Made by a program: the position numbers and the translations under genes
Notes under the pieces: generated by a model
Database searches by the model: none
What the model saw: the letters and a program-made list of their open reading frames with translations, nothing else
Told to the model about the DNA's origin: nothing
Assembly (NCBI GenBank): GCA_902779315.1
Contig: CACZBC010000010.1
Coordinates: 1-48,769 of the forward strand
Length of the DNA: 48,769 nucleotides
Source: an uncultured Bacteroidales bacterium
GTDB lineage: Bacteria; Bacteroidota; Bacteroidia; Bacteroidales; Bacteroidaceae
Direction: 5' to 3'
Shown here: one piece after another, positions 1 through 48,769 of the stretch
How positions within the stretch are numbered: position 1 is the first letter of the stretch
Layout: the number at the start of each line of letters is the position of its first letter

Positions 1-1
1 A

Positions 2-871
2 CCATCCATGCGCAGCCTGCTCAATATCCGGACCGACAGCGACCCGCTCAACATCCAGCTCGGCAACCCCGACCTTCGCCCTTCGCGCAGCCACAGCATC
101 TACGGCAACTACCGCGAGAAGCTGCGTCGAACCTTGGTCAATGCCTCGTTCAACTTCGATGCCACACAGGATGCTGTCGCCACAGCCGTGCTCTACGACA
201 AGCAGACAGGCGTGCGGACAAGTACGCCGCAGAACATCGACGGCAACTGGAACACCAACGCATCTGCCGGCGTTGACTTCCCGCTCGACCACAAAGAGCG
301 TCTGCGCCTCAAGCAGAATTTTACCCACAGACACAGTCACAGCGTTGACCTGATGAACAATGCCCGAAGCGTCGTGGCCTCCAACAACTTCGACGATGAG
401 CTTTCTCTCTCGTGGAAACCCACCGACAAGCTCGACTTCACGGCAAAAGGCGACCTCCACTATCAACGTTCCACCAGCGCTCGGGCAGACTTCACGCAAA
501 TCAATGTCTTCGACTTCGACTACAGTCTTGCCGGACAGATTGAGTTGCCATGGAACTTCCAGTTCGCCACAGATCTGACCATGTACTCGCGCAGAGGCTA
601 CAGCGACGCGACAATGAACACCAACGAACTCGTCTGGAACGCACGCATCACAAAGCGACTCATGCACGGCAACCTGCTCCTTCAGCTCGACGGCTTCGAC
701 ATGCTCGGCCAGCTCTCCAACGTCCGCCATAGCATCAACGCGCAAGGCCGCACCGAAACCTTCTACAACGTCCTAACCTTCTACAACGTCCTGCCCTCCT
801 ACGCCCTCTTCCACGTCACTTGGCGCTTGAACAAGAAGCCAAAGTCAGAGGAGAATAAGGAAATAAGATAA
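2..871 (+). CDS. Outer-membrane beta-barrel protein, C-terminal part (5' end outside window)
   Basis: The reading frame is open to the left edge, so this is the last ~290 residues of a larger protein. The motif GNPDLRPSRSHS followed by alternating aromatic/polar strands and a final strand ending in TWRLN matches the C-terminal barrel of TonB-receptor-like proteins of the outer-membrane beta-barrel (OMP_b-brl_3) type common in Bacteroidetes. It would sit in the outer membrane; the substrate cannot be read from this part. It is not obviously SusC, and no SusD follows. Near the end a six-residue segment (TFYNVL) is directly duplicated. The following small exported gene starts 27 bp downstream and may be co-transcribed. 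Confidence 0.75.
   Translation, partial: PSMRSLLNIRTDSDPLNIQLGNPDLRPSRSHSIYGNYREKLRRTLVNASFNFDATQDAVATAVLYDKQTGVRTSTPQNIDGNWNTNASAGVDFPLDHKERLRLKQNFTHRHSHSVDLMNNARSVVASNNFDDELSLSWKPTDKLDFTAKGDLHYQRSTSARADFTQINVFDFDYSLAGQIELPWNFQFATDLTMYSRRGYSDATMNTNELVWNARITKRLMHGNLLLQLDGFDMLGQLSNVRHSINAQGRTETFYNVLTFYNVLPSYALFHVTWRLNKKPKSEENKEIR
758..793 (+). repeat. 18-bp in-frame tandem duplication
   Basis: Positions 758-775 and 776-793 are identical at 17 of 18 bases and encode TFYNVL twice. The duplication lies just before the last strand of the barrel protein. Confidence 0.9.
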
Positions 872-895
872 TAAGAAAATAAGAAACAAGAAGGA
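856..895 (+). repeat. Tandem octamer repeat at gene junction
   Basis: Four copies of TAAGNNNN (856-887) plus a decayed fifth lie in direct tandem. The second copy is in phase with the AAGATAA end of the upstream gene, and the array runs to just before the ATG at 899. The same kind of octamer occurs on the other strand at 42857-42888. Confidence 0.7.
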
Positions 896-898
896 AAA

Positions 899-1492
899 AT
901 GAAACAAGCAATCATTACTGCACTCCTCGCCCTCGTCTGTGCGGCAGGGCAGTCACAAGAAATCAAAATGAATGAGCCGTCGTTCAGCGACTATCTGCCG
1001 TTGCTCAAGGACAAGGGCTATATGGCATACAGTTTCAACACAAAGAAATTAAAAGGCGTAGAAGTCGAGCCTGTAGTCATGGAATACGTAAAAGGCAAAG
1101 AACCGAAGAATGTACTCAATTTCAATGTCACCATAAACCTTGACAAGAAACTCATCATTGGTTTCAGACCGTCCGACAGCGAGTCGATTGGCAACTACCT
1201 TTTTCATTTCAAAGAGGACAGAAGCATTGGCGGTCGGCTCAAGCTAAAACCGATATTTGCCCCTGAAAATCCTGAAGACAAGTGGTACATGTACCAATCG
1301 CGCCCCTTTGAACTAACTGTTTCTTTAGAGAAAGGAAAGTTCATCCCGCTTGTCTTGTATGGCTCTTATTGGTACGAGCCTGCAAATGGTGGATGCCGCT
1401 TTTGTGGAGACAATGAAATCAAGCCCGACCTTTCGTCGGACATCGTGAAACACATTCCACATTTCTTCGTCTTCGGCATTAAGATAAAGTAG
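899..1492 (+). CDS. Small exported protein of unknown function
   Basis: This 197-residue protein begins with a signal peptide (MKQAIITALLALVCAAGQSQ, likely cleaved around residue 19). The mature part is rich in beta-strand patterns and has a CRFCGD segment near residue 163. I do not recognise a family with confidence; its size resembles small DUF proteins of Bacteroides. It should be periplasmic or outer-membrane associated. It follows the barrel gene by 27 bp on the same strand, so it may be its accessory, but that is inference from position only. Confidence 0.6.
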   Translation: MKQAIITALLALVCAAGQSQEIKMNEPSFSDYLPLLKDKGYMAYSFNTKKLKGVEVEPVVMEYVKGKEPKNVLNFNVTINLDKKLIIGFRPSDSESIGNYLFHFKEDRSIGGRLKLKPIFAPENPEDKWYMYQSRPFELTVSLEKGKFIPLVLYGSYWYEPANGGCRFCGDNEIKPDLSSDIVKHIPHFFVFGIKIK

Positions 1493-1515
1493 AACGGTCT
1501 GCTTGCCCTTAGGCC

Positions 1516-3564
1516 CTACTCCGGATACTGTATCCTGGTGTGATAGACGGTGCGGAGGCGGGCACAAAGCACTTCTTTGGCTTCGGCTATCTCGCGGAAT
1601 GTGATGGCACACTCGTCGAAACTGCCGTCGGCCACCTGCGCTCCGATTATCTTCTCCACCAATGCCGAGATGCTCTCCTCGGTGTATTCGGTCAGGCTTC
1701 TGGAAGCGGCCTCCACGGCATCGGTCATCATCAGGATGGCTTGCTCCAAGGTCTGCGGCTTAGGCCCGGGATAGGTGAACGGACGCGGATCGAGCGAGGT
1801 CTGTGCCTTCTGTGCCAAGACATAGAAATACTTGGTGAGGCTCTTGCCATGATGGGTGGCGATGAAGTCGCGGACCACGGACGGCAACTTGTAGCGGTCG
1901 GCCAGCTTCAGCCCCTTCTCTACGTGCTGGACGATGATCTGTGCGCTCCTCTCGTACGAAAGGCCGTCGTGGGGGTTCTGCCCGTTCTGGTTCTCGGTGA
2001 AGAAGACGGCATTCTCGAGCTTGCCGATGTCGTGATAGAGGGCGCCGGTACGGACCAGCTGTGCCCTGGCTCCCAACCGGTTGGCCACCTCGGCTGCGAG
2101 ATTGGCCACCTGCATGCTATGGTTGAAGGTGCCGTTGGCTTCCTCGGAAAGACGTCGAAGCAAGGGATTGTTGACGTTCTGAAGCTCGACGAGCGTGACG
2201 ATGCTGGTAAAGCCGAAAATGCGCTCGATGGGGATGAGCAGCAGGTAGGCCAGCATGGAGAGCACACCAGCCATGGAAAGGAAGATGTAGGGCATCCGGC
2301 TGATGACACCCTGACTGCCATCGGCTGTGCCGCGAATGAACTCGAGGCAAAGATAGGTGAGCAGGGTTGACAAAGTGACCCAGATGGCGGCCCGGAAGAG
2401 CTCGACGCGCTGCGAGAGTTCACGCAAGGAGTAGATGGCTACGAGTCCCGCCACAATCTGCACCACGACGAACGTGAAGGGCTGTGTCAGCACTATGGCA
2501 GAAGCAAGCACGGAAATGACGTGGGTGACGAAGGCTGTTCGCGAATCGAGGAAGATGCGCAGCATGATGGGCAGGACGCAATAGGGCACAATATAGACGT
2601 AGTCCCACATGTGGCCCACAATGGTGTAGGTGACGATGGGGAAGATGAGCGAGAGCGTCAGGACGAGCAGAACGGTGCGGAGGCTGTCGAGATAGTCGCT
2701 GCGGAACTGCTGGAAATAGAGGAAAAGCAGCACGACGAGGATGGTGGCGTAGAGGATGCGGCCGCCCAATCGCGAGAGCTGCTCTTTTGTCGTGAGTTTA
2801 TGCTCTTTCTGGTGTTGCTCCCACGAATGCAGGATTCCCAGCACCTCGTCGTCCACAATCTGACCTTTGTCGACGACTTTCTGGCCTTGCAGCACCATGC
2901 CTTTCGTCCGAACCAGTTGCCCGTCGACTTCCTGGCGTTGCTGCAGGCTCTTCTCGGCATCGTAGGTGAGGTTGGGCGACACGTATTTCATCAGGTCGAG
3001 CCCGTGGAGGAGGTTGTGATTGTAGCGGGTGCTGTCCTGTTCGGCAAGGAGGTATTTGTAGGCCGACTTTTCCGTAAAGAGGCTGGCAAAGGGCTTTGCG
3101 CTGGATTCGTTACCCGAATAGATGCGGACCTGCTGGGGCTTTTCGTTGTCGAAGCGCACCAACTCCTCGCCTCGGGCTATTCCCACGGAATAGATGTGGC
3201 GCAACTTCTCGCCCAGGTGCGGCAGGAAGTAGTGCGGAGTGCCCGCGGCCGAGGCGTTGAAATCGTTGCGGAGTTCGGCCAGCTGCGCTTCCAGGATGTC
3301 CTCGTCGATGAGGAAGTAGGGCTCGTAGAACTGGCGGAGGCTGTCCTGCTCGCGCGCGATTTGCTCTGCCGACTTCAGGATGGGGAAACTGTCCTGCGCT
3401 ATGAAAGCCTGGTCCTCCCACGGCTCGCCCTTCTTGTAGTGGTAGGTGGAGTTGTTCCCGTGCGGCATGAATGCAACCAGAATGGCTATCGCAGCCACAG
3501 AGAACAGGATGCGGTAAAGGTAAGCCTTGACGCTGAGTTTATGCTTGTGATTGTAGCGGCTCAT
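1516..3564 (-). CDS. 7TM-HD family phosphohydrolase, PgpH-like (probable c-di-AMP phosphodiesterase)
   Basis: The 682-residue protein has an N-terminal membrane anchor (~residues 14-32), a large extracytoplasmic segment (~35-260), a block of about seven hydrophobic helices (~270-455), and a C-terminal cytoplasmic HD domain. HD-family metal ligands are visible: H482 (FNHS), H511-D512 (YHDIGK), H571/H572 (THHG) and D615 (MMTDAVE). This order is that of the 7TM-7TMR_HD family, whose member PgpH hydrolyses cyclic-di-AMP in Listeria; the same role here is inferred. The gene diverges from gltX, with a -7 type promoter box upstream at 3614-3621. It converges with the small exported gene at 1492, 23 bp away. 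Confidence 0.88.
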   Translation of the reverse strand: MSRYNHKHKLSVKAYLYRILFSVAAIAILVAFMPHGNNSTYHYKKGEPWEDQAFIAQDSFPILKSAEQIAREQDSLRQFYEPYFLIDEDILEAQLAELRNDFNASAAGTPHYFLPHLGEKLRHIYSVGIARGEELVRFDNEKPQQVRIYSGNESSAKPFASLFTEKSAYKYLLAEQDSTRYNHNLLHGLDLMKYVSPNLTYDAEKSLQQRQEVDGQLVRTKGMVLQGQKVVDKGQIVDDEVLGILHSWEQHQKEHKLTTKEQLSRLGGRILYATILVVLLFLYFQQFRSDYLDSLRTVLLVLTLSLIFPIVTYTIVGHMWDYVYIVPYCVLPIMLRIFLDSRTAFVTHVISVLASAIVLTQPFTFVVVQIVAGLVAIYSLRELSQRVELFRAAIWVTLSTLLTYLCLEFIRGTADGSQGVISRMPYIFLSMAGVLSMLAYLLLIPIERIFGFTSIVTLVELQNVNNPLLRRLSEEANGTFNHSMQVANLAAEVANRLGARAQLVRTGALYHDIGKLENAVFFTENQNGQNPHDGLSYERSAQIIVQHVEKGLKLADRYKLPSVVRDFIATHHGKSLTKYFYVLAQKAQTSLDPRPFTYPGPKPQTLEQAILMMTDAVEAASRSLTEYTEESISALVEKIIGAQVADGSFDECAITFREIAEAKEVLCARLRTVYHTRIQYPE

Positions 3565-3569
3565 ATCTT

Positions 3570-3604
3570 TAATTCGTAATTCTTAATTCACAATTCATAA
3601 TTAC
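3570..3604 (-). repeat. Tandem heptamer repeat before the 7TM-HD start codon
   Basis: Five consecutive heptamers of the TAATTCN type (plus-strand reading) occupy 3570-3604, five bases from the start codon at 3564. They lie in the likely 5' leader of the minus-strand gene. Confidence 0.75.
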
Positions 3605-3613
3605 TTTTCTCTG

Positions 3614-3621
3614 CAAAAATA
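3614..3621 (-). promoter_or_regulatory. Probable -7 promoter box for the 7TM-HD gene
   Basis: The minus strand reads TATTTTTG, fitting the Bacteroidetes TAnnTTTG box. It lies ~50 bp before the start codon. No good TTTG -33 element is seen. Confidence 0.5.
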
Positions 3622-3665
3622 CAAAAAATATTCAATGTTCAACATTCAATGTTCAATTTATTTCG

Positions 3666-3673
3666 TACTTTTG
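3666..3673 (+). promoter_or_regulatory. Probable -7 promoter box for gltX
   Basis: TACTTTTG fits TAnnTTTG and lies 51 bp before the chosen gltX start at 3725, which argues against the upstream start at 3635. No clear TTTG -33 element is seen. Confidence 0.5.
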
Positions 3674-3686
3674 CACGGAAAACATG

Positions 3687-3715
3687 TTTTGAATTTTGAA
3701 TTTATAAATTTTGAA
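3687..3715 (+). repeat. Tandem heptamer repeat (TTTTGAA type) before gltX
   Basis: Two perfect TTTTGAA copies, one degenerate copy and another TTTTGAA after a one-base shift lie just before the gltX start codon. Confidence 0.6.
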
Positions 3716-3724
3716 TCAAGAAAT

Positions 3725-5290
3725 ATGAACTCTGAACTAAAGAAAGTGCGTGTCCGTTTCGCTCCCAGCCCAACAGGACCTCTGCATATCGGTGGCGTCC
3801 GTACCGCCCTCTACAACTACCTCTTTGCCCGTCAGCATGGCGGCGACCTGATTTTCCGCATCGAAGACACCGATTCAGGCCGCTTTGTGCCCGGAGCCGA
3901 GGAGTACATCATCGAGTCGTTCAAATGGCTCGGCATCCAGTTTGACGAGGGTGTGAGCTTCGGTGGCAACCACGGACCTTATCGCCAGAGCGAGCGTCGC
4001 GACATATACAAGAAGTATGTGCAGCAACTCCTCGAAGGCGGCAAGGCCTACATCGCCTTCGATACGCCCGAGGAACTCGATGCGAAACGCGCTGAAATAG
4101 AGAACTTCCAGTACGATGCAAGCACACGAATGCAGATGCGCAACTCGCTGACTCTCAGCAAGGAAGAGGTGGACGCGCTCATCGCAGAAGGCAAGCAGTA
4201 TGTGGTTCGCTTCCTGATCGAGCCGGGTCGCGATGTCATCGTGGACGACATCATTCGCGGAGAGGTTCGCATCAATAGCAGTATCCTCGACGACAAGGTG
4301 CTCTACAAGAGTGCCGACCAGCTGCCCACCTACCATCTCGCCAACATCGTGGACGACCATTTGATGGAGGTCACGCATGTCATCCGAGGCGAAGAGTGGC
4401 TGCCCAGCGCACCCCTTCACGTCCTTCTCTACGAGGCTTTCGGTTGGGCCGACACGATGCCCCGCTTCGCACACTTGCCCCTCTTGCTCAAACCCGTTGG
4501 CAACGGCAAGCTCAGCAAACGCGACGGCGACAAACTGGGCTTCCCAGTCTTCCCCCTGGAATGGCACGACCCGAAGAGCGGAGAAGTGAGCAGCGGTTAT
4601 CGCGAGAAAGGCTATCTGCCCGAAGCCGTCGTCAACTTTCTCGCCCTGCTTGGCTGGAATCCAGGTAACGACCAGGAGGTAATGAGCCTCGACGAGATGG
4701 TCCGCCTCTTCGACCTGAGCAAATGCTCCAAGAACGGCGCAAAGTTCGACTACATCAAAGCGGCTTGGTTCAACCACCAATACCTCTTGAAACTTCCCGA
4801 CGAAGCTTGGGTGCCCTCGTTCGACAAAGTCCTTCGCGAGCAAGGCATCACCTCAACTCCGGAAAAAGAAGCCGAAGTGGTCCGCATGATGAAACTGAAA
4901 GTCATCGAATACACCGACGGACAAGGGCAGAAGCACAAGCGCAACATCAGTTTCGTCAGCGACCTCTGGCCTTTGACGCGCTTCTTCTTCGTGGCTCCGA
5001 CCGGTTTCGACACGGAGGACAAGTTCGTGCGCAAGAACTGGAAAGAAGGAACGGCAGACGAGATGAAGCAACTGGCCGATGTGCTCGCCACGGTCGAGGA
5101 CTTCTCGGTCGAGGGCATGAAACCAGCTGTGGACGCATGGTCGGAAAGAACCGGCATCAAGCCCTGGAACGCTTGGCGCATCTGTCTGGTGGGCGAAGGA
5201 CAAGGTCCGGACATGTACGAACTGGCGGCCTTCCTCGGCAAGGACGAAACCCTCCGCCGCATGGCCTCCGCCATCGAAAAACTCGGATAA
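3725..5290 (+). CDS. gltX: Glutamyl-tRNA synthetase
   Basis: The class I synthetase charges tRNA-Glu with glutamate in the cytoplasm. The class signatures are clear: [13 protein letters not shown] with the HIGH-type motif at residues 21-24, and KLSKR (KMSKS-type) at 262-266. The C-terminal ~170 residues are the anticodon-binding part. At 521 residues the length is normal for the family. I chose ATG 3725 ([10 protein letters not shown]) rather than an in-frame ATG at 3635, because the extra 30 residues are AT-rich leader sequence and a promoter box lies at 3666. It converges on rpoD, with a repeat array and a terminator between them. Confidence 0.96.
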
Positions 5291-5373
5291 GGCAAAATCA
5301 AAACTAGGCGTGCCACGATTGGAAACGTAACACTATACAATCGCAATCATAACGTGTCACGATTGAAAACGTG
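5286..5373 (-). repeat. 22-bp-period intergenic array A
   Basis: Three clear units (5308-5329, 5330-5351, 5352-5373) and a degenerate one (5286-5307) follow each other with an exact 22-bp step. Read on the minus strand each begins (A/G)AT(C/T)-GT and ends in (A/G)TTGC or a variant, the same layout as arrays D to F. The first degenerate unit overlaps the gltX stop codon. The array lies between the convergent genes gltX and rpoD and abuts a terminator. Confidence 0.7.
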
Positions 5374-5389
5374 ACTGCGGACATAAAAA

Positions 5390-5417
5390 AAGAGAGGCGC
5401 TAACGGGCGTCTCTCTT
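5390..5417. terminator. Bidirectional rho-independent terminator between gltX and rpoD
   Basis: An 11-bp stem (one G-T wobble) with a six-base loop is preceded by an A-run and followed by a T-rich run, so it can end transcription of both convergent genes. Confidence 0.8.
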
Positions 5418-5441
5418 ACTTTTTCAATCTCTTTCTTCTCT

Positions 5442-6305
5442 TTAGCCGAGGTAGGAGCGGAGCAGGCTGTTACGGCTGCCGGCACGAAGCTTGCGGATGG
5501 CTTTCTCGCGGATCTGGCGGACACGTTCGCGCGTCAGTCCAAAGGTTTCGCCAATCTCTTCGAGCGTCATTTCGGGCTGGTTGTTGATACCGAAACTGCG
5601 TTCGATGATCTGCTTCTCGCGTTCGTTCAGGACGCCCAAAGCACGGTCTATTTCAGTCGAAAGGCTCTCGCTCACCAGACCCTTGTCGGCCATGGGCGAA
5701 TCGGGATTGGTCATCACATCCAGCAGGCTGTTTTCCTCGCCTTCGATGAAGGGAGCATCCACGCTGACATGACGGCCGCTTGCACGAAGCGAGTCGCTGA
5801 TTTTCTCGGGCAACTCGTTCACCAATTCGGCCAATTCATCGGCACTTGGCTTGCGCTCGTATTCCTGTTCGAACTTTGTCATTGCCTTTGTGATTTTGTT
5901 CACGGCACTAACCTGATTGAGAGGCAAGCGAACGATACGGCTCTGCTCGGCCAAAGCCTGAAGAATGGTCTGGCGAATCCACCAAACGGCATACGAGATG
6001 AACTTGAAGCCTCTGGTCTCGTCGAATTTCTCGGCAGCCTTGATCAGTCCCACATTACCCTCGTTGATGAGGTCGGGCAGGGAAAGTCCCTGGTTCTGGT
6101 ACTGCTTGGCCACGCTGACGACAAAACGCAGGTTGGCACGCACCAACTTGTCGAGCGCACGGCGGTCGCCTTTTCGTATCCTCTGCGAGAGTTCCACTTC
6201 CTCTTCGACGGGAAGCAGTTGCTCACGTCCAATCTCTTGTAGATACTTGTCGAGCGACGCGCTGTCACGACTGGTGATGCTTTTTGTGATTTTGAGTTGT
6301 CTCAT
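5442..6305 (-). CDS. rpoD: Housekeeping sigma factor of Bacteroidetes type (RpoD/SigA)
   Basis: The protein directs RNA polymerase to the main class of promoters. At 287 residues it is the short form typical of Bacteroidetes, lacking region 1.1. Region 1.2 (LDKYLQEIG), region 2 ([24 protein letters not shown]), region 3 and a C-terminal region 4 helix-turn-helix ([18 protein letters not shown]) are visible in order. This class of sigma factor reads TTTG / TAnnTTTG promoters, which fits the promoter pairs found in this window. Upstream, a TATATTTG box lies at 6339-6346 on the same strand. Confidence 0.96.
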
Positions 6306-6338
6306 ACACCTTATATATTATTTCGTAGAATTAGCTTG

Positions 6339-6346
6339 CAAATATA
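6339..6346 (-). promoter_or_regulatory. Probable -7 promoter box for rpoD
   Basis: The minus strand reads TATATTTG, 33 bp before the start codon. The spacer region upstream has no clear TTTG. Confidence 0.55.
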
Positions 6347-6463
6347 GAACTTTTTTATTAGAAATTCCATCATAAAATGCTAAAAGTTGCAAAAAAGATG
6401 CAAAAACGCACAATCTTTTCCAATTTCAGCCCCCTTTTTGCCTCGTTTTTCATCTTTTTTCCT

Positions 6464-6471
6464 TACCTTTG
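6464..6471 (+). promoter_or_regulatory. Probable -7 promoter box for lemA
   Basis: TACCTTTG lies 56 bp before the lemA ATG. A TTTG occurs at 6437-6440, but its 23-bp spacing is longer than the usual 19-21. Confidence 0.5.
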
Positions 6472-6527
6472 CCACAGAATATGATTTTATAAGCAGAAAA
6501 AAGTTTAACACAAAATAAAAAATTATT

Positions 6528-7094
6528 ATGAGTACTTTAGCTATTATTCTGATTGCGGTCGTCGTACTGCTTGTTCTTTGGGTTATCGGCATCTACAACA
6601 ACCTGGTTGGTCTCCGCAACAATCGCGAGAACGCCTTCGCCAACATCGATGTTCAGCTGAAACAGCGTCACGACCTCATTCCTCAGCTCGTTGCAACCGT
6701 CAAGGGTTACGCAGCTCACGAAAAGGAAGTGTTCGAAAAGGTGACTGAAGCTCGCACTGCAGCCATGAACGCAACAACCATCAACGACAAGATTGCAGCC
6801 GAGAACCAACTCTCGAACGCCATGCTGAACCTGAAAGCCGTCGCGGAGGCTTATCCCGACCTGAAGGCCAACCAGAACTTCATGCAGCTCCAGACCGAAA
6901 TCAGCGACATCGAGAACAAGCTCGCAGCCGTTCGCCGCTTCTTCAACAGTGCGACGAAGGAGCTCAACAATGGCGTCCAGAAGTTCCCCGCAGTCCTCTT
7001 CGCAGGCATGTTCGGCTTCCACAAAGAGCCCCTCTTCGACGTTGGCGAGGCAGAGCGCGCGAACATGGACAAAGCGCCCGAGATTCAGTTCTGA
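6528..7094 (+). CDS. lemA: LemA family membrane-anchored protein
   Basis: The 188-residue protein has one N-terminal membrane helix (~residues 3-22), then the LemA core: NNLVGLRNN, a helical stretch with LKQRHDLIPQLV, YPDLKANQNF near residue 110, and IENKLAAVRRFFN near 126-138. The molecular role of LemA is not well settled; it is a long helical extracytoplasmic or peripheral domain often encoded beside an M48 protease. That neighbour is present here (54 bp downstream), which supports a shared envelope-quality function. Confidence 0.92.
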   Translation: MSTLAIILIAVVVLLVLWVIGIYNNLVGLRNNRENAFANIDVQLKQRHDLIPQLVATVKGYAAHEKEVFEKVTEARTAAMNATTINDKIAAENQLSNAMLNLKAVAEAYPDLKANQNFMQLQTEISDIENKLAAVRRFFNSATKELNNGVQKFPAVLFAGMFGFHKEPLFDVGEAERANMDKAPEIQF

Positions 7095-7115
7095 TTCCAG
7101 TCCTGTGAAAAGCTC

Positions 7116-7143
7116 TTAATTCCTAATTCTTAACTCTTAATTC
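7116..7143 (+). repeat. Four tandem heptamers (TTAATTC type)
   Basis: Units at 7116-7122, 7123-7129, 7130-7136 and 7137-7143 read TTAATTC or differ by one base. They end five bases before the GTG start of the M48 protease. Confidence 0.8.
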
Positions 7144-7148
7144 ATAAA

Positions 7149-8144
7149 GTGAATTACGTAGGTATCCATACGCAACAGGTTCGCAACAACTTCAAGAGCC
7201 TGTTGCTTCTCATACTCTTCCCTTGCATCATCCTTGCCATCGTCTACGCTTTCGTGGCATTCATGAACGTGCAAGAGGTGTACGACGGCTATGGCTCGCA
7301 TTACGCTTTCGATGCAATGGCGACCAACGAAGCCTTCCTCTACACCATTCCATGGGTGGTGGGAATCGTGGGCATCTGGTTCATGATCTCCTACTTCACG
7401 AATGCCAGTATGGTGAGGAACGCAACAGGGGCGAAGCCTTTGGAACGCCGTGAGAATCCTCGCATCTACAACATCGTGGAGAACCTCACCATGACCTGCG
7501 GAATGCCAATGCCCAAAATCAACATCATTGACGACCCGCAGCTCAACGCCTTTGCCAGCGGAATAGACGAGAAGAGCTACACTGTAACCGTCACAACCGG
7601 CATTTGCAACCGCCTGAACGATGACGAACTGGCTGGCGTGATAGGCCACGAACTGACGCACATTCGCAATCGCGACACACGTCTGCTCATCATCAGTATC
7701 ATATTCGTCGGTATCATGAGCACAGCCCTCAGCCTGGCAGTCCGTATGCTTTGGAACACTTTCATCTATGGTGGAGGCAATCGCAGAACCAGTCGTGACG
7801 GAAAGAACGGAGGCACAGTCATAGCCGTCATTCTCGTCGCCATCGTTCTGGCTGCAATCGGCTACTTCTTCACTTTGCTCACCCGCTTTGCCATCAGCCG
7901 CAAACGCGAATACATGGCCGATGCAGGAGGCGCAGAACTTTGCGGCAATCCCTTGGCTCTCGCTTCAGCTTTGCGCAAGATAAGCGGCGATCCGGGGCTG
8001 GGACAAGTGGACCGCGAAGATGTGGCCCAGCTCTTCATCGTGAAGCCCATTGCTTTCAAGAGCGAGTTCACCAACATGATGAGTAAACTCTTCAGCACCC
8101 ACCCAAGCATCGAGAGCAGAATAGCTTACTTGGAGCAATTTTGA
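7149..8144 (+). CDS. M48 family membrane metalloprotease (HtpX-like)
   Basis: A zinc protease of the inner membrane with the catalytic motif HELTH at residues 167-171 and the downstream glutamate in REYMADAGG. Two hydrophobic helices precede the catalytic domain (~18-40 and ~66-84) and two more follow it (~180-198 and ~220-245), the layout of HtpX. At 331 residues it is near normal length. The start is GTG: an in-frame stop lies 18 bp upstream and the next in-frame ATG would remove the first membrane helix. It probably forms an operon with lemA. Confidence 0.9.
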   Translation: MNYVGIHTQQVRNNFKSLLLLILFPCIILAIVYAFVAFMNVQEVYDGYGSHYAFDAMATNEAFLYTIPWVVGIVGIWFMISYFTNASMVRNATGAKPLERRENPRIYNIVENLTMTCGMPMPKINIIDDPQLNAFASGIDEKSYTVTVTTGICNRLNDDELAGVIGHELTHIRNRDTRLLIISIIFVGIMSTALSLAVRMLWNTFIYGGGNRRTSRDGKNGGTVIAVILVAIVLAAIGYFFTLLTRFAISRKREYMADAGGAELCGNPLALASALRKISGDPGLGQVDREDVAQLFIVKPIAFKSEFTNMMSKLFSTHPSIESRIAYLEQF

Positions 8145-8180
8145 TTTGTAATTTTGAATTTATAAAATTTGATTAAACAT
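8139..8180 (+). repeat. Heptamer-period AT-rich junction repeat before tyrS
   Basis: Six consecutive 7-base units resembling TTTGAAT/TTTGAT run from within the M48 gene end (stop at 8142-8144) to three bases before the tyrS ATG. The copies are less perfect than at other junctions. Confidence 0.5.
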
Positions 8181-8182
8181 AA

Positions 8183-9487
8183 ATGTTGAATTTTGTTGAA
8201 GAACTGAAATGGCGAGGCATGATCCACCAGATGATGCCTGGCACAGAAGAACTATTACTGAAAGAACAAGTATCGGCATATGTCGGCATTGACCCGACGG
8301 CCGACAGCCTGCATATCGGTCACCTCTGCGGCGTGATGATGCTTCGTCACTTGCAAAGGTGCGGCCACAAACCCATTGCCCTCGTTGGCGGTGCAACTGG
8401 CATGATTGGCGACCCAAGCGGAAAGAGTCAGGAGCGCAACCTCTTGAACGAAGAGACTTTGCGTCACAATGTAGAGTGCATCAAGAAGCAACTCGCCCAC
8501 TTCCTCGACTTTGAGAGCGACGCACCGAATCGTGCCGAGTTGGTCAACAACTACGATTGGATGAAGGACTTCACTTTCCTCGACTTCGCTCGTGAAATCG
8601 GCAAGTGCATCACTGTAAACTACATGATGGCAAAGGACAGCGTGAAGCGCCGACTCAATGGTGAGGCTCAGGACGGCATGTCGTTCACAGAGTTCACCTA
8701 CCAGCTCCTGCAAGGTTACGACTTCCTCCACCTCTACCAGACCAAGAACTGCAAACTGCAGATGGGCGGAAGCGACCAATGGGGCAACATCACAACCGGC
8801 ACAGAGCTCATCCGCCGCAAACTCGGTATCGAGAATGAAGCATTTGCCCTCACCTGTCCCCTCATCACGAAAGCAGACGGAAAGAAGTTCGGCAAGACCG
8901 AGAAAGGCAACATCTGGCTCGACCGCAATCGCACTACACCCTACACCTTCTACCAGTTCTGGCTCAACGTGGCCGACGAGGATGCAGAGCGTTACATCAA
9001 GATATTCACCTCTTTGGACAAGCCCACCATCGACGCCCTCATCGAAGAGCATCGCAAAGACCCCGGTCTGCGCGTCCTGCAGAAGAAACTGGCAGAGGAG
9101 CTCACCATTATGGTTCACAGCCGCGAGGACTACGAGCAGGCCCTTGAAGCCAGCGGAATCCTCTTCGGCAAGAGCACCAAGGAGAGTCTCGTCAAGCTCG
9201 ATGAGCAGACACTCTTGGATGTCTTCAGTGGCGTTCCTCAGTTCGAGATAAGCAAGGACCTCCTGAAAGGCGAAGGCACGAAAGCCGTTGACCTCTTTGC
9301 CGAGCACACCCAATGCTTCCCAAGCAAGGGCGAGATGCGCAAGTTGACCCAAGGCGGTGGTGTCAGCCTGAACAAGGAAAAACTCGCTTCGTTCGACCAA
9401 ATGATCACCGAAGCCGACCTGCTCGACGGCAAATACTTGCTCGTTCAACAAGGCAAGAAGAAGTACTTTTTGCTCATTGCAAAATAA
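8183..9487 (+). CDS. tyrS: Tyrosyl-tRNA synthetase
   Basis: This cytoplasmic class I enzyme charges tRNA-Tyr. It has the HIGH motif at residues 44-47 (SLHIGHLCG), tyrosine-pocket motifs ([17 protein letters not shown]) and KFGKT at 235-239 as the KMSKS loop. The C-terminal ~70 residues are an S4-type RNA-binding domain. The length of 434 residues is normal. No strong promoter precedes it, and the 38-bp gap suggests it can be read from the lemA-M48 transcript. Confidence 0.96.
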
Positions 9488-9509
9488 AAAAGTACGGGTA
9501 AACGAATAA

Positions 9510-9537
9510 TTTTGAATTTTGAATTTTGAATTTTGAA
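9510..9537 (+). repeat. Four perfect TTTTGAA heptamers
   Basis: Exact heptamers at 9510, 9517, 9524 and 9531. One of the repeated TTTG cores (9525-9528) is correctly spaced to be the -33 element of the tRNA promoter. Confidence 0.85.
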
Positions 9538-9555
9538 TTATTTGTCTTACCTTTG
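9525..9555 (+). promoter_or_regulatory. Promoter of tRNA-Gln (TTTG-N19-TACCTTTG)
   Basis: The -33 TTTG is at 9525-9528 and the -7 TACCTTTG at 9548-9555, with the consensus 19-bp spacing. The tRNA begins 33 bp further on. Confidence 0.75.
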
Positions 9556-9588
9556 CACCCGCAAACGCAAAAACGTTTGATTTTGGAT

Positions 9589-9659
9589 TGGGCTATGGTG
9601 TAATGGTAGCACAAGAGGTTTTGGTTCTCTTAGTCTTGGTTCGAACCCAGGTAGTCCAA
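9589..9659 (+). tRNA. tRNA-Gln (anticodon TTG)
   Basis: The acceptor stem pairs TGGGCTA with TAGTCCA (one G-T wobble). The anticodon loop TTTTGGT carries TTG at positions 34-36, and the T arm is CTTGG-TTCGAAC-CCAGG. The discriminator base is A and no CCA is encoded. A G-T pair closes the anticodon stem. Confidence 0.95.
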
Positions 9660-9663
9660 CTCA

Positions 9664-9694
9664 CTGCGGCAGTCACATAACGTGGCTGCCGCAG
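9664..9694 (+). terminator. Terminator hairpin after tRNA-Gln
   Basis: A 13-bp stem (one wobble) with loop ATAAC begins five bases after the tRNA. A T-rich run follows only after ~15 bases, so it may act in 3' processing as well as termination. Confidence 0.65.
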
Positions 9695-9721
9695 TTCGTA
9701 TTGCAACTTTTTCCTCTTTTT

Positions 9722-9753
9722 TTTGCTCGTTTCGGGGGAAAATGCTAATTTTG
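9722..9753 (+). promoter_or_regulatory. Promoter of the beta-lactamase-fold gene (TTTG-N20-TAATTTTG)
   Basis: TTTG at 9722-9725 and TAATTTTG at 9746-9753 are 20 bp apart. The position, 21 bp before ATG 9775, decides the start of the downstream gene. Confidence 0.75.
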
Positions 9754-9774
9754 CAGCAAACAAAACTGACTTCT

Positions 9775-11034
9775 ATGCATACAATTTCCAGACTCATATC
9801 CCTGCTCATCGTGGCAGTTATGCCGATTATGGGGGCGGCTCAGGCACTCAAGCATGTTCGGCCGGAACGCGTCGGCATGTCGTCAGAGCGATTGCTCGTG
9901 GCCGACTCCATCATTCAAGACGCCATCCATCGCGGAGACATTCCAGGAGCTGTGCTGGCTGTTGTCCGACACGACAAAATCGCCTACCTCAAAGCCTATG
10001 GGAACCGACAGGTATGGCCCAAGGTTGAACCGATGACGACGGGAACGGTCTTCGATATGGCATCGTGCAGCAAGGCTATGTCCACAGCCCTCTCAGCGCT
10101 CATTTTGTGCGAAGAGGGCAAGTTCCGCATGCTCGACCCGGTCAGCCGCTATGTTTCCGGATTCGAGGACTGGAAAGACGCTTCGGGCGAGACCACGACT
10201 ATCCGCATCCACCACCTCATGACACACACGTCAGGTCTGCCTGCCTACTACTCTCCCCAGCCCGACGCCGTGCCCAATCCGGATGCAGCCATCCGTCGCA
10301 TCGCACACATCAAGCGCGAGTTCGAGCCTGGCACAGGTTTCCGCTACAGTTGTTTGAATTTTATTACATTACAGCGCATCATCGAAAAGACAAGCGGTAT
10401 GTCGCTCCGCCAATTCTCGCGCCAACACATCTTCGCTCCGCTCGAGATGAACCACACCGACTACATCCCTTGTGCGCCAGATATGCAGGGAGTTTGGCAC
10501 AATACCGACGAACCCTGCTGGGCAGCACAGATGCCTCGAGGCGAGGACTGGCGAAGCATCGTCGCTCCCACCACCCGCCAAGGTACCGACAGCGTGCTCT
10601 GCGGAATGGTGCACGATCCTCTGGCACGCATCATGAACGGAGGCATCAGCGGAAATGCCGGACTCTTCAGCACAGCCGAGGACATCGCCATTCTGTGCGC
10701 CATGCTCCAGAACGACGGGAAGTGGCAAGGCAAACGCATTCTCAGCCCGCAGACTGCACAAATGGTGCGCACAGTGCCCCGCTTTGCCGAGCCATTCGGA
10801 CGGACTTACGGATGGGACAACTATAGTGCCTATGCCTCGTGCAACGGCGACCTCTTCTCGTCGCAGACCTACTGCCACACAGGCTTCACGGGAACAGGCA
10901 TCGTCATCGACCCCGAGTTGGACTGCAGCGTCATTCTACTCACCAATTGCGTCCATCCCGATGAGGGCGGTTCCACTGTCCGACTGCGTTCCCTCGTCAG
11001 CAATGCCATAGCAGCCAGCATAACGGACAAATAG
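9775..11034 (+). CDS. Exported serine hydrolase of the beta-lactamase (class C-like) fold
   Basis: The 419-residue protein has a signal peptide (residues 1-23, ending GAAQA) and one beta-lactamase-like domain. The S-x-x-K catalytic pair is S97-K100 in MASCSKAM. The second motif is Y191-S in YSCLNF, and the third is HTGFTG near the C-terminus. Family members are esterases, D-amino-peptidases or beta-lactamases, so the substrate cannot be called. The YSCLNF motif has Cys where many relatives have Asp or Asn. ATG 9775 is chosen because a promoter with both boxes ends at 9753; an upstream GTG would lie before it. The gene stands alone. Confidence 0.88.
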   Translation: MHTISRLISLLIVAVMPIMGAAQALKHVRPERVGMSSERLLVADSIIQDAIHRGDIPGAVLAVVRHDKIAYLKAYGNRQVWPKVEPMTTGTVFDMASCSKAMSTALSALILCEEGKFRMLDPVSRYVSGFEDWKDASGETTTIRIHHLMTHTSGLPAYYSPQPDAVPNPDAAIRRIAHIKREFEPGTGFRYSCLNFITLQRIIEKTSGMSLRQFSRQHIFAPLEMNHTDYIPCAPDMQGVWHNTDEPCWAAQMPRGEDWRSIVAPTTRQGTDSVLCGMVHDPLARIMNGGISGNAGLFSTAEDIAILCAMLQNDGKWQGKRILSPQTAQMVRTVPRFAEPFGRTYGWDNYSAYASCNGDLFSSQTYCHTGFTGTGIVIDPELDCSVILLTNCVHPDEGGSTVRLRSLVSNAIAASITDK

Positions 11035-11072
11035 ACAATCGCTGACTCCTCTCTCAAAATCTTTTGTTGCTT

Positions 11073-11182
11073 TTGTCTATTCTAGGCACGTTAAGTTTGC
11101 CATCGTCACGTGTGATGTTTGCCATCGTCACGTGTGTCGTTTACCATCATCACGTGTGTCGTTTGGCATCGTCACGTGTGAT
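11073..11182 (+). repeat. 22-bp-period intergenic array B
   Basis: Four near-identical units at 11095-11116, 11117-11138, 11139-11160 and 11161-11182 follow one 22-base degenerate unit from 11073. Each carries GTCACGTGTG or ATCACGTGTG (palindrome CACGTG) and a GTTTGCCATC-type flank. It lies within the 363-bp space between the hydrolase gene and rbsK. The rest of that space is AT-rich, with the rbsK promoter at its right end. Confidence 0.85.
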
Positions 11183-11335
11183 GTTTTTGTTTTTGGCAGG
11201 GCACGTTTGTAGCACAGGAATCAGACACCCTCTAATTCGTGAAGAAACGGCCCCTTAAAACGATTCATTAAAATTCAAAGAATTTTACCTTTTCAAAAAT
11301 ATTTCCAATTATAACGATAATTTGTATTGTAAACA

Positions 11336-11367
11336 TTTGGTGACTTCATAAATTCTTCGTACTTTTA
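11336..11367 (+). promoter_or_regulatory. Promoter of rbsK (TTTG-N20-TACTTTTA)
   Basis: TTTG at 11336-11339 and TACTTTTA at 11360-11367 are 20 bp apart; the last base deviates from TAnnTTTG. ATG 11398 follows at 31 bp. Confidence 0.6.
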
Positions 11368-11397
11368 CGTCCAGAAAACTCAAATGATTTGAATAAT

Positions 11398-12321
11398 ATG
11401 AGCAAACGCATTGTTGTAGTAGGCAGTTGCAACACGGATATGGTGATCCGGGTGGACCATTTGCCGCTGCCTGGTGAGACGATTATCGGGCATGATTTCA
11501 TCACGAATCAAGGCGGCAAGGGTGCAAATCAGGCTGTAGCTGTCAGACGACTGGGAGGCGAGACGGCTTTCATAGCTCGATTGGGCAACGACGATTTCGG
11601 CAAGAATTCGCTCCGATTGCTCACAGAAGAGGGCATCGACACACAATTTGTGAGCCTGACGGACGGCATTTCGACGGGTGTGGCGCTCATTCCCGTTGAC
11701 GACAAAGGCGAGAACTCAATCATCGTCTCGAGTGGGGCCAACGCTTTGCTCTCGACCGACGACATCGTAGCTGCAGAACCGTTGTTCCGCGAGGCTGCCA
11801 TCCTACTGATGCAGCTGGAAACGCCCATCCCGACGCTAATCAGTGCAGCTCGAATGGCAAAACGCTACGGAGCAAAAGTGGTGCTGAACCCTGCCCCCTA
11901 TCCTAAGGAACCGCTGCCCGCCGAACTGCTCGAGATGGTGGACATCATCACGCCAAACGAGACTGAGGCTACAAGAATGAGCGGCGTGAAGGTAACGGAC
12001 GAAGGCTCGGCTCTGGAAGCAATCCGCGCCATCCAACGGCAAGGCGTGGTAGACGTGATCATTACAGCTGGAGCTGCAGGAGCCTATACAACAAAGAACG
12101 GGCAACTGGTCTGCATTCCCACGGACAAGGTGGATGTGGTGGACACAACGGCTGCAGGCGACACATTCTGCGGGGCTCTGTGTGTGGCACTCTGCAAAGG
12201 TGAGGACTTCGCAGAGGCTATCCGCTTCGCCAACAAGGCCGCTTCGCTCAGCGTGACTAGAATCGGAGCTTGGAGAAGCATACCATACGAAAAAGAAATT
12301 CTTTCAACCCTTAATCCTTAA
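11398..12321 (+). CDS. rbsK: Ribokinase
   Basis: The enzyme phosphorylates ribose with ATP to ribose-5-phosphate. The PfkB family signatures are present: GGKGANQAVAVRRLGG near residues 40-55, and DTTAAGDTFCGAL near 245, whose second Asp is the catalytic base. The length (307) matches ribokinases. I chose ATG 11398 (MSKRIVVVGSC) over a TTG three codons upstream. The downstream permease begins 20 bp after the stop, so the two form an operon for sugar uptake and activation. Ribose is the family's usual substrate, but a related nucleoside or pentose is possible. Confidence 0.9.
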   Translation: MSKRIVVVGSCNTDMVIRVDHLPLPGETIIGHDFITNQGGKGANQAVAVRRLGGETAFIARLGNDDFGKNSLRLLTEEGIDTQFVSLTDGISTGVALIPVDDKGENSIIVSSGANALLSTDDIVAAEPLFREAAILLMQLETPIPTLISAARMAKRYGAKVVLNPAPYPKEPLPAELLEMVDIITPNETEATRMSGVKVTDEGSALEAIRAIQRQGVVDVIITAGAAGAYTTKNGQLVCIPTDKVDVVDTTAAGDTFCGALCVALCKGEDFAEAIRFANKAASLSVTRIGAWRSIPYEKEILSTLNP

Positions 12322-12337
12322 CTCATAACTTACTCAT
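12310..12337 (+). repeat. Heptamer repeat at the rbsK/permease junction
   Basis: CTTAATC, CTTAACT, CATAACT and TACTCAT lie in tandem across the rbsK stop codon (12319-12321), ending four bases before the permease ATG. Confidence 0.55.
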
Positions 12338-12341
12338 AGCC

Positions 12342-13373
12342 ATGTTCATTGTAAAAAGTTATCTATTGGCTGTCATTCTGTGCGTTGTCACGATGATGTG
12401 CTGGGGCTCGTGGGGAAACACCCAGAAACTTGCGGGCAAAAGCTGGCGATACGAGCTCTTCTACTGGGATTATGTAATCGGCATCCTGCTCTTCTCACTC
12501 GTAGTGGGCTTCACTTTCGGCAGTTTCGGTGAGGAGGGACGCAGCTTCACGACGGACCTTGCCCAATTGTCGCTTCCCACTTTCGGCTGGATCATCCTTG
12601 GCGGCATGATTTTCAATCTGGCAAACATCCTGCTGAGTGCTTCCATCTCGCAAGCCGGCATGACGGTAGCCTTCCCCATTGGAGTGGGTTTGGCGCTGGT
12701 GCTCGGCGTCATCCACAACTACATTCTGCAGGCAAAGGGAAACGCCTTGCTGCTCTTTCTGGGTGTAGCTCTGGTTGTAGTGGCAATCGTGGTGAACGGA
12801 ATAGCCTCTGGCCGCATTCAGAAACTTCGTACTATGGGAGAGACGGGCGAGCCCGAGAAGAGTTCCAGTAGCCGCAAAGGCATCATTCTGGCCATCGTGG
12901 CTGGCGTGCTGATGTCGTTCTTCTACAGCTTCGTAGCGAAAGGCATGGATCTGGACAACTTCGAGAATCCGGCCATCGGTAAGGCAACACCTTACACTGC
13001 ATTCTTCATCTTCTCAGTAGGTGTGTTCCTGAGCAATTTCTTATGGGGCACGATAGCCATGAAGCGACCCGTGGAAGGCGAACCGGTCGACTATGCCGAC
13101 TATTTCCGAGGCTCTGGCAGTTTGCATCTGGTCGGTCTGCTGGGCGGCATCATTTGGGGACTGGGAACCGTGCTCAGCTATATTGCTGCGGGCAAGGCTG
13201 GCGCTGCCATTTCGTATGCCCTGGGTCAGGGAGCGCCCCTGATAGCTGCATTGTGGGGCGTCTGTGTGTGGAAGGAATTCAAGGGTGCAGATGGGAAAAC
13301 GAATGGTTATCTGGCCATCATGTTCATCTTCTTCCTGGCCGGATTGGCTCTGATTGTAGCAGCGGGAAAATGA
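12342..13373 (+). CDS. GRP/RhaT-like sugar permease (probable ribose uptake)
   Basis: This inner-membrane protein of 343 residues has about ten hydrophobic helices arranged as two halves, as in the drug/metabolite superfamily. The N-terminal MMCWGSWGNTQKL and the central GVLMSFFYSFVAKGM resemble the glucose/ribose porter (GRP, RbsU-like) group annotated as RhaT-type permeases in Bacteroidetes. Its place directly after ribokinase points to ribose import. A terminator follows at 13411-13439. Confidence 0.8.
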   Translation: MFIVKSYLLAVILCVVTMMCWGSWGNTQKLAGKSWRYELFYWDYVIGILLFSLVVGFTFGSFGEEGRSFTTDLAQLSLPTFGWIILGGMIFNLANILLSASISQAGMTVAFPIGVGLALVLGVIHNYILQAKGNALLLFLGVALVVVAIVVNGIASGRIQKLRTMGETGEPEKSSSSRKGIILAIVAGVLMSFFYSFVAKGMDLDNFENPAIGKATPYTAFFIFSVGVFLSNFLWGTIAMKRPVEGEPVDYADYFRGSGSLHLVGLLGGIIWGLGTVLSYIAAGKAGAAISYALGQGAPLIAALWGVCVWKEFKGADGKTNGYLAIMFIFFLAGLALIVAAGK

Positions 13374-13410
13374 GAAAACAAAAGAATCAGAAATAAATGC
13401 ATGCATGTAC

Positions 13411-13439
13411 AATAAGGCGACAGAATCTGCCGCCTTATT
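13411..13439 (+). terminator. Rho-independent terminator after the rbsK operon
   Basis: A perfect 9-bp stem (AATAAGGCG with CGCCTTATT) and a short inner CAG/CTG pairing are followed by TTGTTT. Confidence 0.75.
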
Positions 13440-13580
13440 TGTTTAGTTGCAAAAAGAGAGTTTCTCACACTCGCGCACACCTATATATAAAAATGGAAAA
13501 TGAAACAATGAAAAAATGAAAAATTGTGGTGGAAATGCGAAATTTTCTATATATATAATGTGTAATTTGAAAAAATACCG

Positions 13581-13588
13581 TACATTTG
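13581..13588 (+). promoter_or_regulatory. Probable -7 promoter box for topA
   Basis: TACATTTG lies 39 bp before the topA ATG. The upstream region holds several ATGAAAA-type imperfect repeats and no well-spaced TTTG. Confidence 0.5.
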
Positions 13589-13627
13589 CAGCCGCAAATT
13601 GATAAATCGATAAAATAGAATAATATA

Positions 13628-15973
13628 ATGGCGAAGGATAATTTGGTAATTGTGGAGAGCCCAGCAAAGGCCAAGACGATAGAAAAGTTTTTGGGAGACA
13701 AATACAAGGTACTGTCCAGCTACGGACATATTCGCGACCTGAAGAAACGGTCGTTCAGCGTGGACGAAAAGACTTTCGAACCACAATACGAAGTTCCCGC
13801 CGACAAACAAAAGGTGGTGGCTCAGTTGAAGAGTATGGCAGATCAGGCAAACATGGTCTGGCTGGCTTCCGATGAAGACCGCGAAGGAGAAGCTATCAGT
13901 TGGCACCTCTATGAAGTGCTGGGACTGAGGCCCGAAAATACGCGTCGAATCGTCTTCCACGAAATCACGAAACCCGCCATTCTGGACGCCATAGAGCACC
14001 CCAGACAGATTGACCTCAATCTGGTGAACGCTCAGCAGGCTCGTAGAGTTCTGGATCGAATCGTGGGGTTCAAGCTCAGTCCCGTGCTTTGGCGCAAAGT
14101 GAAGCCAAGCCTTTCGGCTGGCCGCGTCCAGAGCGTTGCTGTCAGGCTGATTGTTGAGCGTGAACGCGAGATTCAGGATTTCCGCTGCGAAGAGAACTAT
14201 CGCGTCACAGCTGTCTTCCTCGATACTGAAGGCAACGAAGTGAAAGCCGAACTGAGCCGACGTTTCCCCACAATCGAAGAGGCAAAGGCATTCTTGGAGA
14301 GCTTGAAAGATGGCAAGTTCACCGTTCAGGACATTCAGACAAAACCCGTGAAACGAACGCCCGCTCCCCCATTCACGACAAGCACCCTGCAACAGGAAGC
14401 AGCTCACAAGCTCGGCCTCACTGTGGCCCAAACCATGATGGTAGCCCAACACCTTTATGAAAGCGGACGCATCACCTATATGCGTACAGACAGCGTCAAT
14501 CTGAGCAAACTATGTCTGGGTGCCAGCAAGACGGTCATCACAGAGCAAATGGGCAAAGAGTACGTCAAGACTCGCCAGTATCACACCAGTTCGAAAGGTG
14601 CTCAGGAGGCTCACGAAGCCATCCGTCCCACCTATATGGACCAACAACAGATAGAGGGCAACCAACAGGAACGCCGTCTCTACGACCTGATTTGGAAGCG
14701 CACCATCGCCAGCCAAATGGCCGATGCAGAGTTAGAACGCACTCATGTCATCATCAATATCGACGGAAAGGAAGAGACATTCCTGGCCGATGGAGAAGTG
14801 GTCAAGTTCGACGGTTTCCTCCGTGTCTATAGTGACCAAAGCAACGAGATCATCCTCGAGAACGAAGACAACGAGAACCTCAGCACATTGCCCGTCATGA
14901 ATGTGGGCGAAACACTCAATCGCGATCAGATTGTAGCCACACAACGCTTCTCACAACGCCCTGTTCGCTACAACGAAGCAAGTCTGGTCCGCAAACTCGA
15001 GGAACTTGGTATCGGCCGCCCCAGCACCTACGCCACAACCATTACAACCATTCAACAACGTGAATATGTGGAGAAAGGCGACAAGCCAGGCGAAGAACGC
15101 TCGTATCAAACCCTTACCTTGAAAGGTGACAAATTGACTCAGGCTTCGCACACAACCATCGTGGGACAGGAACGTGGCAAACTCTTGCCTACAGATACGG
15201 GTATCGTGGTAAACGACTATCTCACCGAGAATTTCCCCGAAATCATGGACTACAATTTCACAGCCGACATTGAGAAGGAATTCGACGAAATCGCTGAAGG
15301 AAAGATGGCTTGGGAGGGCGTGGTCAAGGACTTCTACAAGGACTTCGAACCTTTGGTGGAAAAGTCTGTCAACACTCATACAGAGCACAAGGTCGGCGAG
15401 CGGCTCTTGGGCAAAGACCCTGCCACAGGAGCCCCTGTAACAGTGAAGATTGGACGCTTCGGCCCCGTCGCTCAAATGGGTGGCACAGCAACTGGAGAAA
15501 AGCCTCGTTTCGCTCAACTCAATGCAGGCCAGAAACTCGAGACCATCACATTGGAGGAAGCACTCGAACTCTTCCAACTGCCCAAGAAACTTGGCATGTA
15601 CGAAGGCGAACCCATCATCATCGGAGCAGGAAAATACGGTCCATATGTTTCTCACAAAGGCTCTTATGTCTCTGTTCCAAAAGGCACAGATCCTATGGAT
15701 TTGACCTTTGAGCAAGCCGTCATTATGATGCATCGCAAACATCAGGAAGAGGCAGAACGCCACCTCAAATCCTTCGAAGAAGATCCTGAGTTGGAAGTGC
15801 TGAATGGTCGCTACGGCCCGTACATTTCCTACAAGGGCAACAACTTCCGCCTGCCCAAGAACATGCACGAAAAGGCAAACGACTTGACTTATGAAGCTTG
15901 CATGGAAATCATCAACGAACAAAACGAGAAGCCTGCTGCAAAGGCTCCGAGACGACGCTTCGCTCGCAAATGA
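13628..15973 (+). CDS. topA: DNA topoisomerase I
   Basis: The type IA topoisomerase relaxes negative supercoils. A Toprim domain starts at residue 1 (VIVESPAKAKTIEKFLG, with ASDEDREGEAISWH near 77-90). The central domain carries the catalytic tyrosine Y284 in RITYMRTDS. The C-terminus has three glycine-rich topoisomerase repeats (GRFGPVAQMG, GKYGPYVSHKG, GRYGPYISYKG) instead of the cysteine zinc fingers of the E. coli enzyme. Length 781 is usual for Bacteroidetes. Its stop codon overlaps the start of aroK (ATGA), so topA-aroK-speA are probably translated from one message. Confidence 0.96.
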   Translation: MAKDNLVIVESPAKAKTIEKFLGDKYKVLSSYGHIRDLKKRSFSVDEKTFEPQYEVPADKQKVVAQLKSMADQANMVWLASDEDREGEAISWHLYEVLGLRPENTRRIVFHEITKPAILDAIEHPRQIDLNLVNAQQARRVLDRIVGFKLSPVLWRKVKPSLSAGRVQSVAVRLIVEREREIQDFRCEENYRVTAVFLDTEGNEVKAELSRRFPTIEEAKAFLESLKDGKFTVQDIQTKPVKRTPAPPFTTSTLQQEAAHKLGLTVAQTMMVAQHLYESGRITYMRTDSVNLSKLCLGASKTVITEQMGKEYVKTRQYHTSSKGAQEAHEAIRPTYMDQQQIEGNQQERRLYDLIWKRTIASQMADAELERTHVIINIDGKEETFLADGEVVKFDGFLRVYSDQSNEIILENEDNENLSTLPVMNVGETLNRDQIVATQRFSQRPVRYNEASLVRKLEELGIGRPSTYATTITTIQQREYVEKGDKPGEERSYQTLTLKGDKLTQASHTTIVGQERGKLLPTDTGIVVNDYLTENFPEIMDYNFTADIEKEFDEIAEGKMAWEGVVKDFYKDFEPLVEKSVNTHTEHKVGERLLGKDPATGAPVTVKIGRFGPVAQMGGTATGEKPRFAQLNAGQKLETITLEEALELFQLPKKLGMYEGEPIIIGAGKYGPYVSHKGSYVSVPKGTDPMDLTFEQAVIMMHRKHQEEAERHLKSFEEDPELEVLNGRYGPYISYKGNNFRLPKNMHEKANDLTYEACMEIINEQNEKPAAKAPRRRFARK

Positions 15974-16497
15974 AAAGCATCATCCTGATTGGCTACATGG
16001 GCTCCGGCAAGACAACTGTCGGACGACAACTCGCCCTAGCACTTGGTCGCACATTCTACGACTTGGACTGGTACATCGAAATGCGCTACCATCGTACTGT
16101 AGCACAACTCTTTGCCGAGAAAGGCGAAGAAGGCTTCCGCGAACTGGAACGCAATATGCTACACGAAGCCGCTGAATTCGAAGACATTGTCCTAAGTTGC
16201 GGTGGCGGCACTCCCTGTTTCTTCGACAACATGGACTACATTCGTAGTGTGGGCGAAAGCGTCTATCTGAAAGCGACTCCAGAGGTACTGGCCCAGCATC
16301 TCAAAATGCGAAAGGTGGAAAGGCCTCTATTACAAGGGAAAAGCGAAGACGAACTGCTCGATTTCATCCGCACATCGCTCAAAGAGCGTGAACCTTACTA
16401 TCTAAAAGCTGAGCACGTAATCGATGTGACCTTGCTCGACAACTATGACAAACTACAAATCAGCGTCCAACTCATCAGAGAAGCATTGGGACTTTAA
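15970..16497 (+). CDS. aroK: Shikimate kinase
   Basis: The enzyme phosphorylates shikimate in aromatic amino acid synthesis. The P-loop GYMGSGKTTVG is at residues 8-18, the shikimate-binding DLDWYIE follows near 33, and CGGGTP lies near 78-83. Length 175 is normal. The start at 15970 shares an ATGA with the topA stop, which suggests translational coupling; a longer in-frame start 72 bp upstream would run through topA and is rejected. Confidence 0.94.
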   Translation: MKSIILIGYMGSGKTTVGRQLALALGRTFYDLDWYIEMRYHRTVAQLFAEKGEEGFRELERNMLHEAAEFEDIVLSCGGGTPCFFDNMDYIRSVGESVYLKATPEVLAQHLKMRKVERPLLQGKSEDELLDFIRTSLKEREPYYLKAEHVIDVTLLDNYDKLQISVQLIREALGL

Positions 16498-16515
16498 ATA
16501 GTAAATCGCAAATCA
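16495..16515 (+). repeat. Heptamer repeat at the aroK/speA junction
   Basis: TAAATAG, TAAATCG and CAAATCA lie in tandem. The first unit begins exactly at the aroK stop codon TAA (16495-16497). Two more decayed units lead to the speA ATG. Confidence 0.6.
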
Positions 16516-16526
16516 TTAGACAGTAA

Positions 16527-18419
16527 ATGAAAAAGTGGCGTATTGAGGACTCTGAGGAGCTCTACAACATCAAAGGCTGGGGAGTAAATTACTTCGGCAT
16601 CAACGAGAAAGGACACGTCTATGTCACGCCAAAGAAGAACAGCGTGCAGGTAGACCTCAAAGAGGTTGTGGACCAACTGGCAACTCGTCATGTAACTGCT
16701 CCTGTACTGCTCCGCTTCCCTGATATTCTCGACAACCGAATCGAGAAGACAGACGAGTGTTTTCGCAAAGCTACAAAGGAATACGAGTACAAGGGCGAAC
16801 ACTTCATTATCTTCCCCATCAAGGTCAACCAGATGCGACCCGTCGTTGAGGAAATCATCAGTCACGGCAAGCGCTATAACCTCGGACTGGAAGCTGGTTC
16901 AAAACCTGAACTTCATGCTGTCCTTGCCACAAACATGGATAGCGACAGCCTCATCATCTGCAATGGACACAAGGACCAAAACTTCATCGAACTTGCACTT
17001 CTGGCTCAGAAGATGGGCAAACGCGTCTTTCTCGTCATTGAGAAACTTCCCGAATTGGCCGTTATTGCTGAGACAGCAAAGAAGCTTGGCGTGCACCCCA
17101 ATCTGGGCATCCGCATTAAGTTGGCAAGTAACGGCAGCGGAAAGTGGAGCGAGAGTGGCGGCGATGCCTCAAAATTCGGACTGAACTCGTCTGAACTTTT
17201 GATGGCTCTGCAGAAACTTGACGAACTTGGATTGCGCGATTGTCTGCGCCTCATCCACTTCCACATAGGCAGCCAAATCAACAAAATTCGCCGTATCAGC
17301 ACAGCTCTTCGCGAAGCAGCACAATACTATGTTCAACTTCATTCTATGGGCTTCGACATCAAGTTTGTCGATTGTGGTGGTGGCTTAGGTGTCGATTACG
17401 ATGGAACTCGGAGCAGCAATAGCGAAAGTAGCGTCAATTATAGTATTCAGGAGTATGTCAACGACTGCATTTACACCTTTGTGGAAGCAGCCAACAGAAA
17501 CGACATTCCACATCCCAACCTCATTACGGAAGGTGGCCGTTCATTGACGGCTCATCATAGTGTCCTCGTCATAGATGTCTTGGAAAGTGTCTCGGCTCCA
17601 CAAATGCCAGAAGATTTCGAACCAGGACCAGACGACCACAAACTTGTGCACGACCTGACAGAAATATGGGACAAGCTCTCTTCACGTTCCCTTCTTGAGG
17701 ACTGGCACGATGCTGAGGACATCAGAGAGGAAGCACTCGACCTCTTCCGTCACGGCATCATCGACCTCAAAACTCGCGCTCAAATCGAGTCGCTCTATTG
17801 GGCCATCAGTCATGAAGTGGCAGAGCTGGCACATCACCAAAAGCATGTTCCTGACGAACTACGCAACCTCGACAAGCAGATGGCCGACAAGTACTTCTGC
17901 AACTTCTCGCTCTTCCAAAGCATGCCTGACTCCTGGGGCATCGACCAACTCTTCCCCATCATGCCGATTGCACGATTGGAAGAGCAGCCCACAAGAAGCG
18001 CAACCTTACAGGACATCACTTGCGACAGCGATGGCAAGATAACAGCTTACGTCAACGGAGGTCAGCAGACGAACTACATTCCTCTGCATCCCGTCCGTCA
18101 AGGAGAACATTATTATATAGGTGTCTTCCTCGTTGGTGCTTATCAGGAGATTCTGGGCAACATGCACAACCTCTTTGGTGACACAAATGCTGTTCACATC
18201 AGCGTAGACAAGGACGACTATACCATCGAGCAATTCATTGACGGAGAAACTGTTGCTGATGTACTTGAGTATGTTCAGTATGACCCCAAAAAGCTCGTGC
18301 GTCGTCTTGAAATTTGGGTGAGCAAAGCTATCAAGGACGGCAAAATCACTCCTAACGAAGGCAAGGAATTTATCAGCAACTATCGTGCAGGACTCTACGG
18401 ATACACCTATCTGGAATAA
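16527..18419 (+). CDS. speA: Biosynthetic arginine decarboxylase
   Basis: The PLP enzyme converts arginine to agmatine, the first step of polyamine synthesis. The PLP lysine is K99 in FPIKVNQ; HFHIGSQ near residue 244, GGGLGVDYDG near 285 and EGGRSLTAHHS near 336 are fold III decarboxylase motifs. At 630 residues it is the long SpeA form, not the diaminopimelate or ornithine type. It follows aroK by 29 bp and precedes the flavodiiron gene by 16 bp on the same strand. Confidence 0.95.
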   Translation: MKKWRIEDSEELYNIKGWGVNYFGINEKGHVYVTPKKNSVQVDLKEVVDQLATRHVTAPVLLRFPDILDNRIEKTDECFRKATKEYEYKGEHFIIFPIKVNQMRPVVEEIISHGKRYNLGLEAGSKPELHAVLATNMDSDSLIICNGHKDQNFIELALLAQKMGKRVFLVIEKLPELAVIAETAKKLGVHPNLGIRIKLASNGSGKWSESGGDASKFGLNSSELLMALQKLDELGLRDCLRLIHFHIGSQINKIRRISTALREAAQYYVQLHSMGFDIKFVDCGGGLGVDYDGTRSSNSESSVNYSIQEYVNDCIYTFVEAANRNDIPHPNLITEGGRSLTAHHSVLVIDVLESVSAPQMPEDFEPGPDDHKLVHDLTEIWDKLSSRSLLEDWHDAEDIREEALDLFRHGIIDLKTRAQIESLYWAISHEVAELAHHQKHVPDELRNLDKQMADKYFCNFSLFQSMPDSWGIDQLFPIMPIARLEEQPTRSATLQDITCDSDGKITAYVNGGQQTNYIPLHPVRQGEHYYIGVFLVGAYQEILGNMHNLFGDTNAVHISVDKDDYTIEQFIDGETVADVLEYVQYDPKKLVRRLEIWVSKAIKDGKITPNEGKEFISNYRAGLYGYTYLE

Positions 18420-18435
18420 TCTAAACTATATTAAT

Positions 18436-19605
18436 ATGTACACAACCATTTCCGATACCATCAAATACATTGGCGTTGATGACCTAGACATTGATCTCTT
18501 TGAGAGCCAATACGTTGTACCTGAAGGCATGAGTTATAACTCTTATCTCATCGAGGACGAGAAGATTGCCATTATGGATACTGCAGACCGCAGGAAAACT
18601 GACGAGTGGAAATCGAATTTGAAGAAAGCCCTTGCAGGCAGAAAGCCCAGCTATCTCGTAGCCCATCATATGGAACCCGACCATGCTTCGCTCATTGCAG
18701 AGGCACTCGAGGCTTATCCTGAAATGCAGCTTGTTTGTAGTGCTCAGGCTTTGAAAATGCTTCCTAACTTCTTCGACGGCTTCAAATTCGAAGGTCGCGT
18801 CATTACCGTTAAGGAAGGCGACACGCTCTCTTTAGGCAGCCACACACTCCAATTCATCGCAGCTCCGATGGTACATTGGCCCGAAGTGATCATGAGTTAC
18901 GAAAGCTCTGAGAAGGTCCTCTTCGCAGCTGACGGTTTTGGTAAGTTCGGAGCTTTGGTTAACGAGACAGACGATTGGGCTTGCGAGGCTCGTCGTTACT
19001 ATTTCAACATCTGCGGCAAGTATGGTGTTCAGGTTCAGAATGTCCTCAAGAAAGCTGCAAATCTCGACATTCAAGCCATTTGTCCTTTGCATGGTCCTGT
19101 CCTCAAAGGCGAAGCTCTCAAAGAGGCCATCAGGCTTTACGATATTTGGAGCCGTTATGAGCCTGAAAGCGAAGGTGTGCTTGTGGCTTATGCAAGCATT
19201 CATGGCGGAACAGCAAAGGCTGCAGAACGACTTGGTGAAATTCTCAAAGAGAAAGGTGCCAAGAAGGTTGTAGTAAGCGACTTAAGTCGTGATGATATGG
19301 CCGAAGTCATCGAGGATGCCTTCCGCTATCCCAACATTGTTGTGGCTGCGGCAAGCTATGACGGAGGCGTCTTTCCCGTTATGCACGACTTCCTGCATCA
19401 TCTTCAAATCAAGAACTATCAGAAACGCCGCTTCGGCATTGTCGAGAACGGCAGTTGGGCTCCAAGTGCAGGTCGTGTTATGAAGGAGATGATTGAAGGC
19501 CTGAAGGACTGTCAAATCGCAGAACCTTTGGTAACCATCCGCTCTCGCATGAAACCCGCTGACGAAGAGCAACTTGCAATACTCGCAGATAACATATTAA
19601 ACTAA
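18436..19605 (+). CDS. A-type flavodiiron protein (FprA family)
   Basis: Flavodiiron proteins reduce oxygen to water or nitric oxide to nitrous oxide and protect anaerobes. The N-terminal metallo-beta-lactamase domain has the full di-iron ligand set: H78, E80, D82 (HMEPDH), H147 (MVHWPE), D166 (ADGFG) and H219 (CPLHG). The C-terminal flavodoxin domain (from ~residue 250, YASIHGGTAKAAE) binds FMN. At 389 residues there is no rubredoxin or flavin reductase extension (class A), so a separate electron donor is needed. ATG 18436 is used; an upstream ATG at 18385 lies inside speA. The stop codon is the first three bases of repeat array C. Confidence 0.93.
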   Translation: MYTTISDTIKYIGVDDLDIDLFESQYVVPEGMSYNSYLIEDEKIAIMDTADRRKTDEWKSNLKKALAGRKPSYLVAHHMEPDHASLIAEALEAYPEMQLVCSAQALKMLPNFFDGFKFEGRVITVKEGDTLSLGSHTLQFIAAPMVHWPEVIMSYESSEKVLFAADGFGKFGALVNETDDWACEARRYYFNICGKYGVQVQNVLKKAANLDIQAICPLHGPVLKGEALKEAIRLYDIWSRYEPESEGVLVAYASIHGGTAKAAERLGEILKEKGAKKVVVSDLSRDDMAEVIEDAFRYPNIVVAAASYDGGVFPVMHDFLHHLQIKNYQKRRFGIVENGSWAPSAGRVMKEMIEGLKDCQIAEPLVTIRSRMKPADEEQLAILADNILN

Positions 19606-19690
19606 GCACGCCTAGTTTTCAAACTAAGCGTGCCTAATTGGCAAACATAACGTTTTAAGTTTGCGAAGATAACGTGTTAAGTTGACCGAC
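19603..19690 (+). repeat. 22-bp-period intergenic array C
   Basis: Four units at 19603, 19625, 19647 and 19669, each exactly 22 bp, carry the cores CCTAGT, CCTAAT, AACGTT and AACGTG with TTTGC/AAAC-type flanks. The first unit starts at the stop codon of the flavodiiron gene, and the last forms the left arm of the terminator at 19669-19702. Confidence 0.75.
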
Positions 19691-19702
19691 TTAACACGTT
19701 AT
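19669..19702. terminator. Strong bidirectional terminator built from array C
   Basis: A perfect 14-bp stem (ATAACGTGTTAAGT with its complement), loop TGACCG, then CTTTTTTA. It lies between convergent genes. Its left arm is the fourth 22-bp unit. Confidence 0.9.
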
Positions 19703-19707
19703 CTTTT

Positions 19708-22038
19708 TTATTTAGCTACTATCTTCCTGACAATGGAGGCTCCGTTGCGAAGTACGATGTGAGCAATAACGGGTTCTCCAACAGGCAAAGCATAACCGAT
19801 GCGACGGCCTTGCATATCGTAATAATAAACGGCTGCAATGTCTTCGCTAAGTGAAGATGTCTCTTCTCCAGGCTGCAACAATGGCTCAGTCTTTATCTCG
19901 TCAATTCCAGTAGCGATACTCTGAGAAGTCGTTTCTTCGAGAAGCCTGTAAACTTGTGACGTCTCGGGCGTGAGATAGTAGTTGTCGAGCAGCTCAAAGC
20001 CGACAGCCTTTGTGCCATTGACCGTTATGGGTATCTTATTGTAATTGATGCCGATATACTTCGATGTACCTTCTCGGATGACGAACTTTTTGTTGGAATA
20101 ATTCAGGTTCAATTTGTGTGGGACATCCGAAACGGTTACCCTCGTTCCAATGGTAAGATAATAACCTGAGCCGAGATTGTAGAGGCAATAGTAGGCCTCA
20201 TCGTCGTGGCGAAGGATGATCCAATGGTTGCGTCGGTCTGTAACGTCAGCCTCATTCTGGGGAATGGTGACAATCTCGTGGTTTCGAACAGCGAGAATGT
20301 CCTCGCCGTTGCCTATCATGTATGCTCGGAAAGAACAGATATTCTCCGCCTTCACTGTATTGCCATAACGAAGTATGGGATTGTTCTCAGCCATATTGAG
20401 CAATGCCTGAGACATTTGCGAGAAGGAATAGTCAGTCTCTGCTAATTCGCGAATAGGAGCCATCGCTTCGTATGTGTAGCCCTCAAAGCGGTTAGCTTTA
20501 TCAAGGAGCTCCTGAACAAGTTGCTTGATAAGCTTCTGCGAACCATGAGTCGAGATAAGAGTCCTCATCGAAGCCTTCGAGTCAGCCAAATAAGCCGTTC
20601 GCAAAGTGGCGTATAGCGAGTCGAGATTAATGCTCTCCACACAACTGTGATCGTCCACCAAAGGCAATATGTTGGCCGAATCTTTTGACTGTCCATATCC
20701 CCCAGCCTGCATATAGAAGGCTCGAGGAACATCGCTGGCAAGCCCGTGTCCATAGTCCATTCGACGATGTCGAGTAGTTATCTCTCCACTATTGATAAAG
20801 CTCTGATAGTCGGTTTGGGTGAAGCTTGCCTTGTTGACGAAGTACCACTTGCCGCTTCCTACAGACTTCTGGTAATTGTTGCGATAGTATGCCCTGCGGA
20901 AAAGCTCGCCTCCCGTGTCTGCCCAATTCTCGATGAACGAGTACCAGGTATTGTAGTAGTGCGACTCACCACTGTGTCGAATGGTTGCCATGTAGTGCCA
21001 TTCAGGGTCTTCGAGGTTCTTGTACCATGTGGAAAGCAAAGAACAAGGATAGCGGATGATACTGTCAGTACCATCTTGGGCCTTAAGGACAATTGTGCGC
21101 TCTTCTGGTCTCGCACAAGTGAGGAACTGAACCCACTGTCCTGGATCCCAGTGACCATTATAAACCATTGACTGGCAACCAGTACCTTCGTTGCCAAAGC
21201 GATTGATGGTAACATCATCTCCGTATGCTAACGCACCAGCCCTTAAGTAGGTCGCAAGGTCAGGCGTGATGTCTGTGTCACCATTGTCCCAAATGGAAAA
21301 GAGGACTCGATGCTGGTAAGACGAAGGAATCGTGTCAGTATAATAGCCATCCTCGTTCCTTACTGTCTGACCGCACATCTGTATGCCCATATAACCACCA
21401 GTGATGCCGAGTGTCATAAGATAGGTATTGATGGTTGCCCATTCCTTTGGCATCAGCACTTCTTGGTAGCACCATTCATATGACTCGTTTTGCGGAGCAT
21501 ATTGTTCAGTAGAGTGTCCAAACCATAGATGTGTGGCTGGAGTTGGAAAGCCACGAAGATGGGCATCAATGACTGGATTGCCACTCTTGCGCTCGAACTC
21601 GAGTCGAAGAAGGCGGCTGATACGATTGTATCCGTCTGGAGCCTGAATCTCAACGCGATACCAAGTATCGGCAGGAAACTTCATCTTGGGGATAATCTCA
21701 AAGTTCGTGGTCTGGCTTCTTGAGCATGACACAGTAACATTGTTCTCGAGCAAGACAGCATCAGTACTGCAGTTCTTGACGCGCACATTAAGAGTGACAT
21801 CACCATTCACTTTAGGCACCAACACAGCAACACCAGAAACAGAGTCGCGAGGAATACGCAAACAATAGACGAGCGTAATGCGGTCGTCAGTCTCGAAGGT
21901 TGTGTAGCTTTCGGTCTTGCGATAACCGGCATAGCGCCCTTCTATCTCCCGATAGTGGCAGTTGCCATAGATGATGTCCGTCGCTTGCATCTGCAAAGCT
22001 ACGAACACCATCAGGAATGACATAAGATAGTGTTTCAT
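19708..22038 (-). CDS. Large secreted protein with DUF3472-like core and type IX secretion tail
   Basis: The 776-residue protein has a signal peptide (MKHYLMSFLMVFVALQMQA), an N-terminal beta-sandwich region resembling DUF5077 (~20-160), and a central part like DUF3472 (MGIQMCGQ, VLFSIWDNGD, ~175-400). A helical segment follows (~460-550), then further beta-rich repeats. The last ~40 residues (YYYDMQGRRIGYALPVG ... IVRKIVAK) look like a type IX (Por) secretion C-terminal sorting domain, preceded by ATGIDEIK. It should therefore be exported to the cell surface or medium. Domain names are from recall of family shape, and the function is unknown. It lies 14 bp downstream of the acyl-CoA dehydrogenase, an odd partner. 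Confidence 0.7.
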   Translation of the reverse strand: MKHYLMSFLMVFVALQMQATDIIYGNCHYREIEGRYAGYRKTESYTTFETDDRITLVYCLRIPRDSVSGVAVLVPKVNGDVTLNVRVKNCSTDAVLLENNVTVSCSRSQTTNFEIIPKMKFPADTWYRVEIQAPDGYNRISRLLRLEFERKSGNPVIDAHLRGFPTPATHLWFGHSTEQYAPQNESYEWCYQEVLMPKEWATINTYLMTLGITGGYMGIQMCGQTVRNEDGYYTDTIPSSYQHRVLFSIWDNGDTDITPDLATYLRAGALAYGDDVTINRFGNEGTGCQSMVYNGHWDPGQWVQFLTCARPEERTIVLKAQDGTDSIIRYPCSLLSTWYKNLEDPEWHYMATIRHSGESHYYNTWYSFIENWADTGGELFRRAYYRNNYQKSVGSGKWYFVNKASFTQTDYQSFINSGEITTRHRRMDYGHGLASDVPRAFYMQAGGYGQSKDSANILPLVDDHSCVESINLDSLYATLRTAYLADSKASMRTLISTHGSQKLIKQLVQELLDKANRFEGYTYEAMAPIRELAETDYSFSQMSQALLNMAENNPILRYGNTVKAENICSFRAYMIGNGEDILAVRNHEIVTIPQNEADVTDRRNHWIILRHDDEAYYCLYNLGSGYYLTIGTRVTVSDVPHKLNLNYSNKKFVIREGTSKYIGINYNKIPITVNGTKAVGFELLDNYYLTPETSQVYRLLEETTSQSIATGIDEIKTEPLLQPGEETSSLSEDIAAVYYYDMQGRRIGYALPVGEPVIAHIVLRNGASIVRKIVAK

Positions 22039-22052
22039 GGTTTATGGATAGA

Positions 22053-23765
22053 TTATTCTTGTCTGTAATTGTCAAGCTGTTCTACGCTCAACTTGCCAAG
22101 CAAAGAAGCATGCTTCTCCACTTCTGCTTCAGCGAGATTGACATAGACCTGAAGACTCTTGCCGAAGAGTTCAGGAGCTTTCGTGGCATTCTGCATCAAG
22201 AGGTGGCACATGATAACGTCTGCTGCCATCTCATAAAGATGACGAGCACAGAGGTCGTGCAATTCCTGATTGTCTGCTTCCTTCACGGCAGCAGTGCAAG
22301 CATTGAACTTCTCAGCCATTACCTTGATGCGGGCCTTTGTCCCTTCAAGTTCTGCAGCGACAGGCATCTGCTCGTAATCCTCGATGACCTGAGCATAGAA
22401 GCCGTTCGTCACATATCGAATAGCAGCAACTGTCTGGAGCTGCGTTGTGCCTTCATAGATGGAGGTGATGCGAGCGTCGCGATAAATGCGCTGGCAAGCA
22501 TACTCGAGCATAAAGCCTGAACCGCCATGAACCTGAATACAGTCATAGCCATTCTGGTTGGCATACTCGCTGTTCATTCCCTTTGCCAAAGGAGTAAAGG
22601 CATCGGCAAGACGGCTGTACTGCTTCAGTTCAGCACGTTCTTCAGGCTCCAGCTTACGCTCACGACTGATGTCCTCCAAAGCTTTATAAATGTCTACATA
22701 GCGAGCTGTCTGATAGAGCAACGCACGACCTGCATCGAGGCGAGCCTTGATGTTGCTTATCATCTCAGCCACAGCAGGAAACTCGATGATGGCTTTACAG
22801 AACTGTTTACGGTCGCGAGCATAAGCGATGGCTTCATTGTAGGCTGCCTGAGAAAGGCCAACACTCTGAGCTGCAATACCCAAACGGGCTCCGTTCATCA
22901 GCGACATTACATATTTAATAAGGCCAAGTTTGCGGTCACCACAGAGTTCGCACTTCGCATTCTTGTAGACAAGCTCACATGTTGGGCTGCCATGAATGCC
23001 AAGTTTGTTCTCTATGCGACGTACATCGACACCTCCGTCGCGCTTGTCATAGATGAACATCGAGAGGCCACGACCGTCACGAGTTCCTGCTTCAGAACGA
23101 GCAAGCACGAGGTGAATATCGCTGTCACCATTTGTAATGAAGCGCTTAGCACCATTCAGACGCCAGCAATTGTTCTCTTCGTCGAAGGTCGCCTTGAGCA
23201 TTACACTCTGAAGGTCGCTACCTGCATCTGGTTCAGTCAAGTCCATCGACATCGTTTCACCCTTGCAGACGCGAGGAATGTACTTTTGTCTTTGTTCCTC
23301 ATTGCCAAAGCAATAGAGCGTCTCAATGCAGTCCTGCAGGCTCCAGATGTTCTCGAAACCAGCATCGCCAGTCGAGACAATCTCGTTTGCAGCCGTATAG
23401 ACTGAGACAGGAAGGTTAAGGCCACCATATCGGCGAGGCATCGTCATGCCGTTCATGCCTGCCTGAATCATGGCTTCGAGGTTCTCGTAGGTCTTCGAAG
23501 CATATCGTACACGACCATTTTCATGATGAGGACCTTCAGCATCAACGGCTTCTGCATTGGGGGCTATCATGTTTGCCGTGATGTCTCCAACAATGTCAAG
23601 CACCTTGTCGTACGAGTCCATAGCATCTGCGAAGTCCTGCGGAGCTTCGTCATATTTGTCCTTGTCTTCGTACTGACGTTCCTTGAGCTCAACGATTCGC
23701 TCCATTAAAGGGCTGTTCTCGAGCTCAAACTTTATCTCTTTTATGTCGTTATAATAGTTTGCCAT
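22053..23765 (-). CDS. Acyl-CoA dehydrogenase
   Basis: This FAD enzyme oxidises an acyl-CoA to the enoyl-CoA and passes electrons to the electron transfer flavoprotein encoded just upstream. The substrate/FAD signature LTEPDAGSDLQS lies near residue 175, the second signature IQVHGGSGFMLEYACQRIYRDAR near 410-430, and the catalytic base is about E438 in YEGTT. At 570 residues it has the extra C-terminal helical region of the long bacterial forms. ATG 23765 (MANYYNDIKEI) is one base beyond the etfA stop; a longer frame reading into etfA is rejected. Chain-length preference is unknown. Confidence 0.93.
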   Translation of the reverse strand: MANYYNDIKEIKFELENSPLMERIVELKERQYEDKDKYDEAPQDFADAMDSYDKVLDIVGDITANMIAPNAEAVDAEGPHHENGRVRYASKTYENLEAMIQAGMNGMTMPRRYGGLNLPVSVYTAANEIVSTGDAGFENIWSLQDCIETLYCFGNEEQRQKYIPRVCKGETMSMDLTEPDAGSDLQSVMLKATFDEENNCWRLNGAKRFITNGDSDIHLVLARSEAGTRDGRGLSMFIYDKRDGGVDVRRIENKLGIHGSPTCELVYKNAKCELCGDRKLGLIKYVMSLMNGARLGIAAQSVGLSQAAYNEAIAYARDRKQFCKAIIEFPAVAEMISNIKARLDAGRALLYQTARYVDIYKALEDISRERKLEPEERAELKQYSRLADAFTPLAKGMNSEYANQNGYDCIQVHGGSGFMLEYACQRIYRDARITSIYEGTTQLQTVAAIRYVTNGFYAQVIEDYEQMPVAAELEGTKARIKVMAEKFNACTAAVKEADNQELHDLCARHLYEMAADVIMCHLLMQNATKAPELFGKSLQVYVNLAEAEVEKHASLLGKLSVEQLDNYRQE

Positions 23766-23766
23766 G

Positions 23767-24789
23767 TTACTTGCTGTTTTGCTTGTAATACTTGATGAGT
23801 TTGGGTACGACTTCTTCCACAGTGCCGTTGATGACGTAGTCGGCAATCGTGTTGATGGGGGCGTTCTCGTCTGAGTTGATGGAGATGATGATGCCCGACT
23901 CCTTCATGCCTGCCACATGCTGAATGGCACCACTGATGCCGCAAGCAATGTAAACCTTCGGACGAACAGTCACGCCAGTCTGACCTATCTGCAAATCGTG
24001 GTCGGCAAAGCCTGCATCGACGGCAGCGCGACTGGCTCCGACTTCTGCATGAAGCACTTTCGCGAGTTCATAAAGCTGGTCGAAACCTTCCTTGGAACCT
24101 ACGCCATAGCCGCCAGCCACGATGATGGAAGCGCCCTTCAGGTTGTTCTTGGCAGCCTCTACATGACGGTCGAGCACTTTGGTGACGTACTCCGTTTCAG
24201 GCACGAACTTGGCAACATCTTCGATGATGACTTCGCCCTTGTAGTTCGGATCGAGCACTTCGGCCTTCATCACGCCGCTTCGAACGGTTGCCATCTGTGG
24301 TCTGTTCTCAGGATTGACGATTGTTGCCACGATGTTTCCACCGAAAGCAGGACGAATCTGATAGAGCAAGTTCTCGTATGTCTTGCCTGTCTTCTTGTCT
24401 TCATGAGGGCCTATCTCGAGGCTTGTACAGTCTGCAGTAAGTCCGCTATGCAGAGCCGAAGAGACGCGAGGGCCGAGGTCGCGACCTACGACATCAGCTC
24501 CCATCAGGCAGATCTGCGGTTTCTCCTGCTTGAAGAGGTTGACGAGGACTGCAGTATGAGGCTTGCTCGTATAGGGAGCGAGACCTTCCGCATCGAAGAT
24601 ATGAAGTTTGTCGACACCATAAGGAAGTATCTGGCTCTCCACTTTTCCTGCGATTCCACTACCGGCAGCAACGGCTTCGAGTTTGACGCCAAGCGTATTG
24701 GCCAGCTTTCTGCCTTTAGTCAGAAGCTCTTGGCTTACTTCGGCAACCTTTGTGCCTTCAAGCTCGCAATATACATATACACTATTCAT
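23767..24789 (-). CDS. etfA: Electron transfer flavoprotein, alpha subunit
   Basis: Binds FAD and hands electrons from acyl-CoA dehydrogenase to the next carrier. The C-terminal FAD-binding part shows IVAGGYGVGSKEGF, SRAAVDAGF, QIGQTGVTVRPKVYIACGIS and GAIQHVAGM in the family order. Length 340. It lies six bases after etfB and one base before the dehydrogenase start, a tightly packed operon. Whether the EtfAB pair bifurcates electrons cannot be decided from the motifs I can read here. Confidence 0.95.
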   Translation of the reverse strand: MNSVYVYCELEGTKVAEVSQELLTKGRKLANTLGVKLEAVAAGSGIAGKVESQILPYGVDKLHIFDAEGLAPYTSKPHTAVLVNLFKQEKPQICLMGADVVGRDLGPRVSSALHSGLTADCTSLEIGPHEDKKTGKTYENLLYQIRPAFGGNIVATIVNPENRPQMATVRSGVMKAEVLDPNYKGEVIIEDVAKFVPETEYVTKVLDRHVEAAKNNLKGASIIVAGGYGVGSKEGFDQLYELAKVLHAEVGASRAAVDAGFADHDLQIGQTGVTVRPKVYIACGISGAIQHVAGMKESGIIISINSDENAPINTIADYVINGTVEEVVPKLIKYYKQNSK

Positions 24790-24795
24790 AGGGCG

Positions 24796-25683
24796 TTATC
24801 CGATTGTGTGGCTTGCGAGGAGTTCCTGGATGAGACCGTTCACATCCTCGTCGCTACCGGTTAATACTTTGCTTTCTTTCGCCTTGAAGACGATGTTCTC
24901 TACGTTCTTCACCTTAGTCGGCGAGCCAGCCAAGCCGCATTGCTGCAGGTCGGCATTCACGTCGGCACAGCTCAACTGACCGAGTTTCAGGTAAGGCTTC
25001 TTCTCGTATTCGCTTGCATAGGGAAGGTCAGCGAAACTTGTTTCTGGAGCCAATTCCATCGGAGCAAGGCAACGCTTGTACTTCATCACTCGCTTCACAT
25101 TGCGAGGACGGCAAGGAGCAGCACTTCCGTTTACAGTCAGGACACAAGGCAGAGCACTTTCCACAGTTTCCACACCACCGTCAATGTGGCGCTTTACGGT
25201 AATCTTGCCGTCTTTCAGGGAAAGAATCTCTTCGCTATATGTAATTTGGTTCAAGCCGAGTTTCTCAGCGACTTGAGGGCCGACCTGAGCCGTATCGCCG
25301 TCGATAGCCTGTCGACCGCCGATGATGAGGTCAACGTTGGGGCAGACATGCTTGATGGCTGTGGCGAGAGCATAACTTGTTGCCAGAGTATCAGCACCTG
25401 CGAAAGCGCGATCTGTAAGCAGATAGCCACCATCGGCACCTCTGTACATAGCTTCGCGAATCACTTCGGCAGCTCGGCCTGGGCCCATCGTAATGACGGT
25501 CACAGTTGTGCCTGGGAATTGGTCTTTCAGTCTCAGAGCCTGCTCGAGGGCGTTGAGGTCCTCAGGATTGAAGATGGCAGGCAACGCGCTACGGTTGACG
25601 GTACCCTCAGGCGTCATTGCGTCTGGGCCGACATTGCGCGTGTCAGGTACTTGCTTTGCAAGTACGATGATGTTCAATTTCAT
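24796..25683 (-). CDS. etfB: Electron transfer flavoprotein, beta subunit
   Basis: Partner of EtfA; the 295-residue protein has VLAKQVPDT at the N-terminus, the NPEDLNALEQALRL helix near 40-53, VITMGPGRAAEVIREAMYRGAD near 63-84, and DTAQVGPQVAEKLG near 130. First gene of the minus-strand operon etfB-etfA-acyl-CoA dehydrogenase-DUF3472 gene. A -7 type box lies at 25729-25736. Confidence 0.95.
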   Translation of the reverse strand: MKLNIIVLAKQVPDTRNVGPDAMTPEGTVNRSALPAIFNPEDLNALEQALRLKDQFPGTTVTVITMGPGRAAEVIREAMYRGADGGYLLTDRAFAGADTLATSYALATAIKHVCPNVDLIIGGRQAIDGDTAQVGPQVAEKLGLNQITYSEEILSLKDGKITVKRHIDGGVETVESALPCVLTVNGSAAPCRPRNVKRVMKYKRCLAPMELAPETSFADLPYASEYEKKPYLKLGQLSCADVNADLQQCGLAGSPTKVKNVENIVFKAKESKVLTGSDEDVNGLIQELLASHTIG

Positions 25684-25728
25684 GCTTTATATATAAATTA
25701 TATAATGTACAATTCGCTATTTCGGCTG

Positions 25729-25736
25729 CAAAGATA
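25729..25736 (-). promoter_or_regulatory. Probable -7 promoter box for the etf operon
   Basis: The minus strand reads TATCTTTG, 46 bp before the etfB start. No clear -33 TTTG is present. Confidence 0.5.
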
Positions 25737-25828
25737 CAAAGAATTTGAGAATTAAAGGCTATGAATTAAGAATTTTATTCTTAATGGAGGAAATAACGTC
25801 ATTCTTAAACGACTGCAAGGTAAATCCC

Positions 25829-25960
25829 AAACGTCACACTAGTAAATCGTAAACGTCACACTAGTAAATCGTAAACGTCACACTAGTAAATCGCAAACGT
25901 CACACTAGATGTTTGCGATCATAACACTATACGTTTGCCAACGTCAAACGTTATGTTTTG
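25829..25960 (+). repeat. 22-bp-period intergenic array D (six units)
   Basis: Six contiguous 22-bp units begin at 25829, 25851, 25873, 25895, 25917 and 25939. The first three are nearly identical (AAAC-GTCACACTAG, then TAAATCG and one base); the fourth keeps the core, and the last two are diverged but keep phase. It lies in the 349-bp space between the divergent etf operon and the mannan operon; the remaining space holds only their promoter boxes. Confidence 0.95.
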
Positions 25961-25977
25961 ACTTTCTTCTGGAATAA

Positions 25978-27967
<1,990 letters not shown>

Positions 27968-28002
27968 GAAATCGAAAGGATGAAGAGGTGAAAAAGGAAG
28001 AG

Positions 28003-29196
28003 ATGAAGAAGCTGAGCCGTGAGGTCTACGAATGTCTCACGCAAAACATACTGCCGTTCTGGCTCGACAATATGCTCGACACAAAGCGAGGCGGATGGTA
28101 TGGGCAGATGACGGGAAAAGGCAGGGTGGAAAAGGAAGCTCCGCGAGGCGCCATTCTCTATGCCCGCCTGCTGTGGACGTTCAGCGCGGCATATCGCGTG
28201 CTCAAACACACAGAACACCTCAATGCCGCAACAATGACGAAAGACTATATCCTCGCACATTTCATGGACAAGGAATATGGCGGCACCTATTGGAGCGTAA
28301 CGGCAGATGGACAACCACTCGACACTAAGAAGCAATTCTATGCACAAGGCTTCATGCTTTATGGCTTCTCTGAATATGCGAGAGCAACAAGCAACGAGGA
28401 GGCTTTGCAGACCAGCATCGAACTCTTCAACATCATCGAGAACCACGCTTGGGACAACGAGTTCGGCGGCTACATAGAAGCTTGCAAGCGCGATTGGCAA
28501 CCTATTGAAGACATGCGCCTCTCTGCCAAAGACGAGAACTTTCCCAAGAGCCAGAACACGCACTTGCACATTATCGAACCTTATACAAACCTTCTGAAGG
28601 CAGGATTCGACAAGGCTGCTCCTGCCGTCAAAAAGCTCATCTCAATCTTCACAGACCGTATCCTCAACCCAGAATCGCACCACCTCGACTTGTTCTTCAG
28701 CATGGACTGGAAGCGGATGAGCACGACGGAAAGCTATGGGCACGACATCGAATGCTCCTGGTTGTTGCACGAAGCGGCCCTCGTGCTTGGTCGTACAGAT
28801 ATATTAAATAAGGTAGAGCCTGTCGTTCGCGAGGTGGCAAAGGCAAGCGAGAAGGGATTGGAGCCAGATGGTTCCATGATTTATGAAGGCGAACCAGACG
28901 GCACGAACTTCGACCACGACCGCCATTGGTGGGTGCAGGCCGAGGCTATAGTAGGGTTCTTCAACCTCTATCAGCACTTCGACGACGAGGTCGCGCTTGA
29001 CAAAGCACTGCGATGCTGGCAATACATCAAGGACCATCTTATCGACCACACGCATGGCGAATGGTACTGGAGCATCCACGATGATGGCAGCATTAACTTC
29101 GATGACGACCACGCCGGTTTCTGGAAATGTCCCTATCATAATGGCCGCATGTGCATGGAGTTGATAGAACGCATCGATGCCATGCTCAATACATAA
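28003..29196 (+). CDS. Cellobiose/mannobiose 2-epimerase (AGE family)
   Basis: This cytoplasmic enzyme (no signal peptide, 397 residues) epimerises the reducing sugar of beta-1,4-mannobiose to give mannosylglucose, the substrate of the GH130 enzyme in the same locus. The (alpha/alpha)6-barrel motifs are RGGWYGQM, YAQGFMLYGFSEY, SYGHDIECSWLL (H247, matching the catalytic His of characterised epimerases), HWWVQAEA and KCPYHNGRMC (H379, the second catalytic His). ATG 28003 follows an AAGGAAG sequence; longer in-frame starts overlap the esterase. The same gene set is known from the Bacteroides fragilis mannan pathway. Confidence 0.92.
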   Translation: MKKLSREVYECLTQNILPFWLDNMLDTKRGGWYGQMTGKGRVEKEAPRGAILYARLLWTFSAAYRVLKHTEHLNAATMTKDYILAHFMDKEYGGTYWSVTADGQPLDTKKQFYAQGFMLYGFSEYARATSNEEALQTSIELFNIIENHAWDNEFGGYIEACKRDWQPIEDMRLSAKDENFPKSQNTHLHIIEPYTNLLKAGFDKAAPAVKKLISIFTDRILNPESHHLDLFFSMDWKRMSTTESYGHDIECSWLLHEAALVLGRTDILNKVEPVVREVAKASEKGLEPDGSMIYEGEPDGTNFDHDRHWWVQAEAIVGFFNLYQHFDDEVALDKALRCWQYIKDHLIDHTHGEWYWSIHDDGSINFDDDHAGFWKCPYHNGRMCMELIERIDAMLNT

Positions 29197-29207
29197 ACAC
29201 ACGTATC

Positions 29208-30107
29208 ATGATGACACAAGATGCACCTTCAGAACAGGTAATGCGAGAGATTACACCGCTGTCTTCCAGCGACTGCTTCTATCTGGCCGACCGCCACAAA
29301 TCGTCGTTCGACTTCCCTATTCATAGCCATCCGGAATTTGAGCTCAACTTCATAGGCAATGCAGCGGGCGTGCGGCGTACAGTGGGAGACCATAGCGAAA
29401 CAATCGGCGACTACGACTTGGTACTCATTGCCAGTCCCAATCTGGAACATGTATGGGAGCAGGGGAAGTGCATCAGCAAGAACATTCGCGAGATTACAAT
29501 CCAGTTCACCTCTGACGTATTGCCCGAGCCCTTACTCAGTAAGAGCCAGTTCCATTCCATCCGCTGCATGCTCGACCGTGCTCGCTGCGGACTTGCTTTC
29601 TCGCAGTTCACCATTATGAAGGTATTCGGCAAGATAGATGAACTGACGCGTCAACAACGTGGCTTCCATGCCGTGCTGAGTTTCCTTGAACTGCTCTACG
29701 ATCTGTCGCTGGCCGACGACAGTCGCACCCTGTCCAGCTCTTCGTTTGCCCGCATAAAAACGAGCAACGAGAGCAGGCGTGTCAACAAGGTGCAGCAATA
29801 CATAGCAAGTCACTACGCCGAAGAGGTACGACTGGAAACGCTTGCCAACCTCGCAGGAATGACTCCCGTAGCCTTTTCCCGCTTCTTCCACCAGCGCACA
29901 GGTCGTTCACTCTCGGAATACATCATCGAAATCCGACTGGGCATCGCCGCTCGAATGCTGATTGACACCACCAAGATGGTTGCCGAGATTTGTTACGACT
30001 GCGGCTTCAACACGCTCTCCAACTTCAATCGCCTGTTCCGCAAGCACAAGGGCTGCACTCCCACGGCATTTCGCGAGAATTTCAACAAGAAGAAACTTAT
30101 TATTTGA
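29208..30107 (+). CDS. AraC-family transcription regulator
   Basis: The N-terminal half (~residues 20-140) is a cupin-like sensing domain (HSHPEFELNFIG, DLVLIASPNLEHVW). The C-terminal ~100 residues hold the two AraC helix-turn-helices (LETLANLAGMTPVAFSRFF and AEICYDCGFNTLSNFNRLF). At 299 residues it is typical. It sits 11 bp after the epimerase gene and 68 bp before the GH26-CE7 gene, so it probably senses a manno-oligosaccharide and controls this locus. Most polysaccharide loci of Bacteroides use hybrid two-component or SusR-type regulators, so an AraC regulator is less usual. The start could also be the next codon, Met 29211. Confidence 0.88.
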   Translation: MMTQDAPSEQVMREITPLSSSDCFYLADRHKSSFDFPIHSHPEFELNFIGNAAGVRRTVGDHSETIGDYDLVLIASPNLEHVWEQGKCISKNIREITIQFTSDVLPEPLLSKSQFHSIRCMLDRARCGLAFSQFTIMKVFGKIDELTRQQRGFHAVLSFLELLYDLSLADDSRTLSSSSFARIKTSNESRRVNKVQQYIASHYAEEVRLETLANLAGMTPVAFSRFFHQRTGRSLSEYIIEIRLGIAARMLIDTTKMVAEICYDCGFNTLSNFNRLFRKHKGCTPTAFRENFNKKKLII

Positions 30108-30163
30108 GACTCGCTGTCCCACGAATGGATAAGAAAGAGTCAGTCCATTTCAACATTAGTTCG

Positions 30164-30171
30164 TAACTTTG
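30164..30171 (+). promoter_or_regulatory. Possible -7 box abutting the GH26-CE7 start codon
   Basis: TAACTTTG ends four bases before the ATG, which would give a nearly leaderless message. No -33 TTTG is present, so it may need an activator or be fortuitous. Confidence 0.35.
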
Positions 30172-30175
30172 CAGC

Positions 30176-32449
30176 ATGAAACGCACTATTCTTTCTTTCC
30201 TTTTGCCTCTTCTGGCCTTAGCGATGCAAGCCCAGATTCAGGAACAACCCATCGACCGCGAAGCGACGGGACCAACGCGGAAACTTTACAATTATCTTCT
30301 TGACAAGGTTTGGGGCAAGCAAGTCCTGTCTGGATGTCAGGCACGATGGGACTACAACACCACGGATGCAGACGGCATCTATGAGCGAGCCGGCAAGTAT
30401 CCTGCCATCAACATCTTCGACTTCCAGCACTTCCGACAGCGCAACCTCAACTATATGGGGCCGACTGCCAAGGCATGGCATGATGCAGGCGGCATCGTGG
30501 GGTTCATCTGGCACTGGAGCGTCCCTGTTAGTGCAGACCTGTCGCCGAAAGACGGCTTCGCCTTCTATACTCCATCGGGAGCTGAAGGTCGTCGGCCAGG
30601 CACGCTCTTCTCTGCAAGAAGGGCTGTCCAGGAGGGCACGCCCGAGCAGCGCATCATCAACGAGAACCTCGATACCATTGTCCGTTACCTACTCCACTAT
30701 CAGCAGCAAGGCATCCCCATCCTGTGGCGTCCTTTCCACGAGGCAGCAGGCAACACGAACCGTGGCGGCAAAGCCTGGTTCTGGTGGGGCAACGACGGTG
30801 CCGAGGCATTCAAACAACTTTACCTATACACACAGCGCTACTTGATGGAGCGCGGTGTGCACAACCTCATCTACATATGGACATCCGAACTCGACGACGA
30901 TGATTGGTACCCGGGCGACGCGTATGTCGATGTCGTGGCACGCGACCAGTACCACGCACCATCGCAACACGGCTCCTTCAAGCAGCAGTTCGACCTTCTG
31001 CGCAGCAAGTACCCGTCGAAGATGCTCGCCTTGGCCGAATGCGACTGCGTGCCGAGCGCGGAGGCTATGGAGAACGACGATGCACGCTGGCTCTTTGTCG
31101 CTCCGTGGACTACGCCCTTCGTTTTCAGCAAGCAGAACGATGATGCCTTCTGGCGGCAGTTCCTCGCAGAGAAACTCATCCTGACGCGCGACGAGGTGAA
31201 TCGCGCCGGCTCGTATCGCCTGAGTATCAACAAGGAGAGCGGCATCTATGAGAAAGGAGAACGGGCTGTCGTCTCGTGTCATGCTGACCCCGTACCTTTT
31301 GATTCCCTTCACGTGCGCGTGTTATATAATAATAAGGTATGTCGCGAGTTCCGCTTGTTGCCAGCTTCGGTGGATTTCAACGTTTTGGAACAAGCATTGG
31401 ACAGCACTTGTGCCGTCATGGTGGAGGTGAAGGAACATACGGGTAAGCCAGAGGCCATCGGCTATGTAGTGGCACCAGATGGATTCCGTCCCGGTTACGA
31501 AGAGCCCGCCGACTTGATGCCTTACTGGGACAATCTGAAGAAGCAACTCAATGCGCTACCCATGCAGGTGAAGGCCGTGCCGTTGGATGTGCCGCAGCAT
31601 TATCAGGGAAAGTACACCTGTCAGGATGTGGAAATCAACTGCCTCGGTCCCGCTCCGGTGAGAGCCTACATGGCCAAGCCTGCGGGGGCAAAGAAGAAAT
31701 CGCTGCCCATCATCATCCTCTGTCGTGCGGCAGGCGTCAGTGGTAACTGGTGCCGCTGCTCGGTGAGTGAGTGCGTGGGCAATGCCGCCCTCGGAAACGG
31801 TGCCCTCAGCCTCGACATCAACGCCCACGGAATGCTCAACGGCCAAAGCGACGACTTCTATCGTATGCTCGAGGGCGGACAATTGCGAAACTACTATGAG
31901 CACAATGCAGCCGATCGCGAGACCTATTATTTCCGTGGAATGTACCTACGTCTCTTGCGTGCCATCGAATACATGACACGCCAGCCCGAGTGGGATGGAC
32001 GTCGCATCCTCGTCATCGGCGAAAGTCAGGGTGGCGGACAGGCAGTTGCTGCTGCCGGTCTGGACCCGCGCGTTTCAGCCATTGTACTCAATGTGCCGGC
32101 CATGCAGGACTTGGGTGGAGCCCACAAAGGGCGTCGCAGCGGATGGCCGCAACCCATAGAGAACCACCAACACCTCACTTCTGCACAACTTGACGCTACC
32201 CTGCCCTATTTCGACGGAGCCCTGCTCATCAGTCACTCGCGGGCAGAAATCTACTGCGAGATGGGCCTCATCGATACCACCTGCCCGCCGTCTGCCGTCT
32301 GGTCGTCGCTCAATAATGCGCCTGGCAAGAAGACGGTAAACTGCGTACCTTACCGCACACATGCCTGGCCATCGGGCCCCATTGCGTCCTCTTGGCGCGA
32401 GCAATACCTAAAGCCTCGCGAGGCGTTCATCGACAACTACCTGAAATAA
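30176..32449 (+). CDS. GH26 beta-mannanase fused to a complete CE7 acetylesterase
   Basis: The 757-residue exported enzyme has a signal peptide (1-20), a GH26 barrel (~25-345) with acid/base E189 in WRPFHEAAG and nucleophile E288 in LAECDC, then an Ig-like module (~350-445) and a CE7-type alpha/beta-hydrolase (~455-757). CE7 residues are S617 in GESQGGG, D700 in GLIDTT and H729 in YRTHAW. The Ig-like module plus CE7 part resembles a whole stand-alone acetyl xylan esterase of Bacteroides, so this looks like the joining of two full genes. It should cut mannan and deacetylate it in one protein. Alternative GH26 activities (exo-mannobiohydrolase) are possible. Confidence 0.9.
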   Translation: MKRTILSFLLPLLALAMQAQIQEQPIDREATGPTRKLYNYLLDKVWGKQVLSGCQARWDYNTTDADGIYERAGKYPAINIFDFQHFRQRNLNYMGPTAKAWHDAGGIVGFIWHWSVPVSADLSPKDGFAFYTPSGAEGRRPGTLFSARRAVQEGTPEQRIINENLDTIVRYLLHYQQQGIPILWRPFHEAAGNTNRGGKAWFWWGNDGAEAFKQLYLYTQRYLMERGVHNLIYIWTSELDDDDWYPGDAYVDVVARDQYHAPSQHGSFKQQFDLLRSKYPSKMLALAECDCVPSAEAMENDDARWLFVAPWTTPFVFSKQNDDAFWRQFLAEKLILTRDEVNRAGSYRLSINKESGIYEKGERAVVSCHADPVPFDSLHVRVLYNNKVCREFRLLPASVDFNVLEQALDSTCAVMVEVKEHTGKPEAIGYVVAPDGFRPGYEEPADLMPYWDNLKKQLNALPMQVKAVPLDVPQHYQGKYTCQDVEINCLGPAPVRAYMAKPAGAKKKSLPIIILCRAAGVSGNWCRCSVSECVGNAALGNGALSLDINAHGMLNGQSDDFYRMLEGGQLRNYYEHNAADRETYYFRGMYLRLLRAIEYMTRQPEWDGRRILVIGESQGGGQAVAAAGLDPRVSAIVLNVPAMQDLGGAHKGRRSGWPQPIENHQHLTSAQLDATLPYFDGALLISHSRAEIYCEMGLIDTTCPPSAVWSSLNNAPGKKTVNCVPYRTHAWPSGPIASSWREQYLKPREAFIDNYLK

Positions 32450-32521
32450 TCACGCTATCAGGAAATGACAAAAACATGCATAGGAAATGGACTGCCTGCA
32501 AACAACAAATAGGACACTTGA

Positions 32522-32631
32522 AAACGTCGCACGTGATGATGCCTATCGTCACACTAGTAAATTGCAATCGTCACACTAGTAAATTGCAAACGTCACACTA
32601 GATGATTGCCAACGTCGCACGTGACGTTTCC
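32522..32631 (+). repeat. 22-bp-period intergenic array E (five units)
   Basis: Units at 32522, 32544, 32566, 32588 and 32610, each 22 bp. Three carry GTCACACTAG and two carry GTCGCACGTG, so both core types of the other arrays occur together. It fills much of the 255-bp gap inside the mannan locus. No promoter box is seen between it and the next start. Confidence 0.9.
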
Positions 32632-32704
32632 GAGCCCTCCTGTACGGTACGCAAAATCCCAAATGACAGAGAAAAACATTCGTCAAATCAATATAGCTAA
32701 TAAC

Positions 32705-35700
32705 ATGAAACAATTATCCCTCCTCACCCTATTGTTGGCACTGGCCATGAATGCCACAAGTGCCGTGCAAACCATTCGCATTACGAATCTCGAGCAGGGC
32801 AAGCAGTTCGATGGTATCGGAGCAGTCAACGGCGGCGGAGCCACCTCCGTGCTGCTCAAAGACTACCCTGAGCCGCAACGCTCGCAAATCATGGATATGG
32901 TCTATCGTCCCATGTTCGGAGCCAGCGTCAGTGCCATCCTGGTGGAAGTGCCGGGCGATGGCAACAGCACACAGGGCTCCATGCCCTCTCACAGCCATTA
33001 CAGGGGCGACCACAACTATCTGCGCGGCTACATGTGGTGGGTCATGCAAGAAGCCAAACGGCGCAACGAGGCATTGTCGCTCGACGCTACGAGTTGGAGC
33101 GCACCAGCCTGGGTGAACAACTTCTGGTCGGACGACATGGTGGACTACTATGTCGATTGGCTGCAGGGACTGCGCGAGGTGCACGGTCTGGAGTTGGATG
33201 CTCTGGGTTGCCACAACGAGAAAGGCTGGAATGCCGAGTTTGCCAAGAACTTGCGTAAGGCCATGAACGAACGCGGATTCAGCAGCGTAAAGCTGCACGG
33301 CTTCGGCAACTGGGGCAATCAGAAGATGGACTTTCTCAAACGGATGCAGGAAGACACAGAGCTGCGCGATGCCCTCGACGCCGTTTGCGCCCACACGTTC
33401 AGCGAGATACAACTTACCCCAGAACAACGCAAAATGGCAGAGGACATGGGCAAGCCCATCTGGAACAGCGAGGACCATGTCTATCTCCCCGGTTTCGACT
33501 GCCTCATCTCCATCGTGAAATGTTTCAACCAGAACTACATCATCAGCGGAGCAACTAAAGTTGTCAACTGGTACGACATAGGCGCCACTTATCCGCTGGA
33601 GCCTTACAGCAAGGAACCGCCGATGCTTCTCGCGCAAGAACCATGGAGCGGACACTATCTAGTACGCGAAGCACTATGGGGCTATGCCCATTATGGGCAG
33701 TTCACAAAAGTGGGATGGCGCTACATCGACGACGGTTGCCTCAACCTGCCCGACGGCGGTTCCATGGTTACCATGCGCGACCCGCAGACGGGCGACTATA
33801 GCATCATTGCCGAGACCAAGGGGGCGAAGCAGCCACAAACGATAAAAATTAAAGTGACAAACAAACTCTCTAAAGGCAAACTCTGCGTCTGGTACAGTGA
33901 TGCGCAACAACAATTCGTGCGTCTGGACGAGATCACCCCACGGGGCGGCAGTTTCTCCATCACGCTGAAACCCGATGCAGTCTATTCCCTTTCCACAACA
34001 ACAGGGCAGCAGAAAGGCTCGTTCGACGACGTTCCCGCTTCCAAGCCCTTCCCTATCCCATACGAAGACAACTTAGAGCAATACCAGAATCCTGCTGAGT
34101 GGGGCTATCTGCCGCACTATTTGGCAGACCTGATTGGGTGCTTCGAACTCGTGCCAACGCCATCGGGAAGCGGTCTGCCCTCTGTTCCCAACTCCACTTG
34201 CATTCGTCAGGTGGTAGGCTCCCACACGCTCAGTTGGGCACCCGAATGGCATCACTACACCATCCTCGGCGATGCCGGCTGGACAGACTACGAGATAAGT
34301 GCCGACGTGATGCTCAACCCAGGCGACGAGGCCGGCGTGATGGGTCGAATCTGCGATGTGGGTTCCGGCTATGGCATTTGGGCCAAGGGCTACTATCTGA
34401 AGTTGGACGACAAGGGGAAGGTGACGCTTATTCTTACCCGCGGCAAGCGCGACAAGAAGGAACTCATTGGCGACAAGGAGCAACAGGCCATCATCCTCGC
34501 TCGAAAGGACGTAGAGGTGGGAGGCGAGTACACGTTGGACGAGAGCGAGGTAAGCGGCATCAAGGCTCTGCAATGGCACAACCTCAGACTTCGCTTCGAA
34601 GGCGACCGCATCTCGGGCTACGTTGATGGCATTGAGGTGGTAAAGGCCACATCCGACCACTATGGCCGTGGCATGGCAGGACTCATTGCTCCCCTGCACG
34701 AACGCAACATCAGCACGCCATACTTCGACAATTTGAAAATCATACCCATCGGCCGCACAAAAGCAACACAAACCACAGTTCCTGCGATTCCGCCACTTTA
34801 CCTGGCAAGTCCGCAAGGCACGGGACGAGATGCATTGCTCCAACGCATGAAAAGCCTCAACAATCGTGGCATCATGTTCGGACATCAGGACGATCCCTTC
34901 TATGGACTTGATTGGGACGACCGCTCTGCTGCCGGAGGACATTCCGATGTCTTGGCAACTTGTGGTGATTACCCCGCCGTAATGGGCTTCGAACTTGGCG
35001 GCATCGAAATGGGTGATGCGAAGAGTCTGGACAGCGTGCCCTTTGCCCGAATCCGGGAAGAGTTGCTTGCACTTGTGCGTCGCGGCGGCATCGCCACCAT
35101 ATCCTGGCATCCGCGCAACCCGCTGACAGGTGGCACGGCGTGGGACAACAAGAATGCCACTGTCGTCCGCAGCATTCTTCCTGGCGGCAGTCAACATCAA
35201 AAGTTCCAAACATGGATGCTGCGCCTATCCTCTTTTCTCCAATCGTTGAAAGACGAGCAGGGGTATCCCGTTCCTTTTATCTTTCGTCCTTGGCATGAGA
35301 ACAATGGCGGCTGGTTCTGGTGGGGCAAGGGACTCTGTTCTGCGGAGGAATACAAAGCGCTGTGGAACTGCCTGCAAGACCACCTACTTGCCGATGGCCT
35401 CACGAACATCGTATGGAGCTGGAGCCCGAACTACGGCATGAAAGGTGATGACTTCGACACCTATCCGGGCGACGACCGTGTGGACATCATCGGTCTCGAT
35501 GCTTATCAGCAACGAAATGGTGAGGAGGCCTTCATCCGCACGCTCAGCGAAGACCTCACTCGGCTTTGCGACTATGCCAAGAAGGCCAATCGCCTTGTCG
35601 CTCTCACAGAATGTGGCTTTCAGAATCTTCCCGACCCAACTTGGTGGACGCGCGTACTGAAACCGCAAATCGAGAAGTTTCCCCTCAGCTACTTCCTCGT

Positions 35701-35821
35701 TTGGCGCAACGCCGACCACCGGCAGTACTTTGCTCCTGCGCCGAGCACCAAGGATGCTCCCGACTTCCGCAAAATGGTCAAGGACAAGAAGATATTGATG
35801 CTGAAAGACATTGTTGATTGA
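32705..35821 (+). CDS. GH59 galactocerebrosidase-like beta-galactosidase fused to GH26 beta-mannanase
   Basis: The 1038-residue exported protein has a signal peptide (1-20), then a region that follows mammalian galactocerebrosidase from end to end: FDGIGAVNGGGATS, DYPEPQRSQI, SEDHVYL, QEPWSGHY (~311-318), a beta-sandwich (~335-445) and a lectin-like domain (~450-680). GH59 acid/base E172 (CHNEKGW) and nucleophile E256 (WNSED) are both kept. A short linker leads to a GH26 domain (~700-1035) starting RGIMFGHQDD, with acid/base E865 (RPWHENNGG) and nucleophile E969 (LTECGF). GH59 removes beta-linked galactose; GH26 cuts beta-mannan. I know of no described GH59-GH26 fusion. ATG 32705 is the only start that gives a signal peptide. 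Confidence 0.9.
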   Translation: MKQLSLLTLLLALAMNATSAVQTIRITNLEQGKQFDGIGAVNGGGATSVLLKDYPEPQRSQIMDMVYRPMFGASVSAILVEVPGDGNSTQGSMPSHSHYRGDHNYLRGYMWWVMQEAKRRNEALSLDATSWSAPAWVNNFWSDDMVDYYVDWLQGLREVHGLELDALGCHNEKGWNAEFAKNLRKAMNERGFSSVKLHGFGNWGNQKMDFLKRMQEDTELRDALDAVCAHTFSEIQLTPEQRKMAEDMGKPIWNSEDHVYLPGFDCLISIVKCFNQNYIISGATKVVNWYDIGATYPLEPYSKEPPMLLAQEPWSGHYLVREALWGYAHYGQFTKVGWRYIDDGCLNLPDGGSMVTMRDPQTGDYSIIAETKGAKQPQTIKIKVTNKLSKGKLCVWYSDAQQQFVRLDEITPRGGSFSITLKPDAVYSLSTTTGQQKGSFDDVPASKPFPIPYEDNLEQYQNPAEWGYLPHYLADLIGCFELVPTPSGSGLPSVPNSTCIRQVVGSHTLSWAPEWHHYTILGDAGWTDYEISADVMLNPGDEAGVMGRICDVGSGYGIWAKGYYLKLDDKGKVTLILTRGKRDKKELIGDKEQQAIILARKDVEVGGEYTLDESEVSGIKALQWHNLRLRFEGDRISGYVDGIEVVKATSDHYGRGMAGLIAPLHERNISTPYFDNLKIIPIGRTKATQTTVPAIPPLYLASPQGTGRDALLQRMKSLNNRGIMFGHQDDPFYGLDWDDRSAAGGHSDVLATCGDYPAVMGFELGGIEMGDAKSLDSVPFARIREELLALVRRGGIATISWHPRNPLTGGTAWDNKNATVVRSILPGGSQHQKFQTWMLRLSSFLQSLKDEQGYPVPFIFRPWHENNGGWFWWGKGLCSAEEYKALWNCLQDHLLADGLTNIVWSWSPNYGMKGDDFDTYPGDDRVDIIGLDAYQQRNGEEAFIRTLSEDLTRLCDYAKKANRLVALTECGFQNLPDPTWWTRVLKPQIEKFPLSYFLVWRNADHRQYFAPAPSTKDAPDFRKMVKDKKILMLKDIVD

Positions 35822-35852
35822 AAATTGAAAATTGAAGATTGATAATTGAACT
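35818..35852 (+). repeat. Five tandem TTGAAAA-type heptamers
   Basis: Units at 35818, 35825, 35832, 35839 and 35846 overlap the stop codon (35819-35821) of the GH59-GH26 gene and end just before the GH36 ATG at 35860. Confidence 0.8.
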
Positions 35853-35859
35853 ATACAAC

Positions 35860-38043
35860 ATGAAAAGATTTATCCTGTTTCTGCTCCCACTGCTGGGAAC
35901 ATTAAGTGCCAACGCATGGAGTGGCGAAGTAGCCATAGAGACGCCAAACACTGTGCTTGTCCTATATGCCAGAGAGGGTGGCGACCTGCGCATGGCCTAT
36001 TATGGCTCGCGTGGCGTCAGTCTACAGGAACTACGCGACGCTGGCGCTAATTTGAACTCGTCTGCCCTACCGGCCTTTGGCACGGTGGACATGGTGCAGT
36101 TGCCCGCTCTGCAGGTGCTTCATGCCGATGGCGACCTGAACCTTGAACTGAAAGTTGAGAGCTATGAACTGAAAACAGAGGATGCTGCGAAGACTCACAT
36201 CTTCATGATGCAGGACAAGTTGCAGCCCGTCACAGTCAAAGTCTTCTACAAAGCATACAATAAGGTGGACATCATCGAGACGTGGACAGAGATTGAGAAC
36301 GCCGAGAAAAAGCCCGTCACCCTGAAACGATATGATTCAGGGCATCTGGTTCTGCGTCAAGGTGAAGTGTGGATAACTCACATGCACGGCAATTGGGCTG
36401 CAGAGACGGAACCCACTTCAGAGCCTCTGACGGGCGGCGTCAAGATCATCCGCAACACCGACGGCACCCGAAACGCTCATCTTGATGCGCCCGAGGTGAT
36501 GGTCTCTCTCGACGGAAGTCCTCAGGAAAACAGCGGCCGAGTCATAGGTGCTGCTCTGTGTTGGAGTGGCAACTTTGAACTTCGCTTCAATACCATATCC
36601 CACAAAGAGCATCATTTCTATGCAGGCATCGACCCACAATCCAGCGAATATGTCCTCGACCCGAGGCAAACGTTCGAGACACCGCATCTGGCTCTTACCT
36701 TCTCCAATGAAGGTTTGAGCGGAGCTAGCCGCAACTTCCACCGTTGGGCACGCACAGAGGGCATGTTGCACCGCGGAATGAAGACGGGCGATATCCTCCT
36801 AAACTCGTGGGAAGGCCTGTATTTCAACATCGACGAGGCGCGCATGATTGCCATGATGGACGACATCAGTCAGTTCGGCGGCGAGTTGTTCGTCATGGAC
36901 GACGGTTGGTTTGGCGACAAGTATCCGCGTAAGGACGACACTTCTAGTCTGGGCGACTGGGTGGTGGACAAGAACAAACTGCCTAACGGACTCGATGCTC
37001 TGACGAAAGCGGCTCGCGAGCGCGGCATCAAGTTCGGCATATGGATAGAACCTGAGATGGTGAACACGAAAAGCGAACTCTTCGAGCGCCATCCCGAATG
37101 GGTCTTGCAAACGAAGGGACGTGACCTGAAACTGGGGCGCGGGGGCACACAATTGGTGCTCGACATGACCAATCCCGAGGTGCAGGACTTTGTATTCAAG
37201 ATTGTGGATGACCTGCTCACGCAAAACCCCGAGATAGCATACATCAAATGGGATGCAAACGCCTCCATCCAGAACTTCGGTTCGCTCTATCTACCCAAGA
37301 ATAGACAGCAAAACCTCTATGTCGATTACCACCTCGGCCTACTCAAGACCCTCAAACGCATTCGGGCCAAGTATCCCGACATTGTCATTCAGGATTGTGC
37401 CTCGGGCGGAGGACGTGCCAACTATGGCTTGCTGCCCTATTTCGACGAGTTCTGGACCTCCGACAATACCGACGCCTTGCAGCGTGTCTTCATTCAGTGG
37501 GGCACGTCGCTCTTCTTCCCCGCCAACGCTATGGCCTGCCACATCAACCATTGCCCATACTGGAACACTGGCGGTAGGGTCATTCCCATCAAGTTCCGCT
37601 GTGATGTAGCGATGTCGGGACGTCTCGGCATTGAACTTCAGCCAAAGGACATGACCGACGAGGAGCGCAAGCAGACGTCCACCTGCATGGCGGACTACAA
37701 ACAGTTGCGCCAGGTCGTGCAGACAGGCAACCTATATCGTCTCATCTCGCCTTACGACCAGAAGGGCATCTCCTCGCTGATGTACGTCGACGATGCGCGT
37801 CGCCAGGGCGTGTTGTTCGTCTATAAGATTGCCAACTATTACGACCAGCCCATTCCTCGCGTCCGTTTGGCCGGGCTCAATCCCGGTGCCACATACACCC
37901 TGACGGAAAAGAACGTGCGCGTGGGCCAAAAGCCCTGTGCGCTCTCAGGCAAACGGTTCACGGGTCGATTCCTCATGGAGGTCGGCCTCGAAATGCCGCT
38001 TCGCGAGGAATATGCCAGCCGCGTATTTTTCATTGAAAACTGA
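35860..38043 (+). CDS. Exported GH36 alpha-galactosidase
   Basis: The 727-residue enzyme with a signal peptide (1-20, ending SANA) removes alpha-1,6-galactose from galactomannan or its oligomers. It has the N-terminal beta-supersandwich, DDGWFGDKYPR near residue 347, nucleophile D465 in YIKWDANAS, CASGGGRANYG near 512-522 and acid/base D535 in SDNTDAL. A length of 700-730 is usual for tetrameric bacterial GH36 enzymes. ATG 35860 is chosen over an upstream TTG inside the heptamer repeat. It lies between the GH59-GH26 and GH130 genes of the same operon. Confidence 0.94.
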   Translation: MKRFILFLLPLLGTLSANAWSGEVAIETPNTVLVLYAREGGDLRMAYYGSRGVSLQELRDAGANLNSSALPAFGTVDMVQLPALQVLHADGDLNLELKVESYELKTEDAAKTHIFMMQDKLQPVTVKVFYKAYNKVDIIETWTEIENAEKKPVTLKRYDSGHLVLRQGEVWITHMHGNWAAETEPTSEPLTGGVKIIRNTDGTRNAHLDAPEVMVSLDGSPQENSGRVIGAALCWSGNFELRFNTISHKEHHFYAGIDPQSSEYVLDPRQTFETPHLALTFSNEGLSGASRNFHRWARTEGMLHRGMKTGDILLNSWEGLYFNIDEARMIAMMDDISQFGGELFVMDDGWFGDKYPRKDDTSSLGDWVVDKNKLPNGLDALTKAARERGIKFGIWIEPEMVNTKSELFERHPEWVLQTKGRDLKLGRGGTQLVLDMTNPEVQDFVFKIVDDLLTQNPEIAYIKWDANASIQNFGSLYLPKNRQQNLYVDYHLGLLKTLKRIRAKYPDIVIQDCASGGGRANYGLLPYFDEFWTSDNTDALQRVFIQWGTSLFFPANAMACHINHCPYWNTGGRVIPIKFRCDVAMSGRLGIELQPKDMTDEERKQTSTCMADYKQLRQVVQTGNLYRLISPYDQKGISSLMYVDDARRQGVLFVYKIANYYDQPIPRVRLAGLNPGATYTLTEKNVRVGQKPCALSGKRFTGRFLMEVGLEMPLREEYASRVFFIEN

Positions 38044-38047
38044 CACT

Positions 38048-38055
38048 TAACTTTG
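38048..38055 (+). promoter_or_regulatory. Possible -7 box abutting the GH130 start codon
   Basis: TAACTTTG lies in the 19-bp gap between GH36 and GH130, seven bases before the ATG. No -33 TTTG is present. It could be an internal promoter or chance. Confidence 0.3.
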
Positions 38056-38062
38056 CTTTATA

Positions 38063-39229
38063 ATGACTTACGCAATAAGAAAGAAACAACTGTTTGAGAG
38101 GCATGAGGCTTTGCTTGCTCTGAAGAATGAACCCGAGGAATGGGGAAACGGCATCTACGAGAAGTATCAGCGCCCCATTCTGACTGCCGAGCACACGCCC
38201 TTGCACTGGCGCTACGATTTCTCGGAAAAGGACAACCCATACCTGATGCAGCGTATCATGATGAATGCCGTGCTGAATGCCGGAGCCATCAAACTGGACG
38301 GCCGATACCTGTTGGTGTGTCGTGTGGAAGGTGCTGACCGCAAGTCGTTCTTCGCCGTGGCAGAGAGTCCAAATGGCATCGACGGCTTCCGCTTCTGGGA
38401 CGAGCCTATCACAATGCCTGAAGACGTCATTCCTGCCACCAACATCTACGATATGCGCGTCACGCAGCACGAAGACGGATGGATTTACGGCGTGTTCTGT
38501 GCCGAGCGTCACGACGACTCGCAACCCGGCAACCTCAGTGCCGCCACCGCCACTGCCGCCATTGCCCGCACAAAAGACCTCATAACTTGGGAACGTCTGC
38601 CAGACCTGAAAAGCCGTAGTCAGCAACGCAATGTCGTGCTTCATCCCGAATTCGTGGACGGCAAATGTGCTTTCTACACTCGTCCTCAAGACGGATTCAT
38701 AGATACAGGCAGCGGTGGAGGCATAGGTTGGGCGCTGGTGGACGACATCACTCATGCCGAGATTAAAAAGGAAATAATCATCAATCCGCGGCACTACCAC
38801 ACCATCCAAGAAGTGAAGAACGGCGAAGGACCGGCTCCGCTGAAAACTGCGAAAGGTTGGTTGCACTTGGCCCATGGCGTGCGAGGCACAGCCGATGGTC
38901 TGCGCTACGTACTGTATATGTATATGACAGCCCTCGACGACCCCACGCGTGTCATAGCCAAGCCTGGTGGCTGGTTCCTGGTGCCCGAAGGAAAGGAATA
39001 CGTGGGTGATGTGATGAATGTGGCTTTTTCCAATGGTTGGATTCTCGATGATGACGGGCGTGTCCTAATCTATTATGCTACAGCCGACACGCGTCTGCAC
39101 GTGGCAGTAAGTTCGCTTGACCGCCTTATTGACTATTGTATGAATACGCCCGAAGACGGACTGACAACAGGAGCAAGCGTGGAAACCATCAAACAACTTA
39201 TCCGAAAGAATAATGGCACACATAAGTGA
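38063..39229 (+). CDS. GH130 4-O-beta-mannosylglucose phosphorylase
   Basis: The cytoplasmic enzyme (388 residues, no signal peptide) uses phosphate to split mannosylglucose into mannose-1-phosphate and glucose, downstream of the 2-epimerase. The catalytic Asp is D130 in NIYDMRVTQ, matching D131 of the B. fragilis enzyme. [13 protein letters not shown] near residue 188 and the [12 protein letters not shown] loop are also of the GH130 mannosylglucose phosphorylase type. The start of the transporter gene lies 17 bp inside its 3' end, suggesting translational coupling. A mannan-oligosaccharide phosphorylase activity is the main alternative. Confidence 0.93.
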
Positions 39230-40619
39230 AAAAGTAGGTTACGGCCTGGGCGACATGTCGTCGTCGATGTTCTGGAAGGTGTTCTCGTATTACCTGCCCT
39301 TCTTCTATTCCAATGTCTTTGGACTTAGCCTTGTAGATGCGGGCATATTGGTACTCGTTACTCGCATATGGGATGCCGTCAGCGACCCAATGATGGGCAT
39401 CATAGCCGACCGTACCCAAACGCGTTGGGGCAAATATCGGCCATACTTGTTGTTTGTGGCCTCACTGTTCAGCATTGCAGGCATATTGCTCTTCACCACA
39501 CCCGACTGGTCATATGGCGCCAAACTCATTTACGCCTACATTACCTACATATTGATGATGACAATCTATACGGCCATCAATGTGCCTTACGGGGCCATGT
39601 TGGGAGTGATGACTGACGATTCGCAAGAGAAGACCGTCTTTTCCTCTTTCCGCATGTTCTTTGCTTATGGCGGTTCGTTTATCGCCTTGGCCGCATGGGA
39701 GCCTTTGGTGAATTTCTTTAAGAGCGATTCTTCCATCACACAGGCTTGGCAACATGCCATGATGGTTATTGCCGCAGCTTGCTTCGTGCTCTTTCTGCTA
39801 ACATTTGCCTTGACGCGTGAACGCCTGAAGACCGTCTCCTCGGTAAGCATTGGGAAGGACTTCCGCTCGCTCCTCTCGAACCGCCCGTGGTGGCTGCTCA
39901 TTGGTGCTGCCCTTTGCTTCAACCTCTTTTGTACGGTTCGAGGGGCTACTGTCGCTTATTATTTTGCAGACATCATCGGCTTCAATGCCACAATCAACTT
40001 GTCGTTTTTCAGTTTAGATCTTTCGCTTCTCTTCTACGCTGGACTTTTCCTTAGCGTAGGCGAGGTGTCAAATATGATAGGTGTGGCTTGTACTGTTCCG
40101 CTTGCCAAACGTTTCGGAAAGAAGTCGCTGTTCATGGCTGTCAACGCCGCACTCCTGGTGTTGAGTATCGCCTTCTTCTTTATTCCCGTTTCGCCCGTCG
40201 GCTTCTGGATCATGCTCCTTTTCCAGGTTCTCATCAGTATACTCACAGGCGTGATGTCGCCTCTCGTATGGTCGATGTATGCCGATGTGAGCGATTATGC
40301 CGAATTGCGCTACAAGACGGCTTCCACGGGGCTTATCTTCTCCTCGAGTTCGATGGCACAGAAGTTTGGCGGAGCCATTGGTGGCGCTGCTGTCCTTTGG
40401 TTGCTTTCCGCTTGTGGATATACACCACGCAGCGAAGAGCAATTGGTGGGTCAAGCGGTCATTGCACAGCCCGAATCGGCACTCCTTTGCCTCCGAATGC
40501 TAATGTCGTTCATTCCCGCTGCCGTGGCACTTCTCGCCATGTTTGCCTGTCACTTCTACCCGCTGACAACGGAACGCGTGGCCGAAATCAATCGGCAACT
40601 GAAGGAAACACGACTTTAA
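39213..40619 (+). CDS. GPH-family cation/sugar symporter (probable mannobiose importer)
   Basis: The 468-residue inner-membrane protein of the glycoside-pentoside-hexuronide group has about 12 hydrophobic helices. The family motif [28 protein letters not shown] spans loop 2-3 (near residues 53-80). It overlaps the GH130 gene by 17 bp, as expected for coupled uptake and phosphorolysis. Manno-oligosaccharides are the likely cargo from context. The last gene of the locus, it ends in a TTAA shared with the stop codon of the opposing SPFH gene. Confidence 0.92.
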
Positions 40620-41581
40620 TTCATTGAGCCTGTGTTGACGACGGGCTGGGCGGAGTCATCACCACAAAGCACGACGAGGAGGTTGCTCACCATGGCAGCC
40701 TTCTTGTCGGCATCCAGTTCGACGACGCCTTCCTTCGAGAGCTTGTCAAGGGCCATCTTTACCATCGAGACGGCACCGTCCACAATCTTTTCGCGTGCCG
40801 TAATGATGGCCGAAGCCTGTTGGCGACGCAACATGACTGCCGCAATTTCTGGGGCATAAGCTAAGTAGTTGATGCGAGCCTCTACCACCTCAATGCCTGC
40901 CAATGCCAAGCGGTCATCGAGTTTCTGCTCGAGCAATTGGTTGATGTCTTCCGAACCGGAGCGAAGGGTAAGTTCGCCTGCACCGCCGTCCTCGTCGTCG
41001 TAGGCATATTGTCCGGCCACTTGGCGGAGTGCCGCGTCGCTTTGTACACGTACAAACTTTTCCAGTGCATTCATGATGCTCTTCACGTCCGCACCCGTCG
41101 TGCCTTGAGCCGTAGTTGCCATTGTCTGCGTATCGACCTCGAAGAGCGCCTTGTACGTGTCCTTCAACTTCCAAACGAGCACCAGACCGATCATGACGGG
41201 ATTGCCCACTTTATCATTCACCTTGATGGGTTCGGCATCCAGGTTGCGGGCGCGAAGGGACAGCCGCTTCGTTCCGTAGAAAGGATTAATCCAATAGAAG
41301 CCCGCCTTTGCAAACGTGCCGGCATACTTGCCGAACCAAGTTATCACGCGCGCCTCGTTGGGTTCGAGTTGCATCAGTCCGCACCACATAATGATGTTCA
41401 CGACAATCATCAATGCGCTGCCACCTAGCAGCCATCCACCTTGAGCGCCGCCAGTAGCGTCGAGCTGGATGATGCCCTTCACGACACCCACAATCGACAG
41501 AACCAGGACTGCCAGGTTCACAAACAACATCAGGAAGCCGTTCACAACAGCTCCCTTGAACGCAAATTCTTTTGTTTCCAT
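40616..41581 (-). CDS. SPFH/Band 7 domain membrane protein
   Basis: The 321-residue protein has two N-terminal membrane helices (~12-38 and ~48-68) followed by an SPFH domain (NEARVITWFGKYAGTFAKAGFYWINP). A helical coiled segment follows (RRQQASAIITAREKIVDGA). Proteins of this type scaffold membrane complexes, often with proteases; the partner is unknown. It ends a three-gene minus operon (GH78-like, M28 peptidase, SPFH) with gaps of 26 and 12 bp. Its stop codon overlaps that of the opposing transporter gene. Confidence 0.88.
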   Translation of the reverse strand: METKEFAFKGAVVNGFLMLFVNLAVLVLSIVGVVKGIIQLDATGGAQGGWLLGGSALMIVVNIIMWCGLMQLEPNEARVITWFGKYAGTFAKAGFYWINPFYGTKRLSLRARNLDAEPIKVNDKVGNPVMIGLVLVWKLKDTYKALFEVDTQTMATTAQGTTGADVKSIMNALEKFVRVQSDAALRQVAGQYAYDDEDGGAGELTLRSGSEDINQLLEQKLDDRLALAGIEVVEARINYLAYAPEIAAVMLRRQQASAIITAREKIVDGAVSMVKMALDKLSKEGVVELDADKKAAMVSNLLVVLCGDDSAQPVVNTGSMN

Positions 41582-41593
41582 ATCTTTTATTAT

Positions 41594-42859
41594 TTAGTAT
41601 TTTTCAATGAAATCGCGGACGAGACGGAAGGTTGGTTCGTAGCTGTCGGTCACGGCGTGCTCCCAGTTGTCGTAGATGGTGTGGTAGTACTGGAAGGCGT
41701 CGCCCTTCTCGTTCTCGAAGAAGATGCAGGGCACATGACGGACTGCAAAGACATAGTGGTCGCTGTTTGCTGCAAGGTCGCCACGATGCAGTTCCTTGAA
41801 ATGACGCCTCTCGGCATTAATCTTCTCGAAGAGAGGGAAGGCCTTCATGCCCTCGTCGCTCACCTCGCAGTATTCCACGGGGTTGTTGTCGCCTATCATG
41901 TCGATATTGAAGAGGTACTTGATTTTCTCGAGAGGGAAGGTGGGATGCTCCACGAAATAGGTCGAGCCACGCAGGTTGGCGTCCTCGCCCGAGAAAGCCA
42001 GGAAGTACATGTCGAACTTTGGTTTGTGCTTGGCATAATATGCGGCAAGCGTGACGATGGTAGCCGAGCCACTTGCATTGTCGTTGGCTCCCGCATAGAA
42101 TATCTTTTTGCCGAGGTTGCCGATGTGGTCGTAATGAGCGGTAAAGACATAGCAGCTGTCGTGCCGCTCTCCCTCGATTTTTGAAATGACGTTGAAGCAC
42201 TCGTAATCCTTCAGGAACTTGGCATCCACATTAAACTGGACGCGCTTCACACCCTCGATGGCTTCCGGAGTCACCCAGATGATGGGCTTGTCCACAACAC
42301 GACTCGCATAGGCCTTGAAGAACTTGATGGGCGAGGGCCAAGTGTAGATGAGTCCGGCATTCGGAGCCTCACCATTCTTTTGCAAGCGCGAGAAGACCTG
42401 ACTGTGCTTGTAGGTGAACCAGAACTCGCAAGCCACCAAACAATTCTGATACTCGGGTTTCGCAAGGTCGGCAAAGAGCTTGTCGGCATCGAAGTTGAGT
42501 GTATCTACGTGATAGACAGGAAATTCGCCCTTCACGCCTGGCGAGTATTCCCTCATCGAGAAGTCCACTCCCGGCACTAATTTCTTCCATCTTCCGTCTG
42601 CCATCATACCTCTTGCTTCCATCTTGCCGGCAAAGGTCTGGACATCGAGCGTGAAAGGCTGCGTCGTTATCTCGTCCACGCCAGCTTTCCTGTATTCCTT
42701 TTCCAGGAACTTGCCCGCCTTGTTGGCTCCGCCTTTCGCATAACCGCGGCCCTGATACTTCGCGGAACTCAGTTCCTTCACTACCTTCTTGTAGAGCGCC
42801 ATATCCTGCGCATTTGCCTGCAAACCGAAAGCAAGCAGGACAATCAAAAATTTCTTCAT
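41594..42859 (-). CDS. Exported M28-family metallopeptidase
   Basis: The 421-residue protein with signal peptide (1-17, ending ANA) carries the di-zinc aminopeptidase pattern: H242 (AHYDHIG), D260 (GANDNASG), E292 with its neighbour (SGEDANLRG), D320 (NIDMIGD) and a late His in the SDHYVF region. A PA-like insert likely spans ~110-205. It should trim peptides in the periplasm or outside. The start codon ATG is the end of an octamer repeat that begins in the stop codon of the upstream gene. Confidence 0.88.
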   Translation of the reverse strand: MKKFLIVLLAFGLQANAQDMALYKKVVKELSSAKYQGRGYAKGGANKAGKFLEKEYRKAGVDEITTQPFTLDVQTFAGKMEARGMMADGRWKKLVPGVDFSMREYSPGVKGEFPVYHVDTLNFDADKLFADLAKPEYQNCLVACEFWFTYKHSQVFSRLQKNGEAPNAGLIYTWPSPIKFFKAYASRVVDKPIIWVTPEAIEGVKRVQFNVDAKFLKDYECFNVISKIEGERHDSCYVFTAHYDHIGNLGKKIFYAGANDNASGSATIVTLAAYYAKHKPKFDMYFLAFSGEDANLRGSTYFVEHPTFPLEKIKYLFNIDMIGDNNPVEYCEVSDEGMKAFPLFEKINAERRHFKELHRGDLAANSDHYVFAVRHVPCIFFENEKGDAFQYYHTIYDNWEHAVTDSYEPTFRLVRDFIEKY

Positions 42860-42888
42860 AATTATTATCTTAATTTCTTATTCTCTTA
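42857..42888 (-). repeat. Tandem octamers joining stop and start codons
   Basis: On the minus strand TAAGAGAA, TAAGAAAT, TAAGATAA and TAATTATG follow in tandem. The first TAA is the stop codon of the GH78-like gene and the last unit ends with the ATG of the M28 gene. The pattern matches the octamers at 856-895. Confidence 0.75.
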
Positions 42889-45117
42889 TTTTGCCAATTT
42901 CCCCTTCACATGATGCAAACCCTGCTCCAATGTCTTCGTTTCTCCATTAGGGAAAACAACCTCTGCCACACAGCCTTCAGGTATGAGGGTCGAGATTTCC
43001 ATCTGCTTCCCTTTTTTATGGATGCTTATGGTAATTTTGCCGCTGACGCTCTCGATGGTGCATGAAGCCTCTTTCAGATATCCCAGTTGGGGACGGATGC
43101 GGAAGGTCTTGAACCCGGGCGAAGTCGGCTCAATGCCACAAACCTTCTGGCTCAAGATTGTCAAGGGGCCGCCACTCCACCCGTGATTGTACGTTCCCCA
43201 GCAAGAGTTGACCATCGGTTCACCCGGCTTGGGCTTTGTTCCTTCGGGCATCCAGTTTTCTGGTAATGTAGTCAGTCCGGGGAAATCCAGCATGGGCTTG
43301 TAGCGCTTGCGAATGCGGTCCAATCCCTGGTTGGCGGCATTCATCTGGAACAAGGCTTCCAGCACATATTTCTCCATATAGGGACTGGCGTGGTATTCCT
43401 TTGTCAAGCATTCGGTCAGAGCTTTGTATTTGTCTTCCGATGCCAATCCCGACACGACAGCAAGGGCATTTCCACGGTCATCGGTCTCGCCAGTATAGTC
43501 GGGCGAACGGTACGCGCCATCCTTCCAAAACCGCTTGTCGAAGTTGTCTGCCATCCTTTTCAACATGCCGCTTATCTGAGCTACATCACTCGCTTTTTCA
43601 AGGATTTTGGCGAGTTCAAGTTCACCCTTCAGAGCCAGATAATACCAGCAGTTCTGCAGTAGGAGTTGGTCGATGTTCTCGCCCCAATCGCCCCAGAACC
43701 AGTCGCCATGGCGCAGGATGGCAAGTCCGTCGGCATCTGTCTGCCAGACATCATGCAGATAACGATGCAGACGAGCATAATGTGTCCTGGCAAGCGAGAA
43801 GTCGCCTGCATAGAAGCATTGGGTATAGATGCCGTACCAGCCGCAAGTGGCCAGAATCTGCGAGGGCAGTTCCTTGTTCCAGTTTCCAGCCGGAACGGGC
43901 GAGTACATGACACCATCTGCCCGCTGCCAGTTGAACAGTTCGTTCAGTCCCTTGAAGCCCATCTGTGCGCCCTCGGGACTGAGCGCGTAATAAGCCTCGC
44001 CCAACTCGTTCACAGCATCGCCCCACCATTGTCCTCGCTCGCGGTCGGGACAGTCCATGAAGTTGTCCCTCATCGTGATGTAGAGGGTGCGTTGGGCACG
44101 AAGCCACAATTCGTTGAAGAACGGGTCGTCGCAACGGAAGGGTTCCACAAAGTCGCATCCATAACCCGTCTCGCGGAATTTCACCTCTTCCATCTCCACG
44201 CCCTTGGGCAGGATGTACCAAACCTCGTGCCCGTTGAACCATCCGAAATTCTCGTACTCCTGCTCGCCTTTGCGGGTAATGTACTCGCATCGGGGAGTGG
44301 CCGAGCCGCCTATCATGTGGACGTCTGTCTGGATCTTGACGAGCAGGCCATCGTCGGACGATTTCAGCCGCATATAAGGGGTGCATTGGCAGTTGTAGGG
44401 CAGACGGCAAACCAGGGTGTCGCCCCGTTGCTCCTTGCTTGCGTATTCCCGTAGCCCATGGTCTTTCCATTGTGGAATAGGTCTCTTCACCAGTTTTCCC
44501 AACGCGCAATTCTCCACATCGACGGGCAGCACTTCCTCCAGACCGTATGTGTAGCTGTTTTTGTACCACCCCTGTTCCTCCCTCCGGGCATCGAACCGGA
44601 TATTGCTCTCGGAGATGCGGTAGTTGGGTTTGGGCTCGCCGGTCTCGCCATAGGCACCATAAACGGCCCCGCGCCACGATTTGTCGGAACAAATGTCCAC
44701 GCCCTCTGCCCGGGCATCGAACAGCAAGCCAGCCGTTCCGCTGTTGACATGACTGAAACCATTCAGCCCGAAGTACCAGGTCTGCACGGCTATCAGGTTC
44801 TCGCCGGGCTTCAAGTAGGGAGCTATCTCCACCTCGTCGTAATAGCTGCTGTTGGGAGCCGGACCGCGTTTCAGTCCGCCCTCGAAGACTACCAGCCGCT
44901 CGTTGATGTAGAGCCAGTATTTCGAGTCCGTGGCTATTTTTGCCTTTACCGATGCCGGCACTTTCTCGACGTTTGCTTTCTTGCGCCAAAGCATCCACGT
45001 GTTGGGGCGGCTCTGGTGATGCTCCAAGGTCAGGTACTGCCCTTTCCATTCCTCGGTTTGTCCCAGAAATGGAATCAAAAAGACGCTGACCAGAAACAAA
45101 TGTCGCAAATGGCTCAT
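42886..45117 (-). CDS. GH78-like six-hairpin glycosidase, exported
   Basis: The 743-residue protein has a short signal peptide (1-20), beta-sandwich domains (~25-330) and an (alpha/alpha)6-barrel (~340-660) closed by a C-terminal beta-domain. The segment DNFMDCPDRERGQWWGDAVNE (~372-392) corresponds to the catalytic DCPxR region of GH78 alpha-L-rhamnosidases, and HGWSGGPLTILSQKVCG near 650 is also typical. The acid motif differs from standard rhamnosidases (RERGQWWGD instead of RDERLGWTGD), so the true substrate may differ. First gene of the minus operon. A divergent sugar-dehydrogenase pair lies 188 bp away. Confidence 0.75.
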   Translation of the reverse strand: MSHLRHLFLVSVFLIPFLGQTEEWKGQYLTLEHHQSRPNTWMLWRKKANVEKVPASVKAKIATDSKYWLYINERLVVFEGGLKRGPAPNSSYYDEVEIAPYLKPGENLIAVQTWYFGLNGFSHVNSGTAGLLFDARAEGVDICSDKSWRGAVYGAYGETGEPKPNYRISESNIRFDARREEQGWYKNSYTYGLEEVLPVDVENCALGKLVKRPIPQWKDHGLREYASKEQRGDTLVCRLPYNCQCTPYMRLKSSDDGLLVKIQTDVHMIGGSATPRCEYITRKGEQEYENFGWFNGHEVWYILPKGVEMEEVKFRETGYGCDFVEPFRCDDPFFNELWLRAQRTLYITMRDNFMDCPDRERGQWWGDAVNELGEAYYALSPEGAQMGFKGLNELFNWQRADGVMYSPVPAGNWNKELPSQILATCGWYGIYTQCFYAGDFSLARTHYARLHRYLHDVWQTDADGLAILRHGDWFWGDWGENIDQLLLQNCWYYLALKGELELAKILEKASDVAQISGMLKRMADNFDKRFWKDGAYRSPDYTGETDDRGNALAVVSGLASEDKYKALTECLTKEYHASPYMEKYVLEALFQMNAANQGLDRIRKRYKPMLDFPGLTTLPENWMPEGTKPKPGEPMVNSCWGTYNHGWSGGPLTILSQKVCGIEPTSPGFKTFRIRPQLGYLKEASCTIESVSGKITISIHKKGKQMEISTLIPEGCVAEVVFPNGETKTLEQGLHHVKGKLAK

Positions 45118-45169
45118 GTTTTATTATAGTTTTTGACGGACTATGCGCGTTTCGTGCGTTTTCTGCATG

Positions 45170-45177
45170 CAAAGATA
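45170..45177 (-). promoter_or_regulatory. Probable -7 promoter box for the GH78-like operon
   Basis: The minus strand reads TATCTTTG, 52 bp before the start codon. No clear -33 TTTG is seen. Confidence 0.5.
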
Positions 45178-45218
45178 CTAATAATTCTGTTAAGTATGAG
45201 GGAAAAAACGGGCTCTTC

Positions 45219-45249
45219 TTTGAATATCGCTCACATAATCGTATATTTG
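45219..45249 (+). promoter_or_regulatory. Promoter of the isomerase/oxidoreductase operon (TTTG-N19-TATATTTG)
   Basis: TTTG at 45219-45222 and TATATTTG at 45242-45249 are 19 bp apart, with an expected leader of ~50 bases before ATG 45305. Confidence 0.75.
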
Positions 45250-45304
45250 CACCAGGAATGACAACAAAAGAACTATTATCAACCCTATTATACATCTATA
45301 AATC

Positions 45305-46300
45305 ATGAGAAAACCCAGATTAGTCACACTCATGAGCTGTCAATGGGCAGACATGGACCTGGACACTTTGTGCAGTAAGGCCGCCCAGATGGGCTACGAC
45401 GGCATCGAACTCGCCACTTGGGGCAACCATCTGGACCCCATTCGGGCAGCCCAGGACGATGCCTATGTGGAGGAGATAAAGGCCATTTTCCAGCGACACG
45501 GCCTTGTGGTGAAAGCGCTTTGCTCGCATGTCCCCAGCCAATGCGTAGGCGACTACAACGACCCGCGCCTGAACAACTTCGCCCCTGCCGAACTAGCTGA
45601 CAACCCTGATGGCATAAGGGCTTGGGCCATCCGAACGATGAAAGCGACAGCCATTGCTGCCGCCAAGCTGGGCGCCTATTGCGTGACGGGCTTCGTGGGT
45701 TCGCCCATCTGGAAGTACATGTACTCGTTCCCTCAGACCACAGAAGAGATGATAGAGCGTGGATTCCAGGAGATATACGACCTGTGGTGCCCCATCCTGG
45801 AGGTCTTCCGCCAGTATGGCATCAAGTACTGCCTCGAGGTGCATCCCGCCGAGATTGCCTTCGACTACTACACCACAAAGCGCTTGCTCCAGAAGTTCCA
45901 GGACTGGCCCGAGTTCGGGCTGAACTTCGACCCGAGCCACCTTCAATGGCAGGGCATCTCGCCTCACCTCTTCCTGGAGGACTTCATCCACCGCGTCTAT
46001 CATGTTCACATGAAAGACTGTGCCGTGACGCTGAACGGGCGCAACGGCCTTCTCTGCTCGCATATCGACTTTGGTGACATGCGTCGGGGCTGGAACTTCC
46101 GTTCCCTGGGTCATGGCGATGTCAATTTCGAAGAAATCATCCGCGTGCTGAATGCCTACAACTACGAGGGCCCGCTCTCCGTGGAATGGGAAGATTCGGG
46201 AATGGACAGAGAATATGGTGCGCGCGAGGCCCTGGAGTTTGTCCGCAAGATAGACTTCAAACCCTCCGACATCAAGTTCGACTCAGCAATCAAATCATAG
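45305..46300 (+). CDS. Sugar phosphate isomerase/epimerase-like TIM-barrel protein
   Basis: The 331-residue cytoplasmic protein of the AP-endonuclease-2/xylose-isomerase-like fold shows MGYDGIELATWG near residue 29, EVHPAEIAF near 180 (metal-binding Glu), NFDPSHLQWQG near 205-215, HVHMKDC near 235 and a late SVEWEDSG. These supply a Glu/Asp/His/Glu metal site. Substrates in this family range from sugars to keto-glycosides. Its partner, a Gfo/Idh/MocA oxidoreductase 47 bp downstream, suggests oxidation of a sugar or glycoside followed by isomerisation or elimination. The promoter at 45219-45249 supports this start. Confidence 0.85.
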   Translation: MRKPRLVTLMSCQWADMDLDTLCSKAAQMGYDGIELATWGNHLDPIRAAQDDAYVEEIKAIFQRHGLVVKALCSHVPSQCVGDYNDPRLNNFAPAELADNPDGIRAWAIRTMKATAIAAAKLGAYCVTGFVGSPIWKYMYSFPQTTEEMIERGFQEIYDLWCPILEVFRQYGIKYCLEVHPAEIAFDYYTTKRLLQKFQDWPEFGLNFDPSHLQWQGISPHLFLEDFIHRVYHVHMKDCAVTLNGRNGLLCSHIDFGDMRRGWNFRSLGHGDVNFEEIIRVLNAYNYEGPLSVEWEDSGMDREYGAREALEFVRKIDFKPSDIKFDSAIKS

Positions 46301-46304
46301 AGGA

Positions 46305-46325
46305 GACAACGGACAACGGACAAAA
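46305..46325 (+). repeat. Three tandem GACAACG heptamers
   Basis: GACAACG, GACAACG and GACAAAA lie four bases after the isomerase stop codon and 23 bp before the oxidoreductase ATG. Confidence 0.6.
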
Positions 46326-46347
46326 TTTTATAAATTTTCATATCATC

Positions 46348-47508
46348 ATGACAGAAAGAAAACTCAGAATGGGCATGATCGGTGGCGGAGGAAACGCCAT
46401 GATAGGCCCCATCCATCTGCGCGCAGCATTGATGGAGAACGATATCGAACTGGTTTGCGGTTGCTTCAGCCGCAACTACCAGACCTCGCTCTCTACGGGA
46501 CTGGCTTGGCATGTTCCCGAGGAGCGCATCTACCACGACTACAAGGAGATGATGGAGAAAGAGGCCGCCCTTCCCCGCGGGGAGCGCATGGACTTCGTGG
46601 CCATCGTCACGCCCAACAAGGTGCACTACGAGCAAGCCGCTCTGGCGCTCGACATGGGCTTCGATGTCGTGCTGGACAAACCGATGACCTTCTCGCTGGA
46701 AGAGGCCTTGAAACTCCAAGAGAAAGTGGAGCGGACAGGCCTGACGCTTGCCCTCACCCACACCTATTCGGGCTATCCCGCCGTCAAGGAGATGAAGACG
46801 CGCATAGCCCAAGGTCAGCTGGGCAAGTTGCGCCGTGTCTATGTCGAGTACACGCAGGGCTGGCTCTCACAGCGCATCGAGCTGGAAGGCGGCAACAATG
46901 CGGGTTGGCGGACCGACCCCAGCCAGTCGGGCAAGGGAGGCTGCATCGGTGACATCGGAACCCATGCATGGCACCTCTCGGAATACGTCACGGGCGAGAG
47001 GGTGACAGAGCTTTGTGCCGAACTCAACACGTTTGTCCAGGGACGCCCCATCGATGACGACGCAGCGGCTTTCCTGCACTACACGAACGGCGTCAAAGGC
47101 GTGCTTCATGCCACACAGATTGCAGCCGGCGAGGAGAACCGGATAGTCATTCGCGTCTATGGCGAGCGGGGCGGCCTGGAGTGGCACCAGATGGAACCCA
47201 ACACGCTGATAGCGCGCTGGGCCGACCGTCCCACGGAACTGATTCGAACGGGCAACGGGTATATGGGCGACCTGGCAAAGTGGAACACACGAACTCCTGG
47301 CGGGCATCCCGAGGGCTACATCGAGGCCTTCGCGAACATCTACCGCAACTTCGCCAAGACCGTTCGCGCCAAAGCGAAGGGGGAGACGCCTTCGCCCGAG
47401 AGTCTGGACTTCCCGAACGTCTACGACGGCGTCCGCGGCCTGCAGTTCATCGAGACGATGGTAGCTTCCAACCAAAGCAAAGAGTGGGTTAATTGGATGG
47501 AAGTTTAG
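46348..47508 (+). CDS. Gfo/Idh/MocA family NAD(P)-dependent oxidoreductase
   Basis: The 386-residue protein opens with the Rossmann motif MGMIGGGGNAMIG. It has VTPNKVHYEQAALALDMGFDVVLDKPMTFSLEEAL (EKP-type motif, with DKP here), then the C-terminal substrate domain with GGCIGDIGTHAWHL, whose Asp and His match the usual catalytic pair. It oxidises or reduces a sugar, inositol or glycoside; the substrate is unknown. ATG 46348 is used because a longer frame starting at 46186 lies within the upstream gene. Second gene of a two-gene operon. Confidence 0.9.
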   Translation: MTERKLRMGMIGGGGNAMIGPIHLRAALMENDIELVCGCFSRNYQTSLSTGLAWHVPEERIYHDYKEMMEKEAALPRGERMDFVAIVTPNKVHYEQAALALDMGFDVVLDKPMTFSLEEALKLQEKVERTGLTLALTHTYSGYPAVKEMKTRIAQGQLGKLRRVYVEYTQGWLSQRIELEGGNNAGWRTDPSQSGKGGCIGDIGTHAWHLSEYVTGERVTELCAELNTFVQGRPIDDDAAAFLHYTNGVKGVLHATQIAAGEENRIVIRVYGERGGLEWHQMEPNTLIARWADRPTELIRTGNGYMGDLAKWNTRTPGGHPEGYIEAFANIYRNFAKTVRAKAKGETPSPESLDFPNVYDGVRGLQFIETMVASNQSKEWVNWMEV

Positions 47509-47535
47509 CTTACTGCTTACTGCTTACCGCTTACT
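47508..47535 (+). repeat. Four tandem GCTTACT heptamers from the stop codon
   Basis: GCTTACT, GCTTACT, GCTTACC and GCTTACT begin at the last base of the oxidoreductase stop codon. Unlike the others, this array follows the last gene before a convergent neighbour. Confidence 0.85.
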
Positions 47536-47563
47536 AGGTTTTCGAGCCCACTTTTAAGCCGTA

Positions 47564-47575
47564 AGCTTATAAGCT
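47564..47575. other. 12-bp perfect palindrome in a convergent gap
   Basis: AGCTTATAAGCT reads the same on both strands, between the oxidoreductase and the cation transporter genes. There is no T-run, so it is a weak terminator candidate at best. Confidence 0.4.
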
Positions 47576-47581
47576 CATAAG

Positions 47582-48466
47582 CTAGCTAATCGGTTCCACA
47601 TGCACGACCACGTGCGTCTGTTCGCCATATTGTTGCCTTAGCAAGTCCTCTATCGCCGTGGCCTTGTCGTGCGCCACGAGGAGCGGGACATTCCCGTCCA
47701 TCAAGATGTGCAGCTCGATGGCATAGTGGTTGCCTATTCTGCGAGTCCTCAGGTCGTGAGGCTCCTCCACCCCCTCCACCGATGCGGCCAGCTGCAGAAT
47801 CTCCTGCTCCACCTCGTCCGGGAGCGACTGCTCCGTCAAGTCCCCTATCCCGCCTCGCAGCAAGTCGAGCGACACCTTCGCGATGAAGATGCCCACCACC
47901 ACCGAGGCCAAGGGGTCGAGCACCGCCCATTTCCGCCCCAGGAAGATGGCGCCGCCAATGCCCAGAGCCGTACCGATTGAGGACAGCGCGTCGCTGCGAT
48001 GGTGCCACGCGTTCGCCTCCAGGGCCTGCGAATCCAACTGCTTCGCCTTCTTGATCGAGTAGCGGAAAGTGGCTTCCTTTATAAAGATGGAGAGCAGAGC
48101 GGCCATGAGCGCCAACCAGCCCGGAGCCTCCAACGGCTCGCCCTTCAGCCATGCGAAAATCTTCATCGAGCCCCCATATACGATGCCCAGGGCCACAGCC
48201 AGCAGCATGAAGCCGATGACGGTCAGGGCCAGCGTCTCGTACTTGCCGTGCCCGTAGTCGTGCGAGCGGTCCTTGGGTTTGGCGCTGATACGGACGAAAG
48301 CCAGCACGATGATGTCCGTCACGAAGTCCGAGAGCGAATGGACCGCATCGGCCACCATAGCGGCACTGTGTCCCAAGATGCCCGCCACGAACTTGAAGAC
48401 CAGCAGCAGCGCGTTCATCACTCCGCCCCACAAAGTCACCCTGCATATTTCCCTGCTTCTTTCCAT
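47582..48466 (-). CDS. Cation diffusion facilitator (divalent metal efflux)
   Basis: The 294-residue inner-membrane antiporter exports divalent metal such as zinc, iron or manganese. Six hydrophobic helices are followed by a cytoplasmic C-terminal domain. The intramembrane metal site is visible as H43 and D47 in DAVHSLSD (with D40) and H155-x3-D159 in HHRSDA. H/D residues on both helices suggest the zinc/iron subgroup rather than the manganese one, an inference. A full promoter lies upstream at 48488-48519. It converges with the oxidoreductase gene, 73 bp away. Confidence 0.92.
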   Translation of the reverse strand: MERSREICRVTLWGGVMNALLLVFKFVAGILGHSAAMVADAVHSLSDFVTDIIVLAFVRISAKPKDRSHDYGHGKYETLALTVIGFMLLAVALGIVYGGSMKIFAWLKGEPLEAPGWLALMAALLSIFIKEATFRYSIKKAKQLDSQALEANAWHHRSDALSSIGTALGIGGAIFLGRKWAVLDPLASVVVGIFIAKVSLDLLRGGIGDLTEQSLPDEVEQEILQLAASVEGVEEPHDLRTRRIGNHYAIELHILMDGNVPLLVAHDKATAIEDLLRQQYGEQTHVVVHVEPIS

Positions 48467-48487
48467 CAGAAATCAAATATACGAGCA

Positions 48488-48519
48488 CAAAGTTACGAAT
48501 AAGCGAGCGAAATACCAAA
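48488..48519 (-). promoter_or_regulatory. Promoter of the cation transporter (TTTG-N20-TAACTTTG)
   Basis: On the minus strand TTTG (48519-48516) and TAACTTTG (48495-48488) are 20 bp apart, 21 bp before the ATG. A second TAnnTTTG box, TATATTTG, lies at 48474-48481, too near the start to be the main one. Confidence 0.75.
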
Positions 48520-48652
48520 TTTTTTTGAGTATTTCCGAGCGAAAGGACTCCGGATTTGCCGCCTGCTCCGCGACTAAAATCGCGCCTTGGTGCGCTCCAA
48601 TTGGTGCTCAGGCGCTTAGCGGAGGTCCGTTGACTGTTGTCGTTCATTCTCT

Positions 48653-48740
48653 CTAGTGTGACGATTGCGTTTGTCACGTTTGACGTTTGCATTTGTCTAG
48701 TGTGACGATTGCGATTGTCGCGTGTGTCATCCGGATTGAC
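48653..48740 (-). repeat. 22-bp-period intergenic array F
   Basis: Four contiguous units at 48653, 48675, 48697 and 48719. On the minus strand they read AATC-GTCACACTAG or AAAC-GTCAAACGTG followed by an AATGC/AACGC end, the same motif and phase as arrays D and E but in inverse orientation. It lies near the right window edge, upstream of the cation transporter; the stretch between (48541-48640) is GC-richer and holds nothing I recognise. Confidence 0.85.
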
Positions 48741-48769
48741 AGTACAAGGACAGTGCAAGCCGAGTGCAA

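Follow-up and report, generated by a model that had tools for sequence, protein, structure and literature searches.

A GH59 domain of galactocerebrosidase type fused to a GH26 mannanase in gut Bacteroidales, with a possible role in debranching beta-galactosylated mannan

What would a relative of galactocerebrosidase (GALC) do on the same polypeptide as a mannanase? GH59 has mainly been studied as the enzyme missing in Krabbe disease, and to our knowledge GALC is the only characterised relative. Both GH59 and GH26 are known families, and multi-enzyme fusions are ordinary in such bacteria. The question is raised by one gene in a stretch of 48,769 nucleotides (hereafter the window) from an uncultured, Prevotella-related gut Bacteroidales bacterium.

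Positions 32705-35821 of the forward strand hold a single open reading frame whose 1038-residue product, predicted to be exported, carries GH59 (residues 22-683) followed by a GH26 mannanase (704-1038). The features of this gene are the following.

32705..32767, + strand: signal peptide, residues 1-21, read from the sequence
32768..34003, + strand: GH59 catalytic barrel and beta-sandwich, residues 22-433
33218..33220, + strand: codon of E172, acid/base, equivalent to GALC E182 by alignment, invariant in 44/44 rows
33470..33472, + strand: codon of E256, nucleophile, equivalent to GALC E258 by alignment, invariant in 44/44 rows
34061..34753, + strand: GH59 C-terminal lectin-like domain, residues 453-683 (PF21708, 35.9 bits; within the GALC structural match over 22-683)
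34754..34813, + strand: linker, residues 684-703, between the two structural matches, with low pLDDT at 701-705
34814..35818, + strand: GH26 beta-mannanase domain of BoMan26A type, residues 704-1038
35297..35299, + strand: codon of E865 in GH26, aligned with a glutamate of 4zxo, in 19/19 rows having the domain
35609..35611, + strand: codon of E969 in GH26, aligned with a glutamate of 4zxo, in 19/19 rows having the domain

The GH59 half scored 281 bits against a cut-off of 27, with the profile covered in full (1-294), and no other clan A model matched this half at E up to 1. The GH26 half also scored over its cut-off and has two catalytic glutamates, of which we take E865 to be the acid/base and E969 the nucleophile. 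Structure prediction gave a match to GALC over residues 22-683 and to 4zxo for the GH26 part. Thus, the profile matches, the structural matches and the catalytic glutamates in place bear out what the earlier note had read from the letters, namely one protein carrying both enzymes, with GH59 rather than another clan A family at its N-terminus. Both halves are under strong purifying selection: dN/dS was ~0.05-0.15 in GH59 and GH26 alike over 18 relatives where dS was computable, dS being saturated for GH59 in three comparisons and for GH26 in three, and other dS values above 1.5 being rough. Because no lipobox cysteine was seen on reading the signal peptide, the protein is probably not a lipoprotein and would reside in the periplasm or be secreted.

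Comparison with mouse GALC (3zr5, 4ccc, 5nxb) shows a shared three-domain fold over 611 residues with both catalytic glutamates. The GALC site consists of Thr109, Trp151, Asn197, Arg396, Glu198 and Glu274 (PMC12429000, excerpt), in a numbering 16 above that used here for E182, E258 and R380. By alignment and hand count these residues correspond to T89, W131, N171, K381, E172 and E256. W131, N171, E172 and E256 are invariant in all 44 aligned GH59 rows, and T89 is T in 42 of them. The same invariance holds for W289 and for W511 of the lectin domain, which align with GALC W291 and W524. In contrast, position 381, aligned to GALC R380 (R396 in the other numbering), varies, with K in 19 of the 44 rows, R in 2 and other residues in the rest, in a loop whose alignment is uncertain. 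Since the R380W substitution disrupts GALC activity (PMC5031207, excerpt), one has to assume either a misaligned loop or a different residue that takes over here. As judged from these alignments, the galactose pocket appears mostly retained, one arginine excepted. Also unlike GALC, the saposin A contacts R520 and T523 (PMC5764952, excerpt) are not conserved, with H507 and S510 at these positions by alignment and hand count. GALC is moreover lysosomal, whereas the bacterial GH59 is fused to a mannanase and lies in a mannan cluster.

This cluster is arranged on the same strand in the order esterase, epimerase, AraC regulator, GH26-AXE1, GH59-GH26, GH36, GH130 and MFS carrier:

26009..27967, + strand: two-domain carbohydrate esterase, SASA plus putative esterase (Pfam)
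27910..29196, + strand: N-acylglucosamine 2-epimerase family protein (PF07221, 139.5 bits)
29151..30107, + strand: AraC-type regulator (Pfam)
30176..32449, + strand: GH26 mannanase fused to an AXE1-type acetyl esterase (PF02156, 133.7 bits; PF05448, 109.5 bits)
35839..38043, + strand: GH36 alpha-galactosidase (PF02065, 370 bits; PF16875; PF16874); the listed start is TTG, with an ATG at 35860
38063..39229, + strand: GH130 mannosyl-oligosaccharide phosphorylase (PF04041, 75 bits)
39213..40619, + strand: MFS-type sugar transporter, MFS_2 (PF13347, 312 bits)

The setting of plant beta-mannan breakdown, as first proposed from the sequence, is supported by the GH26-esterase, epimerase, GH36, GH130 and transporter genes that adjoin the fusion gene. 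The epimerase is likely a cellobiose/mannobiose epimerase, a specificity deduced from the cluster. A similar GH26, GH26, GH36 and GH130 set is described for the type 1 beta-mannan locus of Bacteroides ovatus, where, unlike here, no GH59 is named in the excerpt (PMC5094572). The GH26 domain of the fusion is 42-45% identical to BoMan26A (4zxo), which is a lone GH26 domain. A Pfam scan of 30 window ORFs besides the fusion gene, covering the longer ORFs short of the right end at about 47.6-48.8 kb, found no SusC or SusD homologue, hence none of the adjacent pairs that mark SusC/SusD-containing Bacteroidetes PULs. Elsewhere in the same genome, no mannan cluster was found in the 8 ORFs scanned around the two other GH26 sites (C69 and C57), and a further GH59 match remained under the cut-off at 25.2 bits. 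As a separate observation, a 22-bp repeat unit (around CGTCACACTAGTAAATTGCAA) forms short intergenic arrays at 25840-25910 and 32520-32630 of the window; the genome holds 405 matches at up to 3 mismatches, the reversed control 0.

From this setting we consider it quite probable that the GH59 half debranches mannan, whichever beta-galactosyl side group it removes. Concerning the protein as a whole, we lean towards an enzyme of the beta-mannan cluster with two catalytic domains, located in the periplasm or secreted, in which GH59 would act as an exo-acting retaining beta-galactosidase. This domain would take terminal beta-galactose off side chains, be it on (galacto)glucomannan itself or on oligosaccharides derived from it. 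As its main target we favour, at somewhat better than an even chance, eudicot beta-galactoglucomannan (beta-GGM), and within it the beta-1,2-Gal of the beta-1,2-Gal-alpha-1,6-Gal side chains that this polymer bears (PMC9614514, excerpt). Oligosaccharides of beta-GGM that carry beta-Gal resist alpha-galactosidase until treated with beta-galactosidase, and the backbone is cleaved by a GH26 mannanase (same excerpt). In the fusion's cluster, removal of beta-Gal would give the GH36 encoded just downstream access to the alpha-Gal. The tethered GH26 and the GH26-acetylesterase would cleave the freed backbone, and short products would be imported by the MFS carrier and split along the epimerase/GH130 route. 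The cluster holds one candidate enzyme per bond of beta-GGM: GH59, GH36, GH26, acetyl esterases, epimerase and GH130. The beta-galactosidase activity, the 1,2 linkage, the order of steps and the cell location are what we infer. PMC10735049 (excerpt) sampled monocots and early angiosperms and did not detect beta-Gal in them, so that a beta-GGM substrate would not derive from grass.

To see how far the fusion extends, PF02057 was searched at E up to 0.001 in a sample of the family, where 121 of 399 genomes matched, 33 strongly (E below 1e-78, the window's own genome counted) and the rest weakly. At E up to 1e-30, GH59 was matched in 10/393 genomes of an order sample, in 3/395 of a phylum sample (one of the three, G999, outside the order) and in 55/139 of the genus; all these samples overlap. 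The plasmid search gave a single match, from Kitasatospora, at 32% identity. A scan of named genomes yielded 40 loci, some coinciding with family-sample loci, and as its query was an alignment of six fusion proteins it is biased towards fusions. Twenty of the 40 carry GH59-GH26 in one frame, which in L104 runs off the contig, and 13 a complete GH59 alone; the remainder are L105, fused with a stop in GH26, L119 with GH26-GH59, and five in which the contig end cuts GH59 (L121, L123, L128, L131 and L133, omitted from the fused/unfused count). In 12 of the 20 fused loci the titles name rumen, reticulum or omasum, from sheep, goat, yak, water buffalo and roe deer, while the remaining titles give no source. 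GH59 frames of at least 980 aa are present in 21 genomes of the genus, the window's among them, and GH26 lies in the same frame in all 20 others. The fusion also occurs in two more genera of the family, intact in L047 and interrupted in L048. Altogether, the search for the same architecture elsewhere, suggested in the earlier note, shows that the fusion is no singular oddity and recurs in many Bacteroidales genomes. The stop in L105 (733-3864) may be error or decay.

Neighbours were counted by phmmer over 21 fused loci (the 20 intact ones plus L105). Of these, 18 have GH130, 16 the epimerase and 14 GH36; six show none of GH36, GH27 and GH31 within the region retrieved, and L104 has GH31 alone, without GH36 or GH27. 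Among the 13 complete stand-alone GH59 loci, eight have GH26 nearby, seven of them with a GH27 alpha-galactosidase; the other five have neither, two of these on contigs shorter than 6 kb. GH59 relatives also adjoin GH115 (L036, L055), GH98 (L036), GH127 (L035), GH43 (L033) and GH27 (L037), and GH31 lies near GH59 in L042, L104 and L132. Because close stand-alone GH59s occupy such non-mannan loci, the family may serve several beta-galactosides, and its specificity probably varies; several beta-galactosyl-like caps are probably served. In L036:5860-13559 and L055:8392-13089, where GH59 adjoins a GH115 alpha-glucuronidase (in L036 also GH98), it perhaps removes, as a speculation, an alpha-L-arabinopyranose or galactose cap from xylan glucuronic acid. 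Also seen near GH59 in mannan loci were proteins of 1050-1118 aa (L042:3404-6757, L046:5106-8384, L127:1-3150) with weak F5/8 type C matches, the L042 protein having a ricin-lectin-like match as well; no catalytic Pfam domain was found in them at E up to 0.001.

Several points speak against the beta-GGM reading: the variable R380 position, the six fused loci without GH36, GH27 or GH31, the non-mannan relatives, the lack of beta-Gal in the sampled monocots, and a SusC/SusD route of glycan entry not found among the 30 ORFs scanned. The target first suggested, a beta-galactosyl group on a mannan backbone, stands in so far as it fits the neighbourhood and the chemistry of beta-GGM (PMC9614514, PMC10735049, excerpts), and is weakened by GH59s outside mannan loci and by the unconserved arginine. 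The variable R380 position and the non-mannan relatives can also be taken to mean that GH59, within the mannan system, debranches another bond, either a different beta-galactosyl linkage or alpha-L-arabinopyranosyl, on hemicellulose fragments that accompany mannan, e.g. those of xyloglucan. Alpha-L-arabinopyranosyl sterically resembles beta-D-Gal, and the GH115, GH98, GH127, GH43 and GH31 neighbours make it probable that specificity varies in the family. However, the fused forms accompany mannan genes (GH130 as counted above) and GH59 is interchanged with a GH27 alpha-galactosidase as the partner of GH26, so that we regard this explanation as rather unlikely.

It is far less probable that the substrates of GH59 are plant galactolipids or glycosphingolipids, by analogy with animal GALC, and that its fusion to GH26 is incidental. 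Forage is rich in galactolipid, MGDG bears beta-Gal and DGDG alpha-1,6-Gal, which the GH36 could strip first, and the only characterised relative we know of is GALC itself. Against this, no lipase domain was found in the eight cluster genes scanned (GDSL esterases are present in some related loci), mannanase fusions exist in two orders, and both saposin A contacts are replaced. That the GH59 domain has no catalytic activity, or serves the mannanase as a carbohydrate-binding module, could be argued from the unconserved substrate-binding arginine; it is very improbable given strong purifying selection and the invariance of both glutamates, N171, W131 and W289 in all 44 rows. Finally, an assembly chimera or a frameshift joining two genes, imaginable in a draft genome of 107 contigs and 84% completeness with relatives that have separate GH59 genes, is ruled out to near certainty by independent assemblies with the same continuous frame, namely 20 of the 40 named loci and 20/20 genus genomes, which settles that this is one gene rather than two.

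Regarding the history of the gene, GH27 and GH26 were found in one frame in L112 (= L046), L115 (= L041), L127 and L132, by phmmer in four of four and by Pfam in two:

L041:12349-14577, L046:297-2600, L127:12153-14294, L132:5842-8073: GH27-GH26 proteins

These proteins resemble the fusion in that an N-terminal galactosidase precedes a GH26 of the same lineage, in a similar locus; they differ in that this partner is an alpha-galactosidase and GH59 is a separate neighbouring gene. In a GH26 tree of 82 rows, built by a quick method, the four GH27-linked GH26 domains cluster with the GH59-GH26 ones, two of the latter, L107 and L109, falling among the four. In the loci analysed, the GH26 lineage of the fusion is thus the C-terminal partner of either GH59 (21 rows) or GH27 (4 rows), and therefore GH59 would take the place of a debranching galactosidase. 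The exception is L121:5067-6437, a long-branched GH26 of this lineage preceding an acetyl esterase piece, apparently a third arrangement. Apart from L121, no stand-alone gene of the lineage was seen in the GH59-anchored loci, where copies elsewhere could be missed because every locus was fetched via GH59.

In L119:8942-12040 the order is reversed (GH26-GH59), and its GH26 groups with the lineage usually fused to acetyl esterase; the reverse order and the different lineage point to an independent origin. Its sister on the GH59 tree, from which identical sequences and pieces spanning fewer than 550 residues were left out, is L045:5187-7442, with only a 48-residue GH26 stub before GH59. When the window gene was compared with L094, third-position identity was 84-100% through codon 519 but dropped to 38-63% beyond, and by both tree and dS the closest counterpart of the GH26 half is L129. 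The fusion gene therefore appears to be a mosaic, with a probable recombination breakpoint at around codon 520 (nt 34262 or so). The fullest version of our reading, with GH59 of gut Bacteroidales as a dedicated beta-1,2-galactosidase for beta-GGM and one GH26 lineage as a 'socket' in which intragenic recombination swaps GH27 and GH59 at the N-terminus, is tentative and falls somewhat short of an even chance.

Titles and abstracts of the open-licence PMC literature gave no description of a GH59-GH26 protein or of a GH59 role in mannan breakdown, which is a weak absence; in the same literature none was found of the GH27 exchange, the recurrence or the reverse-order GH26-GH59, nor any bacterial degradation system for beta-GGM, which was named in 2022. 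A Segatella copri glucomannan study does not mention GH59 in its excerpt (PMC12704710). The nearest case on beta-1,2-linked galactose is Bxy_22780 of Bacteroides xylanisolvens (PMC11739564, excerpt), a gut-Bacteroides beta-1,2-galactosidase. It belongs to GH35, however, and lies in a locus with SusC/SusD and a GH144 beta-1,2-glucanase, and that excerpt mentions neither GH26 nor galactoglucomannan.

If the debranching reading is true, the GH59 family would gain a second, plant-polysaccharide role, since fusions in both orders link it to the breakdown of mannan. It would include relatives that may work without saposin, and the fusion would provide a candidate tool enzyme for beta-GGM, a newly found polymer of the plant wall.
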